Positions 1 to 64,000 of a stretch of DNA of 64,000 bases are shown here, piece after piece (positions within the stretch are counted from its first letter, which is position 1; each line of letters opens with the position of its first letter). The position numbers and the translations under genes were made by a program. The notes under the pieces were generated by a model that was given only the letters and a program-made list of their open reading frames with translations, was not told where the DNA came from and ran no database searches. Where the stretch lies: positions 1 through 64,000 of the forward strand of contig JAHDID010000020.1 of the NCBI GenBank assembly GCA_020630975.1. The letters run 5' to 3'. This DNA is from Verrucomicrobiota bacterium. Its GTDB lineage: Bacteria; Verrucomicrobiota; Verrucomicrobiia; Verrucomicrobiales; DEV007.

Positions 1-56
1 ACCAACAACCAACAACCAACAACCAACAACCAACAACCAACAACCAACAACCAACC
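1..56. repeat. CAACAAC heptamer tandem array (runs off window edge)
   Basis: The heptamer CAACAAC is repeated seven times without error from position 3 to 51, and the array is cut by the window start. It begins directly after the stop codon of the DUF58 gene, which is on the minus strand. The same heptamer family fills the spacer upstream of that gene (1031-1072). Confidence 0.9.
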
Positions 57-1013
57 TCACCCAACATTGCCAGCGGTCTTCTTTGTCCGCGGGTTTCGTC
101 CTAAGAGGAACTTAGCCAAAGTCTGATCGTAGCTGACATCCGTCGTCACTCGGTGATAGTCTGTCCCAGTCTGCGAGCAGAGAGCCGACACTTCTCTCAG
201 GTAGCCGCCCACTGCTTCACGATACTTCTTACCGATCAACACCGGATCTGCGAGCAGCGATGGACCACCCTCTAGATCGACAAAACGTGTCGGCCGATCA
301 AACTCGAAATCCACCTCTTGACGATCCAATAGGTGAAACAAAGCCACATCGTGCTTACGAAAGCGGAGGTGTTGTAGCGCCTCCTTCAGCGGTTCCGGCT
401 GAAACAAGAGATCCGAAATGATCAAAACCAACGCCCGCTGTGGGATCTTTTCCGCAGCCTCATGGATGGCTCCCACCAGATCGGTTTCGCCCTTCGCCTC
501 GAGAGACGCCAGGCGATCCATAGCCACGCCTAAGTGTACAGGCCCCCTCCTAGCAGGCACCTCTTGGTGCAGTCCTCCCTTACCCGCAGGGAATATGCCC
601 ACGGCATCGCCCTGGTGCGCTGCTAGATAAGCCAGCGTCCCAGCCATCTGCCGCGCATAGTCGAGCCTCGTCTCGCCCTCGTCACCATAGCCCATCGAGC
701 CACTGGTATCGATGATCACACAGAGGCGAAGATTCGTATCCGCCTCATATTCCTTGATGTAATAGCGATCACTCCTCCCCCAAGTCCGCCAATCCAGTCG
801 GCGCGTGTCATCACCCGGCACATACTCCCGATATTCAGCAAATTCTAAACTCGACCCCCGAACCGGACTCCGATGCCGCCCCGACACATTACCCAACATC
901 GCATGCCGCGCATCCAAAGGCAGCCCCATCAGCCGCCCGAGCACGCTTGAGTCGAGAAAGTCATGAGACTTTCCCCCACTACTAGCCCCTTTACTGGAGT
1001 CTTTCTCAGCCAA
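57..1013 (-). CDS. DUF58 family protein with vWA-like fold
   Basis: This 318-residue DUF58 protein is of the kind that partners MoxR AAA+ ATPases; such pairs are thought to act in envelope or metal-centre maturation, but the exact role is unknown. The DUF58 core is clear near residues 45-80 (GSSLEFAEYREYVPGDD, then RRLDWRTWGRSD). It is followed by a vWA-like metal site DTSGSMG near residue 102. No membrane segment is seen, so it should be cytoplasmic. The start codon is TTG at 1013, with an AGGAA Shine-Dalgarno sequence six bases upstream; the next in-frame methionine (about residue 29) would remove only a poorly conserved Ser/Gly-rich leader. The moxR gene lies 59 bp upstream and the two are surely cotranscribed. 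The spacers on both sides of this gene consist of heptamer repeats. Confidence 0.9.
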   Translation of the reverse strand: MAEKDSSKGASSGGKSHDFLDSSVLGRLMGLPLDARHAMLGNVSGRHRSPVRGSSLEFAEYREYVPGDDTRRLDWRTWGRSDRYYIKEYEADTNLRLCVIIDTSGSMGYGDEGETRLDYARQMAGTLAYLAAHQGDAVGIFPAGKGGLHQEVPARRGPVHLGVAMDRLASLEAKGETDLVGAIHEAAEKIPQRALVLIISDLLFQPEPLKEALQHLRFRKHDVALFHLLDRQEVDFEFDRPTRFVDLEGGPSLLADPVLIGKKYREAVGGYLREVSALCSQTGTDYHRVTTDVSYDQTLAKFLLGRNPRTKKTAGNVG

Positions 1014-1030
1014 AACAAATTCCTAAATCA

Positions 1031-1072
1031 CAACAACCAACAAAGAACAAAGAACAAAGAACAACCAACGAA
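1031..1072. repeat. degenerate heptamer array in the moxR-DUF58 spacer
   Basis: Six seven-base units (CAACAAC, CAACAAA, GAACAAA, GAACAAA, GAACAAC, CAACGAA) fill the spacer between the moxR stop codon (1073-1075) and the Shine-Dalgarno region of the DUF58 gene. The consensus matches the array at 1-56, which likewise begins directly after a stop codon. Confidence 0.85.
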
Positions 1073-2086
1073 TCACTCCTCCGCGCTCAGCTCGTCAATC
1101 AATCGCGATATCACGCTGCGAGAGGTGACGCCCTCGGATTCAGCGGTGAAAGTTTTGATCACTCGGTGTCTCAACACAGGCTCCGCCACCTCGGCGATGT
1201 CCTCCTGGCGCACCATGTAGCTGCCCTGCAGTGCCGCTCTCGCACGGGCTCCCAGAATAAGGTACTGCACCGCACGTGGCCCTGCGCCCCAGCCTACCAG
1301 AGGCTTCAGCCACTCAGGCGCATCCTCCGATTCCGGCCGTGTCCGGCGCACCAGATCCACGGCAAACTGGTAAATATGGTCGGGCACCGGCATCCGGCGC
1401 ACCAGATTCTGAAATTCTACCACCTGCTCCCCCGTCAAAACCGACTTCAGCGTCGGCATATCGCCACCCGTCGTGGTTTTAGCGATCTCCAGCTCTTCCT
1501 CACGAGTCGGGTAATCCACTCCAATCATAAACATGAAGCGGTCTAGCTGCGCCTCAGGCAGCGGATACGTTCCCTCTTGCTCGATCGGGTTCTGCGTCGC
1601 CAACACGAAAAATGGTGCCTCCAACTCATGCGAAGTCCCTGCTATCGTCACTCGACGCTCTTGCATCGCCTCCAGCATCGCCGCTTGGGTCTTGGCTGGA
1701 GCTCGGTTGATCTCATCTGCCAACACGATGTTGGCAAACACAGGGCCTTTAGAGAACTCAAAGCTGCGTTTACCCGTGCCGTCATCTTGCAGAATCTCCG
1801 TACCGGTGATGTCCATCGGCATCAGATCTGGGGTGAACTGGATACGACTGAAATTCAGCGACATCGTCTCCGCCAGCCTCGATACTAGCAGGGTCTTAGC
1901 CAGTCCCGGCACCCCCATCAGCAGTGAGTGCCCGCGTGCGAATAGCGAGATCGCCAACTGCTCCACAACTCGATCCTGCCCCACGATCACCTTAGACAAC
2001 TCTCCGCGCAGATCACTGTAAGTGGAGCGCAGCCGATCAATCGCTGCGACATCGTCGTCCTGTAAGCTAGAGCCTGAATCTGTCAT
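1073..2086 (-). CDS. MoxR family AAA+ ATPase
   Basis: A 337-residue MoxR-type AAA+ ATPase, a cytoplasmic chaperone-like remodeller of vWA/DUF58 partner proteins. The Walker A motif is GVPGLAKT near residue 58 and the Walker B is IVLADEINRAPAKTQAAML near residue 120. Sensor 1 and the MoxR signature follow (FFVLATQNPIEQEGTYPLPE, then QLDRFMF). The C-terminal lid contains GAGPRAVQYLILGARARA, which is typical of the family. The ATG start at 2086 and the length match the usual 310-340 residues. The DUF58 gene follows 59 bp downstream, the standard moxR-DUF58 arrangement. The function of the pair cannot be told from sequence. Confidence 0.96.
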   Translation of the reverse strand: MTDSGSSLQDDDVAAIDRLRSTYSDLRGELSKVIVGQDRVVEQLAISLFARGHSLLMGVPGLAKTLLVSRLAETMSLNFSRIQFTPDLMPMDITGTEILQDDGTGKRSFEFSKGPVFANIVLADEINRAPAKTQAAMLEAMQERRVTIAGTSHELEAPFFVLATQNPIEQEGTYPLPEAQLDRFMFMIGVDYPTREEELEIAKTTTGGDMPTLKSVLTGEQVVEFQNLVRRMPVPDHIYQFAVDLVRRTRPESEDAPEWLKPLVGWGAGPRAVQYLILGARARAALQGSYMVRQEDIAEVAEPVLRHRVIKTFTAESEGVTSRSVISRLIDELSAEE

Positions 2087-2255
2087 ATCACAAAAATTAT
2101 CCCCAAACTAAAGCAGCCTTCTCCCAAAGAAGCAAAGCGAAGAACGCAAAACCATCAGAGGGAGAAAATGAAAGCTCCACAGCTAACAGCTGAATAATCT
2201 GGCCCAGCTTCTCGTCTTGACTGTATCGCCCTGAACTCGTTTATTTTACTTCAGT

Positions 2256-3395
2256 ATGCCTAAGAAAAAGACCACCTCTCAAAAAAGCTCCTCTAAATCC
2301 TCCAAGTCCTACGCGAATCGCCGCAACTCTCCCGACTTTACCGGCGGCCGCACACTCGCTCTGCCGAAGAAGAAAGGCTCAACAGGCAGTAAATCAATCG
2401 ACCAAAAAGTCGCGGATTTAGTGGCGGAATTCGGCTGCGGAGACCGTGCCGACCTGGTGGAAGAGATGGTCATCACCTCGCTGATGATGGGCAAGGACGA
2501 ACTGCTGACTACCGGCGATCACAAGCTCTACAATCGGGCGCTGAAAGAGAATCGCGACAGTAGCTTGATGTTTGGCCCCTACGCCGATCACCGCAAAGTA
2601 TCGATGTTTGGCAGTGCTCGCACCAAGCCTCACGAGCCAGAGTACCAGACAGCAGTTGAGTTTGGCAGAAAGATGGCCGAGCACGGCTACATGGGTATCA
2701 CCGGTGCTGGCCCGGGCATCATGGGCGCGGCGCAGGCTGGGTCTGGCCGAGAGAACAGCTTTGGTCTAAGCATCAATCTACCGTTCGAGGCAGGTGCCAA
2801 CGAAACCATCGAGGGCGACCACAAGCTTTATGACTACAATTACTTCTTCACTCGCAAGCTGGCGTTTGTGAAAGAGAGCGATGCCACAGCCGCCTTCCCT
2901 GGAGGCTTCGGCACCATGGACGAGCTATTCGAGGTGCTGACTCTCATCCAGACGGGTAAAGCCACCATCTACCCGATCACTCTCATCGATGCCCCAGGGG
3001 GCACTTACTGGAAGACTTGGCAGCAATTCATCCAAGAGCACTTGTTCCGCCTCGGCCTGATCTCGGAAACCGATTTCGGGCTCTACATGATCACCGACGA
3101 CGTCGATGAGGCGGTAGAGCATATCCTCAATTTCTACAGCAATTTCCACTCCTACCGCTACGTCGGCAAAGAGTGCGTCATCCGCGTGCAGAAGCCTATC
3201 GATGAGCGGATGCTGATCATCATCGATCACGAGTTTCGCGATCTACTGGCCGGTGGCGATTTCGAGATCTGCGATGCACTACCTCAGGAGGCCGATGAAC
3301 CCGAACTAAAAGATCTCTACCGCCTAAAGTTTAAGAACGTGCCAGGTATGGCCGGACGCTTCCGCAAGTTGATCGATAAGATCAACGAATTCTAG
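2256..3395 (+). CDS. LOG-family Rossmann-fold nucleotide-binding protein (TIGR00730-like)
   Basis: A 379-residue protein of the LOG (Lonely Guy, formerly 'lysine decarboxylase') family. Members are nucleoside-5'-monophosphate phosphoribohydrolases or nucleotide-binding proteins. The Rossmann start is SMFGSARTKP near residue 116, the glycine-rich loop GAGPGIMGAAQAG is at 150-162, and the signature PGGFGTMDELFE is at 215-226. These include the conserved arginine and PGGxGTxxE residues needed for catalysis in LOG enzymes. The first 50 residues are Lys/Ser-rich and probably disordered. A C-terminal extension of about 90 residues makes it longer than plant LOG (about 215). The gene diverges from moxR with a 169-bp shared upstream region. 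The true substrate is unknown. Confidence 0.9.
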   Translation: MPKKKTTSQKSSSKSSKSYANRRNSPDFTGGRTLALPKKKGSTGSKSIDQKVADLVAEFGCGDRADLVEEMVITSLMMGKDELLTTGDHKLYNRALKENRDSSLMFGPYADHRKVSMFGSARTKPHEPEYQTAVEFGRKMAEHGYMGITGAGPGIMGAAQAGSGRENSFGLSINLPFEAGANETIEGDHKLYDYNYFFTRKLAFVKESDATAAFPGGFGTMDELFEVLTLIQTGKATIYPITLIDAPGGTYWKTWQQFIQEHLFRLGLISETDFGLYMITDDVDEAVEHILNFYSNFHSYRYVGKECVIRVQKPIDERMLIIIDHEFRDLLAGGDFEICDALPQEADEPELKDLYRLKFKNVPGMAGRFRKLIDKINEF

Positions 3396-3416
3396 AAAGA
3401 GAGCACCCAAGCCAGA

Positions 3417-3453
3417 TGCTATAGGTCCTATATGACCTATTCGGCCTATAGCA
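3417..3453. other. nested inverted repeat between convergent genes
   Basis: TGCTATAGG (3417-3425) is the exact reverse complement of CCTATAGCA (3445-3453). A second pairing, ATAGGTC (3421-3427) with GACCTAT (3434-3440), uses part of the same left arm, so the two hairpins exclude each other. The element sits between converging ends (3395 and 3456). No T-run follows, so intrinsic termination is possible but not shown. Confidence 0.6.
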
Positions 3454-3455
3454 AC

Positions 3456-3932
3456 TTAGGCGGACGGCTTAAACAAAGCCTTTGCCTCGGGTTTGATCAG
3501 CACAATAATCGTGAACACACCGAGAGCAGTGCCAAAGGGCATCACCGAGCAGAGCAGGCCTGCGATGACTAGGCAGTAGGTGTGCGATCGATACTGCACT
3601 AGCCGCCGCCCAGCGATGATGATGCATACGGCAAAAGCCTCGCCTATCAAAATAATCAATGCGGCAACACCAGTGAACATGCCGCCCATCATCCTAACCG
3701 GAAACACTTCATCTATGTCCCCCAACTCCGGATCATCGGGAATATCAGGAATATCCCAAAATAGTAAAAACAATCCCATCGCTAGATGGAAGATCGGAAA
3801 TAAGGCAAACAAAGCGACTAGGCCGCCCACCACATAGTGAAAAATCGCTAACAGGCGAATATTTGCGCGAGTCTGCTCTATCGGATCGGATGGGATCGGC
3901 AAAGTGGGAGGCAGAGAGTTATCGGAGTCCAT
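3456..3932 (-). CDS. small multi-pass membrane protein of unknown function
   Basis: A 158-residue integral membrane protein. A hydrophilic proline-rich N-terminus (about 28 residues) precedes four hydrophobic segments near residues 30-58, 82-106, 115-132 and 134-150. The acidic stretch DIPDIPDDPELGDIDE lies between the first and second segments. The C-terminal pattern FGTALGVFTIIVL followed by a charged tail resembles small conserved membrane proteins common in Verrucomicrobiota and Planctomycetota, for which no function is assigned. The ATG at 3932 is used. The gene lies 34 bp upstream of the mutL stop on the same strand but downstream of mutL in no sense of function; its neighbours give no clue to its role. 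Confidence 0.75.
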   Translation of the reverse strand: MDSDNSLPPTLPIPSDPIEQTRANIRLLAIFHYVVGGLVALFALFPIFHLAMGLFLLFWDIPDIPDDPELGDIDEVFPVRMMGGMFTGVAALIILIGEAFAVCIIIAGRRLVQYRSHTYCLVIAGLLCSVMPFGTALGVFTIIVLIKPEAKALFKPSA

Positions 3933-3966
3933 AATATATGGCTGAAGTCTACGCTAACAAATCCCA

Positions 3967-5910
3967 CTACACTTTCCTACCAAATTTCTTCTCCAACTCA
4001 CCGTAGCTGATCTGAATCAGTGTCGGCCTGCCGTGCGGGCAGCAGTAGGGCATATCGCACTTCAGTAGATCCTCTAGCAGGCGCTGTAGCTCCTCTCGAT
4101 GTAGCGGATCATTGGCCTTGATCGCGTGGCGACACACAGTGGTAGCCACCATGTCTTCTCCTAGGCGCATCTTCGACATCTTGTCGCTGTCTTTGCGGAT
4201 CTCGAGGATCACATCGTGGATGTAGCCCTCGGGGTCATCGCTTTTCAGGAAGGTCGGTAGCGCATCGATCTTTAGTGTGTTGCTACCAAACGGCTCCGCT
4301 CCGAAGCCCAGCTTTCCGAGTACCTCCAGATTCTGCGAGATCAAATCGAAATCGCGTGGCGCGAGATCCATGGTGATCGGGGTGAGCAATCTCTGCGAGG
4401 GCACATCCTCGCTCTCCATACGCCGCATCATCTCCTCGAACAAAACCCGCTCGTGCGCCCCATGCTGATCCATGAGCACCAGCCCCTCGGTACTCTCCAT
4501 CAGGACGTAAAGCTTCCCTAGCACGCCCAAAATACGGTAATCCTCGGCATGCAGGCCGTCTTTTTTCGGAGCAGAGGAGCCATCGGTTCCGAGGGGAGGA
4601 GGAGTGGAGGTGGGAGTGGAGGACGGCGAGGGCTCTGTGAGCGTGGGCTCCGGCGATTGTACCCTATTGACTCCAGATTGTACCCTATTGAATTCCGACG
4701 CTGGAGGAGTCGCGGGCACGGCTGGAGGATTGCTAGTTGCGGGCTGCTGCATCCAATCATCTCGGAGGCTACGCTGCTCGGCCTCGGGTATCAGATTCGG
4801 CTGCACGACAGTTTCTTCTGCTTCTGCCCCGGCCTCCTCCACTCCCGACTCCCCCACTCCTTCACTCGGACCCGCAGGCTCAGTCCCTGTCAGGCCGACA
4901 CCGGCTACTGGGCGAGTCATCTGCGCGCGCAGGGCTCCGCCGACCGCCTTTACGATGGCGTCCTGCACACCAAAGCCATCGTGGAAGCGCACTTCGCGTT
5001 TCGCAGGGTGTACATTCACATCGACGGCTGTGGGATCCATATCGAGGAATAGATAGGTCACTGGGTACTGCCCCTTCATCAGCGCCGTGTGATAGCCCTC
5101 GCGCAGGGCACGCGTGAGCATGGTAGCTTCGACAGGACGACCGTGGAGGAAGGTGTACATCTGCTTTCTATCGCTACGGCCCATACCTGGAGGTCCGATG
5201 AAGCCACGCACAGTCACCCCCTGATGCTCGAATGGCTCCACCTCTAGCAGGCGCGATGCCAGATCGTCCCCACTCAGCCCTGCGATCCGCTCGCGCAGAC
5301 TGGTAGTGGCTGGTAACTGGAAGACTAGGCGATCATTCCGCACCAGGGCAAAGCGAATCGTCTCGTGGGCGATCGCTTGGGTGCGTACCACCTGCTCAAG
5401 GTGAGAAAACTCGGTATTCTCGGTGCGCAGAAACTTCTTTCGCGCAGGCAGATTGAAAAACAGCGACCGCACCTCGATCTGAGTGCCGGGAGGCTCGCCA
5501 CAGTCCTTCACGCTGATCACTTTTCCGCCATTGATGACGACCTCGGTGCCCGTGTCGGCGTCTTTCTCACGCGTGGTCAGCCGAAACTTGGCCACACTGG
5601 CGATACTCGGGATGGCCTCGCCACGAAAACCCAACGTGTGGATGGCTGCCAGATCCTCTTTGGTACGGATCTTGGAGGTGGCATTGCGCTCGAGACACAT
5701 CAGGGCATCATCGCGATTCATACCACAGCCGTCGTCGGTCACACGGATCAGGGCGATACCGCCACGCTGGGTGCGCACCTCGATATTGCTAGCGCCAGCA
5801 TCGATGCTGTTTTCCACCAGCTCTTTCACCACCGAAGCGGGACGCTCCACCACCTCGCCGGCGGCTACCTGGCTAGCCAGAGCCTCTGATAAGAGTCGTA
5901 TTTTGCCCAT
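3967..5910 (-). CDS. mutL: DNA mismatch repair protein MutL (endonuclease type)
   Basis: A 647-residue MutL. The N-terminal GHKL ATPase carries ELVENSIDAGASNIEV, DDGCGM and GFRGEAIPSIASV within the first 105 residues, then the transducer domain with DVNVHPAKREVRF. The C-terminal domain has the metal-dependent nicking motif DQHGAHERVLFE at 481-492, which fits DQHAx2Ex4E with Ala replaced by Gly. It also has CRHAIKAND and CPHGRP (624-629), the extra zinc-site motifs of endonuclease-active MutL. The cell therefore probably nicks the daughter strand with MutL itself rather than MutH; mutS is not in this window. The linker (about residues 330-450) is Pro/Ser/Glu-rich and disordered. It contains two in-frame units of the 21-bp dispersed repeat near residues 405-419, read as NRVQS twice. 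Confidence 0.97.
   Translation of the reverse strand: MGKIRLLSEALASQVAAGEVVERPASVVKELVENSIDAGASNIEVRTQRGGIALIRVTDDGCGMNRDDALMCLERNATSKIRTKEDLAAIHTLGFRGEAIPSIASVAKFRLTTREKDADTGTEVVINGGKVISVKDCGEPPGTQIEVRSLFFNLPARKKFLRTENTEFSHLEQVVRTQAIAHETIRFALVRNDRLVFQLPATTSLRERIAGLSGDDLASRLLEVEPFEHQGVTVRGFIGPPGMGRSDRKQMYTFLHGRPVEATMLTRALREGYHTALMKGQYPVTYLFLDMDPTAVDVNVHPAKREVRFHDGFGVQDAIVKAVGGALRAQMTRPVAGVGLTGTEPAGPSEGVGESGVEEAGAEAEETVVQPNLIPEAEQRSLRDDWMQQPATSNPPAVPATPPASEFNRVQSGVNRVQSPEPTLTEPSPSSTPTSTPPPLGTDGSSAPKKDGLHAEDYRILGVLGKLYVLMESTEGLVLMDQHGAHERVLFEEMMRRMESEDVPSQRLLTPITMDLAPRDFDLISQNLEVLGKLGFGAEPFGSNTLKIDALPTFLKSDDPEGYIHDVILEIRKDSDKMSKMRLGEDMVATTVCRHAIKANDPLHREELQRLLEDLLKCDMPYCCPHGRPTLIQISYGELEKKFGRKV
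4655..4696 (-). repeat. 21-bp iterated repeat, two units, inside the mutL linker
   Basis: Two units start at 4655 and 4676, exactly 21 bp apart. Each contains GATTGTACCCTATTGA on the plus strand, which is the complement of TCAATAGGGTACAATC. The period is a multiple of three, so the mutL frame is kept. Related copies lie near 22650, 42894 and 49760. Confidence 0.9.
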
Positions 5911-6040
5911 AGTGCCACGACCCTAGCGAATATTTCTGTCATGGCGACAATCAATCATGCAAAACATTCAGCTGGTTTTTGAAATGATGGTGAATCAACG
6001 GAATCATGGGCTATAGTGGCAGAAAACATCGATTTCGACC

Positions 6041-6436
6041 ATGATCACCATCACTGAAGCGGCTGCTAGCCATCTCCATGCTTTACTCAAGAGCAAAGGC
6101 GCCTCACCAGACGAGCAGGGCCTACGACTCTATGTGGAGCGCGGTGGCTGTGCCGGCATGAGCTACGCGATGGCAGTCGGCGAACCACAGGCGACGGATA
6201 TCGCGGTGGAGAAGGATGGCGTGCGAGTCTACATAGACGCCGATAGTCAGGAGTATCTCTCCGGTGTGCAGCTCGACTACGAGGACGCCCTGAATGACAG
6301 TGGCTTCAAAATCGAAAACCCCAATGCGGCGCGCAGCTGTGGCTGTGGCACCTCCTTCGAGCCGACTAAGGAAGACAAAGAACCGGAATTCGATCCCGAG
6401 ACAATGAGCGGCTCGGTGTGTGGCGGCGACAGCTAG
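6041..6436 (+). CDS. HesB/IscA/SufA-type iron-sulfur cluster carrier
   Basis: A 131-residue A-type Fe-S carrier that receives clusters from a scaffold and passes them to apo-enzymes. The three conserved cysteines are present: Cys37 in GGCAGMSY, and Cys100 and Cys102 in SCGCGTSF. A tail of about 24 residues rich in Glu/Asp follows the usual end of the family (105-115 residues) and ends in a fourth cysteine (SVCGGDS); its role is unknown. The ATG at 6041 gives the standard N-terminus MITITEAAASHL. Which specific member it represents (IscA, ErpA, SufA) cannot be told from sequence. Confidence 0.93.
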   Translation: MITITEAAASHLHALLKSKGASPDEQGLRLYVERGGCAGMSYAMAVGEPQATDIAVEKDGVRVYIDADSQEYLSGVQLDYEDALNDSGFKIENPNAARSCGCGTSFEPTKEDKEPEFDPETMSGSVCGGDS

Positions 6437-6494
6437 CGACGAGCTCAGATTTTTCACCCAAAATCCCCTCTCCAACCTACATCTCACCAAGCAT

Positions 6495-7250
6495 ATGCGA
6501 TTCATCGAAGACGAGGGCAGCACATTCACCAAGCAAAAGAAGCTGGAGAATGAAGACGTCGGCACACGTAGTAACTTCTTCACCTGGGTGACCGTCATCA
6601 TGGTCCTGCTGGGGCTGAACATCGGTTCATGGGCTTTTTGTAACATGGTATTTGGCCATCCTGAGCATCCGTTTAGCTACGATATCCTCACCAAACTAGA
6701 GAAGATCACACCACTGCGTGGCTACAAGTCCACCACGGTGCCTCAGGGTAGATTCAGCAGCTCAAAATCCATTTATCAAAATGCCTACCAGTTCAGCGAT
6801 GCCCAGCTAGTCGCCTACAACAATCTACTGATGCGTAGCTACCTGTGGAACTATGGTGAAAAGCATAAGGCCAAATACATCTATGGGGATTTCACCGTGG
6901 ATGAGGTACAAGTCCTCGGCGAGAGCGATCTATTCCGCAAAGGGCTGGCTGTAACAGGCACTGCCTACAAGTTTCCCGATGCCAAAATCAAGCTCATCCT
7001 ACCCACCACAGAGGCACTGCCTGAAGCTGAGTACTACAAGACTGGCGATACTCTCAAAGTCCGCAAATCCGACATGGCTGCTACCATCATCCACATCGAG
7101 CGTCCAGGAAAGGATCTACCCATGACATTCACCGCTGTGCCGCTGGTCACTCTCGACTCTGCTGGCAAGCCTGCCAATCTGCAGACGACTACCGGCAAAG
7201 ACCTGACTCTACAGATCCCAGAGACTCTGAACATCGTCGAAGAGGGGTAA
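6495..7250 (+). CDS. membrane-anchored protein of unknown function
   Basis: About 251 residues from the ATG at 6495; an upstream GTG at 6420 would overlap the Fe-S carrier gene. A hydrophilic N-terminus of about 27 residues is followed by one hydrophobic segment (FFTWVTVIMVLLGLNIGSWA), then a long extracytoplasmic domain with no recognised motif. That domain is rich in Tyr and Lys and includes YLWNYGEKHKAKYIYGDFTV and a C-terminal beta-rich part. The topology suggests a type II membrane protein facing the periplasm. It lies 58 bp after the Fe-S carrier gene and may share its transcript. No family could be named. Confidence 0.75.
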   Translation: MRFIEDEGSTFTKQKKLENEDVGTRSNFFTWVTVIMVLLGLNIGSWAFCNMVFGHPEHPFSYDILTKLEKITPLRGYKSTTVPQGRFSSSKSIYQNAYQFSDAQLVAYNNLLMRSYLWNYGEKHKAKYIYGDFTVDEVQVLGESDLFRKGLAVTGTAYKFPDAKIKLILPTTEALPEAEYYKTGDTLKVRKSDMAATIIHIERPGKDLPMTFTAVPLVTLDSAGKPANLQTTTGKDLTLQIPETLNIVEEG

Positions 7251-7272
7251 TCAGTGGCTGTGTGTGCTGAGT

Positions 7273-8079
7273 TTACTCGAATAAAAAAGGAACGCCCATC
7301 TCCTCGAAGGCAGCCTTCTCCTCTGCCATGTAGCGCTCGGCTAGGCGATCGAATCCTCCTTGTTCTCGAAAGTCGGCCAAAAAGGCATTCACCTGCTCGA
7401 GCATCTCATCGTCGCCCTGTCTCAAGCCCACTGCCCAACTTTCGGCCCGGATGGGCTTTAGTATCATCCGTGTCTCCTCTGGGTATTTTTTCCAAAATTG
7501 GTAGATCGAAATCTGGTCGAAGACAAACGCATCGGATTTGCCTTGGACCACCTCGAGCACACAGGCGGCAGAGGTGTCGGGTGTATTAATTTGGGCCTCC
7601 GGTAAATGTTCCCTAGCCCACAGCTCGCCCGTAGTAGCTAGCTTTACCGCCAGCCGAGTGCCGGGAGCCTCCAAATCTGCTGCGGACTGTATCGGCGAAT
7701 CTGCCGCCACTAGTAGACAGAGCCCATTGGTGACGTAGCCATCGGAAAATGCGATCGATCTCGCCCGCTCTTCCGTCTTGGTCATAGAGGAAATGATGAT
7801 ATCGATCTTCTCCGATTTTAGCGCTGGGATGAGCCCCTCCCAGGCGACGTCTACGATCTCGACCGGCCTACCCAGTCGCTCAGCTAGTGCCTCTGCCATG
7901 CGAACACTGATACCGTCGGGCTGATTGGCCTCATTGCGCATCTCAAAGGGCGGAAAGGTGAGCTCCATGCCGACTCGTAGTGTGGGGTCTGGAGTGTCAT
8001 TCCCACCCTGGGGCTGGCAGCCGGTCAGGCACAGAGAGGTGACGATCGTCAGAGCGAAAATCGATAACAGGCGTATCAT
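7273..8079 (-). CDS. family 3 solute-binding lipoprotein (amino-acid type)
   Basis: A 268-residue extracytoplasmic substrate-binding protein of the polar amino-acid ABC type. The ATG at 8079 is preferred over the upstream start at 8127 because it gives a lipoprotein signal: MIRLLSIFALTIVTSLCLTGC with lipobox LTGC. The mature part has the family 3 hallmarks LRVGMELTFPPFE, GISVRMAEALAERLGR and DIIISSMTKTEERA. Lipid anchoring would place it in the envelope. No permease or ATPase gene adjoins it, so it is an orphan here; it may feed a transporter encoded elsewhere or act as a sensor. The gene lies 14 bp after the rnd stop codon and is probably the last gene of the coaE-rho-rnd operon. Confidence 0.9.
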   Translation of the reverse strand: MIRLLSIFALTIVTSLCLTGCQPQGGNDTPDPTLRVGMELTFPPFEMRNEANQPDGISVRMAEALAERLGRPVEIVDVAWEGLIPALKSEKIDIIISSMTKTEERARSIAFSDGYVTNGLCLLVAADSPIQSAADLEAPGTRLAVKLATTGELWAREHLPEAQINTPDTSAACVLEVVQGKSDAFVFDQISIYQFWKKYPEETRMILKPIRAESWAVGLRQGDDEMLEQVNAFLADFREQGGFDRLAERYMAEEKAAFEEMGVPFLFE

Positions 8080-8093
8080 GCCTGCAGCATCGA

Positions 8094-9260
8094 CTAGAGC
8101 ACATCGCTCATCAAGCCCCGTTGCCAATCTAGCAGCAAGTTGTCGCGCTTTTCAGCCTCGACATTGGGTGCAGCCAGCATCTCGAGAGTCTGCCGAGTCG
8201 CGATGAGGGTCTGATCGATATCCAGATCCGTAGCGATCTGGTCGCGATGAGATTTGAGCCTGCCGAAGACATCTTCATCGATCTCCAAGCGAGGACCGCC
8301 ATTTTTCCGATATTTGATCGGGTACTCCTCTTTAGGCAGCTCGCGCGCAGTCTGAATGACCTTGAGCATGCGTCGAGCGAATGGTGGCCTCAAATACTTA
8401 GGAGGTTCGATCCGCTGACCTTTCTGCAACTGAGTAGAAAGACTGATCAGATCGGCGTTCGACATGAATTTGAAGTGCGGACGATTCAGTCGCTTACACT
8501 CACTATCGCGCCAAAACCAAAGGGCTCTCAGGAAAGACAGGCCTTTGGGCTCAAGTTTGCCCCAGCCATTGATCCGCCAGATCTCGTCCTCGCTGCGAGC
8601 CTCGCGATGGACTGCCAGTGTCCTAGCGGCATCGCACATCTCATCAAACCACGGCCGGCGGCCTTTTTCCTCAAGACGCTGCAAATATCGGTCCCCCATC
8701 TCGATGAGGTAGCGCACGTCATTGAAGGCGTAGTCGAGCATCTTATCGCTCAGTGGGCGTTTTCCCCAATCGGCCTTTTGACTTTGCTTGGAGACCACCA
8801 GCCCGAACTCTTCTTCCAAGAGATTGGCGAGACCATATTTTTTGACCCCTAGCAATCGTGCCGCATTTTGAGTATCCCAGACAACATCGGGGACCCAGTC
8901 GAATGTCAGGCGGAACATCGACATATCGTAGTCTGCCCCATGCATCCATGTGGCTTGGGTCGATTTGAGAAAATCCAAAAACGGATCGAGATCCGACAAC
9001 TCGACAGCAAGCGGATCGACGATAGCCAGACTACCAGGCACCGCGAACTGAATCAGACAAAGCTTGGTCTCGTAGGAGTGCAAACTATCGGCCTCCGTAT
9101 CGACGGCGCAGATTTCATGGCCTTCCGCCGATAGCTGACCAAAGTAGTCAGCTATCGCTTCTGGCGTGTCGAGGTAATGTTCGTTGCTATTCACAGAGGA
9201 CAGGAAAAACGAGTGGCAAGTTTTTAGCGGAATTGGAACGTCGACTTTAATCGATTCCAC
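8094..9260 (-). CDS. rnd: ribonuclease D-like 3'-5' exoribonuclease
   Basis: A 388-residue DEDD-family exonuclease with an HRDC-like C-terminal part, matching RNase D, which trims tRNA and other RNA 3' ends. Exo I is VDTEADSL (Asp54, Glu56), Exo II is HGADYDMSMFRL (Asp110) and Exo III is YAFNDVRYLIEMGD. The HRDC-like region includes ALWFWRDSECKRLNRPHFKF. The start is GTG at 9260, overlapping the rho stop region by 14 bp. A second GTG about 21 codons in is possible, so the first 20 residues are uncertain. Overlap with rho and the short gap to the next gene indicate cotranscription. Confidence 0.93.
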   Translation of the reverse strand: MESIKVDVPIPLKTCHSFFLSSVNSNEHYLDTPEAIADYFGQLSAEGHEICAVDTEADSLHSYETKLCLIQFAVPGSLAIVDPLAVELSDLDPFLDFLKSTQATWMHGADYDMSMFRLTFDWVPDVVWDTQNAARLLGVKKYGLANLLEEEFGLVVSKQSQKADWGKRPLSDKMLDYAFNDVRYLIEMGDRYLQRLEEKGRRPWFDEMCDAARTLAVHREARSEDEIWRINGWGKLEPKGLSFLRALWFWRDSECKRLNRPHFKFMSNADLISLSTQLQKGQRIEPPKYLRPPFARRMLKVIQTARELPKEEYPIKYRKNGGPRLEIDEDVFGRLKSHRDQIATDLDIDQTLIATRQTLEMLAAPNVEAEKRDNLLLDWQRGLMSDVL

Positions 9261-10665
9261 GCAAAATCAACTCTGCATTTGAGTTGGTACCACCAATTGC
9301 TTTCAACAGAACCTCCATCGCCTCGGGAGCAGGTCTAGCCGCCAATTGCTTTCGCAAGCCCAAGATGCGTGGCATCTCATCCTCGTGATAAAGTAGATCG
9401 TCTTTCCGTGTGCCAGATTTCAGGATATGAATAGCTGGGAAAATACGCGCCTCAGCCATCTCACGGTCTAGGGTTACCTCCATATTACCGGTACCCTTGA
9501 ACTCCTCGAAAATGACGTCATCCATGCGGCTATCGGTCTCGATTAGAGCCGTCGCGACGATCGTCAAACTGCCTCCTTCCTCGACGTTACGAGCGGCGCC
9601 AAAGAACCTACGAGAGCGCTCCAGAGCCTTAGGAGAGACACCTCCGCTGCCAATAGGGCCTCCTCCACCACCGCCGCCACGGCGACCTTTCTTGCCCTTA
9701 CGCTGATGACCACCTCCACCGCCTGACTGGCTGAGCGAGTTGTGACCGCGTGCCAAACGCGTCAAACTATCGAGCAGGATAACCACGTCTTTGCCCATCT
9801 CGACCAGGCGCTTCGCTCGGTTTAGCACCATATCGGCTACCTCGATGTGGCGAGCTGGCGCCTCGTCAAAAGTCGAACTGAAGACTTGAGCATCCACAGT
9901 CTCTTTAAAATCTGTCACCTCCTCAGGGCGCTCATCTAGTAGTAGAACGATCAACTCCACATCTGGATGGTTCTTAGAAATCGATACCGCTATGCTCTTT
10001 AGCAGAATGGTCTTACCACCGCGGGGCGGTGCCACGATCAGGCCCCGCTGGCCCATACCAAGAGGCGACACTAGATCCATAACTCTGGCTGATGGCCCTG
10101 CCCCAGGATTCTCTAGTATGATGCGGTCTTTCGGAAAAAGAGCTGTTAGATGATCAAACCCATCGGGAGCATCCCAATCTTCAAACGGAATACCTTCAGC
10201 CTCTATCACCTCATAAACAGAGAGATATTTCTCTCGCTCCTTAGGAGCCCGCACCTTACACTTCAGCAGCTGGCCTGGGCGAAACTCATGTTTACGGATC
10301 AGATTCGCTGGGACGTAGACATCCTCCGCATTCGACAGAAAGCTAAACGCTGGCCAACGAAGGAAACCGAAATTATCACCTGTGTAATGCAGGAATCCGG
10401 TAGCCACCATCTCGGTGCCGTGTTTACCATAGACCTGAAGTATCTCGAAAATAAGCTGATGCTTCGAGCGAATCCCAGCAACGCGTAGACCGATCTGCTG
10501 AGCCGCTTGGTGCAGTTCATTCAAAGTCAGAGCCTGAAACTCGTTGATGTCGATAAAATCGGGCACATCTAGCTTTGGCTGTGCATCAGCCTTTTGAGCT
10601 GCACCCTTGTCTGGTTTCTCTTCAGATGTGTCTGTGGCACTGGGTGCCTCGGGATCTTTGGTCAT
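9247..10665 (-). CDS. rho: transcription termination factor Rho with expanded Q-loop region
   Basis: A 472-residue Rho hexameric RNA helicase. An acidic/Ala-rich leader (residues 1-35) precedes the Rho N-terminal domain ([16 protein letters not shown]) and the cold-shock-like primary RNA site ([16 protein letters not shown]). The Walker A motif is APPRGGKT at 212-219 and Walker B is [14 protein letters not shown] near 294. [14 protein letters not shown] and [13 protein letters not shown] follow. Between ARGHN and GGVSPKAL there is a Gly-rich, basic stretch (residues 310-340). It is about 20 residues longer than in E. coli Rho and sits in the Q-loop that touches RNA in the central channel. The gene overlaps coaE by 4 bp (ATGA) and rnd by 14 bp. 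Confidence 0.97.
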
Positions 10666-11291
10666 ATTCCGGAATTAGAATGGATAAATTGGGAGAGTTT
10701 TTGCAGCTGCTGATTGCAGCTTTGGAGACTGCCATCGTTCCATATCAGCAGCTCTCCTTGGTCGGTCTTATTCAGTACTGGTATCTGTGAATCAATAATT
10801 TTATTTGCCTCTGCAGTGGATAGACCACGGAATTCGACCAATCGACTGACCTGAGTAGAGCGCGAGCAACCCACCACCAAGTCCAGGTCCCGTTTTATGG
10901 GAAACTCCACTTCATACAACAGAGGAACCTCAAGTAATCGAAAAGTGAAGTCGACAGAGTTTGTGAGGAACGCCTCAGCTCTTTTCAGGACGTGCGGATG
11001 GAGGATTCCTTCCACGATACGCCGATTCTCATCGTCTTCGGCGAAGATTATCTCTCGCAACTTAGCCCGATCAAACTCGCCAGACTCAAGTCGGAGGGGA
11101 CAACCCACCGCATTCTCTAACTGTGCGATAATATCGCCTTCTGTCAACAGATCCGCCACTGCCTCATCACAATTGAAATGGGCAACTGATCGGCCCGTCG
11201 CCCCCTCATCACCGAGCCTAGCGACCAGCCCTCTCACACAGTAGCTCTTGCCGCATCCCACTCCTCCTGTCACTGCGATTGTTGCCGGCAT
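10662..11291 (-). CDS. coaE: dephospho-CoA kinase
   Basis: A 209-residue P-loop kinase that phosphorylates the 3' hydroxyl of dephospho-CoA, the last step of coenzyme A synthesis in the cytoplasm. The N-terminal Walker A is GGVGCGKS at 9-16. The CoaE pattern follows: FNCDEAVADLL, then LRLESGEFDRAKLREIIFAEDDENRR, then HPHVLKRA, and PLLYEV for the lid and CoA-binding region. The length fits the family (195-210). The ATG at 11291 is used, and the stop overlaps the rho start by 4 bp, so translational coupling is likely. It is the first gene of the coaE-rho-rnd operon, and its promoter should lie between the terminator at 11331-11360 and 11291. Confidence 0.95.
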   Translation of the reverse strand: MPATIAVTGGVGCGKSYCVRGLVARLGDEGATGRSVAHFNCDEAVADLLTEGDIIAQLENAVGCPLRLESGEFDRAKLREIIFAEDDENRRIVEGILHPHVLKRAEAFLTNSVDFTFRLLEVPLLYEVEFPIKRDLDLVVGCSRSTQVSRLVEFRGLSTAEANKIIDSQIPVLNKTDQGELLIWNDGSLQSCNQQLQKLSQFIHSNSGI

Positions 11292-11330
11292 ATTTCAATC
11301 AGCTAAGAGTCCAAAGAGCCGTATTGGCAA

Positions 11331-11360
11331 AGAAAAAAGGCGCAGAAGCACTGCGCCTTT
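11331..11360 (-). terminator. rho-independent terminator of the pilus-secretin operon
   Basis: A perfect 10-bp stem (AAAGGCGCAG at 11336-11345 with CTGCGCCTTT at 11351-11360) has a five-base loop. Read on the minus strand it is followed by a run of Ts. It lies 27 bp after the secretin stop codon and separates that operon from coaE. Confidence 0.93.
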
Positions 11361-11386
11361 TCCAAAATCTGTTTCAGCAAGCCTGC

Positions 11387-14020
11387 TTACTTCTGATAGT
11401 AACCACCATCGCTAGGAGGAGGCGAGAACATAGGCGCTGCAGGAAGTGGAGCAGAGACCTTTGGACGCGGCTCGATGTAATTCGGCTGACCATCCTCGAT
11501 CTGATTGTGGATAGGCTGCCCAGAAGGATCTTGAATCACAGCCTTAACAAAGATTGTCAGGTTACGCTTAAGATGAAGCTCAACATTACTGCGAAACAGG
11601 CGACCAATAGCAGGAAGATCACCTAGGAACGGAATCTTATCTTCGATATCCTGAATATCTTCGCGAATAAGACCACCGAGTGCAACTGTCTGGCCGTCCC
11701 AAATTGTCAGCTGAGTTGTAACCTTCCTCGTATTAAAAACAGGCATTTCAATTCTGTTTTCTGTGAGAACCACAGTCGAAGACTGACCCAAAGCGTTTGT
11801 TCCCACAGTTTGAATTGGACTACCATAGTTGATGAAACCATCAAACTCGACCACTTCTGGAGAGAGGTTCAGGTTGATAGTGTAATCATCAGCACCCAAC
11901 GTGGGGTCTACCTCAAGAGTCACACCCGTGTTCCTAACCTCAAAAGCTGTCGGAGTGGCAGGTGTCACAGGGAAACCGGATGAAGTCGCACCGCCGACAA
12001 GACTTGTTGTTCCACCGAAGTCGTTCGGAATCTCAGGTGGGTCATACTCAGTTGGGTAGATAAATTCGCGGACGACTTCGATTTTAGCTCTATTACCGCT
12101 CTGGGCGACGACAGAAGGGGCAGACATTAAATCAACTCCCTTCTTCTGATTAAGAGCACGAATCATCATCTGAAACTGAGGGTCAGTAAATACACCAGCT
12201 ATGCCAAACACTGATGGTGCATTAACGTTTGGTAGAGAACCACTCGTCCCTGCAATTAAGGCGTCGATGCTATTGCGATCCAAAGCTCTTGTGCCTGACC
12301 GCAGAGCAGCGGTTGCAGGATTTACACCAACCGCAGTCTGGTTAGGATTGAAAAACGTAAAGTTAGCAGGAGTTGTCTCGGTGCCCCCTGCACCAGCACC
12401 TTGAGCGGTTCCAGTTGTACCTCCGCCTGCAAATACCCTTGGAGAGGGGCCTACATTAAAGGCACCTAGCATCCAATCAAAACCAAGCTCCTCACCGACC
12501 TCCTCGCTGATTTCAAGGAACTTTGATGTTATAAATATCTGTTTATCAACCCCACCACGAATCGATTCAATATAAGCCTCAACCAACTCCATTTGGTCGG
12601 GAGTATTCTTCACAATCAATGTTGAAGTAGCGGCATTAAAGATAGCAGTCGCACCAGGAGGGAACGAAATACCAGCACCTTCCAAAACTTCCTTAGCAGT
12701 CTTTTTTACAAGAGCAGGCCCAGCATCTGGCTCCGGTGCAGCAAAAGGATCTACTGGTCCACCACCACCACCACCACCTGCAGAGGAGCTGATAAAAGTA
12801 GGAGGCACGGTATACTGGTTTGTAAAAAGCTCCTGATCTGGTCGCGATAAGGGAACAACAACAATGGCGTTCGCCTCCACCTTATACTTGAGCTGAGCCA
12901 AACTGGTTGTGTAGCGTAGAGCTTCACCAAGAGGCACATTCGAGAGCTTTAAAGTGATAGGAGTATCACCTGCGCCACCTCCAACAGCACCTCCGCCTCC
13001 GCCTCCGAAACCGAAACCTCCGTCGCCACCCGCAGGGGCAGCTGCAGGTGCTGCTCCGCCATCATCAACATCTAAGATGATATTAACTCCCTTGAGATTG
13101 GGATCTAAATCTACACTCTTTTGCTGAATAAACTGTAGGGCGTCCCGAAGTGGCGTCTCTGAAAATTCAAGGCTAGGTATACGAATATTCTTAAGCAAGT
13201 CCTCATTCCTGATAATAGCCTCAGTCTCTAGGTTGGTTCCAATGCCAATATCTGGAGGATCAACACTTTGAGGAACGGGTAACTCCCATCCCGCAGCAAT
13301 TTGCCTAAGAAACGCAGACCTAGTATGATCACGTGCCACATCATAATAATTCATGCGTTCACGCTCAGCCGCCTCAAGGCTACGACGAGCAGCTGAGTTG
13401 TAACGGTCGATGTTGAGGACTCGGTGAAACTCTCGCTCAGCCCGATCAAAATCACCATAGTCAATGTAGCCCTGACCTGCTCTAAGCGCCATTTGCACCT
13501 TACGCACACGATCTAGATGCTCCGGAGTCAGCGCTGGAGAGTAATATTCCGGGTCGTTCAGCTGCTCGAGCAGACGCTTCGCATCTAGATTATCAGGAGA
13601 CACTGTTGGACGTAGCACATCCTCAATCAAACCCATAGCCTCGTTGTAACGCCCGCCATCAGCATACTGCCTAGCAAGTGTCGTAGCTGCTCGTGAATAC
13701 TGTTTGATGTAAGCTCTGCGGCGCTGCTCAGTCATCGGAGCGTCGGGCAGAAGGTCGAGAGCGTTGCGATACTGCTCCACTGCTCCTTCATAATCCCCAT
13801 CAGCCATCAGCTGTGAGCCACGCAAGGCTGCATTATCAGCATTCTTCACCTGCTCCTGCATCATGATCACGTAATTTGTCGCGATCTCAGGGATTCCTGA
13901 AGAGGAGCCGCCTCCACTGCCATACATTGGGCCGGCTTGTGTGAGGGTCTGGCCGATGAGGCCAACACAGACCGCAGCAGTCATCTGCAGCGCTCTTTTA
14001 GTTTTGGGTGAAGTGGTCAT
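11387..14020 (-). CDS. type IV pilus-type secretin (Amuc_1098-like)
   Basis: An 877-residue outer-membrane secretin, the gated ring through which pilus or secretion fibres cross. A signal-peptide-like N-terminus (1-30) is followed by TPR-like helical repeats (about 60-225, including GDYEGAVEQYRNALDLLP and GDFDRAEREFHRVLNID). Next come N0/STN-like (LRDALQFIQQKSVDL near 291) and N1-like domains (about 440-490). The secretin core (about 495-835) ends in the signature VALGGLIRED, DKIPFLGDLPAIGRLFR. Two Gly-rich linkers (about 331-351 and 414-421) are unusual for PilQ. The TPR front matches the Akkermansia protein Amuc_1098 rather than classic PilQ with AMIN domains. It is the last gene of a five-gene operon. 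Confidence 0.95.
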   Translation of the reverse strand: MTTSPKTKRALQMTAAVCVGLIGQTLTQAGPMYGSGGGSSSGIPEIATNYVIMMQEQVKNADNAALRGSQLMADGDYEGAVEQYRNALDLLPDAPMTEQRRRAYIKQYSRAATTLARQYADGGRYNEAMGLIEDVLRPTVSPDNLDAKRLLEQLNDPEYYSPALTPEHLDRVRKVQMALRAGQGYIDYGDFDRAEREFHRVLNIDRYNSAARRSLEAAERERMNYYDVARDHTRSAFLRQIAAGWELPVPQSVDPPDIGIGTNLETEAIIRNEDLLKNIRIPSLEFSETPLRDALQFIQQKSVDLDPNLKGVNIILDVDDGGAAPAAAPAGGDGGFGFGGGGGGAVGGGAGDTPITLKLSNVPLGEALRYTTSLAQLKYKVEANAIVVVPLSRPDQELFTNQYTVPPTFISSSAGGGGGGGPVDPFAAPEPDAGPALVKKTAKEVLEGAGISFPPGATAIFNAATSTLIVKNTPDQMELVEAYIESIRGGVDKQIFITSKFLEISEEVGEELGFDWMLGAFNVGPSPRVFAGGGTTGTAQGAGAGGTETTPANFTFFNPNQTAVGVNPATAALRSGTRALDRNSIDALIAGTSGSLPNVNAPSVFGIAGVFTDPQFQMMIRALNQKKGVDLMSAPSVVAQSGNRAKIEVVREFIYPTEYDPPEIPNDFGGTTSLVGGATSSGFPVTPATPTAFEVRNTGVTLEVDPTLGADDYTINLNLSPEVVEFDGFINYGSPIQTVGTNALGQSSTVVLTENRIEMPVFNTRKVTTQLTIWDGQTVALGGLIREDIQDIEDKIPFLGDLPAIGRLFRSNVELHLKRNLTIFVKAVIQDPSGQPIHNQIEDGQPNYIEPRPKVSAPLPAAPMFSPPPSDGGYYQK

Positions 14021-14097
14021 GTTTTGTGAAAATTTGCGGTCGAAAAAAATCCACGCTTTCCCTAATGGAAACCAGAATCTACCGTTGGTGTCAAATG

Positions 14098-15060
14098 TTA
14101 CTTTTTCTTTATTTCGGCTTTGGCAGTCTGCCCAGGCCCTGTCTCATATTCGATCAGAGTTGAATCCTCGTTAACTTTCAGAACCCGATACTTCGTGTTC
14201 GGGTCTAGAGCTAACGGGAACGTATCTCCCTCTTTGACATAAAACGGATCTCCTCCACCAAGCTCGAAGCCCAGTTGCGAAAAATACGTCGGAATGTCAG
14301 TCGGAATTCTCTTAATCAACTGATGCTTCGTTCCTTTGGGAAGAAATGTGACATGAACTACCGAAGCATCCACTCTTATTCCCTGATTGTTCACCACCTG
14401 CTTCTGCTCAAAACCATCAATCCGAATCTGACCATCAGGAGATGTCTCTCCTTGCCTGAGGTAAAAATTTTTCTGTTGCCACTTACCCGTAGCCATTCGT
14501 TTGATCTGGAATCTTGTATCGTCAGGTTTCACCGCAAAAACGGCACGATAAATCTGCGCTTGGCGACTCACCATAAATAGCTTGTTGGCATAAGGTGGAT
14601 GAGACGCCCCATCCTTTGGGTTAGTTTGCCCGTGCCATTCCTCTAGATTCGTGTACCCATCATCGTCTGGATCGTTAGAAAGAACCGCTCTTGTAAGAAA
14701 CGCTAAGTTATTATCCATCAACCATTTATTAGATACTGGTGGACGTATAGGCTCCTCTTCCGGATCGAGCATATTTACCAAGCGGCCATCTATCTCTACC
14801 ATCGGTATCGACACAAAAAGAGGTAAAGGGCTACCCCCTACCCCTTTGTTTGGTAACTCCCATTGGATCGTTTCAGTGATAAAATTCGATGCGGCATCCG
14901 TCCGTTTTGTCTTTGTTTTCGGCATCTCCGAGTCAGCGTCAGAACTTGGAAGCCCAAAACCACCTCCAAAAGTCCAAGCTTTAAAAATAAAAAAGCCTGA
15001 AACAGCTGCCACGATAAGACCTAGGCTAATAAGAAGGAATTTTTCCCAACTATCTTTCAT
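14098..15060 (-). CDS. single-pass pilus-cluster protein (Amuc_1099-like)
   Basis: About 320 residues from the ATG at 15060; a TTG three codons upstream was rejected. One membrane segment near residues 7-26 (FLLISLGLIVAAVSGFFIF) anchors a long periplasmic domain. That domain contains calcium-loop-like SNDPDDDGYTNLEEWHGQTNP and later beta-rich segments (FYLRQGETSPDGQIRIDGFE, GDTFPLALDPNTKYRV). The position between the Amuc_1100-like gene and the secretin, 18 bp after the former, identifies it as the Amuc_1099 counterpart. A PilP-like coupling role to the secretin is inferred from position and topology, not from clear homology. Confidence 0.85.
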   Translation of the reverse strand: MKDSWEKFLLISLGLIVAAVSGFFIFKAWTFGGGFGLPSSDADSEMPKTKTKRTDAASNFITETIQWELPNKGVGGSPLPLFVSIPMVEIDGRLVNMLDPEEEPIRPPVSNKWLMDNNLAFLTRAVLSNDPDDDGYTNLEEWHGQTNPKDGASHPPYANKLFMVSRQAQIYRAVFAVKPDDTRFQIKRMATGKWQQKNFYLRQGETSPDGQIRIDGFEQKQVVNNQGIRVDASVVHVTFLPKGTKHQLIKRIPTDIPTYFSQLGFELGGGDPFYVKEGDTFPLALDPNTKYRVLKVNEDSTLIEYETGPGQTAKAEIKKK

Positions 15061-15078
15061 AAACACCAAATATAAAAA

Positions 15079-16068
15079 CTACCTTCTACGAGAACTAGAT
15101 TTCGACTTCTCTTCTTTTACGATCTTGTCTGGATCGATAAAGCGAATCATGTCTACGACCATGAAAACATTCAACTTCTCCTGGCCCATCAATACCCGAG
15201 CATCGTTTCCTGAAGGGACATAGCCTGCCGCTGCAGCTGCCCCAACATTAATTTCACCAGGGTATCCCCACTCTTCCATCTGTGTTTGCGTTGCAGGTTC
15301 GCCAGTAGCTTGACTTTCGAAGCTCTGAGGTCCAAATCCCTCATCCACAGCGATAAAAGGCCCTTCCATCGCGTCATTATTGATCTTCAACACGCGAATG
15401 ATGTAAAAGTAATTGGGATCATTTGAGATCGAGTTCATAAACTCCTGAAACGCCGCATGACTTGCTCGAAAATTCATCCGGACAGGATATTTATGAACGG
15501 TACTGATCTCCTGCTTTTTAGGTCCGCCCTCTTCCATAGGGATCAAGTCTCGGGAGAATGTCTCCAAAGAATCTGCCCCAGATGATACCAGCTTCTGTAG
15601 TAAATACTCAGACGCTTTCAAACCAAGATCCAAAAGCGGAACAATCTCCTCCTTTGGAGAGTCCTCAGCGTATATATCAAATCCTAGGTAAAACGTCTCT
15701 GGCGTGTTGATCGCAAAATTGGACTTACTTGCTAAAGCCCTGAATTCATTAACCCGCTGTTTGAACAGGTCCAAAAACTCTGGACCAGTCAGGTCCTGAT
15801 TTAAAGGGACTTGAAACTTGTCCAAACCTTTGAACAAGGTCTCCACAGAGTTTTCGTAGTCTTCGACCCTACCCTCTAGCTCTTTTACATTGATCTTACT
15901 AGGATATGGAGTCTTGCGCTCGAGCGAGCTAACAGTCCCAACCTTACTATCCCAGTTCACCTTACTGTCGTAGTACTTTTGGTAGGAGGTGAAACAGAAA
16001 TAGCCACATGCAGCGACAAGTAAAAAGGCAATTAAACCAAAAGTGGTTAACCAAGTTTTAGAATTCAT
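15079..16068 (-). CDS. Amuc_1100-like pilus-cluster membrane protein
   Basis: A 329-residue protein with one membrane segment at about 9-30 (TFGLIAFLLVAACGYFCF). A coiled-coil-like stretch follows (KELEGRVEDYENSVETLFKG), then an extracytoplasmic domain, and a basic Ser/Arg tail (SKSSSRRR). It sits in the same place and has the same size and topology as Akkermansia Amuc_1100, an abundant envelope protein studied for host interaction, whose fold resembles PilO/GspM-like subunits. The bitopic, coiled-coil layout supports a PilO-like assembly role here. It lies 12 bp after the PilM-like gene and 18 bp before the Amuc_1099-like gene. Confidence 0.87.
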   Translation of the reverse strand: MNSKTWLTTFGLIAFLLVAACGYFCFTSYQKYYDSKVNWDSKVGTVSSLERKTPYPSKINVKELEGRVEDYENSVETLFKGLDKFQVPLNQDLTGPEFLDLFKQRVNEFRALASKSNFAINTPETFYLGFDIYAEDSPKEEIVPLLDLGLKASEYLLQKLVSSGADSLETFSRDLIPMEEGGPKKQEISTVHKYPVRMNFRASHAAFQEFMNSISNDPNYFYIIRVLKINNDAMEGPFIAVDEGFGPQSFESQATGEPATQTQMEEWGYPGEINVGAAAAAGYVPSGNDARVLMGQEKLNVFMVVDMIRFIDPDKIVKEEKSKSSSRRR

Positions 16069-16080
16069 TAGATGAAAAAA

Positions 16081-17841
16081 TTACTTTGTGAACGGGACCC
16101 TATTACTTTCTGGCAAAGGCAGAGTGAACTGCCAAGTGTAGGCGTAGCGATCGCCATCCACTCCACCATCTACTTTCACTTCGGAGTCCTTAAGATCTGA
16201 TTCCGTTAGATCGAAAAACGGATCTAAACCTGCCTCAGTCCTTGCTTTTGCATCTTCCTTGAGGCGCTCAAAGAAATCAAAAACCATCTGGGCTTCCTTT
16301 CCAGAATCTCGGTCCTTACGCCAAAGTCCCTGCACTAAAAGGGCATCAATGATCTGAGAGCCATCTGCTCCACCTCCACTCGAAAGTGAGTCAGCTTCAA
16401 TCACAGGAATCCCCTCGGACATCGGTGTCAAACCCGTGATCCACATCGTATCCATCTCCATCATTCCACTGAGATAATCGAACGCCCGCACCCAATAAAC
16501 ACGCTGCAAAGCGGCATCGAAGAAAGGTTTCTGCTTTTCATCGATGTCTTCAATTTTCTTTTTTAGGTCTTCTATCTTCTTGTGATTAAAGGTCAAATCA
16601 TCTGCCTTATCACTGATCGAGGCCGCCTTCTGATCAGATAAAGCCGAGCCTCTCTGGAAAAAGAACCCTAACGCTCCGAGTAGCGCGACAAGTACGGCGA
16701 CAGCCATGATCAAAGCGGGCTTCTTCTTATCCATCGCCCTCTCAGCCTTAACAGAAGCAGGGACCAAATCGATCGCAGCAGGAGTTGGACCCGCCTGCTG
16801 GAGAGCACTACCCACCAGCGTGCCCAGAGTATGGGCCTGACTAGCGATACCATCCTGCTCCAGCTTAGATGATACTGTTATGTTTCGTAGCGCATTGAAA
16901 TGATCGATAGGGATGTTCAGCTTCTCCGCGAAAAACTCCCTGATAAATGGTAGCGACGTGCTTGCTCCACTGAGCAACGCGATCTGCGGTGCACTACCAC
17001 CCTGCTGGCTGCGGTAGAAATTAATCGTACGCATGATCTCAGAATGCATCCGAGTCAATGAATTCCGAATGATCTTCGACATCCCTGCGATCTCCGGATC
17101 TTCATGGTCTGCGTAAGGGCCACCGAGAGCGACAAAGCCATCATTCACTTTCTTAGCGTCAGCCACTGGAAAATCGATACCAAACTCCTTAGCGATGGAG
17201 CGTGAAATCTCAGCACCACCCAACTTGATTGTTCGGATAAAGACCTCGTTGCCCTCCATGAACACGAGATCAGTGGTTCTCGCTCCAATATCGATCAACA
17301 TCACTGTTCCATCGATGTCGGAGTAGTTGAATCGCAGCGCATTGTAGAGCGCGATCGGAGAAATATCAGCGCCGCAGGTTTTGATACCCGCACCTGTCAC
17401 GAGATCGTCGATATCATCCAGCTCGTCAGCCTTAACTGCGGCTAGGATCACTTCCACTTCAAATCCCCCTGGATCTCCTACGAGCTGGTAATCCCAGACA
17501 ACCTCATCTATGGGATACGGAACCTGTTGCTGAGCCTCAAACCCAACGATCTCCTCAAGCTTCTCTCCATCGATAGCAGGAAGACTAGCAAATTTCATCA
17601 AAACAGGATTCGATGAAATGGTGTACTTCGTCTCAGCCTTACCTAAAGCCAGACTTTTGGCAGCCTCTTTAAGAGCCATTTTGGTTTGCGCATTACGCCC
17701 TGCATCCTCGTTGGGATCGCCAACCAAGTCCGAGCGATGAAGCTTATCGAGGCGTAAACCTCCCCCAGAAGTCTTGGAAAAGGAAGCTGCAGTCACTTGC
17801 TGCGAGCCAACATCGAGTGAGACAATTCGATCGTCTGCCAT
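16081..17841 (-). CDS. pilM: PilM-like actin-fold ATPase fused to a PilN-like segment (Amuc_1101-like)
   Basis: A 586-residue protein. Residues 1-350 form a PilM/FtsA-type actin-like ATPase with phosphate loops SLDVGSQQV (8-16) and MLIDIGARTTDLVF (181-194) and the adenosine motif LLSGASTSLP (289-298). One membrane segment (374-395, PALIMAVAVLVALLGALGFFF) and a coiled coil (ADDLTFNHKKIEDLKKKIED) follow, then a periplasmic domain. Ordinary PilM is about 350 residues and soluble, so this is a PilM-PilN-like fusion on one chain. That layout would link the cytoplasmic ring directly to the periplasmic alignment complex. ATG at 17841; the gene starts 51 bp after the first gene of the operon. Confidence 0.92.
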   Translation of the reverse strand: MADDRIVSLDVGSQQVTAASFSKTSGGGLRLDKLHRSDLVGDPNEDAGRNAQTKMALKEAAKSLALGKAETKYTISSNPVLMKFASLPAIDGEKLEEIVGFEAQQQVPYPIDEVVWDYQLVGDPGGFEVEVILAAVKADELDDIDDLVTGAGIKTCGADISPIALYNALRFNYSDIDGTVMLIDIGARTTDLVFMEGNEVFIRTIKLGGAEISRSIAKEFGIDFPVADAKKVNDGFVALGGPYADHEDPEIAGMSKIIRNSLTRMHSEIMRTINFYRSQQGGSAPQIALLSGASTSLPFIREFFAEKLNIPIDHFNALRNITVSSKLEQDGIASQAHTLGTLVGSALQQAGPTPAAIDLVPASVKAERAMDKKKPALIMAVAVLVALLGALGFFFQRGSALSDQKAASISDKADDLTFNHKKIEDLKKKIEDIDEKQKPFFDAALQRVYWVRAFDYLSGMMEMDTMWITGLTPMSEGIPVIEADSLSSGGGADGSQIIDALLVQGLWRKDRDSGKEAQMVFDFFERLKEDAKARTEAGLDPFFDLTESDLKDSEVKVDGGVDGDRYAYTWQFTLPLPESNRVPFTK

Positions 17842-17892
17842 TAAACTAACGCGGTATGTTGAAGGTAAAGTAAAGGAGAAGGTAAAAGAAGC

Positions 17893-18498
17893 CTACCTAG
17901 ACTTGATCTCAGGGTAGCGATCGATCCAAAGGAGAGCAAAAGGCGTCTTGTCCTTTGACAATAAGCCTGGCTGACTTGGCATGGTCGTCCAGAAATCAGT
18001 TTTTGTAGAAGACTCCTTACCAACGAGCACACCATTATAGAAAATCTCAACGCCGTGCGCTTTCACGCTGCCAGGATCCACTCGGCGGAGATCTCCAGTC
18101 AACTTGCCCATCGTAGAAGGAGCGATATACATCACAGAATAATAGTCTTCACCTCCCATTACATTCACGTGAGTCACGTCGCCCGTTAAAACAATATTCT
18201 GCCCTCTCTCATCCTTGATACCGACGTAGTAGCGGAAAAGAAGCTCGGATAGCACGCCGTCCCTAGGGTCCACTTTATCCACTTCAAACTCGACCTCGAT
18301 CTCGAGCCACTCTCGTGGGTTAGGGACTTTTTTACTGCTCACACCACTTGCCTGAAACTCTGGAGTTTTTTGAGCCTCCATTTCGACCCCATTAATCTTA
18401 ATTCCGCCTGGAGCGACACGCACATTCTGCGCCATCAAACTACTGGAGGCTAGCGCCACTGCTATAGCTGCCACATAAGGAAAAATTCTGGTCTTCAT
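17893..18498 (-). CDS. exported protein of the pilus cluster (Amuc_1102-like)
   Basis: A 201-residue protein with a clear Sec signal peptide (MKTRIFPYVAAIAVALASSS, cleavage near LMAQ/NV). The mature part is beta-rich, with a sandwich-like pattern (NPREWLEIEVEFEVDK, YYSVMYIAPSTMGKLTGD, VKAHGVEIFYNGVLVGKES). Akkermansia Amuc_1102 holds the same position and size, and its structure has an immunoglobulin-like fold; that parallel is from memory, not computed. It is the first gene of the operon. The divergent upstream region (18499-18640) must hold the operon promoter. Confidence 0.85.
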   Translation of the reverse strand: MKTRIFPYVAAIAVALASSSLMAQNVRVAPGGIKINGVEMEAQKTPEFQASGVSSKKVPNPREWLEIEVEFEVDKVDPRDGVLSELLFRYYVGIKDERGQNIVLTGDVTHVNVMGGEDYYSVMYIAPSTMGKLTGDLRRVDPGSVKAHGVEIFYNGVLVGKESSTKTDFWTTMPSQPGLLSKDKTPFALLWIDRYPEIKSR

Positions 18499-18641
18499 AT
18501 CTCTAGGTGTTGGGTTCAGGTTTAAGCCTCACGGCTTGCCTGTTCTAACAATTGCACGGGGTCAATAGCAACCCAAATTACGAATTTTCTTCACAATCCA
18601 ATCGTCACTCACTGTGACACAAGGCTCCGTTCAGATGGCAC

Positions 18642-18670
18642 TTGACCTTCAACAAGCCCTCTCGTACCAT
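18642..18670 (+). promoter_or_regulatory. sigma-70-type promoter of the small lipoprotein gene
   Basis: The -35 box TTGACC (18642-18647) and -10 box TACCAT (18665-18670) are separated by exactly 17 bp. Transcription would start near 18677 and give a leader of about 30 nt before the ATG at 18709. A strong terminator follows the gene. Confidence 0.6.
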
Positions 18671-18708
18671 CCAATCGAAGCTCGACACCATACAAGCTAA
18701 TCCTCACT

Positions 18709-18795
18709 ATGAAAATTATTACTATTATTATTGCAGCAGCTCTAGCGATCGCTACAGCTTCCACTATGACTTCATGCGCATCTGGCGGAGGATGA
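18709..18795 (+). CDS. 28-residue small lipoprotein
   Basis: The reading frame from ATG 18709 to TGA 18795 encodes 28 residues. A Lys near the start, a hydrophobic core (IITIIIAAALAIATAS) and the lipobox MTSC are followed by only ASGGG after the cysteine. The mature product would be a six-residue lipopeptide. Size and form recall entericidin-like and other tiny bacterial lipoproteins, but no homology can be claimed. A promoter lies just upstream and a rho-independent terminator 65 bp downstream, so this is a complete monocistronic unit. No clear Shine-Dalgarno sequence is visible. A longer overlapping frame (18642-18842) would start inside the promoter and is not favoured. Confidence 0.65.
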   Translation: MKIITIIIAAALAIATASTMTSCASGGG

Positions 18796-18859
18796 GGCGG
18801 CGCTTCTTGCCGCTAAAATCTCTTTTGCTAGGTCTAGTATAAAGACATTTTAACCCAAA

Positions 18860-18902
18860 AGCCCTCTCTCAGAATGGTCTGAGAGGGGGCTTTTTCTTTT
18901 TA
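18860..18902 (+). terminator. strong rho-independent terminator
   Basis: A 14-bp stem (18860-18873 with 18878-18891, one G-T pair) has the loop ATGG and is followed by TTTTTCTTTTT. It closes the small lipoprotein unit. The minus strand also shows a short T-run, so it may stop the converging DUF1080 transcript too. Confidence 0.93.
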
Positions 18903-18928
18903 AACCGCTGGTCTGAGGCCCTCAGTCC

Positions 18929-19798
18929 TTAGTCATTGCTGTTCAGATCCAACTGACGAATCCAGATATTGCGGTAGCGGACTGGATTGTTGTGGTTCTG
19001 CAGAGCGATTGGACCCATTTTGATGGGCTTGTTGTACTCAGCCACTTTGCGATGACGAGTGGTCCCGAGGTACTCCTGCCGGTGATGAGTGACGACACCA
19101 TTGTGGATCACTGTGATATTCGCCTTCTTCACCAAGTTACCCTCTGCGTCCCACTGAGCCGCCTCAAAGATGATATCATAGGTCTGCCACTGCCCTGGCT
19201 CGCGGCATGCGTTGACTAGAGGTGGCTTCCAGCCGTAAAGTGCCGATGCTTGTCCGTCGGCGTAGGACTTGTTCTGATAGGAGTCGAGCACCTGCAGCTC
19301 GTAGCCTCCGGGGAAAAAGACGCCACTATTCCCTCTGCCCTGGGATTGGGACTTCACCTCAGCTGGCGATGCCCACTCCACATGCAGTTGAAAATCGCCA
19401 CTGAAATCTGCCTTCGTGCGGATCGAGCCACCGACTCCCTGCCCCTTTGGCGGCACCTCCATGTAGCCCTCGCCCAAAATCCAGTCGGCTGGCGACTTGT
19501 CTTTCGACATAATCCACTGTGACAGATCGGTGCCATCAAAGAGCACCGTCGCATCCGATGGCGCGGAGCTCGCCGTAGCGCCAGGCGTCACCACCTTGGG
19601 GCGTGGTCTGGCATCGTCGTGCACTCGCCACTTATCGCCTGGCAGAAACGGAGTGTCAGTGTAGCCAGTCGGGTAGACTTTCTCCTGCACCGGAGGAGCC
19701 GGAGCTGCAGGTTTCTTCTTTTCATCTTCAGCTATGGCTAAAGAGCTAGCAGCCAGAGCGAGACCTGAGAGAGTTGTGATGATCTTTGGTCGTAACAT
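18929..19798 (-). CDS. secreted DUF1080 protein (3-keto-disaccharide hydrolase family)
   Basis: A 289-residue exported protein with a signal peptide (MLRPKIITTLSGLALAASSLAIAE). After a Pro-rich spacer comes the DUF1080 jelly-roll domain: TVLFDGTDLSQWIMSKDKSP, EGYMEVPPKGQGVGGSIRTK, DFQLHVEWASP, GNSGVFFPGGYELQVLDS, GPIALQNHNNPVRYRNIWIR. Some members of this family hydrolyse 3-keto-glycosides in the periplasm of Bacteroidota and Verrucomicrobiota; others are uncharacterised. It is monocistronic, lying between two terminators. Sugar specificity cannot be told from sequence. Confidence 0.94.
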   Translation of the reverse strand: MLRPKIITTLSGLALAASSLAIAEDEKKKPAAPAPPVQEKVYPTGYTDTPFLPGDKWRVHDDARPRPKVVTPGATASSAPSDATVLFDGTDLSQWIMSKDKSPADWILGEGYMEVPPKGQGVGGSIRTKADFSGDFQLHVEWASPAEVKSQSQGRGNSGVFFPGGYELQVLDSYQNKSYADGQASALYGWKPPLVNACREPGQWQTYDIIFEAAQWDAEGNLVKKANITVIHNGVVTHHRQEYLGTTRHRKVAEYNKPIKMGPIALQNHNNPVRYRNIWIRQLDLNSND

Positions 19799-19866
19799 GG
19801 CGTGACCAAACCAAATCCGACCACGCTTGGCAACTCCGCGAAGAAGGTGCCCCTCCTACCAATAAA

Positions 19867-19897
19867 AAAAGCGACCAGCTAGACGCTGGCCGCTTTT
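19867..19897 (-). terminator. rho-independent terminator of fba
   Basis: A 13-bp stem with one mismatch (19867-19879 with 19885-19897) has the loop TAGAC. On the minus strand it is followed by a run of seven Ts. It lies about 30 bp after the fba stop codon. Confidence 0.9.
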
Positions 19898-19925
19898 CCA
19901 AAAAATTAGGTCTTTCGCTTGTGTC

Positions 19926-20960
19926 TTAGACGTCCTTTGCGATCGACTTACCAGTCGACAGGAGATCATCACAAGCCACCATGATACGGTCGCACATACC
20001 CTGCTCTGCTTTCTTGAGGTAAGCCCGTGGGTCGTAGGCCTTCTTGTTACCGATCTCTCCGTCGATCTTGAAGACACCCTCGACATTCTCAAACATGTGA
20101 GCGGCAGCTGGGCGAGTGAAAGCATACTGAGTATCAGTGTCGACATTCATCTTCACCACGCCATAGCCTAGAGTCTCGCGGATCTCTTCGAGAGTCGAGC
20201 CGGAGCCACCGTGGAATACTAGGTCGAACTCGGCGTCCTGACCATATTTACCGATGACAGCCTCTTGACCTTCCTTGAGGATCTCTGGGCGCAGCTTCAC
20301 CGCACCTGGCTTGTAGTGACCGTGCACGTTTCCAAAAGTAGCCGCAAAAGTGAAGCGACCTAGCTCATGCAGGGCCTCGTAGACAGCCAGCATATCCTCT
20401 GGAGTCGTGTAGAGCATCTCAGATGGCATGTCCTCGTGACCGGCGGCGCCGTCCTCTTCTCCACCTACCACACCAGCCTCGACCTCTAGGACGATGCCGT
20501 GCTCAGCAGCCATTTTCAGATACTCCTGAGAGATCTTCATGTTCTCCTCGAGAGGTAGGATAGATGCATCGAGCATATGGTTTTGGAAAAGGATGTTCTC
20601 TCCCTTGGCAGCGCGCTTGGCACTCTCCTCGATCAGAGGCTTGAGGAAGCTGGAAGCCATCTCTGGCTGACAGTGATCTGTGTTCAGTGCGACCAGTACA
20701 TCATACTGTTCAGCCAGACGGTGAGTCGCCTCGGCCAGCACGATGGTGCCGTAGGTTGCGTCCTTGTGGTTCAAGCCAGATGCGAACTGACCAGCACCAG
20801 TCGAAAACTGGATAATTCCGTCCGACTTAGCATCGGCAAACGCTTTGAGCGCAGCATTGATAGTCGTGATGCTGGAGCAATTGATCGCTGGATAAGCGTA
20901 TCCACCCTCTTGAGCGGCGTCCAGCATGGCTTCGAATTGTTTTGATGTAGCGACAGGCAT
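19926..20960 (-). CDS. fbaA: class II fructose-bisphosphate aldolase
   Basis: A 344-residue zinc-dependent aldolase that splits fructose 1,6-bisphosphate in glycolysis and joins the trioses in gluconeogenesis. Diagnostic motifs are VALNTDHCQPE (catalytic Asp and a zinc His), EVEAGVVGGEEDG, FAATFGNVHGHYKPGAVKLR, LVFHGGSGS (zinc His, substrate loop) and VKMNVDTDTQYAFTRP. The long form with VHGHYKPG and the length point to class IIA, the E. coli/yeast type. It is monocistronic, with its own terminator, and diverges from aat. Confidence 0.97.
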   Translation of the reverse strand: MPVATSKQFEAMLDAAQEGGYAYPAINCSSITTINAALKAFADAKSDGIIQFSTGAGQFASGLNHKDATYGTIVLAEATHRLAEQYDVLVALNTDHCQPEMASSFLKPLIEESAKRAAKGENILFQNHMLDASILPLEENMKISQEYLKMAAEHGIVLEVEAGVVGGEEDGAAGHEDMPSEMLYTTPEDMLAVYEALHELGRFTFAATFGNVHGHYKPGAVKLRPEILKEGQEAVIGKYGQDAEFDLVFHGGSGSTLEEIRETLGYGVVKMNVDTDTQYAFTRPAAAHMFENVEGVFKIDGEIGNKKAYDPRAYLKKAEQGMCDRIMVACDDLLSTGKSIAKDV

Positions 20961-21098
20961 GAGGGCAGTTACGCTTTATCGCCTCAATTTCAAGTCTAAA
21001 GAATGTCACGCCATCACGAACATTTAATTTTTCCTAAACTCAGGTTTTTGGCATTGCTTCAGGATACGGCAGGGCTAGTCTGGATGGCATAGAGCGTT

Positions 21099-21698
21099 AT
21101 GTCCGAGTCGATATTCACTGAGGAAGGCTACATCCGTCCAGCTGTGCTGGTCGCAGCCTACCGCAGCGGTATGTTCCCGATGGCTATCGACGCTCGCGGT
21201 GAGATCGGTTGGTTTTCCCCAGATCCTAGGGGTGTGATCCCTCTGGATGGCCTGCATATCCCCAAAGGCCTGAAGCGATCGCTGAAGAAAGCTCCATACG
21301 AGATTCGCTACGACACCGCCTTTCCGGAAGTCATGGATGGCTGTGCGGAGCGCGATACCACCTGGATCAGCCCCGAGATACGCGCCAGCTACTGCCGCCT
21401 GCACGATATGGGCTACGCGCATAGTGTGGAGTGCTGGGATGAGTCTGGGCTCGTAGGCGGCCTATATGGTGTGGCCATCGGTGGTGTGTTTTTTGGCGAG
21501 TCGATGTTTAGCCGAAAAACCGACGCCTCAAAAATCGCACTGGTTCACCTAGTCGATCGCCTGAATGCACGCAGCTTTCGGCTACTCGACACCCAGTGGT
21601 CTACCCCGCACCTAGCCACACTCGGCTGCATCGATATCCCTCGCTACGAGTATATCGAGCAGCTCAACCGAGCCCTACTGGTCAAGACTTCCTTCTGA
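21099..21698 (+). CDS. aat: leucyl/phenylalanyl-tRNA-protein transferase
   Basis: A 199-residue Aat enzyme. It adds Leu or Phe from charged tRNA to N-terminal Arg or Lys of proteins, marking them for ClpS/ClpAP-type degradation (bacterial N-end rule). Motifs: GMFPMAIDARGEIGWFSPDP, GVIPLDGLHIPKGLKRSL, ERDTTWISPEIRASYCRLH, AHSVECWD, then LVGGLYGVAIGGVFFGESMF and DASKIALVHLVDRL. Length is normal. It converges with the iron ABC ATPase gene, and the two overlap by 24 bp at their 3' ends. Confidence 0.97.
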   Translation: MSESIFTEEGYIRPAVLVAAYRSGMFPMAIDARGEIGWFSPDPRGVIPLDGLHIPKGLKRSLKKAPYEIRYDTAFPEVMDGCAERDTTWISPEIRASYCRLHDMGYAHSVECWDESGLVGGLYGVAIGGVFFGESMFSRKTDASKIALVHLVDRLNARSFRLLDTQWSTPHLATLGCIDIPRYEYIEQLNRALLVKTSF

Positions 21699-22640
21699 CG
21701 AAGCCACCACCCACACGGTGTCCCCCGGCTCGCACTGCATCTCGCTATCCGCATCGACAAACCAGATCGCGCCATTCACCTCCACCGTGGCACGGCTCCT
21801 ACCATTCACACTCTGCATCCTGCGTAGCACACCCTGCACGGCACCGGCTTTGCCTTTCTCAAAAGACAAGGCCAACTCCACAGGTCGACATATCTTGCCA
21901 TTCAGATCGACAGCCGGTCCAAATAGCTCTGCACAATAGAGATTCGCCGGTGTGACCAGCACATCACTGGGCTCTGCCACTTGCTCAAACTTGCCAGCCC
22001 GCACGATAGCGATCCGATCGCTGATGCTCGTCGCATCCTCGGTATCGTGCGTGACCATCAGCGCACTGGCATGGACACTGCGCAGGATCGAGCACACTTG
22101 CTCGCGTAGCTCTCGGCGCAGAGCGGGATCGAGATTGCTAAATGGCTCGTCCAACAACAGCAACTGAGGCTGGGGAGCTAGAGCCCGTGCTAGAGCGATA
22201 CGCTGCCGCTCGCCCCCTGAAAGCTCGCTCGGGTAGCGATCGCCAAAGCCATCGAGACCGACGAGATCGAGCAACTCACGAGCCCTCTCCTCACCCCGCT
22301 GCCGACGGGCCCTACGATTCAGACCGTAGATAATGTTGTCCGCTACCTTCAGATGCGGAAAAAGCGCCCCATCTTGAAACACCATGCCGACCTGGCGCTT
22401 TTCTACCGGTACCCACGCGCTTTCGCTTGCGACACACTCGCCACCTATCCAGACCTCGCCAGAGTCCGGCACCTCCAGCCCCGCGATGAGCCTCAGCATG
22501 GTCGACTTACCACTGCCACTCTCGCCTACGATCGAGACGATCTCCCCCTGCTCCACCGTGAGGCTCAGCCCATCGACAGCGGCATAGGCCTGCTTTGCAA
22601 AGTGGCGGCTGACTTGATCTAGCACGAGAGCGGCTGGCAT
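21675..22640 (-). CDS. afuC: iron(III) ABC transporter ATP-binding protein (FbpC/AfuC type)
   Basis: About 321 residues from the ATG at 22640. A TTG at 22706 lies inside the 21-bp repeats and would add a repeat-encoded leader (LYPIE units), so it is rejected. Walker A is GESGSGKST (39-47), the signature is LSGGERQRIALARAL, Walker B is LLLLDEPFSNLD and the H-loop is LMVTHDTEDA. A C-terminal TOBE-like domain (about 240-321) is typical of CUT1/FbpC-type ATPases. It energises the adjoining permease. The gene is last in the operon, separated from the permease by the 22650-22707 repeats, and overlaps aat by 24 bp on the opposite strand. Confidence 0.93.
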   Translation of the reverse strand: MPAALVLDQVSRHFAKQAYAAVDGLSLTVEQGEIVSIVGESGSGKSTMLRLIAGLEVPDSGEVWIGGECVASESAWVPVEKRQVGMVFQDGALFPHLKVADNIIYGLNRRARRQRGEERARELLDLVGLDGFGDRYPSELSGGERQRIALARALAPQPQLLLLDEPFSNLDPALRRELREQVCSILRSVHASALMVTHDTEDATSISDRIAIVRAGKFEQVAEPSDVLVTPANLYCAELFGPAVDLNGKICRPVELALSFEKGKAGAVQGVLRRMQSVNGRSRATVEVNGAIWFVDADSEMQCEPGDTVWVVASSEGSLDQ

Positions 22641-22649
22641 AGCGGTGTT

Positions 22650-22707
22650 TTCAATAGGGTACAGAAAAAATTCAATAGGGTACAATTTTGACTCAATAGG
22701 GTACAAT
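22650..22707 (+). repeat. 21-bp iterated repeat, three units, between iron-transport genes
   Basis: The core TCAATAGGG starts at 22651, 22672 and 22693, a strict 21-bp period. The second and third units read TCAATAGGGTACAAT in full, and the third is followed by CGCC. The array fills most of the 75-bp spacer between the permease and ATPase genes. Confidence 0.95.
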
Positions 22708-22715
22708 CGCCCTTT

Positions 22716-24335
22716 TTAGCCGTCTCCACCCGATGAAGGGCCACTACTATAACGGCTCAGCCACAGTAAGCCAGCGACTCCGAGCACTACGATGATCATC
22801 GACGGCACAGCCGATTGATAGATCTGCCCCTCTTTGGCGAGTCCAAACGCCGTGGTGGCCAGAGTATCGAAATTCGCTGGGCGCAAGATCATGGTGAGCG
22901 GCAGTTCTTTGAGGATATCTACGAATACCAGCATCACAGCCGCGAGTAGCACTCGCCGCAGCAGCGGCAGCTCGATACGCCACAGCGTAGCCGTCGGCGA
23001 TTTCCCAAGAGCGCGAGAGGCATCTGCCAACTGCGGCCCGACCCGAGTCATGCCAGCACGAATCGGCTCAAAGGCGACGGTGAAAAATCGAATCGCATAA
23101 GCGCCGACGATGGCGATCACCGTGCCACTGAGAAACAGTCTCGAAGACGGCGACCATCTATCGAGCGCAGCACAGCCCACCATCACTCCCACAGCGATCA
23201 CCGCTCCCGGCGCGGCATAGCCCATCGCAGCGAGCCTGGCGAGCATACGATTGAAGGCATGCGGATGTAGGTTCAGTGCGTAAGCCATCACCAATCCTAG
23301 CAAGCCGACTCCCGCAGCCGTGGCTAGAGCCAGCGATACGGTGCGCCCCATTTGAGCCAGAAAATCACCTGTCAGTACCTGCGAATAAGTCGCCCCCGCC
23401 CATACCAACAACTGCACCACAGGGATGATCAGACCGATAGCTAGTGGCACCACACACGCCAGAGTCGCTAGCCAGGCACGCACACCTCGCAGAGGCACCT
23501 TGGCTAGGGTGCTCGAGCTCTCTGCCCGATCCGAGTAGCCACGCGTACCCCGCTGCCAGCGCTCTAACGATATCAAAAGTAGCACAGCCAGCATGCACCA
23601 GGCTGCGATGCGTAGGGCCGACACTCGATCTCCCAGTCCAAACCACGTGCGGAAAATCCCCTCTGTCAGCGTCGGCACGCCGAAGAAATTCACCGCACCA
23701 TAGTCATTGATCACCTCCATCAGGATCAGAGTCAGACCGGCGACGATCGCAGGCCGAGCCAATGGCAGCGCTATCGAAATGAACACACTGGTCGATCCGC
23801 GTCCCAGAGTCCGTGCAGCCTCGATCGAAGCACTACGCTGCTCCGCGAACGACGCCCTAGCACTCAGATACAGATAGGGGTATAGCACGGCGCCCATCAC
23901 GATCGATAGCACGCCGTAGCGCAGTATTTTCTCCGCCCACAGATAGGCATCCACACCCAGACCCAGCCGGACCTTGATCAATAGCGGTATCGCCATCTCT
24001 GGCACCGAGTAGTAGACAAAAGCCGCCACATAGGTCGGGATCGCCAGTGGCAAGACCAGTGCCCAGCAGAAAATGCGGCTGCCAGGAAAGCGAAACGCTG
24101 CCACCAACCACGCCGGCAGCACGGCAAACAAGATCGACACCAACGATACCGTGATGGCGAGGATCACGGTATTCCAAATATAGCCAGGCAGCACAGTATC
24201 GACGATGTGCTGCCACTTGGTTCCGGTTTGAAAAACCCCGGAAAACACGATCACAAACGGCACCAATATAATAGCCCCTGTCACTAGTAGACCTAGCGAC
24301 CAAGGGCTCAAATGACGCCGTAACGGACTAGTCAT
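22716..24335 (-). CDS. afuB: iron(III) ABC transporter permease (FbpB/AfuB type, two fused domains)
   Basis: A 539-residue inner-membrane permease with about twelve hydrophobic segments in two homologous halves (about 1-265 and 285-539), the usual FbpB form. Each half carries an EAA-type coupling loop: EAARTLGRGSTSVFISIALPLARPA in the first (seen near residue 173), and DASRALGKSPTATLWRIELP in the second. These dock the ATPase. The ATG at 24335 is used. The gene lies 74 bp after the binding-protein gene, with a stable hairpin in that gap, and 75 bp before the ATPase gene, where the 21-bp repeats lie. Confidence 0.94.
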   Translation of the reverse strand: MTSPLRRHLSPWSLGLLVTGAIILVPFVIVFSGVFQTGTKWQHIVDTVLPGYIWNTVILAITVSLVSILFAVLPAWLVAAFRFPGSRIFCWALVLPLAIPTYVAAFVYYSVPEMAIPLLIKVRLGLGVDAYLWAEKILRYGVLSIVMGAVLYPYLYLSARASFAEQRSASIEAARTLGRGSTSVFISIALPLARPAIVAGLTLILMEVINDYGAVNFFGVPTLTEGIFRTWFGLGDRVSALRIAAWCMLAVLLLISLERWQRGTRGYSDRAESSSTLAKVPLRGVRAWLATLACVVPLAIGLIIPVVQLLVWAGATYSQVLTGDFLAQMGRTVSLALATAAGVGLLGLVMAYALNLHPHAFNRMLARLAAMGYAAPGAVIAVGVMVGCAALDRWSPSSRLFLSGTVIAIVGAYAIRFFTVAFEPIRAGMTRVGPQLADASRALGKSPTATLWRIELPLLRRVLLAAVMLVFVDILKELPLTMILRPANFDTLATTAFGLAKEGQIYQSAVPSMIIVVLGVAGLLWLSRYSSGPSSGGDG

Positions 24336-24344
24336 CTAGTCTGC

Positions 24345-24386
24345 GGACTCCTGGGCGCACTGGCAGAGTATCGCCCTGTGGAGTCC
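24345..24386 (-). promoter_or_regulatory. intercistronic hairpin between binding-protein and permease genes
   Basis: GGACTCC (24345-24351) pairs with GGAGTCC (24380-24386), and GGGCG (24353-24357) with CGCCC (24372-24376), around a 14-nt loop. There is no T-run. Its place directly after the binding-protein gene fits a 3' mRNA stabiliser or partial attenuator that favours binding-protein expression. Confidence 0.6.
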
Positions 24387-24409
24387 TAACCCGTAAACTT
24401 CTATTCTGC

Positions 24410-25438
24410 TTACTCCCAACCAGCTTCGTTGAAGACCTCGACAGCGGTTTCATTCAGCTCGCCGAGTTTAGAGAGATTCAGTGCATCAGCCTTGAAGGTG
24501 CCCCAGCTTTTCAGTAGTGGCGACCACTCGATGCCCTCGACGACTGGGTACTCATAAGTGGCATGCGGGAAAGAAGACTGAGCTTCGTCCGATGCGAGAA
24601 ACTCGAGAAACTTAGTGGCGGCAGCCACATTCTTCGAGCCCTTCACCAATCCAGCACCACTCACATTCACATGAGCGCCACGGCCATCCTGATTGGGAAA
24701 ATAGATTCCAATCGAGTCTGCCACCTTACGATCTTTCTCCTCAGTGGAGTTGGCCAGCAGGCCGACGTAGTAAGTGTTCACGATCGCGACATCGCCGAGA
24801 CCGGCTACTACCGCGCGCATCTGGTCACGATCACTCCCCTGAGGCGGGCGTGCCATGTTGCCTCGCACCGACTGCGCCCATGCTAGCGCCTGATCACGGC
24901 CGAGATTCTCGATCAGCGAAGCCATCAGTGACTGGTTGTAGATATTCGAAGACGAGCGCACCAGCACACGTGCTCGCCACTGCTTGTCTGCCATCGCCTC
25001 GTAGGTGCTGAGCTCCTCAGGCTTCACACGATCCTTCGCGTAGGCCAAGATACGTGAGCGCATGGTGAACCCAAACCACTGACCATCTGGATCCCTATAA
25101 GCAGCTGGGATTCGCTCTGCCAGCGATGCAGAGTCCACCGCTTTGAGCAGGCCTTCGCTCTTGGCACGCACCAGACGGCCTGCGTCTGCCGCAATCAGGA
25201 TATCGGCTTTGGTATTGTCGCCCTCAGCCTTCAGGCGCTCGATCAGCTCGTCCGCCTTCGCTTTTACCACATTGACTTTGATGCCTGTCTGCTCTGTAAA
25301 CTTGGCGAACAGTTCCACATCGGTCGGATAATGGCGGTGGCTATAGAGAGTGATCTCATCGTCGGCTGCGAACGCTGAGAGAGCGAAGCCGAATGAAAGG
25401 CAAAGGCTAGTTGTTGAGAGTAGTCGCTTAAACTTCAT
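24410..25438 (-). CDS. afuA: iron(III) ABC transporter substrate-binding protein (FutA/FbpA type)
   Basis: A 342-residue periplasmic ferric-ion-binding protein. A signal peptide (MKFKRLLSTTSLCLSFGFAL, cut near AFA/AD) is followed by EITLYSHRHYPTDVELF, the His/Tyr motif of FutA/FbpA proteins, and later by the paired tyrosines in VNTYYVGLL that bind iron in this family. GIYFPNQDGRGAHVNVSGAG is also typical. It delivers Fe3+ to the permease encoded next. A 25-bp palindrome resembling a Fur box begins 9 bp upstream of the start codon. It is the first gene of the afuABC-like operon. Confidence 0.95.
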   Translation of the reverse strand: MKFKRLLSTTSLCLSFGFALSAFAADDEITLYSHRHYPTDVELFAKFTEQTGIKVNVVKAKADELIERLKAEGDNTKADILIAADAGRLVRAKSEGLLKAVDSASLAERIPAAYRDPDGQWFGFTMRSRILAYAKDRVKPEELSTYEAMADKQWRARVLVRSSSNIYNQSLMASLIENLGRDQALAWAQSVRGNMARPPQGSDRDQMRAVVAGLGDVAIVNTYYVGLLANSTEEKDRKVADSIGIYFPNQDGRGAHVNVSGAGLVKGSKNVAAATKFLEFLASDEAQSSFPHATYEYPVVEGIEWSPLLKSWGTFKADALNLSKLGELNETAVEVFNEAGWE

Positions 25439-25446
25439 GCTTGGTA

Positions 25447-25471
25447 GTTAATGAGAATCAATCTCATTAAC
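25447..25471 (-). promoter_or_regulatory. Fur-box-like operator upstream of the iron transporter
   Basis: GTTAATGAGA (25447-25456) and TCTCATTAAC (25462-25471) are exact inverted repeats around ATCAA. The inner part TGAGAATCAATCTCA resembles the classic Fur box TGATAATNATTATCA. Position directly upstream of a ferric-iron operon fits repression by Fur when iron is plentiful. Confidence 0.8.
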
Positions 25472-25539
25472 TGCAACGAATGTCAAATGCCGTGATGCCA
25501 CGAAAGCGTCGTTTTTGTCGTAAGGAAATGAGACCTGGC

Positions 25540-28500
25540 TTAGCCCACAGGATCGATAATCGAGCCCACGATTTGGCCAGTCACCCCTGCTGTGGCGAAT
25601 GAAGCGAAATCAGCATCATAGCGCGGCTCTTCGAGCACATCGATATTGTCAGGCCAAGCCGTCTCAGGTATTCCCTCTAGAGTGATTCGGCGAGTAGAAT
25701 CAAGCAAACCACTCTGCCAAGGCACCACGATCATAGACATGAAAGATCCGTCCTCGGCCTTCAGCAGATCGTAAGTATTGGTCTCGGCATAGCTGTACAT
25801 CTTTTCACCCGCATCGTCGTAGAAGCTCAATCTCACTTGCGGCACCTGAGACCAGCGACCCACAGCTACGATAGCTTTCCGCGAATCGTCACCCTGTTCA
25901 CCGTCAGGCGAGTAGATACCGACGAACAAGCGTTGATCGACTATCTCACGGAACACGCCACGGATACCCACAAAGCCGGGCGCACGTGCATCCACATCTA
26001 CGCTGTAATTCCCAACTGTGCTGGCATTGCCAGTCGCATCGACCACGGCATTATTAGGCACCGTTATATTCACCTGCCCATCCTCGATGGAACTCACCGT
26101 TACCGTGTAGGTGTTGTCGCCATTATCGATCACACCAGTCACGGCGCCGTTTGCAATCACGAGATCACTGATCGTGAAACCAGTCACCGGCTCAGAGAAT
26201 GAGATATCGATATCAAAACTCTCAGTCGTAACCACCCCAGTAGGTCCGGAAATAATCACCGAGGGAGCCGAATCCACTAGCACGCTGTAGGAGTTGGCAA
26301 CCAGATTTAGATTACCAGCTAGATCTGTCGTTTGGTTAGCCGGCAGATCAATGGTGACGACACCTTCGGCAGTCGGCACTAGCGTCACAGAAAAATTTCC
26401 TCCGCCATTGTCGACGATAGAGGCGACACTCGCATTGGTCACCACTAGGTCTCCCGCCGTGAAGCTGCTCACCGCTTCACCAAAATCGACCGTCACAGTC
26501 AACGGCTGTAATGGCTGCTGACCACTAGGCCCAGAGATAGTTGGCGCAGGGGCTGCTGTATCGTCGTAAGCACCATGCACATCTATGGATAGGGTAGCGA
26601 CATCAGTCAGACCTCCTGGCGATTCGATCGTGTAAGTGAATTGATCGACCACCGTGTCACCTATATCGAGACTCTCTGTCGCAATCTGGTCGACCTGGTA
26701 GGTGTAGCTGCCATCCACGTCGATCGTCAGCGTGCCATATTGGCCATCTACCACCGTCGGAGCGCTCACAGCGCCGCCCGCATTAGCGCCGATCGGCGAA
26801 CCACCGCCCGAGTAGCTCACATTCACCACGCTAGGGGTATCATCGGCGTCGCCATCGCTAAAGGCAGCCGTCCCCGTAGGGTCCACTCCAGCCGTAAAAG
26901 AACCAGTTTCCCGAGCCGTCGCGGTGATATCTGTCGCCACTGGCGCATCATCTGCGCCCTGCACCGCTACGGTCAAAGTCGCACTACTGGAGCTGATACC
27001 ATCCGAGATCGTGTAGGTGAAAATTTCGTTCACACTATCGCCCGCGTCTAGGATCTCAGATGCGATATCGTCCAGCACATAGCTGTAGCTACCTGTGCTA
27101 TCGATCGTCAGAGTGCCATAGGCCCCCATGATCGATGAGCCAGCGCCCGACACAGCGACGGCTGCTCCGCCGCCATGAGAGACTTGAGTCACTGTCAGAG
27201 TATCGCTCTCGTAATCCGTGTCCGTCACATCCGATGTTCCACCAGGCGCAGTCACCACATTGCCACTCGGGTTGATCGCTGCGGTACCATTCGCGATACC
27301 ACCCGCCTCAGTAGCGGTAGCCGTATCGGCATTGGCGACAGGCGCTTCGTTCCTCGGAGTGATGTCTACCGTATCACTTCCACTCGTGAAGCTACCATTT
27401 GCAGCGGTGATCGTCACAGTCTGGGTCACGTCGATCACACCATCGTCCTGTGGTGAGACTGAAAAAGTCACTGATGACTGACCCGCCGGTATATCGACAG
27501 TCGCAGGGACAGTCGCCTCTCCAGTATCGTCACTCGATAGATTCACCGTGAGGGCCGATGAAAGATCTTCCGTATTTCTAGACACGGTAAAAGTCACTGG
27601 AGCACCATTCTCTGGTGTAGATGAGGCGCCTGCTGTCACCGTCAGAGTGGGCACTTCATCGTCGGTGATATCGATATACTCATCATCCCCTACATAGCCA
27701 GCCGCCATGGCAGAGATCGTGATCGATTGATCGCCATCTGCCAATGCATCATCACTAGGTGTCACATCAAAACTCGCTGAAGATTGACCAGCTAGAATCG
27801 TTACGCTCCCCAGCACCGTCGCCTCTCCAGTATCGCTGCTAGTCAACGTCACCGTGAGTGGCGCGGAAATATCTTCCGTATTGCGGCTGATGGTAAACGA
27901 AGTCGCAGCACCGGCGTTTTCAGCGATACTCGAAGCCCCACCAGAAATATCTAAAGCGGCCACCTCATCATCGGTCACGGTGAACACCGCGCTACCGCTA
28001 TCGTGACCAGCCGCACTTGCCGTGATGTTTACTGTCTTGTCGCCATCGGCCAGTGCATCATCCACCGCCGTCACAGTGAAAGTCTGCGAGACATTTCCAG
28101 CGAGGATCGTGACAGTAGCTGGGATCGCTGCCTCGGATGCATCATCACCCAAAAGGTTCACTGTAAGAGGTCCTGTAGTATCGGTATTCCGAGTCACGGT
28201 GAAGGTAGCACTACCGCCATTTTCCGAAATCGGTCCACCGGCCGCCACCGTGACGCGAGGAGACTCATCGTCAGTCACGTCCACTGAGTCACTCCCACCG
28301 GTATAACCAGTAGCGCTAGCGGAAATCACCACCGATTGGGTTCCATCCAACACGGCATCGTCAACTGCAGACACAGCGAATGTAGCGGAGCTCTGACCCG
28401 CCAAAATAGTGACGCTAGTCGGCACACTCGCCTCGCTAGTGTCGCCACTGCTTAGCAAGACCGTCAAATCCGAACTGATATCTTCAGTATTGCGGCTGAC

Positions 28501-31500
28501 GGTGAAAGTGCTGCTACCACCGGATTCATCGATCGCACTTCCGGCTGTCACCGTCAGAGTCGGTGTCTCATCATCGATGATCGATAGCGTCACAGTGCCG
28601 CTATCATAGCCAGCTGCAGTAGCCGTCACAGTAGCGAGCTGAGTGCCGTCTGCTAGACCATCGTCTACGATATCTACAGTGAAGGTCGTCGTCGCGACTC
28701 CAACCGGAATCGTAAATGTCCCAGACACAGGCACTGTCACCTCACTGGTATCATCGCTGGCGAGATTCACGACCAGTGCCGTAGAGAGATCTTCAGTGTT
28801 TCGAGAAATCTGCAACTGCTCCGTCACGGCACCTTCCGCTGTCGTCACGTTTACCAACGCTAGAGATATAGCAGCCACCTCATCATCCGTGACCGATACC
28901 GCTGCAGTGTCATTAGCGAACCCACCAGCTGTCGCAGTAATGGTCACAGACTGGGAGCCATCTGCCAGCGCATCGTTCACCGCCGTTACATCAAAGGTAA
29001 CCGAGGACTGACCTGCCGGTATCGTTACAGATGCCGGTACAGATGCCTCACTGGCGTCATCCCCAGCTAGGCTCACCAATAGAGGACTACTAGTATCCTC
29101 CGTATTTCGGCTGATCGTGAATGTGCTAGTGCCACCATTTTCGGACATTGCGGCACCTGCAGTCAACGTCAACGCTGGTGACTCATCGTCCTGGACGACA
29201 AGTGTGTCGCTGCCACCAGTGAAACCAGTGGCTGAAGCCGATATCGAAACGGTCTTGTCTCCGTCGGACAAACTGTCGTCGACAGCTGTCACAGAAAAGG
29301 TATGCGATGCCTGCCCTGCAGGGATTTCTACAGAACCCAGCACAGTAGCCTCAGATGTGTCATCACTTAACAGATCAACCACCAGCGCTTGGGTCACATC
29401 GGTATTCCGAGTCACGGTAAAGGTGCTCGCACCACCCGCCTCGCTGATCGGCCCTGCTCCTGCTGTGACTGTGAGGAGCGGCGAATCATCGTCCAAGACA
29501 TCAATCGTATCGCTGCCTGACACAAAGGTAGCCGCACTGGCACTGATCGTCACATTCTGCGTACCATCGACATTGGAATCATCCTGCCCAGTCACCGTAA
29601 ACGTGTGCGAAGCCTGACCGGCTGGAATCGTCACTTGCAGCGGTGCTGAAGCCTCACCACTATCGCTACTGGCGATATCTATGACGAGCGCATTGGTGGT
29701 GTCAGTGTTTCGAGTCACCGTGAAGGTACTAGTCGTACCAGCCTCAGTCACACTACTAGAGCCTGCTGCCACCGTAAGTGTTGCCACATCGACGTCTGCT
29801 ACAGTCAGTGTATCGCTAGCTCCAACGTATCCTGTCGCAGCCGCTGAAATCGTAGCCACTTGATCGCCATCGACAAAATCATCTGTCGCAGCAGTCACCA
29901 CGAAGGTCACAGAAGTCTGATTCGCCGGAATCTCTACCGTAGCAGGCACACCAGCCTCGCTGAGATCGTCGCTAGACAAGGAAACCGTGAGCGCCGTGCT
30001 GAGGTCCTCATCATTTCGAGATACCGTGAAGGTACTCGCACCACCCTCAGTAGCCGCAGAGCCAGCGGTGACAGTGAGGGTCTGCACATCGTCATCGAGC
30101 ACAGCGAAACTATCGAAACCTCCGACAAAACCAGTCGCTGCCGCAGAGATCTGCACAGTCTGACTGCCATCGAATACATTATCATCAACCGTATTGACTA
30201 CGAAAGTCGCCGATGACTGTCCTGCCAAAATCGTAACCGTAGCATTCTGAGGCAGAGCCTCGCCAATGTCTGCGCTAGACAGATTCACCACCAGATCACT
30301 GGAGTTGTCCTCGGTATTACGAGTCACAGTAAAGGTGCTAGAACCACCATTTTCTGAGGCATCAGCCCCAGCTGTGACAGAAAGTGTAGGCACTTCATCA
30401 TCCGTGACCTGCACTGAGTCCGTGCCATCGACAAAACCCACTGCGCTAGCGGTGAACGAAACCACCTGAGTCCCGTCAGCCAGACTATCGTCGACTCCAT
30501 CGATCGTGAAACTCGCAGACGACTGCCCTGCTGGAATCTCAACTGTCACAGGGGCGAAGATGGCTTCTCCGATATCATCGCTAGTTATCGTTACCGTCAG
30601 TGGACTGCTATTATCTTCTGTATTGCGACTAACAGTGAACTGGCTAGAGCCACCATTCTCAGAAAAGTCCGGACCAGCTGTCAGCGTCAAGGTCGGAGTC
30701 TCATTGTCCTGAACTACGACCGTATCGCTACCCGAGGTGTATCCCGCCAAAGAAGCTGTGACTGTGACCGTCTGATCTCCATCGGCCAGCAGATCATCGA
30801 CTGCAGAAACCGTGAAATCTACCGACTCCTGACCAATTGGGATCTCTACGGTGCCGAGAACAGTAGCCTCGCTAGTGTCACCACTCGTCAAATTCACCAC
30901 CAATGCGGTAGCAGTGGATGTGTTTCTGGTAACCGTAAAGGTGCTAGTTCCACCAGTTTCGCTGATCGATCCAGCGCCGGCTGTCACAGTGAGCAGCGGC
31001 GCATCATCATCGATCACATCGATCGTATCGCTGCCAGCGACATAGGCACCCGAAGTCGCGGTAAATGTCACTTCCTGAGTCCCGTCAAAGTCGTTATCAT
31101 TAGCGGCTGTCACAGTGAAAGTCTGAGAGCTCTGCCCTGCAGGGATGGTGACTGTGACTGGCGCTGTAGCCTCGCTAGTATCGCTACTCGCGATAGTGAC
31201 TACTAAGTCGGTAGAAGTATCCACCGTATTGCGACTGACTGTAAAGGTGCTGGTGGTCGCCCCTGTCTCGATAATCGAAGCATCGCCAGCTACCAGAGTG
31301 AGCGTCTCGACATCGACATCACTAATTGTCAGAGCTTCGCTATCGCCGGTGTAACCGGTAGCACTTGCCGAGATCGTCGCCACGTGGTCGCCATCGACTA
31401 CGCTATCAGTAGCGGCTGTCACAGCAAAAGTCACCGAAGCTTGATTCGCAGGAATCTCGATCGTTGCGGGCACACCAGCCTCGCTAATATCATCACTCGT

Positions 31501-34500
31501 CAAACTCACCGTCAGTGCCGAGCTGAGGTCTTCATCATTTCGAGAGACGGTAAACGTACTCACAGCGCCCTCGGCTGCAGGTGAAGTCCCAGCCGTCAGT
31601 GTCAACGTTTGGACTTCATCATCCAGCACACCAAAAACATCGGAGCCGCTAACGAAACCACTGGCAGTTGCAGCTATCTCGACCGATTTGGTCCCATCGT
31701 AGAGACTGTCATCGACGCCCTCGACCAGAAAGGTAGCGGTACTCTGCCCGGCCAATATCGTGACACTCGTCACTTGCGGGATCGCCTCGCCGGTATCCGC
31801 ACTGGTAAGATTTACTACCAAATCACTGGATAAATCTTCGGTATTTCGAGACACGGTGAAAGTGCTAGTCCCGCCGTTTTCAGATGCATCTGCACCCGCA
31901 GTCACAGTCAGAGTCGCGATCTCGTCGTCCGTCACTGAAACCACATCGCTACCACTCACAAAACCACTCGCACTGCCTGTGATCGTGACTGCTTTCGCGC
32001 CATCCGCTAGACCATCATCGACGGCTGAAATGACAAAATCGACTGAGGACTGCCCGGCAGGGATATCCACTGTGACGGGAGAAAAATCAGCCTCACCAAC
32101 GTCATCACTAGTGATCGTGACAGTCAATGCACTGGAGTTGTCCTCGGTGTTTCGGCTCACGGTAAACGTGCTGGAACCGCCATTTTCCGACATGTCAGCA
32201 CCTGCGGTCACTGTTAGGGTTGCTACGTCGTCGTCGTTGACCGTGGCGATAGCACTGCCCGCCACATAACCACCTGCTGTAGCTGTGATCGTGCTCTGTT
32301 GGAGACCATCGACTACCGCATCATCAACAGGATCGACTGAAAAGGTCACTGAAGCGCTACCGATAGGGATCGTCACCGTGGTCAAAGGCAGAACAGCTTC
32401 GCCACTATCACTGCTGGAGAGCGTGACGGTAAGTGGGCTAGACAGATCAGCATCATTCCGAGAAACAGTGAATGTGCTGCCACCACCATTTTCGGTGATC
32501 GCGGCCCCGGCTGTGACTGTGAGTGTCGGTGCGTCATTGTCGATCACTGATACTGTCGCTGTATCACTCTCAAAACCGGAAGCCGAGGCAGTTATCACAG
32601 AGGACCCTAAAGCCTCTGCGAATGCGTCGTCTACTGCCGTCACGTCGAAGGTGACTGACGACTCGCCCGCTGGTATATCTATGGTGGCCGGCACGCTCGC
32701 TTGACCTGGGTCCGAACTCGCCAGGGTGACGGTAAGGGCTGCGGAGTTATCCTCGGTATTTCGACTAATAGTGATCGTGCCGTTCGCGCCGCCTTCGGTG
32801 GCTGCCCCTCCGGTGCTGAGCGAGAGGGCAGGATCATCATCGTCGAGGATATCAATGGTATCACTCCCTCCCGTGTAGCCAGTGGCATCGGCAGAGATAG
32901 AGACGGTCTGCTGGCCATCTGCCAAAGAGTCGTCCACTGCTGTGACCACAAAGGTCGCCGAAGTCGCTCCTGCGGGTATCACCACCGTGGTAGGAACCGT
33001 CGCTTCACCTAGATCAGCACTAGAAAGTGCTACGGTTAATGGGTTATCATTATAGGAGCTACTACGAGTCACGGTGAATGTGCTAGTGCTGCCTCCATTT
33101 TCCGCAATAGATACATCGCCCGCCGTGACTGATAGAGTCAATGCACCTCCATCATTACTACCACCAGGAGTGCCTAGATCACCATCGCCGTATTGGCTAT
33201 TGGCTAACACCCAATTACTACCGACATTATTGTCAGCATTCGCGTCAGTAAGCTCGATCGCAGCCCCGGACATAACTGGAAAAGTCACGCCTCCATCATC
33301 GACCACGATATCGACTTCGTTACCGTGAGTATCGGTCAGAACGATCCTATCGGCAGCTACACCGAAAACAGCCCCAGAATAAACATAATCGAGAACCACC
33401 CCGCCATTAGCAGATGAGTCTGCATTGCGCCCGAGTACAAGGTATTCCCCAGCGGCCACTATCAGCGGCCCGCCATTCTCAATCACATGGCTGCTGCCCG
33501 TACCGTCGGAAAGCACCCAACCATTGATATCGATCGGGCTCGTGCCGTTGTTGTAGAGTTCAAAGTACTCGCCATCGGTATCATCCACAGCACTAGGATC
33601 GAACATAATCTCAGTGATTACGATCTCTGGCAGAGTATCATCGTTAATGATCGTAGCGATTCTATCTTCAACGATCATGCGGACTTCGTCTACTACCACA
33701 TAGCCAGTGCCCCCGTCGATCGAATCAAACACATACGAAATCCCGTAAACCGGAACCCCGCCAGCCTGAACAAGATCAATAGAGTAGTTCTCAAAGCTCC
33801 CGACAGAGAGATCAGAGGTCTGAACTACCGGCCCCACGGCTATCACATTTCCATCGATATCCAACAACTCCACGTAAAAAGACTCATTAGTACTCTCAGG
33901 AGTCGTGCTAACCTGAAGATCGACAGACTGATTGAGAGTCGTATCTACCAACAACAAAAAAGTAGCCCTAGAGTCAGGGGAACCTAATGAGGTATCCGCA
34001 CTCACTACCATTGCTTGCGAACCGGCTACACCTCCAACACTATGCAGCTCAACAGAAACATTCGCAGATGTAAGGGCGGAAACAGCAGCATCAGACAAGC
34101 TTTGGCTATCTGCATCGAGTTCAAAATCCTCTCCAACCACGTAGCCACCGGCAGCGTTAGATATATTACTCAACACCACCTTAAAACTCTCGTCTCCTTC
34201 GACCAATCCATCGCCCTCCACATCGATTGTGATAATTTGAGTCGAAGCGTCTCCTGCTGCCCAGCTCACCACTCCGCTAGCCAATACTCCTCCGGCAAAG
34301 TCACTACTAACCGCACCATCTGCTCCTACACCAATCACACTGTAGGATACACTCGCGGCTGATTCGACATCCATTACGCGGTCCACTTCAAATGTGAACG
34401 TCGTCGACCCCGCATCTCCTTCAGCCAAGCTTTCTGCACTACTCACGAATGCAGTCGACAACTGATCGATAACACGAACCTCGATATCCTGAAACGTGGC

Positions 34501-37458
34501 AGCGCCTAGACTATCGGTCACCGATACTTGCACATGATAAATATTATCCCCATCGATATCGAGAGGACTTTCGAAATCAACATCGATCAAGAAACTCAGC
34601 TCTCCAGTAGACGCATTGATCTGAAAAGCCGAGTTATCCACCCCGCCACCATTTTCACTCGACAACGAGTAGGATAAGCCTCCGGTGCCTACCAAACCAC
34701 CCTCATAATCATGCTGATCGACAGCATCAAGATCCTTCACATTCACCGACCAACCGAGATTATCCCATTGTTCCGAATAGTGCACAACGTCGTGCGCCCC
34801 ATCCAATGTCGGAGCTTGATTTTGACCTGCTAATACCGAGAAATAGCCAACCTGCGAATCCACACCATCGGTGACAGAAACTACAACACTGAAATAACCT
34901 TCGTACCCCGCCGCTGGAGTGACTGTTAAACTATTTAACGCGGAATTCACATCCGCCAGGTCGCCGCGCACGTTTATTGTTCCGTCCGAGCCATCAACAT
35001 CAAAAATCGTCAACCCGGTGGTATTCGACAGAGACAGCTCTGCGCCCATAGTGGTGGCCAATTCAATCTCGACAATACTAGAGTCCACATCGGATACCTG
35101 TAATGAGCCGCTGGGAATAGCTAACGCAGCATCGATGGGAGTTTCCATCGTAGCGGGAAGGGTCAACATCGGTGAGTCATTCACGTTTACGACGCCTATA
35201 TTTAAAACTCCAGTAGCCTCCTCACTGCTAGAATCACCAGAATCAGGAAGGCTGTAATGGATGGCATTAGAAGGATCCTGACCCGAGTTACCCAAATCAT
35301 TTACCGTTATACTTAAACTATCCCAACCAAAAAAATCCAGAGTCCCCGTGTAGGAAAGCCCATCGAGAGCAGCATTGATCGCTGCAAGAGTTCCCTGAAA
35401 GGACAACACAGAGCTACCATCACTGGTGCCATCAAGAAATGACAGCCCCCCAACTCCCCCAAGATTCAAAGCCCCATTAGCCACCGAGAGAGTCACACGG
35501 AGTTCGGCCCCTGGGGACTCAGCTTCATCCACATCAGAAACAACTATTGCGTTCCCTCCACTTGCACTAAAGACCAAGGTATCCTCCTCATACACGTATT
35601 GGGTCGCAGGGAGATCAATCACCGGAGCATCGTTGGTCGGCAGTAAGCTGATACCAATCGTACTTGAAGTCTGATTCAATCCATCATCTACCACGATAGT
35701 GATATCAGGCTGCCCCCCTAGAGTTAAATTGTTGTCATCCGTGTTAGGGAACTCAAAAAACAACCCAGCCTGTAAAGTCGCATCGACTTCTTGTGGGCTT
35801 CCTGTCAAAATTAGAGTTTCCGAGTTCTGACCCGATATAGCTCCTGAGGTCAAGCCTCCTACTACCGATTCACTCACACTTAACTCTCCCCCAATGAGGA
35901 TCGATAGCGTGACGGTAATCGAAGAAGAATCAGAGTCACCCACCCGTATACCGGCTATATTTCCATTGGGATAAACCCCAGCTACATTTAACTCGTCGAG
36001 TTCGAAATCGCCTCCCAATGGAACTGACAACGTCGGAACACCGGATAGTGATCCTGGACTAGCGTACACTGAACCATTCCCTAGCGACGCATGAGTGACC
36101 GCAGCACCAGAAGCATCTGGGGTGCGGACTAGCGATGTGCCTGAGACCGCAGTGCCAAAGTTAAAAGTGCTACCTACTTTGGTCGAACCAGTTAACAATC
36201 CGTTCCCGTTTAAATTTCCACCTCCTACTTTAGCCTCAATATAGGCGTTGGTAGAAGGGTCTAATACCCTGATCGTATCGGCTCTATCGGTCCCGCCAAA
36301 ATAGGAAAAAACTTGTAGGGATGGTGTCTGGGTAGCATCAAAACCAGCGTCAAAAATGACACTCCCTACAGGTACAGTTGGCAAACCACCTCCATCGGCG
36401 TTAACTACGACAGTGAGTGCGCCCCCCGCAGCAACCAGCGTACCTGAAGGCACAGTAAACCAATTTCCGTGTTCGGGATCCCAAAATTCTAAACCTCCCA
36501 CGTTAATCGTGTTGGAAGACGTGTTGACCAACTCGATAAACTGGTCTCCCGCATCTCCATACACGCCATCGCCATCTACATCGATACTGGTGGCCACATT
36601 GCCGGACCATCCATGATTAAGAATCTCATTAAACTGCAGACTCGCCAACGCATCCGCTGAGGCATTCTGCACTCCCTCAAGGCTCAGCGCCTGAGCCCCT
36701 GCAGCCTCACCTTCAGCTGCCACACGTCGCTCGCCCTGCTCGAACCAGCCGTACATCACGCTGGTGTCATCGGCTGCTGCATAGAGATCCTCTAGCCCGA
36801 GCACGTGGCCCTGCTCGTGCATGAGTACACTGAGCAGGTCGTAGCCATACTGAGTGGGCTCTTCAGCCCGCATAGCTGTGGAGCTCTGCACGATACCGAA
36901 TTCTTCATCCAAAAATGGCGTCCCATCGACGTACCACCCCTGACCGGCCGCATCGAGATCGATTGTGATTTTAGAGCCATCAGCCTGCCCGAGGAGATTG
37001 CCCGATAGATCGACTATCTCATACTCCACCTGCTGCAGAGCTTCTAGCTGAGCCGCACTGAGCCCCGAGTCTGCCCAGCGCTGAGCTGCGGCATCCACCA
37101 ATGTCTGTAACTCCTGCTGTGACAGGGTGTCGAAGTTCGCCAGCGACACCCACTCCACCGGCTCTGTTACTTCACCCGAGGCAGGTCCCACATTCGCCAC
37201 CTCATCCCCGTAAGTGATGTCTGGACTCGCCACTCCGGAGAATGCCTCGATCGAGTCAAAGCCGCCTCCATCGGCCTCGATGTAGACCTCCGATACCTGA
37301 TCGGCATCACCCACCTCTAAAGGGGCCGCTGAGTACAACACTCTAGACTCTAGCTGCTCAGCCAGAAAGTGCCTCTCGGCTGTGAGAGGCGAGTCCTCGG
37401 TAGAAAGCTTGTCAGAAGACTGCAAGGTGTCTATGAGAGATGCTTTTTTAGCGCTCAT
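25540..37458 (-). CDS. giant surface protein: LEPR-XLL-like motif, metalloprotease motif, lamin-tail, cadherin-like, Calx-beta, VCBS and Ig-like modules
   Basis: A 3972-residue modular protein, probably surface-bound or secreted. The LEPR-XLL-like motif LAEQLESRVLYSAAP is at 32-46. A zinc-protease motif HEQGHVLGLED lies at 214-224 with a candidate Met-turn (SVMYG, Met235). Next come a lamin-tail-like domain (about 270-430), cadherin-like modules (about 430-995) and one classic Calx-beta domain (about 995-1110). A beta domain and a second lamin-tail-like domain (about 1275-1425) follow, then 19 Calx-beta-like modules of about 101 residues (about 1439-3370). VCBS-like repeats (about 3370-3630), two Ig-like modules (about 3633-3815) and a unique C-terminus end the chain. 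There is no classic signal peptide; the N-terminal motif is thought to mark exported proteins in this phylum. Repeated DDxxxDG motifs suggest calcium-stabilised rods. The gene is monocistronic. Confidence 0.93.
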   Translation of the reverse strand: MSAKKASLIDTLQSSDKLSTEDSPLTAERHFLAEQLESRVLYSAAPLEVGDADQVSEVYIEADGGGFDSIEAFSGVASPDITYGDEVANVGPASGEVTEPVEWVSLANFDTLSQQELQTLVDAAAQRWADSGLSAAQLEALQQVEYEIVDLSGNLLGQADGSKITIDLDAAGQGWYVDGTPFLDEEFGIVQSSTAMRAEEPTQYGYDLLSVLMHEQGHVLGLEDLYAAADDTSVMYGWFEQGERRVAAEGEAAGAQALSLEGVQNASADALASLQFNEILNHGWSGNVATSIDVDGDGVYGDAGDQFIELVNTSSNTINVGGLEFWDPEHGNWFTVPSGTLVAAGGALTVVVNADGGGLPTVPVGSVIFDAGFDATQTPSLQVFSYFGGTDRADTIRVLDPSTNAYIEAKVGGGNLNGNGLLTGSTKVGSTFNFGTAVSGTSLVRTPDASGAAVTHASLGNGSVYASPGSLSGVPTLSVPLGGDFELDELNVAGVYPNGNIAGIRVGDSDSSSITVTLSILIGGELSVSESVVGGLTSGAISGQNSETLILTGSPQEVDATLQAGLFFEFPNTDDNNLTLGGQPDITIVVDDGLNQTSSTIGISLLPTNDAPVIDLPATQYVYEEDTLVFSASGGNAIVVSDVDEAESPGAELRVTLSVANGALNLGGVGGLSFLDGTSDGSSVLSFQGTLAAINAALDGLSYTGTLDFFGWDSLSITVNDLGNSGQDPSNAIHYSLPDSGDSSSEEATGVLNIGVVNVNDSPMLTLPATMETPIDAALAIPSGSLQVSDVDSSIVEIELATTMGAELSLSNTTGLTIFDVDGSDGTINVRGDLADVNSALNSLTVTPAAGYEGYFSVVVSVTDGVDSQVGYFSVLAGQNQAPTLDGAHDVVHYSEQWDNLGWSVNVKDLDAVDQHDYEGGLVGTGGLSYSLSSENGGGVDNSAFQINASTGELSFLIDVDFESPLDIDGDNIYHVQVSVTDSLGAATFQDIEVRVIDQLSTAFVSSAESLAEGDAGSTTFTFEVDRVMDVESAASVSYSVIGVGADGAVSSDFAGGVLASGVVSWAAGDASTQIITIDVEGDGLVEGDESFKVVLSNISNAAGGYVVGEDFELDADSQSLSDAAVSALTSANVSVELHSVGGVAGSQAMVVSADTSLGSPDSRATFLLLVDTTLNQSVDLQVSTTPESTNESFYVELLDIDGNVIAVGPVVQTSDLSVGSFENYSIDLVQAGGVPVYGISYVFDSIDGGTGYVVVDEVRMIVEDRIATIINDDTLPEIVITEIMFDPSAVDDTDGEYFELYNNGTSPIDINGWVLSDGTGSSHVIENGGPLIVAAGEYLVLGRNADSSANGGVVLDYVYSGAVFGVAADRIVLTDTHGNEVDIVVDDGGVTFPVMSGAAIELTDANADNNVGSNWVLANSQYGDGDLGTPGGSNDGGALTLSVTAGDVSIAENGGSTSTFTVTRSSSYNDNPLTVALSSADLGEATVPTTVVIPAGATSATFVVTAVDDSLADGQQTVSISADATGYTGGSDTIDILDDDDPALSLSTGGAATEGGANGTITISRNTEDNSAALTVTLASSDPGQASVPATIDIPAGESSVTFDVTAVDDAFAEALGSSVITASASGFESDTATVSVIDNDAPTLTVTAGAAITENGGGSTFTVSRNDADLSSPLTVTLSSSDSGEAVLPLTTVTIPIGSASVTFSVDPVDDAVVDGLQQSTITATAGGYVAGSAIATVNDDDVATLTVTAGADMSENGGSSTFTVSRNTEDNSSALTVTITSDDVGEADFSPVTVDIPAGQSSVDFVISAVDDGLADGAKAVTITGSASGFVSGSDVVSVTDDEIATLTVTAGADASENGGTSTFTVSRNTEDLSSDLVVNLTSADTGEAIPQVTSVTILAGQSTATFLVEGVDDSLYDGTKSVEIAATASGFVSGSDVFGVLDDEVQTLTLTAGTSPAAEGAVSTFTVSRNDEDLSSALTVSLTSDDISEAGVPATIEIPANQASVTFAVTAATDSVVDGDHVATISASATGYTGDSEALTISDVDVETLTLVAGDASIIETGATTSTFTVSRNTVDTSTDLVVTIASSDTSEATAPVTVTIPAGQSSQTFTVTAANDNDFDGTQEVTFTATSGAYVAGSDTIDVIDDDAPLLTVTAGAGSISETGGTSTFTVTRNTSTATALVVNLTSGDTSEATVLGTVEIPIGQESVDFTVSAVDDLLADGDQTVTVTASLAGYTSGSDTVVVQDNETPTLTLTAGPDFSENGGSSQFTVSRNTEDNSSPLTVTITSDDIGEAIFAPVTVEIPAGQSSASFTIDGVDDSLADGTQVVSFTASAVGFVDGTDSVQVTDDEVPTLSVTAGADASENGGSSTFTVTRNTEDNSSDLVVNLSSADIGEALPQNATVTILAGQSSATFVVNTVDDNVFDGSQTVQISAAATGFVGGFDSFAVLDDDVQTLTVTAGSAATEGGASTFTVSRNDEDLSTALTVSLSSDDLSEAGVPATVEIPANQTSVTFVVTAATDDFVDGDQVATISAAATGYVGASDTLTVADVDVATLTVAAGSSSVTEAGTTSTFTVTRNTDTTNALVIDIASSDSGEASAPLQVTIPAGQASHTFTVTGQDDSNVDGTQNVTISASAATFVSGSDTIDVLDDDSPLLTVTAGAGPISEAGGASTFTVTRNTDVTQALVVDLLSDDTSEATVLGSVEIPAGQASHTFSVTAVDDSLSDGDKTVSISASATGFTGGSDTLVVQDDESPALTLTAGAAMSENGGTSTFTISRNTEDTSSPLLVSLAGDDASEASVPASVTIPAGQSSVTFDVTAVNDALADGSQSVTITATAGGFANDTAAVSVTDDEVAAISLALVNVTTAEGAVTEQLQISRNTEDLSTALVVNLASDDTSEVTVPVSGTFTIPVGVATTTFTVDIVDDGLADGTQLATVTATAAGYDSGTVTLSIIDDETPTLTVTAGSAIDESGGSSTFTVSRNTEDISSDLTVLLSSGDTSEASVPTSVTILAGQSSATFAVSAVDDAVLDGTQSVVISASATGYTGGSDSVDVTDDESPRVTVAAGGPISENGGSATFTVTRNTDTTGPLTVNLLGDDASEAAIPATVTILAGNVSQTFTVTAVDDALADGDKTVNITASAAGHDSGSAVFTVTDDEVAALDISGGASSIAENAGAATSFTISRNTEDISAPLTVTLTSSDTGEATVLGSVTILAGQSSASFDVTPSDDALADGDQSITISAMAAGYVGDDEYIDITDDEVPTLTVTAGASSTPENGAPVTFTVSRNTEDLSSALTVNLSSDDTGEATVPATVDIPAGQSSVTFSVSPQDDGVIDVTQTVTITAANGSFTSGSDTVDITPRNEAPVANADTATATEAGGIANGTAAINPSGNVVTAPGGTSDVTDTDYESDTLTVTQVSHGGGAAVAVSGAGSSIMGAYGTLTIDSTGSYSYVLDDIASEILDAGDSVNEIFTYTISDGISSSSATLTVAVQGADDAPVATDITATARETGSFTAGVDPTGTAAFSDGDADDTPSVVNVSYSGGGSPIGANAGGAVSAPTVVDGQYGTLTIDVDGSYTYQVDQIATESLDIGDTVVDQFTYTIESPGGLTDVATLSIDVHGAYDDTAAPAPTISGPSGQQPLQPLTVTVDFGEAVSSFTAGDLVVTNASVASIVDNGGGNFSVTLVPTAEGVVTIDLPANQTTDLAGNLNLVANSYSVLVDSAPSVIISGPTGVVTTESFDIDISFSEPVTGFTISDLVIANGAVTGVIDNGDNTYTVTVSSIEDGQVNITVPNNAVVDATGNASTVGNYSVDVDARAPGFVGIRGVFREIVDQRLFVGIYSPDGEQGDDSRKAIVAVGRWSQVPQVRLSFYDDAGEKMYSYAETNTYDLLKAEDGSFMSMIVVPWQSGLLDSTRRITLEGIPETAWPDNIDVLEEPRYDADFASFATAGVTGQIVGSIIDPVG
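27345..33143 (-). repeat. nineteen tandem ~305-bp coding repeats with a duplicated five-module block
   Basis: Nineteen Calx-beta-like coding modules lie head to tail. Modules 4-8 (30694-32220, 1527 bp) and 9-13 (29176-30693, 1518 bp) match one to one. For example, modules 5 and 10 both begin TLTVTAGADASENGG or TLSVTAGADASENGG and share VTILAGQS. Modules 6 and 11 share SRNDEDLS, EAGVPAT and EIPANQ. This shows a block duplication on top of the single-module repeat. Confidence 0.88.
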
Positions 37459-37640
37459 TCAGGGAGAATTTGTTGGGTGTGTGGAATATGCAAAAATATT
37501 TGCTCCCTGATCCAAGCTGCTATCGGTGCCCTCGTCAAGACGATTAACAAGACAAAACAAATGGGCGTAAATACGCCAATCCCAAGGATTTATCAGAACC
37601 TCATCGTCAGTATCCCCCATTCCGGTTTAGGCACAAAAAA

Positions 37641-37667
37641 GAGGCGCCCTTAAAATCAGGACGCCTC
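37641..37667 (-). terminator. rho-independent terminator of htrA
   Basis: GAGGCG (37641-37646) pairs with CGCCTC (37662-37667), with further pairing CCT/AGG inside. On the minus strand TTTTTT follows the stem. A plus-strand T-run (37674-37679) also exists, so it may act in both directions. It lies 30 bp after the htrA stop codon. Confidence 0.88.
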
Positions 37668-37697
37668 ATTACATTTTTTATACCGAATAGATATTTC

Positions 37698-39284
37698 TTA
37701 TTCACTCATATCCACCACTTTGATGGCGCTTTTGCCGTTAGCTCGGACTTGGATCAAAATATACTGACCATCAAACTGGCGAAGCACCTCTTGAGCCTCC
37801 TCGACGCTGCGTACTCGCTCTTGATCGACCAGAGTGATGATCTGCCCCTCGCGGATGCCAGCTTTCTCTGCAGCTGAGCCCTCAGCCACGCTGCTCACTA
37901 CCACGCCTTGGAGAGTCGCGTTTGCGCCTAAAGCCTCGCGCATAGCCGTGTCTAGCTCCTGGATCTCGACGCCATCGATGAAGCTATCGCCATCGCTGAC
38001 CGCCTCAGGTGCTTCATACTCGTCCTCACTGTCTCCTCGGCGATAGCCTGGCACCCCCCGACGCTGCGCGCGAGGGTCGCGTCGGCGTTCTTCGATCTGC
38101 GCCATTAGCTCATCCTTATCACCTAGCACGACGGAGATTTCGCGCGCTTTTCGATCGCGCACCACGGAGAAGCGGACTTCATCACCCGGATTCTTACTAC
38201 CGATCTCGAGGCGAAGCTGTGCCGCATCAAAGACAGACTTCCCATTTATCGCTGTAACCAAGTCATTCTCCTTGAGCCCCGCGACATCTGCCGGCGTGTC
38301 TTCATTGACCGTGCGCACCCACGCGCCCTTCAGATTGTTGCGACCGAGTTCCGCTGCTTTCTCATCAGTCAAATCACCGAGCATCACGCCTAGGAATCCA
38401 CGACGCACAGTGCCACCGCCATCGAGCAGCTTCTGCACCACCGAGAGCGCCATATTCGATGGGATCGCAAACGCGATGCCGACATTGCCTCGGGAGAAGT
38501 CCGCAGTCTTGATAGCCGTATTCAGCCCCACCAAGCGCCCCTGAGCATCGATCAGAGCACCACCAGAGTTGCCCACGTTAATAGAAGCGTCTGTCTGGAT
38601 GAAATTTTCGTAGCCGCCAGAGGTGATATCTAGCGAGCGACGACCTAGCGCACTGACGATACCTTGAGTCACTGTCTGCTCCAGCCCCAGAGGATTGCCG
38701 ACCGCAAGCACCACGTCGCCGACCTTCACATTGCTACTGTCACCGATCTTGATCGGAGTCAGGCCCTGCGCATCGATCTTGATCATCGCCACATCCGTGT
38801 CGGGATCTGCGCCGATCAGCTCTGCGGTGTATTCTTTGCGACTATCTTTCAGACGCACGGTGATCCTGTCAGCTCCGCTCACCACATGGTTATTGGTCAG
38901 GATATAGCCGTCTGCGGAGATGATCACACCAGAGCCGAGTCCACTCTGTGGTGGTCTACCACCACGTCCGCCACCTCCATTAGGGCCACCAGGCATTCCC
39001 AGCAGGCGGCGGAGCATCTCTTCTCTAGGATCGAGAGGCTGGCTCTGCACCGGATCGGGATCGTCCTTGGCGAAGACAGTGACGACTGCAGGTGTCGCAT
39101 CCTCTAGGATCGGCGCGTAGCTGGCCACTATGCCGTTCACTGTCTCGACTGGCGAGCGGTCGTAGGTCAGTTTTTTATCGAGGTCCTCAAAGGATATTTC
39201 CTGAGCGTAGCCGAACAGACTCGTCGCAGCGAGAGCCACAGTCGCTAGGGTCCAGGTGGCTGGTTGGTATTTTAGGGATCGCAT
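37698..39284 (-). CDS. periplasmic serine protease of the DegP/HtrA (Do) family
   Basis: A 528-residue HtrA protease for envelope protein quality control. A signal-peptide-like segment (about 8-27, ending GYAQ) is followed by a Gly-rich loop (98-115, corresponding to the LA loop region) and the trypsin-like domain. The catalytic triad is His133 (NNHVVSGAD), Asp164 (DPDTDVAMIKID) and Ser240 (INVGNSGGALID). Two PDZ domains follow (about 285-390, GFLGVMLGDLTDEKAAELG; and about 430-528, LQGVVVSSVAEGSAAEKAGI). Between them is a Tyr/Glu/Arg-rich linker. The length fits DegP/DegQ with a longer linker. ATG at 39284; the gene diverges from the MoeB-rhodanese gene across a 311-bp region. Confidence 0.96.
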   Translation of the reverse strand: MRSLKYQPATWTLATVALAATSLFGYAQEISFEDLDKKLTYDRSPVETVNGIVASYAPILEDATPAVVTVFAKDDPDPVQSQPLDPREEMLRRLLGMPGGPNGGGGRGGRPPQSGLGSGVIISADGYILTNNHVVSGADRITVRLKDSRKEYTAELIGADPDTDVAMIKIDAQGLTPIKIGDSSNVKVGDVVLAVGNPLGLEQTVTQGIVSALGRRSLDITSGGYENFIQTDASINVGNSGGALIDAQGRLVGLNTAIKTADFSRGNVGIAFAIPSNMALSVVQKLLDGGGTVRRGFLGVMLGDLTDEKAAELGRNNLKGAWVRTVNEDTPADVAGLKENDLVTAINGKSVFDAAQLRLEIGSKNPGDEVRFSVVRDRKAREISVVLGDKDELMAQIEERRRDPRAQRRGVPGYRRGDSEDEYEAPEAVSDGDSFIDGVEIQELDTAMREALGANATLQGVVVSSVAEGSAAEKAGIREGQIITLVDQERVRSVEEAQEVLRQFDGQYILIQVRANGKSAIKVVDMSE

Positions 39285-39595
39285 GGTTGTTGTTGCTTTT
39301 GGTTTGGTTGTTTTGAAAAAATAGGGTGAGACGCCACGGCATCCGGTTTTTGTCTTTCTGCCAAGTAGAGCGCTCTTCAGTCGCTGCTCTGTCTAAATTT
39401 TTTCATTTTGGGCAGAAATTTCTTTCCGAAGCCCCCAGACACCAGAACGACCGCGTCTGTTTACACGCGATCGTTCTGGTAAGTCTGGGCGAATGTATAA
39501 GGTAAATTTAAAAACCAGCGTATACTCGCAGATGTAGGCGGCAGCCTCTACTCATAGTAGTAATACGCCTCCCACTCATTGAGTTGATATTGATC
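39285..39595. other. intergenic region with a long imperfect inverted repeat
   Basis: This 311-bp divergent spacer holds an imperfect inverted repeat at 39434-39490. CCCAGAC (39434-39440) pairs with GTCTGGG (39483-39489), CCAGAACGA (39442-39450) with TCGTTCTGG (39471-39479), and CGCGT (39452-39456) with ACGCG (39465-39469), around an 8-nt loop. No T-run follows, so it is not an ordinary terminator. No gene is visible in the spacer. Confidence 0.75.
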
Positions 39596-40786
39596 ATGGA
39601 AAGCATTCTCAAAGATACCGCCTGGGCTGGCATAGAACTGGAATCCGCGGAACTCTCCCGATATGCCAGGCACATCACGATCCCCGACGTCGGCCTGGAT
39701 GGGCAGAGAAAGCTGAAAGCAGCCAGCGTCCTGTGTATTGGCGCGGGCGGCCTCGGCTCGCCAATCGCACTTTACCTTGCTGCTGCCGGGATTGGACACA
39801 TAGGGATCGTCGATGATGATGAAGTCGAGTTTTCGAATCTTCAGAGGCAAATCATTCATGGTCAGTCAGATATTGGTCGGTCTAAGATCGATTCCGCTAC
39901 TGATTCACTCAGAGAGGTCAATCCTGGTGTTACAGTTAAGACGTTTCGGAAACGATTCCTTGCTGAGAATGCAGCAGAAATCGCGGCTCCTTACGACCTA
40001 ATAATTGACGGAACTGATAATTTTCCGACCCGCTACCTCAGCAACGACCTCGCCGTCTTGTCCCAAAAACCGAATATTTACGGCTCGATCTTCCGTTTTG
40101 AGGGCCAAGTATCAGTCTTTGCGCCCCACTTAGGCGGCCCCTGCTACCGCTGCCTCTTCCCCACACCACCCGAGCCCGGGCAGGTCCCCAGCTGCGCGGA
40201 AGGGGGAGTCCTAGGCGTTCTACCAGGCATAGTCGGCTCCCTGCAGGCCAATGAGGCGATCAAACTCTTGCTCGGCATCGGCGATCCCTTGGTTGGTAGG
40301 CTGGTTCACTTCGACGCGCTCAAGTTTCGCTTCCGCGAGATCAAGCTCAGGCGCGATCCTGAGTGCGCAGTGTGTGGCGAAAATCCAACAATCACCAAGC
40401 TGCAACCGATCGACTTTCAGTGCGATTTGCCCACGATTGAACAGGCCCCTACCGAGACTGAACTAAAAGAGATCAGCGTACAAGATCTCTCAGCCCGCAT
40501 GGAGAAAGTGGCTGAAGCTCCCTTTGTGCTGCTAGATGTCCGCGAACCGGCCGAAGCGGATATCTGCAGACTACCTGGCTCCACTTTGATCCCCCTCGGC
40601 ACCCTACCAGAGAGCCTCGACCAGCTCGACCGAGAAGCAGAGATCATCATCCACTGCAAAGCAGGAGGGCGCAGTCTCCAAGCTCTTCAGATCCTCACAG
40701 AAGCTGGATTTTCAAAGGCTAGCCACGTAGCTGGCGGCATCAACGCTTGGTCACGCGAGATCGACTCATCAGTCGCGCTATATTAA
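39596..40786 (+). CDS. moeB: MoeB/ThiF-type adenylyltransferase fused to a rhodanese domain
   Basis: A 396-residue E1-like enzyme from the ATG at 39596; an upstream TTG is rejected. The first part (about 18-265) adenylates the C-terminus of a ubiquitin-like sulfur carrier such as MoaD or ThiS. The nucleotide loop is GAGGLGS (49-55), with DDDEVEFSNLQRQ at 73-85. Zinc cysteine pairs are CYRC (183-186) and CAVC (257-260), and the candidate thioester cysteine is Cys200. The C-terminal rhodanese domain (about 293-396) has its persulfide cysteine Cys354 in IIHCKAGGRS. This two-domain form supports sulfur transfer to the carrier for molybdopterin, thiamine or tRNA thiolation. No carrier gene adjoins it, so the pathway is open. 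Confidence 0.93.
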   Translation: MESILKDTAWAGIELESAELSRYARHITIPDVGLDGQRKLKAASVLCIGAGGLGSPIALYLAAAGIGHIGIVDDDEVEFSNLQRQIIHGQSDIGRSKIDSATDSLREVNPGVTVKTFRKRFLAENAAEIAAPYDLIIDGTDNFPTRYLSNDLAVLSQKPNIYGSIFRFEGQVSVFAPHLGGPCYRCLFPTPPEPGQVPSCAEGGVLGVLPGIVGSLQANEAIKLLLGIGDPLVGRLVHFDALKFRFREIKLRRDPECAVCGENPTITKLQPIDFQCDLPTIEQAPTETELKEISVQDLSARMEKVAEAPFVLLDVREPAEADICRLPGSTLIPLGTLPESLDQLDREAEIIIHCKAGGRSLQALQILTEAGFSKASHVAGGINAWSREIDSSVALY

Positions 40787-40838
40787 CTCCCAGTGAAAAA
40801 TCGACACTTGGGTCATTTTACTGTTTTTTATTGTTTTT

Positions 40839-40858
40839 ATAATAATTATGATTATTAT
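40839..40858. promoter_or_regulatory. AT-only inverted repeat upstream of the repeat protein gene
   Basis: ATAATAAT (40839-40846) and ATTATTAT (40851-40858) form an inverted repeat around TATG, 21 bp before the start codon at 40879. The AT-rich stretch 40813-40860 probably contains the promoter, and the palindrome could be an operator. Exact -10 and -35 boxes cannot be fixed. Confidence 0.35.
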
Positions 40859-40878
40859 TACTGTGATATCATCAACTC

Positions 40879-42786
40879 ATGAAGGAATCACACAAAACAG
40901 CTATCCCAAAATCGATTCTGCCCTTTGTCACTGGGCTTTCAGCTATCGCTGCAGTTTCTCTTTTTGCCGATGACGCACCCACCCCTTCGGTGGCAGGCGT
41001 TTCGATTGCACCGCCAGCACCGCTACCAACAGCATCAGCCTTCGCTTTTCGGAAAACTTCGAAGGACGACAAAGTCGTAGATGGTGAGCTATCCGTGTTC
41101 CTCGGGGGGCACAAACTCACTTCGGGTAGTGCCGCTATACAGCCGGACAAAAATGGTGGTATCAACATCATCCCGAACGAAGAAATGGTCGTCGACGACC
41201 CGCGCTATCCAGGTCGCCCTCTTACCCTGAAGCCCGGCGTCCGCTACAACTTCAAAGATGTGATCGTGAAGGTGAAAAAAGGCGCCAAATTGCAGAATGG
41301 CCAGACTCTGGATGACGATCAGAAGTTTAAAGCCCAGCGAGTTGCCTCTACAGGTCAGGAGAAAGGTGAGACTCTCTTAGTCTCGACCAAAGAGAGCGTG
41401 AAAAATAAGCTGCCCATCAGCCAGCTGCCGAGACATAGAGAGGTGAACGACGGTGGCTCGAACCGCTATAAGATCCCTCGCTCAGATGTGGAAATCGTCG
41501 ACAGAAATCTTGAAGGCGATCTGACCCTGCTTCGTGATGGCAAAGTCATCGCCAAAGGAGACTTCCGGTTGGAGCCGAATGGCAAAGGTGGCGTGATTTT
41601 GATCCCAAACAGCGCTGTGACAGTCGAGGGCGACATGCGGATTCTCCCAGGGCGTCCTATCGAGCTCAGTGGCGGGGAACTCACCGTTTTGACGGGAAAA
41701 GACGCCACACTTGAAGTCGGAGATGAAGCAACAGGTCTCACAGAGGGATCACAATTCGTCCTAGTGAACAAAGCTTCGGACGAAGGTATTGGTTTCTTCA
41801 AAGAAGGCGAAATCTCGACCCCTCCTGTCCCTTCTACTACAGAGACCCTGAAAGGCGACGTAAAGATTTACCGCGATGGCAAACTCATCCTAGATGGCAA
41901 TGTCACCCTAATCCCAGATGGAAAAGGCGGCCTGATCATGGTCACCAACGAAGAGGTCACGCTAGAAGGCGATATGATGCTCGTCAAAGGCTATCGCATC
42001 AATCTAAATGGCGATCTTACCATCGTCTCCAATGGCAGCGCAGTGCTCGGAGGTGATATGGTGTTGCCAGAGGGTGCGGCATTCACACCCGGTTTCAATG
42101 GAGGTCTACTCACCTTTGTGCCTCAGGACGACTTCGAGCCTGAAGATCCTCAAACGGGTCCAGGACCAGAGACTCCGAGCCTAACGGTAGAAACGCTGAA
42201 AGGCGATGTCACCATCTTCCGAGATGGCAAACAGATCCTAAGTGGCGATGTGACACTACTGGCTAACCCAGAGGGCGGAGTCACGCTAGTGGCCAACGAG
42301 TCGGTGACACTCGAGGGCGACATGATGCTCGCACCCGGCAAACGCATCCATGTGAAAGGTGATCTGAATATCGTATCAAACGGCGGCGCGGTACTTGGCG
42401 GCGATATGATGTTGCCAGAGGGCTACGCTCTCAAACCAAACGTCGATAACGGCAATCTCACCTTCAAGCGAGACGAAGAATTTGAGCAGGTATACAAACA
42501 ACAGCTAACCCAACTAGGCTCAGGCCCAACTTTACCTGGGCTAGGCTCAGGTCCTACCCGTCCACCAGTTCTAGGTTCGGGCCCTACCCGGCCGACCACC
42601 GAAAGAAGAAGTCTGGAACTACAGGGAACTTTAGAAGACCCACTCGGTTTAACGGGCTTCTCCACTGGAGACCCGCATACCGACCGCTATTTGCAGCGTC
42701 TCAACGCTGTCATCATCAAAAGACTTACAGACGAACAAAAGCTAGAGCTATTCCTACGCCGAGACACACGTAGTGGCGATAAATAA
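40879..42786 (+). CDS. secreted repeat protein of unknown function
   Basis: A 635-residue exported protein (signal peptide-like segment about 12-31, ending LFAD). No known family was recognised. Its bulk is four diverged repeats of about 105 residues (about 65-130, 212-310, 322-415 and 437-535). The last two are nearly identical: each runs LKGDV, IxRDGKxIL, VTLEGDMML, then GDLxIVSNGxAVLGGDM and LPEG. The short beta-strand periodicity suggests a beta-solenoid or stacked-sheet fold. A linker with three copies of LGSGPT(L/R)P (about 547-575) precedes a C-terminal helical segment with EQKLELFLRRD. The gene stands alone with its own terminator. Surface or periplasmic location is inferred. Confidence 0.8.
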   Translation: MKESHKTAIPKSILPFVTGLSAIAAVSLFADDAPTPSVAGVSIAPPAPLPTASAFAFRKTSKDDKVVDGELSVFLGGHKLTSGSAAIQPDKNGGINIIPNEEMVVDDPRYPGRPLTLKPGVRYNFKDVIVKVKKGAKLQNGQTLDDDQKFKAQRVASTGQEKGETLLVSTKESVKNKLPISQLPRHREVNDGGSNRYKIPRSDVEIVDRNLEGDLTLLRDGKVIAKGDFRLEPNGKGGVILIPNSAVTVEGDMRILPGRPIELSGGELTVLTGKDATLEVGDEATGLTEGSQFVLVNKASDEGIGFFKEGEISTPPVPSTTETLKGDVKIYRDGKLILDGNVTLIPDGKGGLIMVTNEEVTLEGDMMLVKGYRINLNGDLTIVSNGSAVLGGDMVLPEGAAFTPGFNGGLLTFVPQDDFEPEDPQTGPGPETPSLTVETLKGDVTIFRDGKQILSGDVTLLANPEGGVTLVANESVTLEGDMMLAPGKRIHVKGDLNIVSNGGAVLGGDMMLPEGYALKPNVDNGNLTFKRDEEFEQVYKQQLTQLGSGPTLPGLGSGPTRPPVLGSGPTRPTTERRSLELQGTLEDPLGLTGFSTGDPHTDRYLQRLNAVIIKRLTDEQKLELFLRRDTRSGDK

Positions 42787-42819
42787 GAGATCGCTTAGTT
42801 TTTAAGAAAGCCCATTTCT

Positions 42820-42857
42820 GAACCGCGCTTCATCCAGAGGTGTTGCGCGGTTCTTTC
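42820..42857 (+). terminator. rho-independent terminator of the repeat protein gene
   Basis: A perfect 9-bp stem GAACCGCGC (42820-42828) with GCGCGGTTC (42845-42853) is followed by TTTC. It lies 34 bp after the stop codon at 42786. Confidence 0.75.
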
Positions 42858-42893
42858 GTACTACGAAGAGCAAATCTGACTACCGGTGCGCTT

Positions 42894-42933
42894 ATTGTAC
42901 CCTATTGAATAAAAATTGTACCCTATTGAATTT
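42894..42933 (-). repeat. 21-bp iterated repeat, two units, after the DUF423 gene
   Basis: GTACCCTATTGAAT starts at 42897 and 42918, a 21-bp period. On the minus strand this reads ATTCAATAGGGTAC. It lies immediately downstream of the DUF423 stop codon (42938-42940), in a spacer between converging genes. Confidence 0.93.
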
Positions 42934-42937
42934 CGCC

Positions 42938-43309
42938 CTATCGCAGCTGCTTGGGCTTGATCACGAGTGATAACCAGCCTGCCATCAAGGCTAAACCGCC
43001 GATCGGAGTGATCATACCTAGCTTTGATATACCAGTCAGGCAGATGGTGTAGAGGGTGCCGGAAAAGATGATGGTACCGACTAGCCAGAGCCAGTAACAA
43101 ACAGGTGTACGAGAGCCAGCCCTAGGTATGGCGGCGACTGCGAGTAGAGCGAGGCTGTGGAGTAAGTGGTACTGGGCTGCAGTTTTCCACTCGTCCAGAT
43201 AGCCTGCGGATAGTAGCCGGCCTTCTAGAGCATGCGCTCCCATGGCTCCTAGGCCGATGGCGATGAAACCTAGGACGCCGGCGATCTGGATGAGTGTGGA
43301 TTTGGTCAT
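42938..43309 (-). CDS. DUF423 membrane protein (YgdD type)
   Basis: A 123-residue integral membrane protein with four hydrophobic segments. DUF423 features are present: IAIGLGAMGAHALEGRL, W-KTAAQYHLLHSLALL, then SGTLYTICLTG and LGMITPIGGLALMAGWL. The length and order of segments match the family. Its role is unknown. The ATG at 43309 is used. The DUF1501 gene ends 75 bp upstream on the same strand, too far to be sure of cotranscription. Directly after its stop codon lie two units of the 21-bp repeat. Confidence 0.93.
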   Translation of the reverse strand: MTKSTLIQIAGVLGFIAIGLGAMGAHALEGRLLSAGYLDEWKTAAQYHLLHSLALLAVAAIPRAGSRTPVCYWLWLVGTIIFSGTLYTICLTGISKLGMITPIGGLALMAGWLSLVIKPKQLR

Positions 43310-43383
43310 AAGCTAATGGCTCTGGCTTGCCGGTCAGCTAAAGGGCTGACTCGACACGCCTACAAGGATACCCATTCCCAGCA

Positions 43384-44793
43384 CTACGCCAATAGCTCTT
43401 TCACCACATGAGCGTGCTCGACACCCGTCAGCTTCTGATCGAGACCTTGGAACTGGTAGGTGAATCGGGTGTGATCGATACCTAGCAGGTGCAGCATGGT
43501 AGCGTGGAAGTCGTGCACGGTGACCACATTGTCGACGGCGTTGTAACCGAAGTCATCAGTCGCTCCGTGAGTGATGCCACCTTTTACGCCGCCACCCGCC
43601 ATCCACAGGGAGAAACCTTTGATGTGGTGGTCGCGGCCGCTGCCCTGAGCCATCGGAGTGCGGCCAAACTCACCACCCCAGACGACTAGAGTATCTTTGA
43701 GCATACCGCGCCGCTTGAGATCCTCGACAAGGGCCCAGCTACCTCGATCGACGAGATTGGCGGTCTTTTCGACATTGGCCTTCACACCACCATGGTGATC
43801 CCAGCCGCGGTGATAAAGATGGATAAAGCGCACGCCGCGCTCGGCGAGACGGCGGGCTAGCAGACAATTACTAGCAAAGGAGCCATCACCAGGCTTGGCA
43901 CCATACATATCCAGGACCTCCTGTGGCTCGTCGCTCAGATCGACTAGCTCAGGTACGCTAGCCTGCATGCGGAAAGCCATCTCATACTGGGTGATCTTGG
44001 TGTCGATCTCGGGGTCGCGGATATCGCGATTGCGCAGGCGATTGAGCGAGTTCACCGCATCGACGACGGCGCGCTGACCATCGCGCTTTACACCATTGGG
44101 ATTCGACACATAGAGCACTGGGTCTCCCGTGGAGTGAAACTGCACGCCTTGGTAGCGACTCGGCAGAAAGCCGCTGTGCCACTGGCGGGCGGCGATCGGC
44201 TGATTCTGCCCACCACCGACTGACGTCAGTACCACGAATCCAGGTAAGTCTTTCGACTCACTACCCAGCCCGTAGTTGATCCACGAGCCCATACTCGGTC
44301 TACCAGAGATCTGCGTACCGGTATTCATGAACGTGTGGGCAGGATCGTGATTGATCTGCTTGGTCGTCATCGAGTTCACGATGGCGATGTCGTCTGCGAG
44401 CTTTGAGATATTGGGAAACACATCGGAGATCCACTGCCCAGACTGACCATGCTGGGTGAACCCGTGTTGTGGCCCCATTATCTTTAGCTCTTTGCCCTGT
44501 AGCTGAGCGATGGGCTGGCCAGCCGTGACCGACTCGGGCATCGGCTTGCCATCCATCTTCACCAGATTGGGCTTGTAGTCGAGAGTCTCTAGGTGAGACG
44601 GACCACCCGCCATGCAGAGAAAGATGACACGCTTGGCCTTAGCTGCGTGGTGCGGCTTCAAGGCTCCAGCCGTAGTCTGAGCCACGCTATTCTCAGCGAG
44701 CAATTGACTAGTCAATGCAGCCGAGCCGATACCCACAGTGCCGCTGTTGATAAATGCACGGCGAGATAACAATTGGTCGAATTTTGGGAACAT
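43384..44793 (-). CDS. DUF1501 family protein (sulfatase-like fold), exported
   Basis: A 469-residue DUF1501 protein, a family very common in Planctomycetota and Verrucomicrobiota and almost always paired with a PSCyt1/DUF1549/DUF1553 protein. The N-terminus LLSRRAFINSGTVGIGSAAL is a twin-arginine-type signal. Typical segments are KAKRVIFLCMAGGPSHLETL, DVFPNISKLADDIAIVNSM, HMNTG-type HTFMNTGTQISGRPSMGSW, RFIHLYHRGWDHH and VVWGGEFGRTPMAQGSGRDHH. The His/Asp-rich positions recall the alkaline phosphatase/sulfatase superfamily, but no activity is established. It is the last gene of the sigma-FecR-PSD1-DUF1501 operon, 22 bp after PSD1. Confidence 0.95.
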   Translation of the reverse strand: MFPKFDQLLSRRAFINSGTVGIGSAALTSQLLAENSVAQTTAGALKPHHAAKAKRVIFLCMAGGPSHLETLDYKPNLVKMDGKPMPESVTAGQPIAQLQGKELKIMGPQHGFTQHGQSGQWISDVFPNISKLADDIAIVNSMTTKQINHDPAHTFMNTGTQISGRPSMGSWINYGLGSESKDLPGFVVLTSVGGGQNQPIAARQWHSGFLPSRYQGVQFHSTGDPVLYVSNPNGVKRDGQRAVVDAVNSLNRLRNRDIRDPEIDTKITQYEMAFRMQASVPELVDLSDEPQEVLDMYGAKPGDGSFASNCLLARRLAERGVRFIHLYHRGWDHHGGVKANVEKTANLVDRGSWALVEDLKRRGMLKDTLVVWGGEFGRTPMAQGSGRDHHIKGFSLWMAGGGVKGGITHGATDDFGYNAVDNVVTVHDFHATMLHLLGIDHTRFTYQFQGLDQKLTGVEHAHVVKELLA

Positions 44794-44815
44794 GACAGTT
44801 CGTTTGGTTATAGGG

Positions 44816-47800
44816 TTAGTTTCTAGAAGTGGTTTCGTAGGCGTTTAGGATAGCACGCGTCACCTGGGTCCAGGCCGCCGCTTCGGCTAGATCGATAGAC
44901 TCATCTCGCGGAGCATGCCCAGTAGCCAAATACGCTTTGGCTTGCTCTTGGTCGGCTTGGTAGATCTTTAGCTGAGCTTGGTAGAGCCCCTCGAGGATCT
45001 CCTGCTCTTCGGCGCTAGGTTCTCGACTAGTAGCTGATTTCCAAGCGTAGGAGACTTTAGCAGCCGTGTTTCCTTCTCGCTTTGCCACCTCATCAGCGAA
45101 CTTACGAGAGGCCTCGACGTAGCTCGGATCATTCAGTAGCACTAGTGCCTGCTGTGGGATATTCGAGCGGGTACGCTGGCTGGTACATTCCTCGCGACTC
45201 GGCGCATCGAATGACAACATAGACGGGTGGGTAAAGCTGCGGCAGCGGAACGTATACAAACCCCTCCGATACAGATCGTCATTCGCCCCTTGCTCCCATT
45301 TGCGCTTGGGAAAATTCAGATGCTGCCAGTAGCCAGCCGGCTGGTAGGGTTTCACACTCACTCCACCCTGCTTTTCGACTAGCAGTCCGCTGAGCTGTAG
45401 GGCCGTATCGCGGACGAACTCGGCATCGAGACGCCAGCGTCCCTGCCTGGCCCATAGTAGATTGGTCGGGTCATCCTGCACGAGAGATTCGCTGGGAGTG
45501 GAACTCTGCCTATAGGTCTCCGACATGACGATGGCTTTCACCAGGCCTTTCAGGTCCCAACCCGAGTTTTTGAAATCAATCGCCAACTGGTCGAGCAACT
45601 CAGGGTGTGTCGGCGGCTCGCCCTGCCCACCTAGATCGTCGACATTGCGCGAGATACCTTCGCCAAAGAGTAGCATCCACATGCGATTGACCATGGTGCG
45701 CGCAGTCAGCGGATTGCTATCGCCTACGATCCAGTGCGCCAGATCGAGCCGGTTGCCTCGCCTATCGGCTGGCAGGTCGCCATCGCGTGGTAGGAAAGCT
45801 GGTAGAGCAGGCTCGACGACCTCGCCATCCTTGTCCATCCAGTCTCCTCGGTTGAGGATGCGTGTCATCCGAGGAGTCGGTAGAGGCTCGGATACCAGCA
45901 TAGTCCGCTGGTTTTTTTCGGCATCTGCTAGCTGCTTTTTGACCGACTCGAGATGCTTGCGCTTATCGGCGAGGAGAGGTGCGATACCTGTGTAGTAGTC
46001 CGTCAGCTTCTTAGTCTGCTCGTCAGAGCGATCTGCAGCAGAAAGTTTAAGAGCTTCCACCACATCGGTAGGCAACTCGCCAACCCCAGACAACCCAGGA
46101 TTGAGTGAGCTGGTCAGACTGAGACGAGGGCGACCGATATTGTGCTGACTATGCGGTGATTGATGAATCATCTCGACCACCAGTTCGCCGCCATCTCCGA
46201 GATCGATCGGATTTTCAAAAATGAATAACGCTTGGCGATCGGTATCCACTGCGGCACCGTGCCCGTCGCCAGCCCAGCCAGAACCATCGACTTTGCCATC
46301 GAATGCTTTTTCAATCGGAAAACCACCTTGGGTATGACTAGCCAATCCCTTGGCGATCTTTACCTGCTGGTCGCCGTGTTTGACTCGAAACTCGGAGAGC
46401 ACAAAGTTGCCATTGCCCCTTGAGAAGTTTTTGCGAAAACTCTTATCACGACGTGCCTCCAGTAGAATCGCTGAAACCTGTCCCTTAGCTGTCAGGGTGA
46501 AGGTGTAGTCGTCCTTAGCAGGATTGGGGCCGGTGGCGAGCACTGAGCCATCCTCCTGGACTTTGAATACCTGCTTGCCTTTAGACACCATCTCTACCGG
46601 CTTTACGATTTGCCACATACTGGCCGCATCACTTTCGAGTTCGGTCTTAGTGGTCTGCTGCCACTGTAGCTGAGCCTTAGCCAGATTTGCTGATAGATCA
46701 GCATCTGCTGCGAGCACTGCGGGTATCTCAGACTGCTTGATCTGCTCCCGCAGTTCTACCATTTTCTGACTTTGTGATTCGGTAGGCAACTTCAGATTCG
46801 GCTGGCGTCTACCCAAGGTCTTCTCCTTCACATCGGCGAAGAACGCGGCAAAAGTGTAGAAATCTCTAGCCGTAAATGGATCATACTTGTGGTCGTGACA
46901 CTGGGCACAGCCAATGGTCGAGCCGATCCACACATTGGAGACATTGCGCACACGGTCGGCGGCATAAATCGTCAGATACTCCGCAGCTTGTGCGCCGCCC
47001 TCCTCAGTAGTCTGCAGTAGGCGATTGTACCCGGAAGCGATCTTTTGCTCTTGAGTCGCATCAGGCAAGAGATCTCCTGCTAACTGCTCAATCGTAAACT
47101 GATCGTAGGGCAGATTTTTATTAAACGCATCGATCACATAGTCACGATAGGCAGACACCTCCATAAAGTTGTCGCTGTGGTAGCCAATGGTATCGGCATA
47201 GCGAACCAGATCCAACCAATACACCGCCATGCGCTCACCAAAAGCAGGATGCGCCAGCAACTGATCGACTAGCTTCGAATAGGCCTCTGGCGATTTATCC
47301 GCGAGATACCCATCGATGATTTCTGATTTCGGCGGCAGACCGAGCAGATCAAAATGGAGCCGACGCGCCAGAGTGACTTGATCTGTCTGAGGCGAAAGGG
47401 CCATGCCTTTTGTGCTCAGCTCTTTCTTGATGAAGTGATCAACCGTCGACTCGCCCTGTGGCACATTTTTATCCTGAAGTGGGGCATAGGACCAGTGTGT
47501 TTTGTACTCGGCGCCTTCTTCGATCCATTGTTTCAGTAGCTCTCGCTCCTCGGCTGTGATCGGCTTATGAAACTTCGGAGGTGGCATGATCTCATCCTCA
47601 TCGTCGGTGATGATGCGGTACCAAGCCTCGCTAGCCTCCAGATCGCCCGGCACGATGGCAGCGTAGCCACCTAAATCCTCGAAAGCGCCCTCTTTGGTAT
47701 CCAGCCGGAGATCCGCCTTTCTGTCGTGCTCATCGAACCCATGGCAGGCAAAACACTTATTCGACAGAATCGGCCGAATATCTCGATTAAAGTCGACGCC

Positions 47801-47869
47801 AGCCGTCGCGCTAGCTGCACATCCGGCGCCCACCAAGATAGAGGTGAATAGTTTCTTCATGGATTTCAT
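44816..47869 (-). CDS. PSCyt1-DUF1549-DUF1553 (PSD1) family c-type cytochrome protein
   Basis: A 1017-residue exported protein. A signal peptide (about 5-24) precedes a PSCyt1 haem domain with CFACH (39-43) in FNRDIRPILSNKCFACHG. The DUF1549 region (about 145-350) includes a second haem-type motif CAQCH. A carbohydrate-module-like insert of about 200 residues (around 430-590) follows, then DUF1553 (about 690-960: NPLTARTMVNRMWMLLFGEG, NIPQQALVLLNDPSYVEASR). Such proteins are thought to join electron transfer to glycan breakdown, but their chemistry is not proven. The start abuts the FecR stop with no gap, and DUF1501 follows after 22 bp, so the three proteins are made together. Confidence 0.95.
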   Translation of the reverse strand: MKSMKKLFTSILVGAGCAASATAGVDFNRDIRPILSNKCFACHGFDEHDRKADLRLDTKEGAFEDLGGYAAIVPGDLEASEAWYRIITDDEDEIMPPPKFHKPITAEERELLKQWIEEGAEYKTHWSYAPLQDKNVPQGESTVDHFIKKELSTKGMALSPQTDQVTLARRLHFDLLGLPPKSEIIDGYLADKSPEAYSKLVDQLLAHPAFGERMAVYWLDLVRYADTIGYHSDNFMEVSAYRDYVIDAFNKNLPYDQFTIEQLAGDLLPDATQEQKIASGYNRLLQTTEEGGAQAAEYLTIYAADRVRNVSNVWIGSTIGCAQCHDHKYDPFTARDFYTFAAFFADVKEKTLGRRQPNLKLPTESQSQKMVELREQIKQSEIPAVLAADADLSANLAKAQLQWQQTTKTELESDAASMWQIVKPVEMVSKGKQVFKVQEDGSVLATGPNPAKDDYTFTLTAKGQVSAILLEARRDKSFRKNFSRGNGNFVLSEFRVKHGDQQVKIAKGLASHTQGGFPIEKAFDGKVDGSGWAGDGHGAAVDTDRQALFIFENPIDLGDGGELVVEMIHQSPHSQHNIGRPRLSLTSSLNPGLSGVGELPTDVVEALKLSAADRSDEQTKKLTDYYTGIAPLLADKRKHLESVKKQLADAEKNQRTMLVSEPLPTPRMTRILNRGDWMDKDGEVVEPALPAFLPRDGDLPADRRGNRLDLAHWIVGDSNPLTARTMVNRMWMLLFGEGISRNVDDLGGQGEPPTHPELLDQLAIDFKNSGWDLKGLVKAIVMSETYRQSSTPSESLVQDDPTNLLWARQGRWRLDAEFVRDTALQLSGLLVEKQGGVSVKPYQPAGYWQHLNFPKRKWEQGANDDLYRRGLYTFRCRSFTHPSMLSFDAPSREECTSQRTRSNIPQQALVLLNDPSYVEASRKFADEVAKREGNTAAKVSYAWKSATSREPSAEEQEILEGLYQAQLKIYQADQEQAKAYLATGHAPRDESIDLAEAAAWTQVTRAILNAYETTSRN

Positions 47870-49132
47870 TTACTCGTAAATACGTATTTCATTAATGCCT
47901 CCGCCACTTTGCTTGTAGGTGTCTATATACAACTTCACGTATCGCGCACGCACGGGGTCGAATTCAAAAGTCTCAAAAGGGATCGTCTCGTGCTTGCTAG
48001 GCACGGCCAACTCGCCATCGATCAATGGCGAAAAAGCATCTCCATCTATAGATGTCTCGATTCGGAAATCCTTAGCAGCCCGATCATCGTACCACCGGTT
48101 ATGCGTATTCTGGATGTCGATGCTGGATATCAGCTCGACCGCCTCAAGATCGATCATGACCCACCCTGTCGACTTCTCTGGCAACAGCCAAAAAGACCAG
48201 TCCCGTGGCACCCCAGTGTCGTCCAGCCTGCCGTCATTGACATTGGATGGTGGAAATAGCTCGGTCTTGTGATTGCTCCAGAAACCACTGCTCTCGACTG
48301 GTTTGTGCAAAGCTAGATTGCGTCTTTCGGCAGGACCAGAGTCTCCAGGCGGAGTCAGGGGGATCAGATACGCATTAGGATCATCCGAGAGCAGAGTGAC
48401 AGGGCGATTCTCTCCCACTCCGCGGATCTCGACGTAGTCCCCATCTCCGAAGATGACCTCCTCTTCTACAGAGCTATTCTCGAACGCGACCTGCCCGTCG
48501 AACACATGGGTAAGCACGAATGACTCTGAATTGCTACTGCCTATGGACACCCCAAACTTGGTGCCCAGATCGCGGAGCGTACCTGTGGGAGTCTCGAGAC
48601 TAAACGATCCTGGCGTGCCCGAGTGAGTCACCGTGACGGCCCCCTGAGCCACCACCAAAGTATCGTCCGCTACCACCTGAAAGAATGCTGGCGCCTGGAT
48701 GACGACGGCGGTCGAGGTGGGAAAGGCCAGCTCGATCTTGCCATTTTTTAGCTGCATCATCCGCGAGCCCAGCCTCTCGCCTACCATCAGCGAGGCACCT
48801 CTCCAGTCAGCCTGCTCGCTACTCTTTAGCACCACATCAAAAGACTGCTGCCGCTGGCTCAGCACCAGCAGCGCGATGGCAATCGCCGCTGCGAGCCAGC
48901 CCACATTTCGCCACAGTAAAGTTCCATTGCCACCAGTCGGTCTCGCAGCAGGCACCGTCGCATCGAGCTCGCTGAGCGACATCTTTTCCAGAGCCTGGTC
49001 GATCTCTATCGTACGGTGATAGTAGGCCCGCAGCTCCGCATCCGAGCGCATTATCTCCTGCAACTCGGCGAACTCCGCATCCGACAGGCTGCGATCGACG
49101 AGTTTTAAGACGAGTTCTTTGGCACGATCCAT
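47870..49132 (-). CDS. FecR-like anti-sigma factor with C-terminal discoidin-like domain
   Basis: A 420-residue transmembrane regulator. A cytoplasmic anti-sigma-like N-terminus (1-70, LVDRSLSDAEFAELQEIMRSD) is followed by one membrane segment (about 74-92). A FecR domain follows (about 110-260, VVQAPAFFQVVADDTLVVAQGAVTV in part, then LRDLGTKFGVS). The C-terminus (about 270-420) resembles an F5/8 type C (discoidin-like) carbohydrate-binding fold: NLALHKPVESSGFWSN, VMIDLEAVELISSIDIQN, ARYVKLYIDTYKQ. The protein probably senses a glycan outside and controls the sigma factor encoded 10 bp upstream. Planctomycete and verrucomicrobial FecR proteins often carry such C-terminal domains. Confidence 0.9.
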   Translation of the reverse strand: MDRAKELVLKLVDRSLSDAEFAELQEIMRSDAELRAYYHRTIEIDQALEKMSLSELDATVPAARPTGGNGTLLWRNVGWLAAAIAIALLVLSQRQQSFDVVLKSSEQADWRGASLMVGERLGSRMMQLKNGKIELAFPTSTAVVIQAPAFFQVVADDTLVVAQGAVTVTHSGTPGSFSLETPTGTLRDLGTKFGVSIGSSNSESFVLTHVFDGQVAFENSSVEEEVIFGDGDYVEIRGVGENRPVTLLSDDPNAYLIPLTPPGDSGPAERRNLALHKPVESSGFWSNHKTELFPPSNVNDGRLDDTGVPRDWSFWLLPEKSTGWVMIDLEAVELISSIDIQNTHNRWYDDRAAKDFRIETSIDGDAFSPLIDGELAVPSKHETIPFETFEFDPVRARYVKLYIDTYKQSGGGINEIRIYE

Positions 49133-49142
49133 GGTCTAGCTT

Positions 49143-49649
49143 TTAGGAGGTTTGGTTTTCGATACACACTTGGAGTTGGTAGCGATAGCGGCGCAGTTTC
49201 TGCGACAGAGCGTTGGGCGATAGGGCCAGTCGCTCGGCGAGGCTCTTCACCGAATCGCCCTCGACATATCTCCTGACCAGCAGCTCTCTGGCGGTATCGC
49301 TGGCCTTCGCCAAACAGGCTGCTAGTGCTCGCTGCAGATCCGTGTCGGAGTACTCTACCTCGTCGGTCGCCAGTAGCTCGACCAGATCTTCGTCAAAAAC
49401 CAGTCGCTCTCGACTGCGATCCCGCAGGTAAGCTTTGGCCTGAAAAAAGCAGACGCGATACGCCCACTTGAGAAAAGGCGTGTCCTGCTGCCACTCATCA
49501 CGCTTTGCCCAGAGGACCTTATTAGCCTCCTGCAGCACATCATCAGTAGCAGGCGCATTGGACAATATCTTGGCGATGTAGCAGCGCATCTGTGACTGCG
49601 AATCTGTGATCGCGGTGATGAAGTTCAGCTCTGGATCTGGATCTTGCAC
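49143..49649 (-). CDS. ECF-type RNA polymerase sigma factor
   Basis: A 168-residue ECF sigma factor. Region 2 includes DDVLQEANKVLWAKRDEW and FLKWAYRVCFFQAKAYLRDR. Region 4 (about 105-160) has the helix-turn-helix SVKSLAERLALSPNALSQKLRRYR. It resembles the Rhodopirellula/Verrucomicrobium ECF group (TIGR02989-like) that is found next to FecR-PSD1-DUF1501 genes. The start is GTG at 49649. It heads the operon, and the FecR-like gene begins 10 bp after its stop. Autoregulation is likely, but no promoter motif could be fixed. Confidence 0.93.
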   Translation of the reverse strand: MQDPDPELNFITAITDSQSQMRCYIAKILSNAPATDDVLQEANKVLWAKRDEWQQDTPFLKWAYRVCFFQAKAYLRDRSRERLVFDEDLVELLATDEVEYSDTDLQRALAACLAKASDTARELLVRRYVEGDSVKSLAERLALSPNALSQKLRRYRYQLQVCIENQTS

Positions 49650-49759
49650 ATCGTCTTATACCAACTAGGCCGAAAATGTGTTGCCGAATCGTAGGAAAAT
49701 TACGTAACAGGCTCTCCACTACCTCATATCGAACTGAAAATCAGTGCTATACAAGCCAA

Positions 49760-49797
49760 TTCAATAGGGTGAAATTGTCACTCAATAGGGTACAATC
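49760..49797 (+). repeat. 21-bp iterated repeat, two units, upstream of the ThuA-like gene
   Basis: TCAATAGGG starts at 49761 and 49782, 21 bp apart. The first unit ends GTGAAATT instead of GTACAATT; the second is complete and followed by CGCC. The array lies in the divergent spacer between the sigma factor gene and the ThuA-like gene. Confidence 0.93.
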
Positions 49798-49858
49798 GCC
49801 CGATTATCCCGCATCACGGGCATTGACCAGTGTCGTATTCATCGCCACGCTGAGCACG

Positions 49859-50839
49859 ATGAAGAGCATAGTACTTTCGACCCTTACATTGGCAATCCTG
49901 ACCTGCCTGAGCTACGGAGAGACACCAAAAAAGGACCCATGGCCAGATAAAGCCGCAGAGCGATTCAAAGGTAAACCAACCGCAGATCACAAAGCAGAGA
50001 TCGAAGCCAACCTACCTAGCGCCACAGCCAAGCCCAAGAAGGCTCGCAAAGTGCTGTGCTTCTGGCGCTGCGAGGGCTTTATCCACACCTCGATCCCATT
50101 CGGTAATCATGCAGTCGCCAAGATGGCCGAAACCACAGGTGCCTACTCCGTGGACATGGCCTATGACTATAGTGTGTTCACCAAAGAGAATCTCGCCCAA
50201 TACGACGCGATTCTTTTTAATAATACCACCAACCTCGTGCCAAATGAGGAGCAGCAGGCAGCGATCATGGAGTTTATCAAAGGCGGCAAAGGTATCGTAG
50301 GCTTCCACGCTGCTTCGGATAACTTCAAGCGCTGGGAAGAGGGTATCGCCTTGATCGGTGGAGTCTTCTCAGGTCACCCATGGAATGCGGGCGGCACTTG
50401 GGCATTCAAACTAGACGACCCAGATCACCCACTGAATGCCGCATTCAAAGGCAAGGGCATCTGGCACAAAGATGAGATCTACTGGTACAACCCCAAGAAC
50501 TTCCAAGGGCGTGAGCGCCTGCGAGTCCTTATGAGCCTCGACATGTCTAAAGAGGAGAACAAAAAGCCTCTCGCGAACGAAAAGCACCAAAAACGAGTCG
50601 AAGAACTCGGTGGTATCGACAAGATCGATGTCCCTGTGAGCTGGATCCGCGAGATGGGCGAGGGCCGGCTTTTCTACACCAATCTCGGCCACAATGATAT
50701 GACTTTCGCCAATCGCGATGTGCTCCAGCACATGCTCGATGGCATCCAATACGCCCTAGGCGATATCGAAGCGGATGCAGTGCCCTCAGAAGGCCTAAAA
50801 CTAGAGCCCGTGCTAGCTCCTGCCAAAGACGCGCAATAG
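49859..50839 (+). CDS. exported ThuA-like domain protein
   Basis: A 326-residue protein from the ATG at 49859. An in-frame upstream start (49676) would include the 21-bp repeats and is rejected because 49859 gives a clean signal peptide (KSIVLSTLTLAILTCLSYGE). The ThuA-like/glutamine-amidotransferase-like fold is shown by KVLCFWRCEGFIHTSIPFG, YDAILFNNTTNLVP, GKGIVGFHAASDNF, WHKDEIYWYNP and RLFYTNLGHNDMTF. ThuA-like proteins of this phylum are secreted and linked to sugar use, often through 3-keto sugars. Two short-spaced genes follow (20 and 22 bp), suggesting an operon, though their functions look unrelated. Confidence 0.9.
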   Translation: MKSIVLSTLTLAILTCLSYGETPKKDPWPDKAAERFKGKPTADHKAEIEANLPSATAKPKKARKVLCFWRCEGFIHTSIPFGNHAVAKMAETTGAYSVDMAYDYSVFTKENLAQYDAILFNNTTNLVPNEEQQAAIMEFIKGGKGIVGFHAASDNFKRWEEGIALIGGVFSGHPWNAGGTWAFKLDDPDHPLNAAFKGKGIWHKDEIYWYNPKNFQGRERLRVLMSLDMSKEENKKPLANEKHQKRVEELGGIDKIDVPVSWIREMGEGRLFYTNLGHNDMTFANRDVLQHMLDGIQYALGDIEADAVPSEGLKLEPVLAPAKDAQ

Positions 50840-50859
50840 CACTCGCACAAGGCATTGAG

Positions 50860-51516
50860 ATGTCTGAGTTCATCAACGGTAAGCCGCCCGACCGAGCACC
50901 GAGAAATGCAGCAGAAGTCGTCACACTGGTGATCGTCTGCCTGTTTTTCTTCGGTATGCTCGGTATGGCGATGCTCGAGAACCGATCGATCTACCAACTG
51001 GCTTTACCGATATTTCTGGTCTCTTGGGCGATACTGTTAGTGATCCATGAGTTCGGCCATGCTTTGATGGCTAAAGCCCTGGGCTGGCGTGTCGATCTGA
51101 TCTCGATCGGCACAGGCTACCGACTCACGACAGAAGTCATCTGGGGAATGCCTACCGAATTTCGAGCAATCCCCCTGTCTGGCTTTGCCATGCCTCGACC
51201 TACGGATCTGGTATTTCCTCGGCTAAAGAACAGTCTGATCTACGCGGCCGGTCCCGGTGTGGAACTACTGCTGATCGGCATATTTTGGCTAGTCATCGGC
51301 CACGAACGGTTCTTTTCGCTAGAGCCCACCCTGTGGCTGATCGGCTGCCAATCGTTTTGTCTAGCGGCAGCGGTAGGCGCTTTCTTCACCTTAGTCCCCC
51401 TTTCCGTCACCACCGAGCATGGCAAATCATGGTCGGACGGGCTCGGCATGATTCTATCTTGGACCTTGCCTGACAGCCACTTTGTTGATTTGATAGAATC
51501 ATCTCCCGATCGATAA
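50860..51516 (+). CDS. M50-like membrane metalloprotease
   Basis: A 218-residue integral membrane protein with a zinc motif HEFGHA at 63-68, placed in a hydrophobic segment as in site-2-type (M50) intramembrane proteases. Further M50-like features are VDLISIGTGYRLT after the motif and the later hydrophobic NSLIYAAGPGVELLLIG, which resembles the NPxxG/D region but lacks its canonical NPD, so the third metal ligand is uncertain. About five membrane segments are seen. It lies 20 bp after the ThuA-like gene. Substrate unknown. Confidence 0.8.
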   Translation: MSEFINGKPPDRAPRNAAEVVTLVIVCLFFFGMLGMAMLENRSIYQLALPIFLVSWAILLVIHEFGHALMAKALGWRVDLISIGTGYRLTTEVIWGMPTEFRAIPLSGFAMPRPTDLVFPRLKNSLIYAAGPGVELLLIGIFWLVIGHERFFSLEPTLWLIGCQSFCLAAAVGAFFTLVPLSVTTEHGKSWSDGLGMILSWTLPDSHFVDLIESSPDR

Positions 51517-51538
51517 ATAATAGGAACTCGCAAAGCCA

Positions 51539-52027
51539 ATGCCTGAAGACACTCCATCCTCATCATCACCACCGCCACCTACACCCGAGGCATCCTCCAG
51601 CTCACCACCTCCAGTGCCCGATGGCGCTGATCCATTTTTTAATAAATTGGCAGGCCTATTTTGCACCGTGCCTACCTGCCCTCCACTGGAGCAAGGCACC
51701 ACTCCGGCCCAAGAAGAAAAAATATGGTCAATGATCTGCCACATCGGCCCCCTACTCGGCCTAGCTTTCTTGCCCCCTCTGATCATTTTTCTACTAAAGA
51801 GAGATGAGAGCCCATTCATCAAAACTCATGCTGCCGAAGCACTGAACCTTCAGATCACGATAATGATCCTAGCATTAACCGCTGCGATCACGTCGATCAT
51901 CATCATCCCAGTGATACTAGTCAGCCTATACGGCGTGCTGGCCATGGTAGCAACGATCCTCGGAGGCGTGAAAGCCTATGAAGGTCGTTTCATGGGGATG
52001 CCCCTGAATCTGAGGATCATCAAGTGA
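51539..52027 (+). CDS. DUF4870-like membrane protein
   Basis: A 162-residue protein. The first 60 residues are Pro/Ser-rich and disordered. The rest is DUF4870-like: EKIWSMICHIGPLLGLAFLP, then LLKRDESPFIKTHAAEALNL, then two or three hydrophobic segments and the ending GGVKAYEGRFMGMPLNLRII. The FIKTHAAEALN motif is diagnostic. Function unknown. The gene begins 22 bp after the M50-like gene and ends 9 bp from the converging GMC oxidoreductase gene. Confidence 0.9.
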   Translation: MPEDTPSSSSPPPPTPEASSSSPPPVPDGADPFFNKLAGLFCTVPTCPPLEQGTTPAQEEKIWSMICHIGPLLGLAFLPPLIIFLLKRDESPFIKTHAAEALNLQITIMILALTAAITSIIIIPVILVSLYGVLAMVATILGGVKAYEGRFMGMPLNLRIIK

Positions 52028-52036
52028 CTCGCGCCG

Positions 52037-53809
52037 TCACGCAAATACCTCACTATTGCTGGGGTCTTGGATAAAACCCTGCGCAATCCACTCTGATACG
52101 GCTGATATCGTTAGAAATGGGTTAGCCAACAAACAGGTCGGTATCACGGAGCCGTCGGCTACATATAACCCACGGTGTACACCTCCAGTCTTCGCATTGT
52201 AAAGCCTACCCTTAGCATCGACGACCCCCTGATCTGGGCTATCGCCCATCGGAGCACCACCCAGCGGATGCGCTGTGATCCGACGGCCAAACACCTGCAT
52301 GTCAAACACACCGCGCCCAACGAATTGCATGCGATCGTCGATAGAATTGGTCAGATGTGAGCGCAAAAAATCGACCGTCGACTTCGGAATATCGAATGGC
52401 CACTTGGCCTTCAACTGCCCAGTGCGCGACATCGATAATTCGCCATCTAATGTGTCCTTCGACATGATGAGGAACGACATCATCTGCTCAGGCTTTGCCA
52501 TCGGATTGATCAACTGCAGATACGCACTTACTGCCTTGGGATAAGTCAGGTCCTCGAGCAAAAAAGGATCCTTTCGGCCACGAAAATCAAGAGCGCTCTG
52601 AATACCGAGACCAGCCCTGTCGTCTTTACGGGCAGGAATCCCCTGCGACTGAGAAGTCCCAAAACCAACAGGATTGATCCTACGGTCGGCGTGATTCACC
52701 ATCGCCAAAGTATCGCCATTCCCATTAAAGCGTTTGCCCAGCATCGCTGAAATAGCCAGTGAACCGGTCGACTGCATCAACAGTTCGTTAGTCCCTATCG
52801 TGCCCGCACTGACCACCACATAACTCGCTCGGATCGTCTTGGAATAGCGCCGGCCTTCTTTCAGCATCTCGCCGTGGATCAGATAATCACGCTCGCCCAA
52901 CTTTTCGATCTGGGTGGCGCGGTATCCCGAAAAAATCTTAGCGCCGTGCTTTTTGGCAATCGGCAGATAACTCGTCGCCGTCGTATTTTTGGCTCCGGTA
53001 TTATCACCGTTCATGCAGTTTCCATGCAGAGTGGATGGAGCCTGCTTCACCGGTGCCCCCTCATTGTGAAAGGTCCGAGTCCGCCCCCGTCTACCGATGT
53101 TGTCTTTGGTCACATAAGTCGTCAGGTCGAGCCTCTGATAGCCTCGATATCCAGTAGAGCCAGACACCTTGCGACCGAGGTCCTCCATGAAGTCCATCTT
53201 AGGCGAGCTATTCTCACCATCGAAGCTTTTGAACAAACGAAGCGTCCGGCTAGCGCGGGTAAAATATTTGTCCAGCGACCGTCCAGTCATACAAGTGGGC
53301 CAATTCTTTTCGAAAATCTCATCATCAGGCCGGATCGCTACGCTCGCATTGATCAACGAACCACCACCTAAGCCGATACCTCTGAGCACACTGCAGCCCC
53401 CCATGTGTTTGAGCTCGAGCAGCTTCTGCTTGGGAGGCCCTGCCAGCGTAGTCTCCCTGATTGATTCCCCCATCGTTTCAGGGAAATCGCCTGGCACCCA
53501 CTCTTTGCCCATCTCCACCACACACATCGAGGTGCCTCGCTTCATAGCCTGCGCGATCCGCGCCGCCATGATGGAGCCCCCATACCCGCTGCCGATCACC
53601 ACGATATCAAACCCAGGGGCAGTCCCCAACTCATCGATATCGTCCGCCAGAGTCTGGTAATTCTGCCGCGCAGTGGAGGCATGAGAAGCGCGATTTGATG
53701 CTTGATCCAAATAGGAACCACCTGCCAGCCCCGCTACTGAACTGTAGCGAATAGCATCTCGACGGCTCACCGGCCGCTGAGTGTCTTGGCTGTCATTTTC
53801 TGTTCCCAT
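52037..53809 (-). CDS. GMC-type FAD oxidoreductase (cholesterol-oxidase-like)
   Basis: A 590-residue flavoprotein. A possible twin-arginine signal (VSRRDAIRYSSVAGLAGGSY) precedes the FAD loop DIVVIGSGYGGSIMAARIA near residue 68. Also seen are GIGLGGGSLINASVAIRPDD (flavin contact) and the C-terminal GMC pattern TAHPLGGAPMGDSPDQGVVD followed by LYVADGSVIPTCLLANPFLT. The layout fits cholesterol-oxidase-type GMC enzymes better than glucose or choline oxidases. The substrate is unknown; sterol oxidation should not be assumed. It converges with the DUF4870 gene. Upstream is an AT-rich spacer. Confidence 0.92.
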   Translation of the reverse strand: MGTENDSQDTQRPVSRRDAIRYSSVAGLAGGSYLDQASNRASHASTARQNYQTLADDIDELGTAPGFDIVVIGSGYGGSIMAARIAQAMKRGTSMCVVEMGKEWVPGDFPETMGESIRETTLAGPPKQKLLELKHMGGCSVLRGIGLGGGSLINASVAIRPDDEIFEKNWPTCMTGRSLDKYFTRASRTLRLFKSFDGENSSPKMDFMEDLGRKVSGSTGYRGYQRLDLTTYVTKDNIGRRGRTRTFHNEGAPVKQAPSTLHGNCMNGDNTGAKNTTATSYLPIAKKHGAKIFSGYRATQIEKLGERDYLIHGEMLKEGRRYSKTIRASYVVVSAGTIGTNELLMQSTGSLAISAMLGKRFNGNGDTLAMVNHADRRINPVGFGTSQSQGIPARKDDRAGLGIQSALDFRGRKDPFLLEDLTYPKAVSAYLQLINPMAKPEQMMSFLIMSKDTLDGELSMSRTGQLKAKWPFDIPKSTVDFLRSHLTNSIDDRMQFVGRGVFDMQVFGRRITAHPLGGAPMGDSPDQGVVDAKGRLYNAKTGGVHRGLYVADGSVIPTCLLANPFLTISAVSEWIAQGFIQDPSNSEVFA

Positions 53810-53986
53810 CTAAACCAAAAAAAACCTAACAAAGAAATAGAGCACAAAAAAAGATCATCAAGATTTTTTAAATAATAAAAAATTTTAATATTTAAAGAAT
53901 CCCAGCTTCTCTTTTTACATTTTTGGGGATGGATGCTGCAGAAAGTTTCTCGTAAAAGGGCTCAAGCGAGCTCAAGTAGTCGCGCG
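53810..53986. other. strongly AT-rich intergenic stretch
   Basis: This 177-bp spacer is markedly richer in A and T than its surroundings, especially 53811-53925, which contains runs of A and T and almost no G or C. It marks the left edge of a segment (to about 59.2 kb) that looks AT-richer than the rest of the window. It contains no gene. It is both upstream of the GMC gene and downstream of the repeat-protein pair. Confidence 0.6.
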
Positions 53987-55309
53987 TTAGTAGGTCTCTT
54001 TTTCGACTAGGTTACCGTCCTGATCCCATGTCAATTTCAAAAATGGCTTGCCTTCCTTGAATCTAGTTTCTGTCCGCTTCGAACCAGTCCGGAAGTATAC
54101 CTTGTCACTGATCTGCTTGCCGTTGATGTGTTGTTTTTCCCAACTTGGGCGGTCCGGACCGGACCAACCGATCGTCGTACCATGAAGTTTGCCGTTCAAG
54201 TAAGGTTCTTCTGACAATATTGAACCATCATTATTAAATAGGATTTTCTTACCATGCAATTTGCCGTTCAAAAAACGAGATTCCCATCCTAGTGATCCTT
54301 CGCATTTTGGTGAGACCCCGACACCTGTAAAAGGCTCCTCCTCGCCATTGGCGTAGGCAATACGTTCTTGGTTTGGCCCATCACGATAGGTGAGAGCTTT
54401 GTATGGATATTTTCGTTCAGGAGCAAAAAGCACATTGTCAAAGGTTAGGTCAGAATCAAGATTCTCGTTGCCAAGGTCTATTACCTCGCCAAGCTCATCT
54501 ACCTTTACACGCGGACGTATGTGAACGGGAAAGGTCTTCTCTTGAGGTGTGAGAACGGTAAAGGTCTTCTCTTTCGTCAGGTTGCCCGCTTCATCCCATT
54601 CCATTCGTAACGTTACACCACCGTATTGGTAGTCAATTTCTCTGATCTTCGAACCGTCCTTGCGGTATTCAATTATTTTGCCATTCCACTTTTTGAGCCT
54701 TGTGCCGTCTTTAAGTTTGTAGGGCATCATAGACCGGTATGCATTTTCAGAACCGGGTCTCCTCAGGCCGTCCTTCAGAACATTCATATCTTCCGGGGCA
54801 ATTGATTCGAGTCTTCCAATATTTAAAAAGGAGCCTTGAAATTTCGCAAATTCTTGAGCCACCCCGCTATCCATTGACCTGACATAGTTAAGGTTCAGAT
54901 CGCCAGTACACTTGGCCAGTTCGCGTGCCACATCTTTGGTAATCGAGGTCAGACCATCGAGACTAAGGCCTTTTTGGGAAATTTTTCTATCCGGCCAGTA
55001 GTACCAACCAGGTCGTTGCGTCGTCAGTTCATAAGCCACTTCCTTGGAAATCGAAGTCAGGCCATCAAGATAGATTCGCTGACCCTTATAATAAGACAAT
55101 TCCCTGGCAACATCTCGATCAATCGAGGTCAGCCACTTAAGGTCTAGTTGAGACTGCTTGCCATTGCTTGCATTCGCTTTCTCAACAAGTTCGGCAGCCT
55201 CCTGCACAGTCAATGTACCGGTTTTCTTTTGATTGCCAGGTAAATCCTCAGCCAGACAAATGCCATGGCAAATAATGAAGAGTGTATTGAATAGAAATCT
55301 CATAATCAT
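53987..55309 (-). CDS. exported leucine-rich-like and MORN/YwqK-repeat protein, copy B
   Basis: A 440-residue exported protein. The signal segment is about 1-20 (FLFNTLFIICHGICLA). Residues 60-185 are about 22-24-residue repeats of the pattern LDGLTSIxKxVARELxxxKGx, a leucine-rich-like repeat common in Planctomycetota and Verrucomicrobiota. From about 220 on are MORN_2/YwqK-like hairpins (KWNGKIIEYRKDGSKIREI, NGKLHGKKILFNNDGS, NGKLHGTTIGWSG, and the ending LTWDQDGNLVEKETY). YwqK-like proteins occur in some toxin-immunity and envelope settings; function here is unknown. It is a tandem paralogue of the gene 34 bp upstream, and both may be cotranscribed with the blaI/blaR1-like genes. Confidence 0.82.
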   Translation of the reverse strand: MIMRFLFNTLFIICHGICLAEDLPGNQKKTGTLTVQEAAELVEKANASNGKQSQLDLKWLTSIDRDVARELSYYKGQRIYLDGLTSISKEVAYELTTQRPGWYYWPDRKISQKGLSLDGLTSITKDVARELAKCTGDLNLNYVRSMDSGVAQEFAKFQGSFLNIGRLESIAPEDMNVLKDGLRRPGSENAYRSMMPYKLKDGTRLKKWNGKIIEYRKDGSKIREIDYQYGGVTLRMEWDEAGNLTKEKTFTVLTPQEKTFPVHIRPRVKVDELGEVIDLGNENLDSDLTFDNVLFAPERKYPYKALTYRDGPNQERIAYANGEEEPFTGVGVSPKCEGSLGWESRFLNGKLHGKKILFNNDGSILSEEPYLNGKLHGTTIGWSGPDRPSWEKQHINGKQISDKVYFRTGSKRTETRFKEGKPFLKLTWDQDGNLVEKETY

Positions 55310-55343
55310 CTTTTGTTCTAAATCAGTACAGTGGGATCGAATA

Positions 55344-56534
55344 TTAGAAAGTCTCTTTTCGGATGAGGTTGCCGTCTTTATCCCATATCAACCTCAACGA
55401 CTGTTTGCCATTTTGATAGCGCGTATCTTGCAAATCTGAATCTGGCTTATACAGCCAGCGGAGCATTTCACCGTGATTGAATTGTTCTACACCATAAATG
55501 GAACCATCTCTCCTAATGCTGAGGGAGTTACCATGCTTCTTGCCATTTAGAAAAGATGTTTCCGTAGACCGCGTTCCGTCTGAACGGTCTAAAAACGCTA
55601 TCCCTGAGAAGGGCTCGCCCCTGACATAAGCAATTCCCTCCTTGTCCCGGCCTAAATCATTTAATGGATATTCCCGTTCAGAAGTAATACGCCCCTTGTT
55701 AAAAAGAAGGACAACTTCAGAATATTCCGTTTTAAGATCTTTCACTTCGGTCGGTTTAACGCTCTGCTCATTTAGCTCTACACCCCGAGGTTTGTAAACG
55801 GGAAAGGTTTCCTCTTTAATAAGGTTGCCCGCTTCATCCCATTCCATTCTTGATATTAGTCCGCCGTATTTGTACTCCTTTTGTTTCTTTTTTGAACCGT
55901 CTTTGCGGAATTCAATTATTTTCCCATTCCACTTTTTCCAATCTTTGTCGCCATTAAGTTTGTAAGGCATCATCGCCCGGTAGTTGTAATCAAAAGTAGG
56001 CTTCTTGAGCGCTTGCTTCAGTAGAGCGATATCTTCCGGGGCGATTGATTCGAGGAATTGAATATTTAAAAAGGAGCCTTTGAATTTTGTAAATTCCCGA
56101 ACCACCTCGCTATTCATTGATTTGACATAGTTAAGGTTCAGGTCGCCTTTACGCTTAGCCAGTTCGTGAGCCACATCTTTGGTAATCGAAGTCAGACCAT
56201 TTAGACTAAGCCGGTGGCCCTTGAAAAGAGTCAGTTCGCGAGCCACTTCCTTGGAAATCGAAGTCAGGCCATCAAGTGAGATCGTGTAACCCTTGTATTG
56301 CGACAACTCCCTGGCAACATCTTGATCAATGGAGGTCAGACGGTTAAGGTCTAGCTCATTTGCCACATTCGGTTGCCTGGTTCCATTCGCTTTCTCAACA
56401 AGTTCGGCAGCCTCCTGCACAGTCAATGTACCGGTTTTCTTTTGATTGTCAGGTAAATCCTCAGCCAGACAAATGCCATGGCAAAGAACCAACAAGAGAA
56501 TAACTAATAATTTCATTAGAATATAGAGTTTCAT
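55344..56534 (-). CDS. exported leucine-rich-like and MORN/YwqK-repeat protein, copy A
   Basis: A 396-residue paralogue of the next gene. A hydrophobic signal segment (ILMKLLVILLLVLCHGICLA) is followed by the same EDLP..QKKTGTLTVQEAAELV leader, about four leucine-rich-like units (LTSIDQDVARELSQYKG and onward, about 62-180), and YwqK-like hairpins to the end (NGKQSLRLIWDKDGNLIRKE). It is shorter than copy B because it lacks part of the second hairpin set. The two copies share a nearly identical stretch of almost 90 bp at their 5' ends. It begins 87 bp after the BlaR1-like stop codon on the same strand, so it may be part of the same transcript. Confidence 0.82.
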   Translation of the reverse strand: MKLYILMKLLVILLLVLCHGICLAEDLPDNQKKTGTLTVQEAAELVEKANGTRQPNVANELDLNRLTSIDQDVARELSQYKGYTISLDGLTSISKEVARELTLFKGHRLSLNGLTSITKDVAHELAKRKGDLNLNYVKSMNSEVVREFTKFKGSFLNIQFLESIAPEDIALLKQALKKPTFDYNYRAMMPYKLNGDKDWKKWNGKIIEFRKDGSKKKQKEYKYGGLISRMEWDEAGNLIKEETFPVYKPRGVELNEQSVKPTEVKDLKTEYSEVVLLFNKGRITSEREYPLNDLGRDKEGIAYVRGEPFSGIAFLDRSDGTRSTETSFLNGKKHGNSLSIRRDGSIYGVEQFNHGEMLRWLYKPDSDLQDTRYQNGKQSLRLIWDKDGNLIRKETF

Positions 56535-56621
56535 TATCTTTAGGCGTCCCTCAGTGGGACATTAGTGTTTTACTTAGTTGTTCGCAGAAATCCCAAAGTT
56601 AGATTTAAATTTCTGAAACTT

Positions 56622-58148
56622 TCAGCCCGCATCAAGCGCGCCATCAATGGGGAACAGGAAAGATGCACCATCGATCCCTTTGAGATGCCGGTCCGGACCA
56701 TGCATACTGCCATGGTGAAGATCCGGGCGATAGTTGTCATCGCCATAATCATCCCTGCCGCTCGCATGAGTGCCGACTCCGGTATCCAAGTCATAGTGGC
56801 CGGCAAGGTCCAGCACGATGTTTTTGTCTGTGCGAACGACGGTCTTTCCTGATTGCGAATCAAAGACAACGATTTCCTTGAGGTGCAGTTTGGGGCCAAT
56901 TCCCCAGGTGTAGAGCAGCTTCCCGTAGTTCCCTTCGTTAGTACGAAAATAGACCATGCCCAGCCTCTTGCGAGATTGGTGAAGTTCGAAGCGGTGTTTT
57001 TGTTTCGAATCGTAGTCAGCACGCGATAGCTGGTCTTTTACTAACACTTCATCATGCCCCTCGGCATCGAAGAGGCTCTTGATGTACGCTTCGCTGGCCT
57101 TACCGAAAGCATCATCCGCCAGGGTGAGTTCGTTCGCCTCAAGCGCCGGTGCGATAGCTCCCCATGAGATAAGTGCCGCCATGGCAATAAGCATCAGCGC
57201 CTTGAGGGGGGGCGGCACCTTCGGCTCAGAGATGATTAGGCGCAGCCGATTCCGTAGGGCCATCGCATGGGCTTGGATGCCAATGAAACCAAGATTCAGA
57301 CGGGTGGACGGGGCGCCCGTTTCTAATTTTAGCAGGGTGTGCCCATAAGCCAGTCGCTGACGCGTCGAAGATCCTCTCAACACTTCAGCGTCACAAGCCG
57401 CCTCCCGATCGGCACACGCCCGGTAAAATGCCAGCCAGAGCAGCGGATTGAACCAGTGGATGGCCAACAACAGGCAGAAGAGCGCATTCCACGTCAAATC
57501 CTTGCGTCGAAGGTGCGTGAGTTCATGTCGAAGCACCATTTCCTGCTCATGCCGCGACAAGTCATGCTCGAACGTTTCGTTGAGCATCAGCACCCCCCGC
57601 CAAAGGCCGCACACCGCTGGACTCTTGACCGCAGGTGAAACCAGAATCCTGGGCAATCGACGCAAACCGATCTCCTCAGCAATTTGCCCTATCTGCAGAA
57701 TGGTATCTTCGTCAGCCGATCGCGCGCTTCTTGTGACGCGACGGAACATCAGGGCGAGGGATAAGAGTGCAAACACCGAGAAAAGTCCCACGCCAACAAG
57801 CCATATAACGGGAAAGCTCAAGCCGCGGTAGAACGGCGTCGGAGGGGCCACCACCCCACCGGTTTGTGAGCCAGAGACCGCCATGCTTTGTGATTGATCG
57901 GGCGAAGCTAGGATTGCAGCGCCCCATTGACTGATGTCGGGCTGCAGCAGTGAGCCGTAGCTACCGAGGAAGACTTCGGCCTTAGGGAGCAGAAGAGCCA
58001 GTAGTATGGGCAACCACAAGGCATAACGCCAGTGAGCTGTCAAGTGCTTCCGCAGGGTGAACTGAATAACAAGGACGACCACGACCGGCAATGAAGCCTG
58101 CACGCTGGATGCTACAACCCAATCAAACACTGTTTCCACTACGGTCAT
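56622..58148 (-). CDS. BlaR1/MecR1-type M56 membrane protease with an unrecognised sensor domain
   Basis: A 508-residue integral membrane zinc protease of the BlaR1 family. Hydrophobic segments lie near 15-32, 42-56, 112-135, 218-240 and 315-333. The zinc motif HELTH is at 208-212, with Glu249 in REAACD as third ligand, and the M56 pattern SPAVCGLWRGVLMLNE at 176-191 is intact. In BlaR1 the C-terminus is a penicillin-binding sensor. Here residues 340-508 form a different domain with no serine-acylation SxxK motif, containing FELHQSRKRLGMVYFRTNEG, GNYGKLLYTWGI and GPDRHLKGIDGASFLFPI. The same domain is encoded as a free exported protein 35 bp upstream. It should cleave or inactivate the BlaI-like repressor on signal. 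Confidence 0.9.
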   Translation of the reverse strand: MTVVETVFDWVVASSVQASLPVVVVLVIQFTLRKHLTAHWRYALWLPILLALLLPKAEVFLGSYGSLLQPDISQWGAAILASPDQSQSMAVSGSQTGGVVAPPTPFYRGLSFPVIWLVGVGLFSVFALLSLALMFRRVTRSARSADEDTILQIGQIAEEIGLRRLPRILVSPAVKSPAVCGLWRGVLMLNETFEHDLSRHEQEMVLRHELTHLRRKDLTWNALFCLLLAIHWFNPLLWLAFYRACADREAACDAEVLRGSSTRQRLAYGHTLLKLETGAPSTRLNLGFIGIQAHAMALRNRLRLIISEPKVPPPLKALMLIAMAALISWGAIAPALEANELTLADDAFGKASEAYIKSLFDAEGHDEVLVKDQLSRADYDSKQKHRFELHQSRKRLGMVYFRTNEGNYGKLLYTWGIGPKLHLKEIVVFDSQSGKTVVRTDKNIVLDLAGHYDLDTGVGTHASGRDDYGDDNYRPDLHHGSMHGPDRHLKGIDGASFLFPIDGALDAG

Positions 58149-58183
58149 GATTCGTTCTCGTTATCAGGCTCAACCTCTCCTGA

Positions 58184-58720
58184 TCAGTCGGCATCCAGCA
58201 CACCATTCTCAATGGGGAACAGGAAAGACGCACCATCGATCCCTTTGAGATGCCGGTCAGGGCCATGAACACTACCACAGTGAATATCCGGGCGATAATC
58301 ATTGGGCCATGGTAATCCAGCGCCCAAATGAGTGCTGAATCCGCTATCCAGGTCCAGGTCAATTCCCCATGTGTAGAGCAACTTCCCGTAGTTCCCCTTA
58401 TTTGTGCGAAAAAAAACCATGCCCAGGCCCTTGCGCGATTCGTGAAGTTCGAAGCGATGTTCTTGCATCGAAATGAAGTCAGCACGCGACAGCTGGTCTT
58501 GTACTAACTTTTCATCGCGGTCCTCGCCATCGAAGAGCCCCTTGATGTAAGCTTCGCTGACCTTACCGAAATCATCATCCGCCAGGGCGATCTGATCGGG
58601 AGCTTTCACTTGCGGTAGTCCATATGCCTGTGCAGCGAGGAGAATGGCAGCGACTGGCAAAACTAGCAGCGAGGTCTTATTGCCGATTGAAAGTAGCTGT
58701 GTGGTTTTCGAGGTAATCAT
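58184..58720 (-). CDS. free exported copy of the BlaR1-like sensor domain
   Basis: A 178-residue protein from the ATG at 58720; an upstream start (58855) would run into the blaI-like gene and is rejected. One hydrophobic segment near 15-34 (LLVLPVAAILLAAQAYG) is a signal peptide or anchor. Residues 46-178 match residues 344-508 of the BlaR1-like protein, from LADDDFGKVSEAYIKGLFDG to GPDRHLKGIDGASFLFPI. A deletion of about 33 residues follows LLYTWGI, removing the part around FDSQSGKTVVRTDKN. The 3' ends of the two genes are almost identical over about 50 bp. It could compete for, deliver or present the signal. It lies 22 bp after the repressor gene and 35 bp before the protease gene. No family name is known to me. 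Confidence 0.82.
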   Translation of the reverse strand: MITSKTTQLLSIGNKTSLLVLPVAAILLAAQAYGLPQVKAPDQIALADDDFGKVSEAYIKGLFDGEDRDEKLVQDQLSRADFISMQEHRFELHESRKGLGMVFFRTNKGNYGKLLYTWGIDLDLDSGFSTHLGAGLPWPNDYRPDIHCGSVHGPDRHLKGIDGASFLFPIENGVLDAD

Positions 58721-58742
58721 TATTTGGTTTGTTGTTGATTGA

Positions 58743-59156
58743 TTAAATTTTGTCGTTGTTTTGTTCGAGGCCAGCTGAGTCGCTCTCAACTGACTCATCC
58801 AACAAGCGCTTGAGCTCCTCGACATCTTGGGCTGAGAGATTGGAATGCTTGGCAAAGTGGACCAACAGTGGCTTGGCAGCGCCCCCGAAAAGGCGCTCCA
58901 TGAAAGATTCGCCTTCGGCTAGAATGCAGGCTTCACGTGACACCTTGGGTAGAAAGATTCGAACGCCCGACGGATTCGCTTTCGCTGTCAGAGCTCCTTT
59001 TTTCACCAGGCGTGTGAGAAGAGTGCGGACTGTATTGTCCGCCCAATTCTTTTTTGAGCGGAGCGCCTGAGTCACTTCTTGCGATGTTTGCGGTGCTGAA
59101 TCCCACAGCACTTCCATCACGAGCCACTCAGATTCGGAGATGTTGGTTTTGCTCAT
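58743..59156 (-). CDS. BlaI/MecI/CopY family transcriptional repressor
   Basis: A 137-residue winged-helix repressor from the ATG at 59156; an upstream start (59243) would include both operators. Features: SESEWLVMEVLWDSAPQTSQEV, then RSKKNWADNTVRTLLTRLVKKGAL (recognition helix and wing), then KANPSGVRIFLPKVSREACI, and a C-terminal dimerisation part with ESFMERLFGG and FAKHSNLSAQDVEELKRLLD. These are all typical of BlaI. It should dimerise on palindromic TACA-N-TGTA sites; two such sites lie just upstream, so it probably represses its own operon. Release should come through the M56 protease encoded two genes downstream. Confidence 0.95.
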   Translation of the reverse strand: MSKTNISESEWLVMEVLWDSAPQTSQEVTQALRSKKNWADNTVRTLLTRLVKKGALTAKANPSGVRIFLPKVSREACILAEGESFMERLFGGAAKPLLVHFAKHSNLSAQDVEELKRLLDESVESDSAGLEQNNDKI

Positions 59157-59166
59157 GGCGGGAACA

Positions 59167-59204
59167 CTACAGTTGTAGGGAGGGAGGTCAACTACAATTG
59201 TAGT
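59167..59204 (-). promoter_or_regulatory. paired BlaI-type operators and promoter of the bla-like operon
   Basis: Two palindromes lie in the promoter region: CTACAGTTGTAG (59167-59178, one mismatch) and ACTACAATTGTAGT (59191-59204, perfect), with centres 25 bp apart. Both have the TACA/TGTA half-sites used by BlaI and MecI. On the minus strand the sequence TTGACC, 16 bp, TAGTGT between and over them is a candidate -35/-10 pair, so bound repressor would block the promoter. Confidence 0.82.
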
Positions 59205-59421
59205 GGAATTCAAGGTGTCAGGTAGATTCTGGGTGAAATACACCTCCTTGTCTCCGCCTCAGAGCGCAGCGACCCTCCCCAGCTGCGTTTAGAGTAGACT
59301 TTTTGTAGGATTTTGTCGATCGCCAAAAGAATCCCTGTACACACTCAGTCAACCGATGCGAAATTAAAGCATGTTGAAGTTTCGATGAATGTCGAATATT
59401 TTATGGTTTTTATAACCTGTC

Positions 59422-60360
59422 ATGGTCCAGTCATCCGATCTTCACATCACGAGAGAGTCAGGCGACCTCCACAAAATCGAGAAAGCTCGAATCAGATTTG
59501 TACGATTGTCCAGGTTTGGCAGCCCTTTAGTGAAGTTCTTGTGTGTGGTGTGCGTTCTAACCTCTTTCTTGCCTTTCGTTGGCTTCATCACCCTACTGGC
59601 GGCTGTTGTTTTAGTGCTTGTGCAGATCTTTGCGATCTCTCTGCCACAGCGAAAATTTAGAAAAAGTTTCAAAGCTGCTATGGGCGAGAAAATCGTCAGC
59701 CAAGCGAGTCCGACACTGACCTACTACCCTGAGAAAGGATTCGAGGAGAACTACTTCTATCAAGCTAACCTATTCAAAAACAGCTCCACCTGGAGTTTTC
59801 GATCCGAAGACCTCGTCGCCGGCTCTCACGGAGAGACACTCCTCAAATTTGCCGAGGTCGATCTGATAAATACCAGTGAAAACGATTCGATCATAGGGTC
59901 TCCAGAAGACATTTCCATGATCTTCTTTGTGGCAGACTTTCACAAACACTTCAAAGGCGAAACCTATGTGCTACCAAAGAAGTCGTTCGGAAAGAAAATG
60001 AACCCATTCAAAGTAGAGATCAACCCAGGTCTACCAAAGGTGAAGCTTGAGAACACCGAGTTTCACCAGCAATTCGAAGTCCAGAGCACTGACGAAATTG
60101 AAGCGCGCTACATTCTGTCGCTATCGATGCTGGAGAGGATCTCTACGCTCAATCACCAGCATGGAGGCGGAATGCGCCTCGCTTTTAAAGACACCTGCAT
60201 ATGGATAGCTCTCCCTCTACAGGGCGAATTCTTTGAGCCTAATGAAAAAGTGAGCGTTCACGACGAGCGCCAAGGAGACAGTATGGTCGAGGAGATTCGG
60301 ACCTATCTGGCACTGGTGGATGAACTAAATCTGAACACTCGGATCTGGAGCAAAGCTTAG
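59422..60360 (+). CDS. DUF3137 family membrane protein
   Basis: A 312-residue protein. Two close hydrophobic segments (about 36-72, VKFLCVVCVLTSFLPFVGFI and ITLLAAVVLVLVQIFAI) are followed by a cytoplasmic-type domain. The DUF3137 pattern is seen: IFFVADFHKHFKGETYVLP, LENTEFHQQFEVQSTDEIEA, RYILSLSMLERI, then FKDTCIWIALPLQGEFFEP. The family is widespread, often next to LemA, and unexplained. No LemA gene is seen here. The stop codon overlaps the stop of the converging next gene by 4 bp. Confidence 0.9.
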   Translation: MVQSSDLHITRESGDLHKIEKARIRFVRLSRFGSPLVKFLCVVCVLTSFLPFVGFITLLAAVVLVLVQIFAISLPQRKFRKSFKAAMGEKIVSQASPTLTYYPEKGFEENYFYQANLFKNSSTWSFRSEDLVAGSHGETLLKFAEVDLINTSENDSIIGSPEDISMIFFVADFHKHFKGETYVLPKKSFGKKMNPFKVEINPGLPKVKLENTEFHQQFEVQSTDEIEARYILSLSMLERISTLNHQHGGGMRLAFKDTCIWIALPLQGEFFEPNEKVSVHDERQGDSMVEEIRTYLALVDELNLNTRIWSKA

Positions 60361-62366
60361 CGCACTTTCAGATCCTTCACCTTATCGGTGGTCGGTAGAT
60401 AGCGGTAGTAGACCTCGAGGGTCAGCACAGCCCAGGCTGTATTCATGATGACGCCGTCTTTGGCGGGGTCACCCATCTTCCACGATCCATCAGCTTGCTG
60501 AGAATCGAGGAGCTTAGGCTGAAAAACTTTGTTGTACTTCTCCCAGTCTTCACCACCGTGCATGAAGTAGGCCTGGGTGTTGTAGTACTCATCATACATA
60601 CCGTGGCCACCGGGCGATGGACTCGGGTTCTGATACGCCTTATTCAGATAGGAAAGCGCCTTGTTGTAGGGGCCAGAGCCCATCTCGTCCCAGATCTGCA
60701 TGGCTAGCATGGCGGCACCTGTCAGACTTGGCTTACCCTTGGGATCTTCTGGGCGGTATTTGAAAGCACCGGACTCGTCCTGGGTCTTGGGCAGGTAGTC
60801 CTGCACCGCCTTGTCGAGTGCACGCTCCACTTTGGAGCCACCTTTACCAGTGTTGTAGGCAGCCTTGAGAGCCTGGATATTCCAGCCGCTCACCGACATA
60901 TCGATGTGACCACCCTTCAGGTAGCTCCAGCCACCGATGTCGTGCTGCTTGTCGATGATGATGTCGACTGCCTTGCGCAGGACAGACTCGAGACGCGGGA
61001 TCTCCTTACCGCTCTCCTTGGTCATGGTGTAGAGCTCGGCCAGCGCGTAGGTGGCGATAGCGTGCTCGTAGGCCTCGTGGTGGCCGGACTCGCCATTGGT
61101 CAGCAGCCCTTTATTCTTGATACCGCGATCCATCAGGTAGAGCGCCGCTTTCACCACCGAGTCCCCATACTTGGGGCTCTCCGGGGTCTCGCAGTGGCCT
61201 AGGTAGGCCAGCAGTGTCAGCCCTGTCATACCAGCTGTGTAGACCTTGCCGACCGCACCGGTCTCGCGGTCCTGCTGAGAGGTCAGATAGTCTAAGCCCT
61301 TTCGCACACCACGCTCAGCACGGTCTTCACCGCCACTCTCGCGCAGGCGCTTCATCCGCTCAGACATGGAGCAGCGAGAGCGCATCGATGCGGGGATCGC
61401 CCCCATATTCGATACATCGCCAAAACCACTCATCGACATACCAAAACCAGCATCGCTATCGGACATCGCAGGCATCGACAGATCGTTCATCATGTCGGGC
61501 ATATCCGGCATCGCAAAGCTAGAGAATGCCATGGATGAAACCACTGGCTGCGCAGACGAGACCGCAGCAGCACTTTTCTGAGTCTGCTTGGTGAGAGTTT
61601 TGTTCTCGATCGAGGGCTCGTCGCTATTGGCCACTGCAGATGCCGTGATCTGTGGCGGATTCGGACGCGGCACTGGAGATAGCACCAGACCGAGTAGTAA
61701 AATGATGACCACGTGGACAATCACAGCCGCGATGATCGCGCCCATCTTGTCGTTAGTATTGGACTTGGCCTCGACACCGTAGACAGCCTCGCCCTCACCC
61801 ACCACGAGTGCCGCAGGTGCGCCGTCAGCGCCTTCGAATGCTAGACCTGCCGCAGCTTCCCCACCGTCGGCAGCATAAACTTCCTCTCCCTCAGCGTCGA
61901 AGACCTCTTCGGTGTCTACCGCTTCGTCTTCTTCACCTGGAGGGCGAAGACTGGTTGGCACCACAGGAGCGACGGTCTCTGGCTCGGCTACCTCTTCTGC
62001 CACTTCCTCCTCGGCAACAGCCTCAGCCTCGATTTCGCCCGAAAGTGCGGCACGGCAGGCTGCGGCATTTTCCTCATCGCCGACCATGTCGTAGAGTTGT
62101 GCCTTTAGCTCGTAGGCGGCCTCAGTCGGCTCAGATTCGATGTATTGGTCGAGCAGCCCGTGGCCTGCATCCGGATCGGCCGTGCCGATGATAGTCGAGG
62201 CGAAAATGACATTCTCCTCATCAAATGGAATCTCGGGGGCTTCGCTGATCACCTGCGCGGCTTCCTCATACTGCTCCGCATCGTAGTAGGCCTGAGAAAT
62301 GGCACAGCGTGTGTCCCAGTCTTCGGGATTGCTCTCTAGGTTAGTGATCAGCTCTTCGATGGTCAT
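60357..62366 (-). CDS. TPR, single-pass and prenyltransferase/squalene-cyclase-like repeat protein
   Basis: A 669-residue protein with three parts. Residues 1-110 are TPR-like helices (YYDAEQYEEAAQVISEAPEI). An acidic Glu/Ala linker (111-200) leads to one membrane segment (about 208-230, AIIAAVIVHVVIILLLGLVL). Then comes a Met/Asp-rich linker (286-321, FAMPDMPDMMNDLSMPAM) and a C-terminal alpha-toroid (350-669) of prenyltransferase/squalene-oxidase-like repeats: GLDYLTSQQDRETGAVG, DIGGWSYLKGGHIDMSVSGW, GAAMLAMQIW and QQADGSWKMG. The toroid should face the periplasm. The DxDD catalytic motif of squalene-hopene cyclase is not seen, so a binding or structural role is more likely than cyclase activity. 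Its stop codon overlaps the converging DUF3137 gene by 4 bp. Confidence 0.88.
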   Translation of the reverse strand: MTIEELITNLESNPEDWDTRCAISQAYYDAEQYEEAAQVISEAPEIPFDEENVIFASTIIGTADPDAGHGLLDQYIESEPTEAAYELKAQLYDMVGDEENAAACRAALSGEIEAEAVAEEEVAEEVAEPETVAPVVPTSLRPPGEEDEAVDTEEVFDAEGEEVYAADGGEAAAGLAFEGADGAPAALVVGEGEAVYGVEAKSNTNDKMGAIIAAVIVHVVIILLLGLVLSPVPRPNPPQITASAVANSDEPSIENKTLTKQTQKSAAAVSSAQPVVSSMAFSSFAMPDMPDMMNDLSMPAMSDSDAGFGMSMSGFGDVSNMGAIPASMRSRCSMSERMKRLRESGGEDRAERGVRKGLDYLTSQQDRETGAVGKVYTAGMTGLTLLAYLGHCETPESPKYGDSVVKAALYLMDRGIKNKGLLTNGESGHHEAYEHAIATYALAELYTMTKESGKEIPRLESVLRKAVDIIIDKQHDIGGWSYLKGGHIDMSVSGWNIQALKAAYNTGKGGSKVERALDKAVQDYLPKTQDESGAFKYRPEDPKGKPSLTGAAMLAMQIWDEMGSGPYNKALSYLNKAYQNPSPSPGGHGMYDEYYNTQAYFMHGGEDWEKYNKVFQPKLLDSQQADGSWKMGDPAKDGVIMNTAWAVLTLEVYYRYLPTTDKVKDLKVR

Positions 62367-62576
62367 AAATGGCAGACTTGCTTGGAAACGCGGGATTTAA
62401 TCATAAAGTTACTGAATTTGACCAGTCTTTTTCAACAAAAATCACCGCTTTTACGTCTCTGTTTTCAGCGTGATTAGCCATTCCAGAGCCATGGTGCCAC
62501 CCTGCCAATCTCACAAGCCGCAAGACAGATCATAGAGTGTTGGTTTACAATAATTTACAACAACAAGCACTCAAGC

Positions 62577-64000
62577 TTACTCAAAGGCTTGATCCATTGC
62601 TTGTTCGACTAATAGAGCGGCTAAATGCTGAGTACTGTCGTCCAACACTTGGTTTGCCGATTTCAACTCTGCTACTGGAGGATTCTCTTGTTCGGTAAGC
62701 AGCCGCACACTCTGTGCAGCCTGCTCGATCTGCTGACGTTGCTCAGCGGGCAACTTATCACCGATCATCGCCAGAGCTGTGTCGACTGCGGGCAGCAGCT
62801 CTTCGCTCTTCATCCTCACCTCAGTGAGGATCCGCTGATTCATATCATCGAAGGCATGTTCGATAGATTCGCTGACCATTTGTTCGACTGCCTCATCGGT
62901 TACGTCCACAGCGGCATTTTCGATGGATAAGGTCAAGTCTATCCCTGTCTTAGTATCTCTGGCGAGGACAGTCAGTAGTCCATTCTCGTCGATCTCAAAC
63001 TGTACACCGACCCTAGCGCCGCCTTTGGGGCTAGGCTCAAAAGGCACTGTGATGTCGCCCAGCAGCCAGTTGTCGGCAGCCATCTCCCTCTCGCCCTGTA
63101 GGATGCGCACGGCCATCGAGCTTTGGTTCGGCACGGCATTGGTAAACATCTCGCCAGCTTTAGCAGGGATCGTGGTATTCCGCGGGATGATGACATTCAT
63201 CAAGCCACCGATCGTCTCGATGCCTAGAGAGAGCGGCACCACATCTAGCAAGACCACTTGTCTGACTCGCCCACAAAGAATCCCTGCCTGTAGGCCCGCG
63301 CCTATCGCTATCGCTTCGTCGGGATGTTGGGTCACATCCGGCTCGGTGCCAAACCACTCCTGTAACTTCTCGCGCACCAAGGGCATCTGCGTACTGCCAC
63401 CTACCAGGATGAGGTGATCGATCTCCCCAGCGCCCTTGTGCTCAGCTTCGAGAAAGGCTTTCTGGCAGATGGTTCGTGTCTTTTCCAGCCATGGCAGAGC
63501 CAGTGACTCTAGTGTCGCCCGATCCAGAGAGGTACTGTAGCTCTGACTGCCATCAAAAAACGGCAACTCGATACTGACCTGCTCTTCTGTGCTAAGATCT
63601 TCCTTGGCCCGGCGCGCAGCGATATCGATTTTGGCCTGTTGCTCGGCAGAAAGCGTTAGCTCAGAGAGGCCTAGCTCATTCTGCAACCACACCGCCACGG
63701 CTCGGTCGATGTCGTCGCCGCCCAGTCGAGTATCACCAGCCGTAGCGATCACTTCGAAAATCCCCTCCCTCAGCTCCAGTATAGAAAGATCAAATGTCCC
63801 CCCACCGAGATCATACACCGCCACACGCTCATGATCTGCCCCGCGGTCAAGTCCATAGGCCAGAGCAGCGGCTGTCGGCTCGTTGATGATCCGTTTCACT
63901 GACCAGCCGGCCAACTCTGCCGCCTGCCTAGTCGCCTCTCGCTGACGATGGTTAAAGTAAGCTGGCACGGTGATGACGACATACTCTAGAGGCTGCTCCA
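62577..64000 (-). CDS. Hsp70 family chaperone (DnaK/HscA-like), 5' end beyond window
   Basis: The C-terminal 470 or so residues of an Hsp70. The frame continues through the window edge, reading EQPLEYVVITVPAYFN at the truncation point. ATPase motifs are present: VPAYFNHRQREATRQAAELAG, INEPTAAALAYGLD, VAVYDLGGGTFDLSILE, GDTRLGGDDID and LVGGSTQMPLVRE. The substrate domain begins DVVPLSLGIETIGGLMNVII, RNTTIPAKAGEMF. The C-terminus lacks the EEVD-like or long disordered tail of DnaK, and the overall form fits HscA-like Hsp70s that work in Fe-S maturation. That assignment is tentative, as no hscB, iscU or fdx is visible. About 130-150 N-terminal residues are missing. Confidence 0.93.
   Translation of the reverse strand, partial: EQPLEYVVITVPAYFNHRQREATRQAAELAGWSVKRIINEPTAAALAYGLDRGADHERVAVYDLGGGTFDLSILELREGIFEVIATAGDTRLGGDDIDRAVAVWLQNELGLSELTLSAEQQAKIDIAARRAKEDLSTEEQVSIELPFFDGSQSYSTSLDRATLESLALPWLEKTRTICQKAFLEAEHKGAGEIDHLILVGGSTQMPLVREKLQEWFGTEPDVTQHPDEAIAIGAGLQAGILCGRVRQVVLLDVVPLSLGIETIGGLMNVIIPRNTTIPAKAGEMFTNAVPNQSSMAVRILQGEREMAADNWLLGDITVPFEPSPKGGARVGVQFEIDENGLLTVLARDTKTGIDLTLSIENAAVDVTDEAVEQMVSESIEHAFDDMNQRILTEVRMKSEELLPAVDTALAMIGDKLPAEQRQQIEQAAQSVRLLTEQENPPVAELKSANQVLDDSTQHLAALLVEQAMDQAFE

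Follow-up and report, generated by a model that had tools for sequence, protein, structure and literature searches.

The window, i.e. the whole stretch of 64,000 nucleotides that was analyzed, carries five closely spaced genes on the minus strand, which span positions 59156 to 53987 and are separated by gaps of 22, 35, 87 and 34 bases in this order. The first gene is a blaI repressor gene (58743..59156 (−), 137 aa, P0003; Pfam Penicillinase_R, 9.4e-30). It is followed by a gene with an ATG start for a free copy of a putative sensor domain with its own signal-like segment (58184..58720 (−), 178 aa, P0001) and by the gene for an M56 (BlaR1-type) membrane zinc protease with a new C-terminal domain (56622..58148 (−), 508 aa, P0002; Pfam M56, 1.6e-55). 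The repressor gene thus lies ahead of both the free copy and the M56 gene, as stated in the original prediction. The tethered form of the new domain comprises residues 339–508 of the protease protein (56625..57134 (−)) and is placed outside the membrane by homology.

Downstream of the protease gene, a 396-aa protein with a signal-like start, LTSI repeats and a weak MORN-like match is encoded (55344..56534 (−)), and next to it a 440-aa tandem paralogue with a MORN_2-like match below the Pfam cut-off (53987..55309 (−)). The 396-aa LTSI/MORN-like gene is perhaps part of the same operon as the M56 gene. Upstream of blaI, two exact operator dyads were identified (no strand assigned). Dyad 1, CTACAATTGTAG, is distal to blaI (59192..59203), and dyad 2 is located 25 bp from it in the proximal position, directly before the blaI start (59167..59178). 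Neither these two dyads nor the two downstream genes on the same strand had been mentioned in the original prediction. Using Pfam, no beta-lactamase or low-affinity PBP family was found in the free protein, in both downstream genes or in the divergent gene at 59422. Scans for sigma-70 promoters and terminators gave matches that were no more numerous than in shuffled sequences.

Proteases of the BlaR1 type are known mainly as receptors for beta-lactams. The protease of the window matches the Pfam family PF05569 (Peptidase_M56) with 188.9 bits over residues 11–305 (cut-off 31; E 1.6e-55). A motif scan found its zinc site to be complete, with HExxH starting at residue 208 (HELTH, residues 208–212; 57513..57527 (−)) and the Glu of the ExxCD motif, the third zinc ligand by homology, at residue 249 (57402..57404 (−)), so that the protease is intact as had been proposed. 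The HExxH and the downstream Glu motifs are likewise present in the proteases of two other loci with the domain, L036 and G428, which are described below. Hydropathy segments of the protein lie at about residues 7–32, 42–62, 108–138, 222–241 and 314–338, and the position of the C-terminus on the outer side is by homology only. For the BlaR1 beta-lactam sensor model NF000326, the score was 150.6 bits compared to the required 400, and the match covers residues 12–306 only. No transpeptidase or beta-lactamase profile of Pfam or NCBIfam matched the protease at E up to 10. A conserved SxxK motif was not found either, since five alignment columns contain SxxK, each in at most 3 of the 6 copies. The protein belongs to M56 by profile but fails the definition of a BlaR1 beta-lactam sensor.

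The repressor is a member of the family PF03965 (Penicillinase_R) with 103.8 bits (cut-off 22.6), and the two exact dyads at its own promoter, which are predicted operators, fit to a BlaI/MecI-type repressor. The score for the CopY/TcrY model (TIGR02698) was 80.4 bits and remained below the cut-off of 121.95. In the alignment to BlaI of the structure 1sd4 (E 1.6e-17), His100-Phe101 takes the place of the Asn101-Phe102 cleavage site. The putative cleavage site therefore has the P1′ Phe, with His instead of Asn at P1. The Phe at P1′ is almost invariant in BlaI-type cleavage sites according to the available part of a published account (PMC9834060).

The gene before the M56 gene was predicted to encode the same domain as the protease C-terminus, with its own signal segment and 33 residues fewer, which was confirmed. 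The free protein matches the M56 C-terminus in two pieces (E 1.1e-36 and 3.6e-16), and the two forms are 72.3% identical over the shared domain columns. The 33 residues are missing from the free copy in one block, at about 58358–58361. On the DNA level, the likeness of the two copies starts at about residue 44 of the free protein and about residue 341 of the M56 protein and extends through to the stop. Since it starts past the signal or transmembrane segment, the free copy's signal segment probably has an origin different from that of the last membrane helix of the M56 protein, and the shared unit of both forms is probably the domain. A hydrophobic N-terminal segment was found by hydropathy in the free copies of the window and L036, which suggests an exported protein. 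In the free protein of G428 no segment exceeded the hydropathy threshold, and the export signal was read there by eye.

The C-terminal approximately 165 residues had been described as different from a penicillin-binding domain. This description holds, as no credible family of Pfam, NCBIfam, PHROGs or PADLOC was identified for them. Up to E 10, a profile search with residues 340–508 gave no match in either Pfam or NCBIfam, and PHROGs (E up to 1) and PADLOC (E up to 0.1) returned only noise, so a match to a known non-sensor family was not obtained. Sequence matches in the PDB to 6dt7 (E 0.063, protease residues 364–449), 3fm2 (E 0.23) and 2i00 (E 0.33) were taken as chance. For the free copy of G428, the weak matches to VakA of PADLOC (E 0.013), DUF4179 of Pfam (E 0.1), XdhA of NCBIfam (E 0.11) and PHROG 21914 (E 0.22) were not credible.

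AlphaFold models calculated with 4 and 3 close sequences were poor, with a mean pLDDT of 41 and 48, respectively. The model from 3 sequences has a beta-rich core at about residues 46–108 with block means of 47–71. Using the model with a pLDDT of 48, Foldseek returned no row at E 0.001 or better. The best row of a second fold comparison was 4fr9 (BLIP-like; Z 4.6, rmsd 4.4, 104 aligned); unrelated folds scored nearly as high, and the row was rejected. None of the fold rows listed was a penicillin-binding or lactamase fold, which does not exclude such a fold.

For the identification of relatives, genome contigs were scanned and 1 of 80 candidate stretches, L036, was found to be a relative. This contig (CALDGA010000172.1, genome G141) is titled as a Flavobacteriales MAG. 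Since the dS between its blaI and that of the window is only 0.35, the contig is presumably misbinned and originates from a relative of the window organism. The gene order in L036 is identical to that of the window, namely blaI, free copy, M56 gene and, as read by eye, the start of a homologue of the LTSI-repeat gene. Its free copy is full-length with 215 aa. The second genome with the domain, G428, is related to the window organism as 'same phylum' only and thus belongs to another class of the phylum. Its gene order starts with a 215-aa free gene, followed by blaI and the M56 gene with the domain, so that unlike in the window the free gene precedes blaI. Among the ORFs listed after the M56 gene of G428, no MORN-like gene was seen by eye. 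The neighbors of this locus include genes of the PSD/PSCyt families, which would point to an origin within the Planctomycetes-Verrucomicrobia group, presumably Verrucomicrobiota.

Within 141 relatives, 386 genomes of the order and 384 genomes of the class, the domain was found only in the genome of the window itself. Among 387 genomes of the phylum, only this genome and G428 carried it, chance matches aside, and G428 was the only one with the domain among 6 genomes of its family and 197 of its class. The genome sets overlap and most of them are samples of larger groups. The domain is thus rare and patchy within the sets searched, and viral contigs and plasmids contained no relative of it. As the E-values apply to single genomes, several weak matches are expected in searches of such size. 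Three of these were judged to be chance or unlike the family: a match in G356 (E 0.005) lies in a 386-aa ORF (2859–4019 of L061) and has by eye only a short GSLYGDIR.. in common, a match in G768 (E 0.004) extends by eye into the beginning of an ORF of L068 that resembles an ABC permease, and a match in G971 (E 0.006) is a 76-aa frame with one stop, the locus being viewed over its first 200 bases.

Both forms occur together in all three genomes with the domain, and the frame of the free copy is open without stops in each of them. The free copy is not a stray duplicate, as both other genomes found with the tethered domain (2 of 2) have it too. Both relatives have full-length free copies, and the internal deletion, which the original prediction had counted as part of the layout, did not stand as a design feature. 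The layout is real and conserved, and the 33-residue deletion is not part of it. The separate lineages that back this pattern are two only.

As a control, 28 other M56 loci were analyzed, consisting of 25 loci from 16 other genomes of the genus (M56 matches at E 1e-20 or better), the two further pairs C4 and C10 of the window genome and a second pair of G428 (L100). Of these, 26 were testable by comparing a C-terminus of more than 40 aa with the other ORFs of the locus; L086 and L092, with C-termini of 40 aa or less, were left out. The 26 include G013:C118, which has a stop and whose contig ends near the M56 gene, as well as L100, and several control loci are cut by contig ends. In none of the 26 testable loci was a free copy of the own C-terminus found. 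The single match, in L081 (E 9e-4), comes from an ORF that runs antisense to the very M56 gene compared, which is of low complexity, and is not a free copy. Compared to 3 of 3 loci with the domain, this indicates that free copies are tied to this domain rather than to M56 proteases generally. The survey also found the M56 C-termini to be varied within the genus, which makes it probable that many envelope signals are served by this module.

Next, the operator dyads were compared between the loci. In L036, dyad 1 is identical to that of the window, dyad 2 differs at one of the two central bases, and the DNA further upstream is diverged. In G428, three exact CTACAnnTGTAG dyads with a distance of 25–26 bp are located upstream of the free gene and two further dyads before blaI, resulting in 5 exact dyads at the locus, compared to 0.24 matches expected from shuffles of this locus with one mismatch allowed. 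Single dyads are not enriched in the genome of the window (8 compared to 20 in the reversed control), and 28 of 100 window shuffles reach two matches with one mismatch allowed. Single dyads therefore say little, and the evidence lies in the paired spacing, the place and the conservation.

The relaxed paired pattern TACAnnTGTA-N10-20-TACAnnTGTA was found at 3 places in the 7.1 Mb of the window genome (reversed control: 0), which are the regions before the present blaI and before the blaI-M56 pairs C4 and C10. In G428 it was found in 3 promoter regions, those of the free gene, of its blaI and of another blaI-M56 pair (C19). G141, the genome of L036, contains it once, before its blaI, and in G020 and G010 it was found nowhere, though M56 genes are present. 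In the genomes of the window and G428, the paired pattern is always located upstream of blaI-M56, with the free copy of G428 as the sole exception. According to the available text, BlaI regulons of C. thermocellum are small and need two inverted-repeat pairs (PMC8457756), and three operators are described for the bla region of B. licheniformis (PMC3305447, available in part). The multiple predicted dyads per promoter fit to both systems. The operator layout of G428 points first to the free protein as an induced output rather than to the dimer exchange or decoy control suggested originally.

The identity between the free and the tethered form within a genome is 91.5% in L036 (dN 0.042, dS 0.22), 77.0% in G428 and 72.3% in the window. 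The two copies of G428 are 41–45% identical to those of the other lineage and group together in 1000 of 1000 bootstraps. The tethered form of the window is 87–88% identical to both L036 copies, so the window pair is not the closest, and the free copies of the window and L036 are 69.5% identical. The free copy of the window carries 54 private nucleotide differences, compared to 10–13 in the other three close copies. Its dN/dS is about 0.4 (0.180/0.42 and 0.189/0.51 versus its neighbors), and it may be under relaxed constraint. By comparison of these sequences, the loss of the 33 residues is an event of the window lineage.

Two explanations are conceivable, namely at least two duplications of the domain or a homogenisation of the pair by gene conversion. 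The first would suit the different gene order in G428, and the second is hinted at by 3 columns common to the free copies of the window and G428. Site patterns in the four close copies gave no decision, with conversion favored at 6 sites, orthology at 5 and neither at 3. The columns that separate the free copies of the window and G428 from the three tethered ones are those 3 only, a number too small to distinguish a single old duplication from two independent events.

Taken together, the locus is best described as a BlaI/BlaR1-like switch with an outer domain of a new family, whose dedicated output would be the free exported copy of this domain. The probability of this reading is estimated to be about 0.48. 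BlaI dimers bound to two or three tandem TACAnnTGTA dyads would repress the operon, as judged from the family and the operators. The C-terminal domain of the M56 protein, lying outside the cytoplasmic membrane according to its topology, would meet an envelope ligand or stress signal; this sensing role is putative and read from its place in the protein. The activated zinc protease would then cut BlaI at His100-Phe101, and derepression would raise the levels of BlaI, the M56 protein and the free domain, in keeping with the gene organisation. In G428, the separate free gene would be derepressed along with the operon. The free domain may bind or act on the same ligand outside the membrane, neutralise it and so shut the switch off. 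Concerted evolution or repeated duplication, partly seen in the identities within genomes, would keep sensor and output matched.

The free protein looks like a dedicated output of the switch because the free copy is conserved, has dyads of its own in G428 and is absent from the 26 controls. In bla systems, the beta-lactamase removes the inducer, and the free domain looks like the occupant of the slot which the beta-lactamase holds there. Several points speak against this output model. The free copy of the window, without the 33 conserved residues, may not bind the ligand of the tethered form; it is also the most diverged of the four close copies and not closest to its own tethered form. In the window and L036, the free gene is under the blaI promoter, so its place alone does not show an output role. 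The G428 export signal below the hydropathy threshold and the support by two lineages weigh against the model as well. In addition, the MORN-like genes could be the real output.

Judging from the occurrence of both forms, the sensor and the response would be copies of the same protein. A more far-reaching version, which is tentative, holds that this is so by design: free copies would flood the periplasm and take up or destroy the ligand, and both forms would be kept matched by conversion or duplication. In that case, the ligand would represent a signal type new to the BlaR1 family. The sensor domain of BlaR1 itself is fold-related to the class D beta-lactamases, an enzyme class that destroys the ligand (PMC9834060, PMC7593790, both available in part).

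Among the explanations that assign another role to the free copy, a receptor modulator comes first but is unlikely. Here the free protein would pair with the tethered domain or compete for a partner and thereby set the threshold or turn the receptor off. Such direct pairing suits the high identity within two of the three genomes (91.5% in L036 and 77% in G428), and the available text on BlaR1 offers a physiological parallel with its domain-swapped dimer and a sensor shed by signal peptidase (PMC9834060). However, both structure models are poor, and three dyads before the free gene of G428, compared to two before its blaI, suit an output better than a stoichiometric partner.

It is less probable still that local duplication gave rise to the free copy as a by-product without a selected role, which is decaying in the window, with the LTSI/MORN-like proteins as the real outputs. 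The 33 lost residues and the raised divergence of the window copy would agree with this, as would the two downstream MORN-like genes on the same strand, one of which begins after the M56 gene in L036. It is contradicted by the open frame in all three free copies, the own dyads of the free gene in G428, the lack of free copies beside the 26 other M56 genes and the lack of a MORN-like gene among the G428 ORFs listed after the M56 gene (by eye). Moreover, 8 of 24 residues private to the free copy of the window occur in G428, compared to 7 of 24 for the other three copies. The least probable role is that of a coreceptor which captures the ligand and, in the manner of a periplasmic binding protein, presents it to the tethered domain. 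The signal-like N-terminus of the window and L036 copies would suit it, as would the location next to the sensor gene in all 3 genomes. Against it, basal expression would suffice for a coreceptor, and the free gene of G428 has its own three-dyad upstream region.

For the preferred reading of a switch with the free domain as its output, the closest known counterpart is the BlaI/BlaR1/BlaZ (BlaP) system of S. aureus and B. licheniformis. Both have a BlaI-family repressor adjoining an M56 protease with the HExxH...E motif and several dyad operators. In contrast, the sensor domain of the window matches no penicillin-binding profile, no beta-lactamase was found by Pfam among the genes of the window operon, the sensor itself recurs as the candidate output, and the gene order differs.

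The BlaI regulons of C. thermocellum are similarly small and self-contained, with two ordered inverted-repeat pairs, and an operon consisting of BlaI, BlaR1 and hypothetical proteins as suspected output is described there, as found here; the operator sequence is different, and a copy of the sensor domain is not described in the available part of the report (PMC8457756). A free extracytoplasmic form of the sensor is known for BlaR1, where it is shed by the signal peptidase SpsB. A free sensor domain is thus not alien to the family, but that of BlaR1 arises by cutting of the receptor whereas that of the window comes from a separate gene (PMC9834060, available in part). The same text describes a BlaR homologue of M. 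tuberculosis as an M56-type protease without a beta-lactam sensor domain, as in the window; it has no equivalent sensor, whereas the window protein has a new one together with a free copy (PMC9834060).

The open-licence PMC literature, as far as its texts were available, yielded no BlaR-type system in which a copy of the sensor is encoded separately. Through the new domain, the same repressor-protease module seems to read another signal, and a soluble version of this domain is provided by the circuit itself. This makes finding the ligand practical, as the purified free protein could be used as bait. Compared to the bla systems, the sequence comparisons support two features as new, namely the non-PBP C-terminal domain and its conserved free copy encoded by a gene of its own.

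Two tandem genes follow the M56 protease gene on the reverse strand of the window (53987-56534). Both products begin with a signal-like segment, contain LTSI repeats and give weak MORN-like matches. On contig CALDGA010000172.1, which carries blaI, the free sensor copy and the M56 gene in the same order, one such LTSI/MORN-like gene likewise begins downstream of the M56 gene. The tandem proteins may belong to the same regulon as the M56 switch. The locus on CALDGA010000172.1 closely resembles that of the window (blaI dS of 0.35), yet this contig is labelled Flavobacteriales; the bin label is probably wrong, the alternative being that the operon has moved.

The genome from another class of the phylum that holds both domain forms has a second blaI-M56 pair (L100:4269-6217), which paired dyads of its own accompany; the M56 protein, of 505 aa, ends in a different C-terminus. 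No free copy of this C-terminus was found nearby when the ORFs of the locus were compared.

The C-termini of the M56 proteins from the genus (L069-L092) were highly diverse. Named by eye, they include secretin-like repeats, long charged repeat linkers, EF-hand-like ends and carboxypeptidase-regulatory-like repeats.

A paralogous blaI-M56 pair was identified in the window's own genome (contig C4, locus L049:3290-5437, reverse strand). The genome pattern scan placed paired dyads of the same kind as in the window operon (TACAnnTGTA-N10-20-TACAnnTGTA) upstream of it. In the family search, the C-terminus of its M56 protein matched Amidase_3 (1.2e-45) and Peptidase_M23 (2e-18), so that this BlaR1-type protease ends in a fusion with two domains of peptidoglycan hydrolases.
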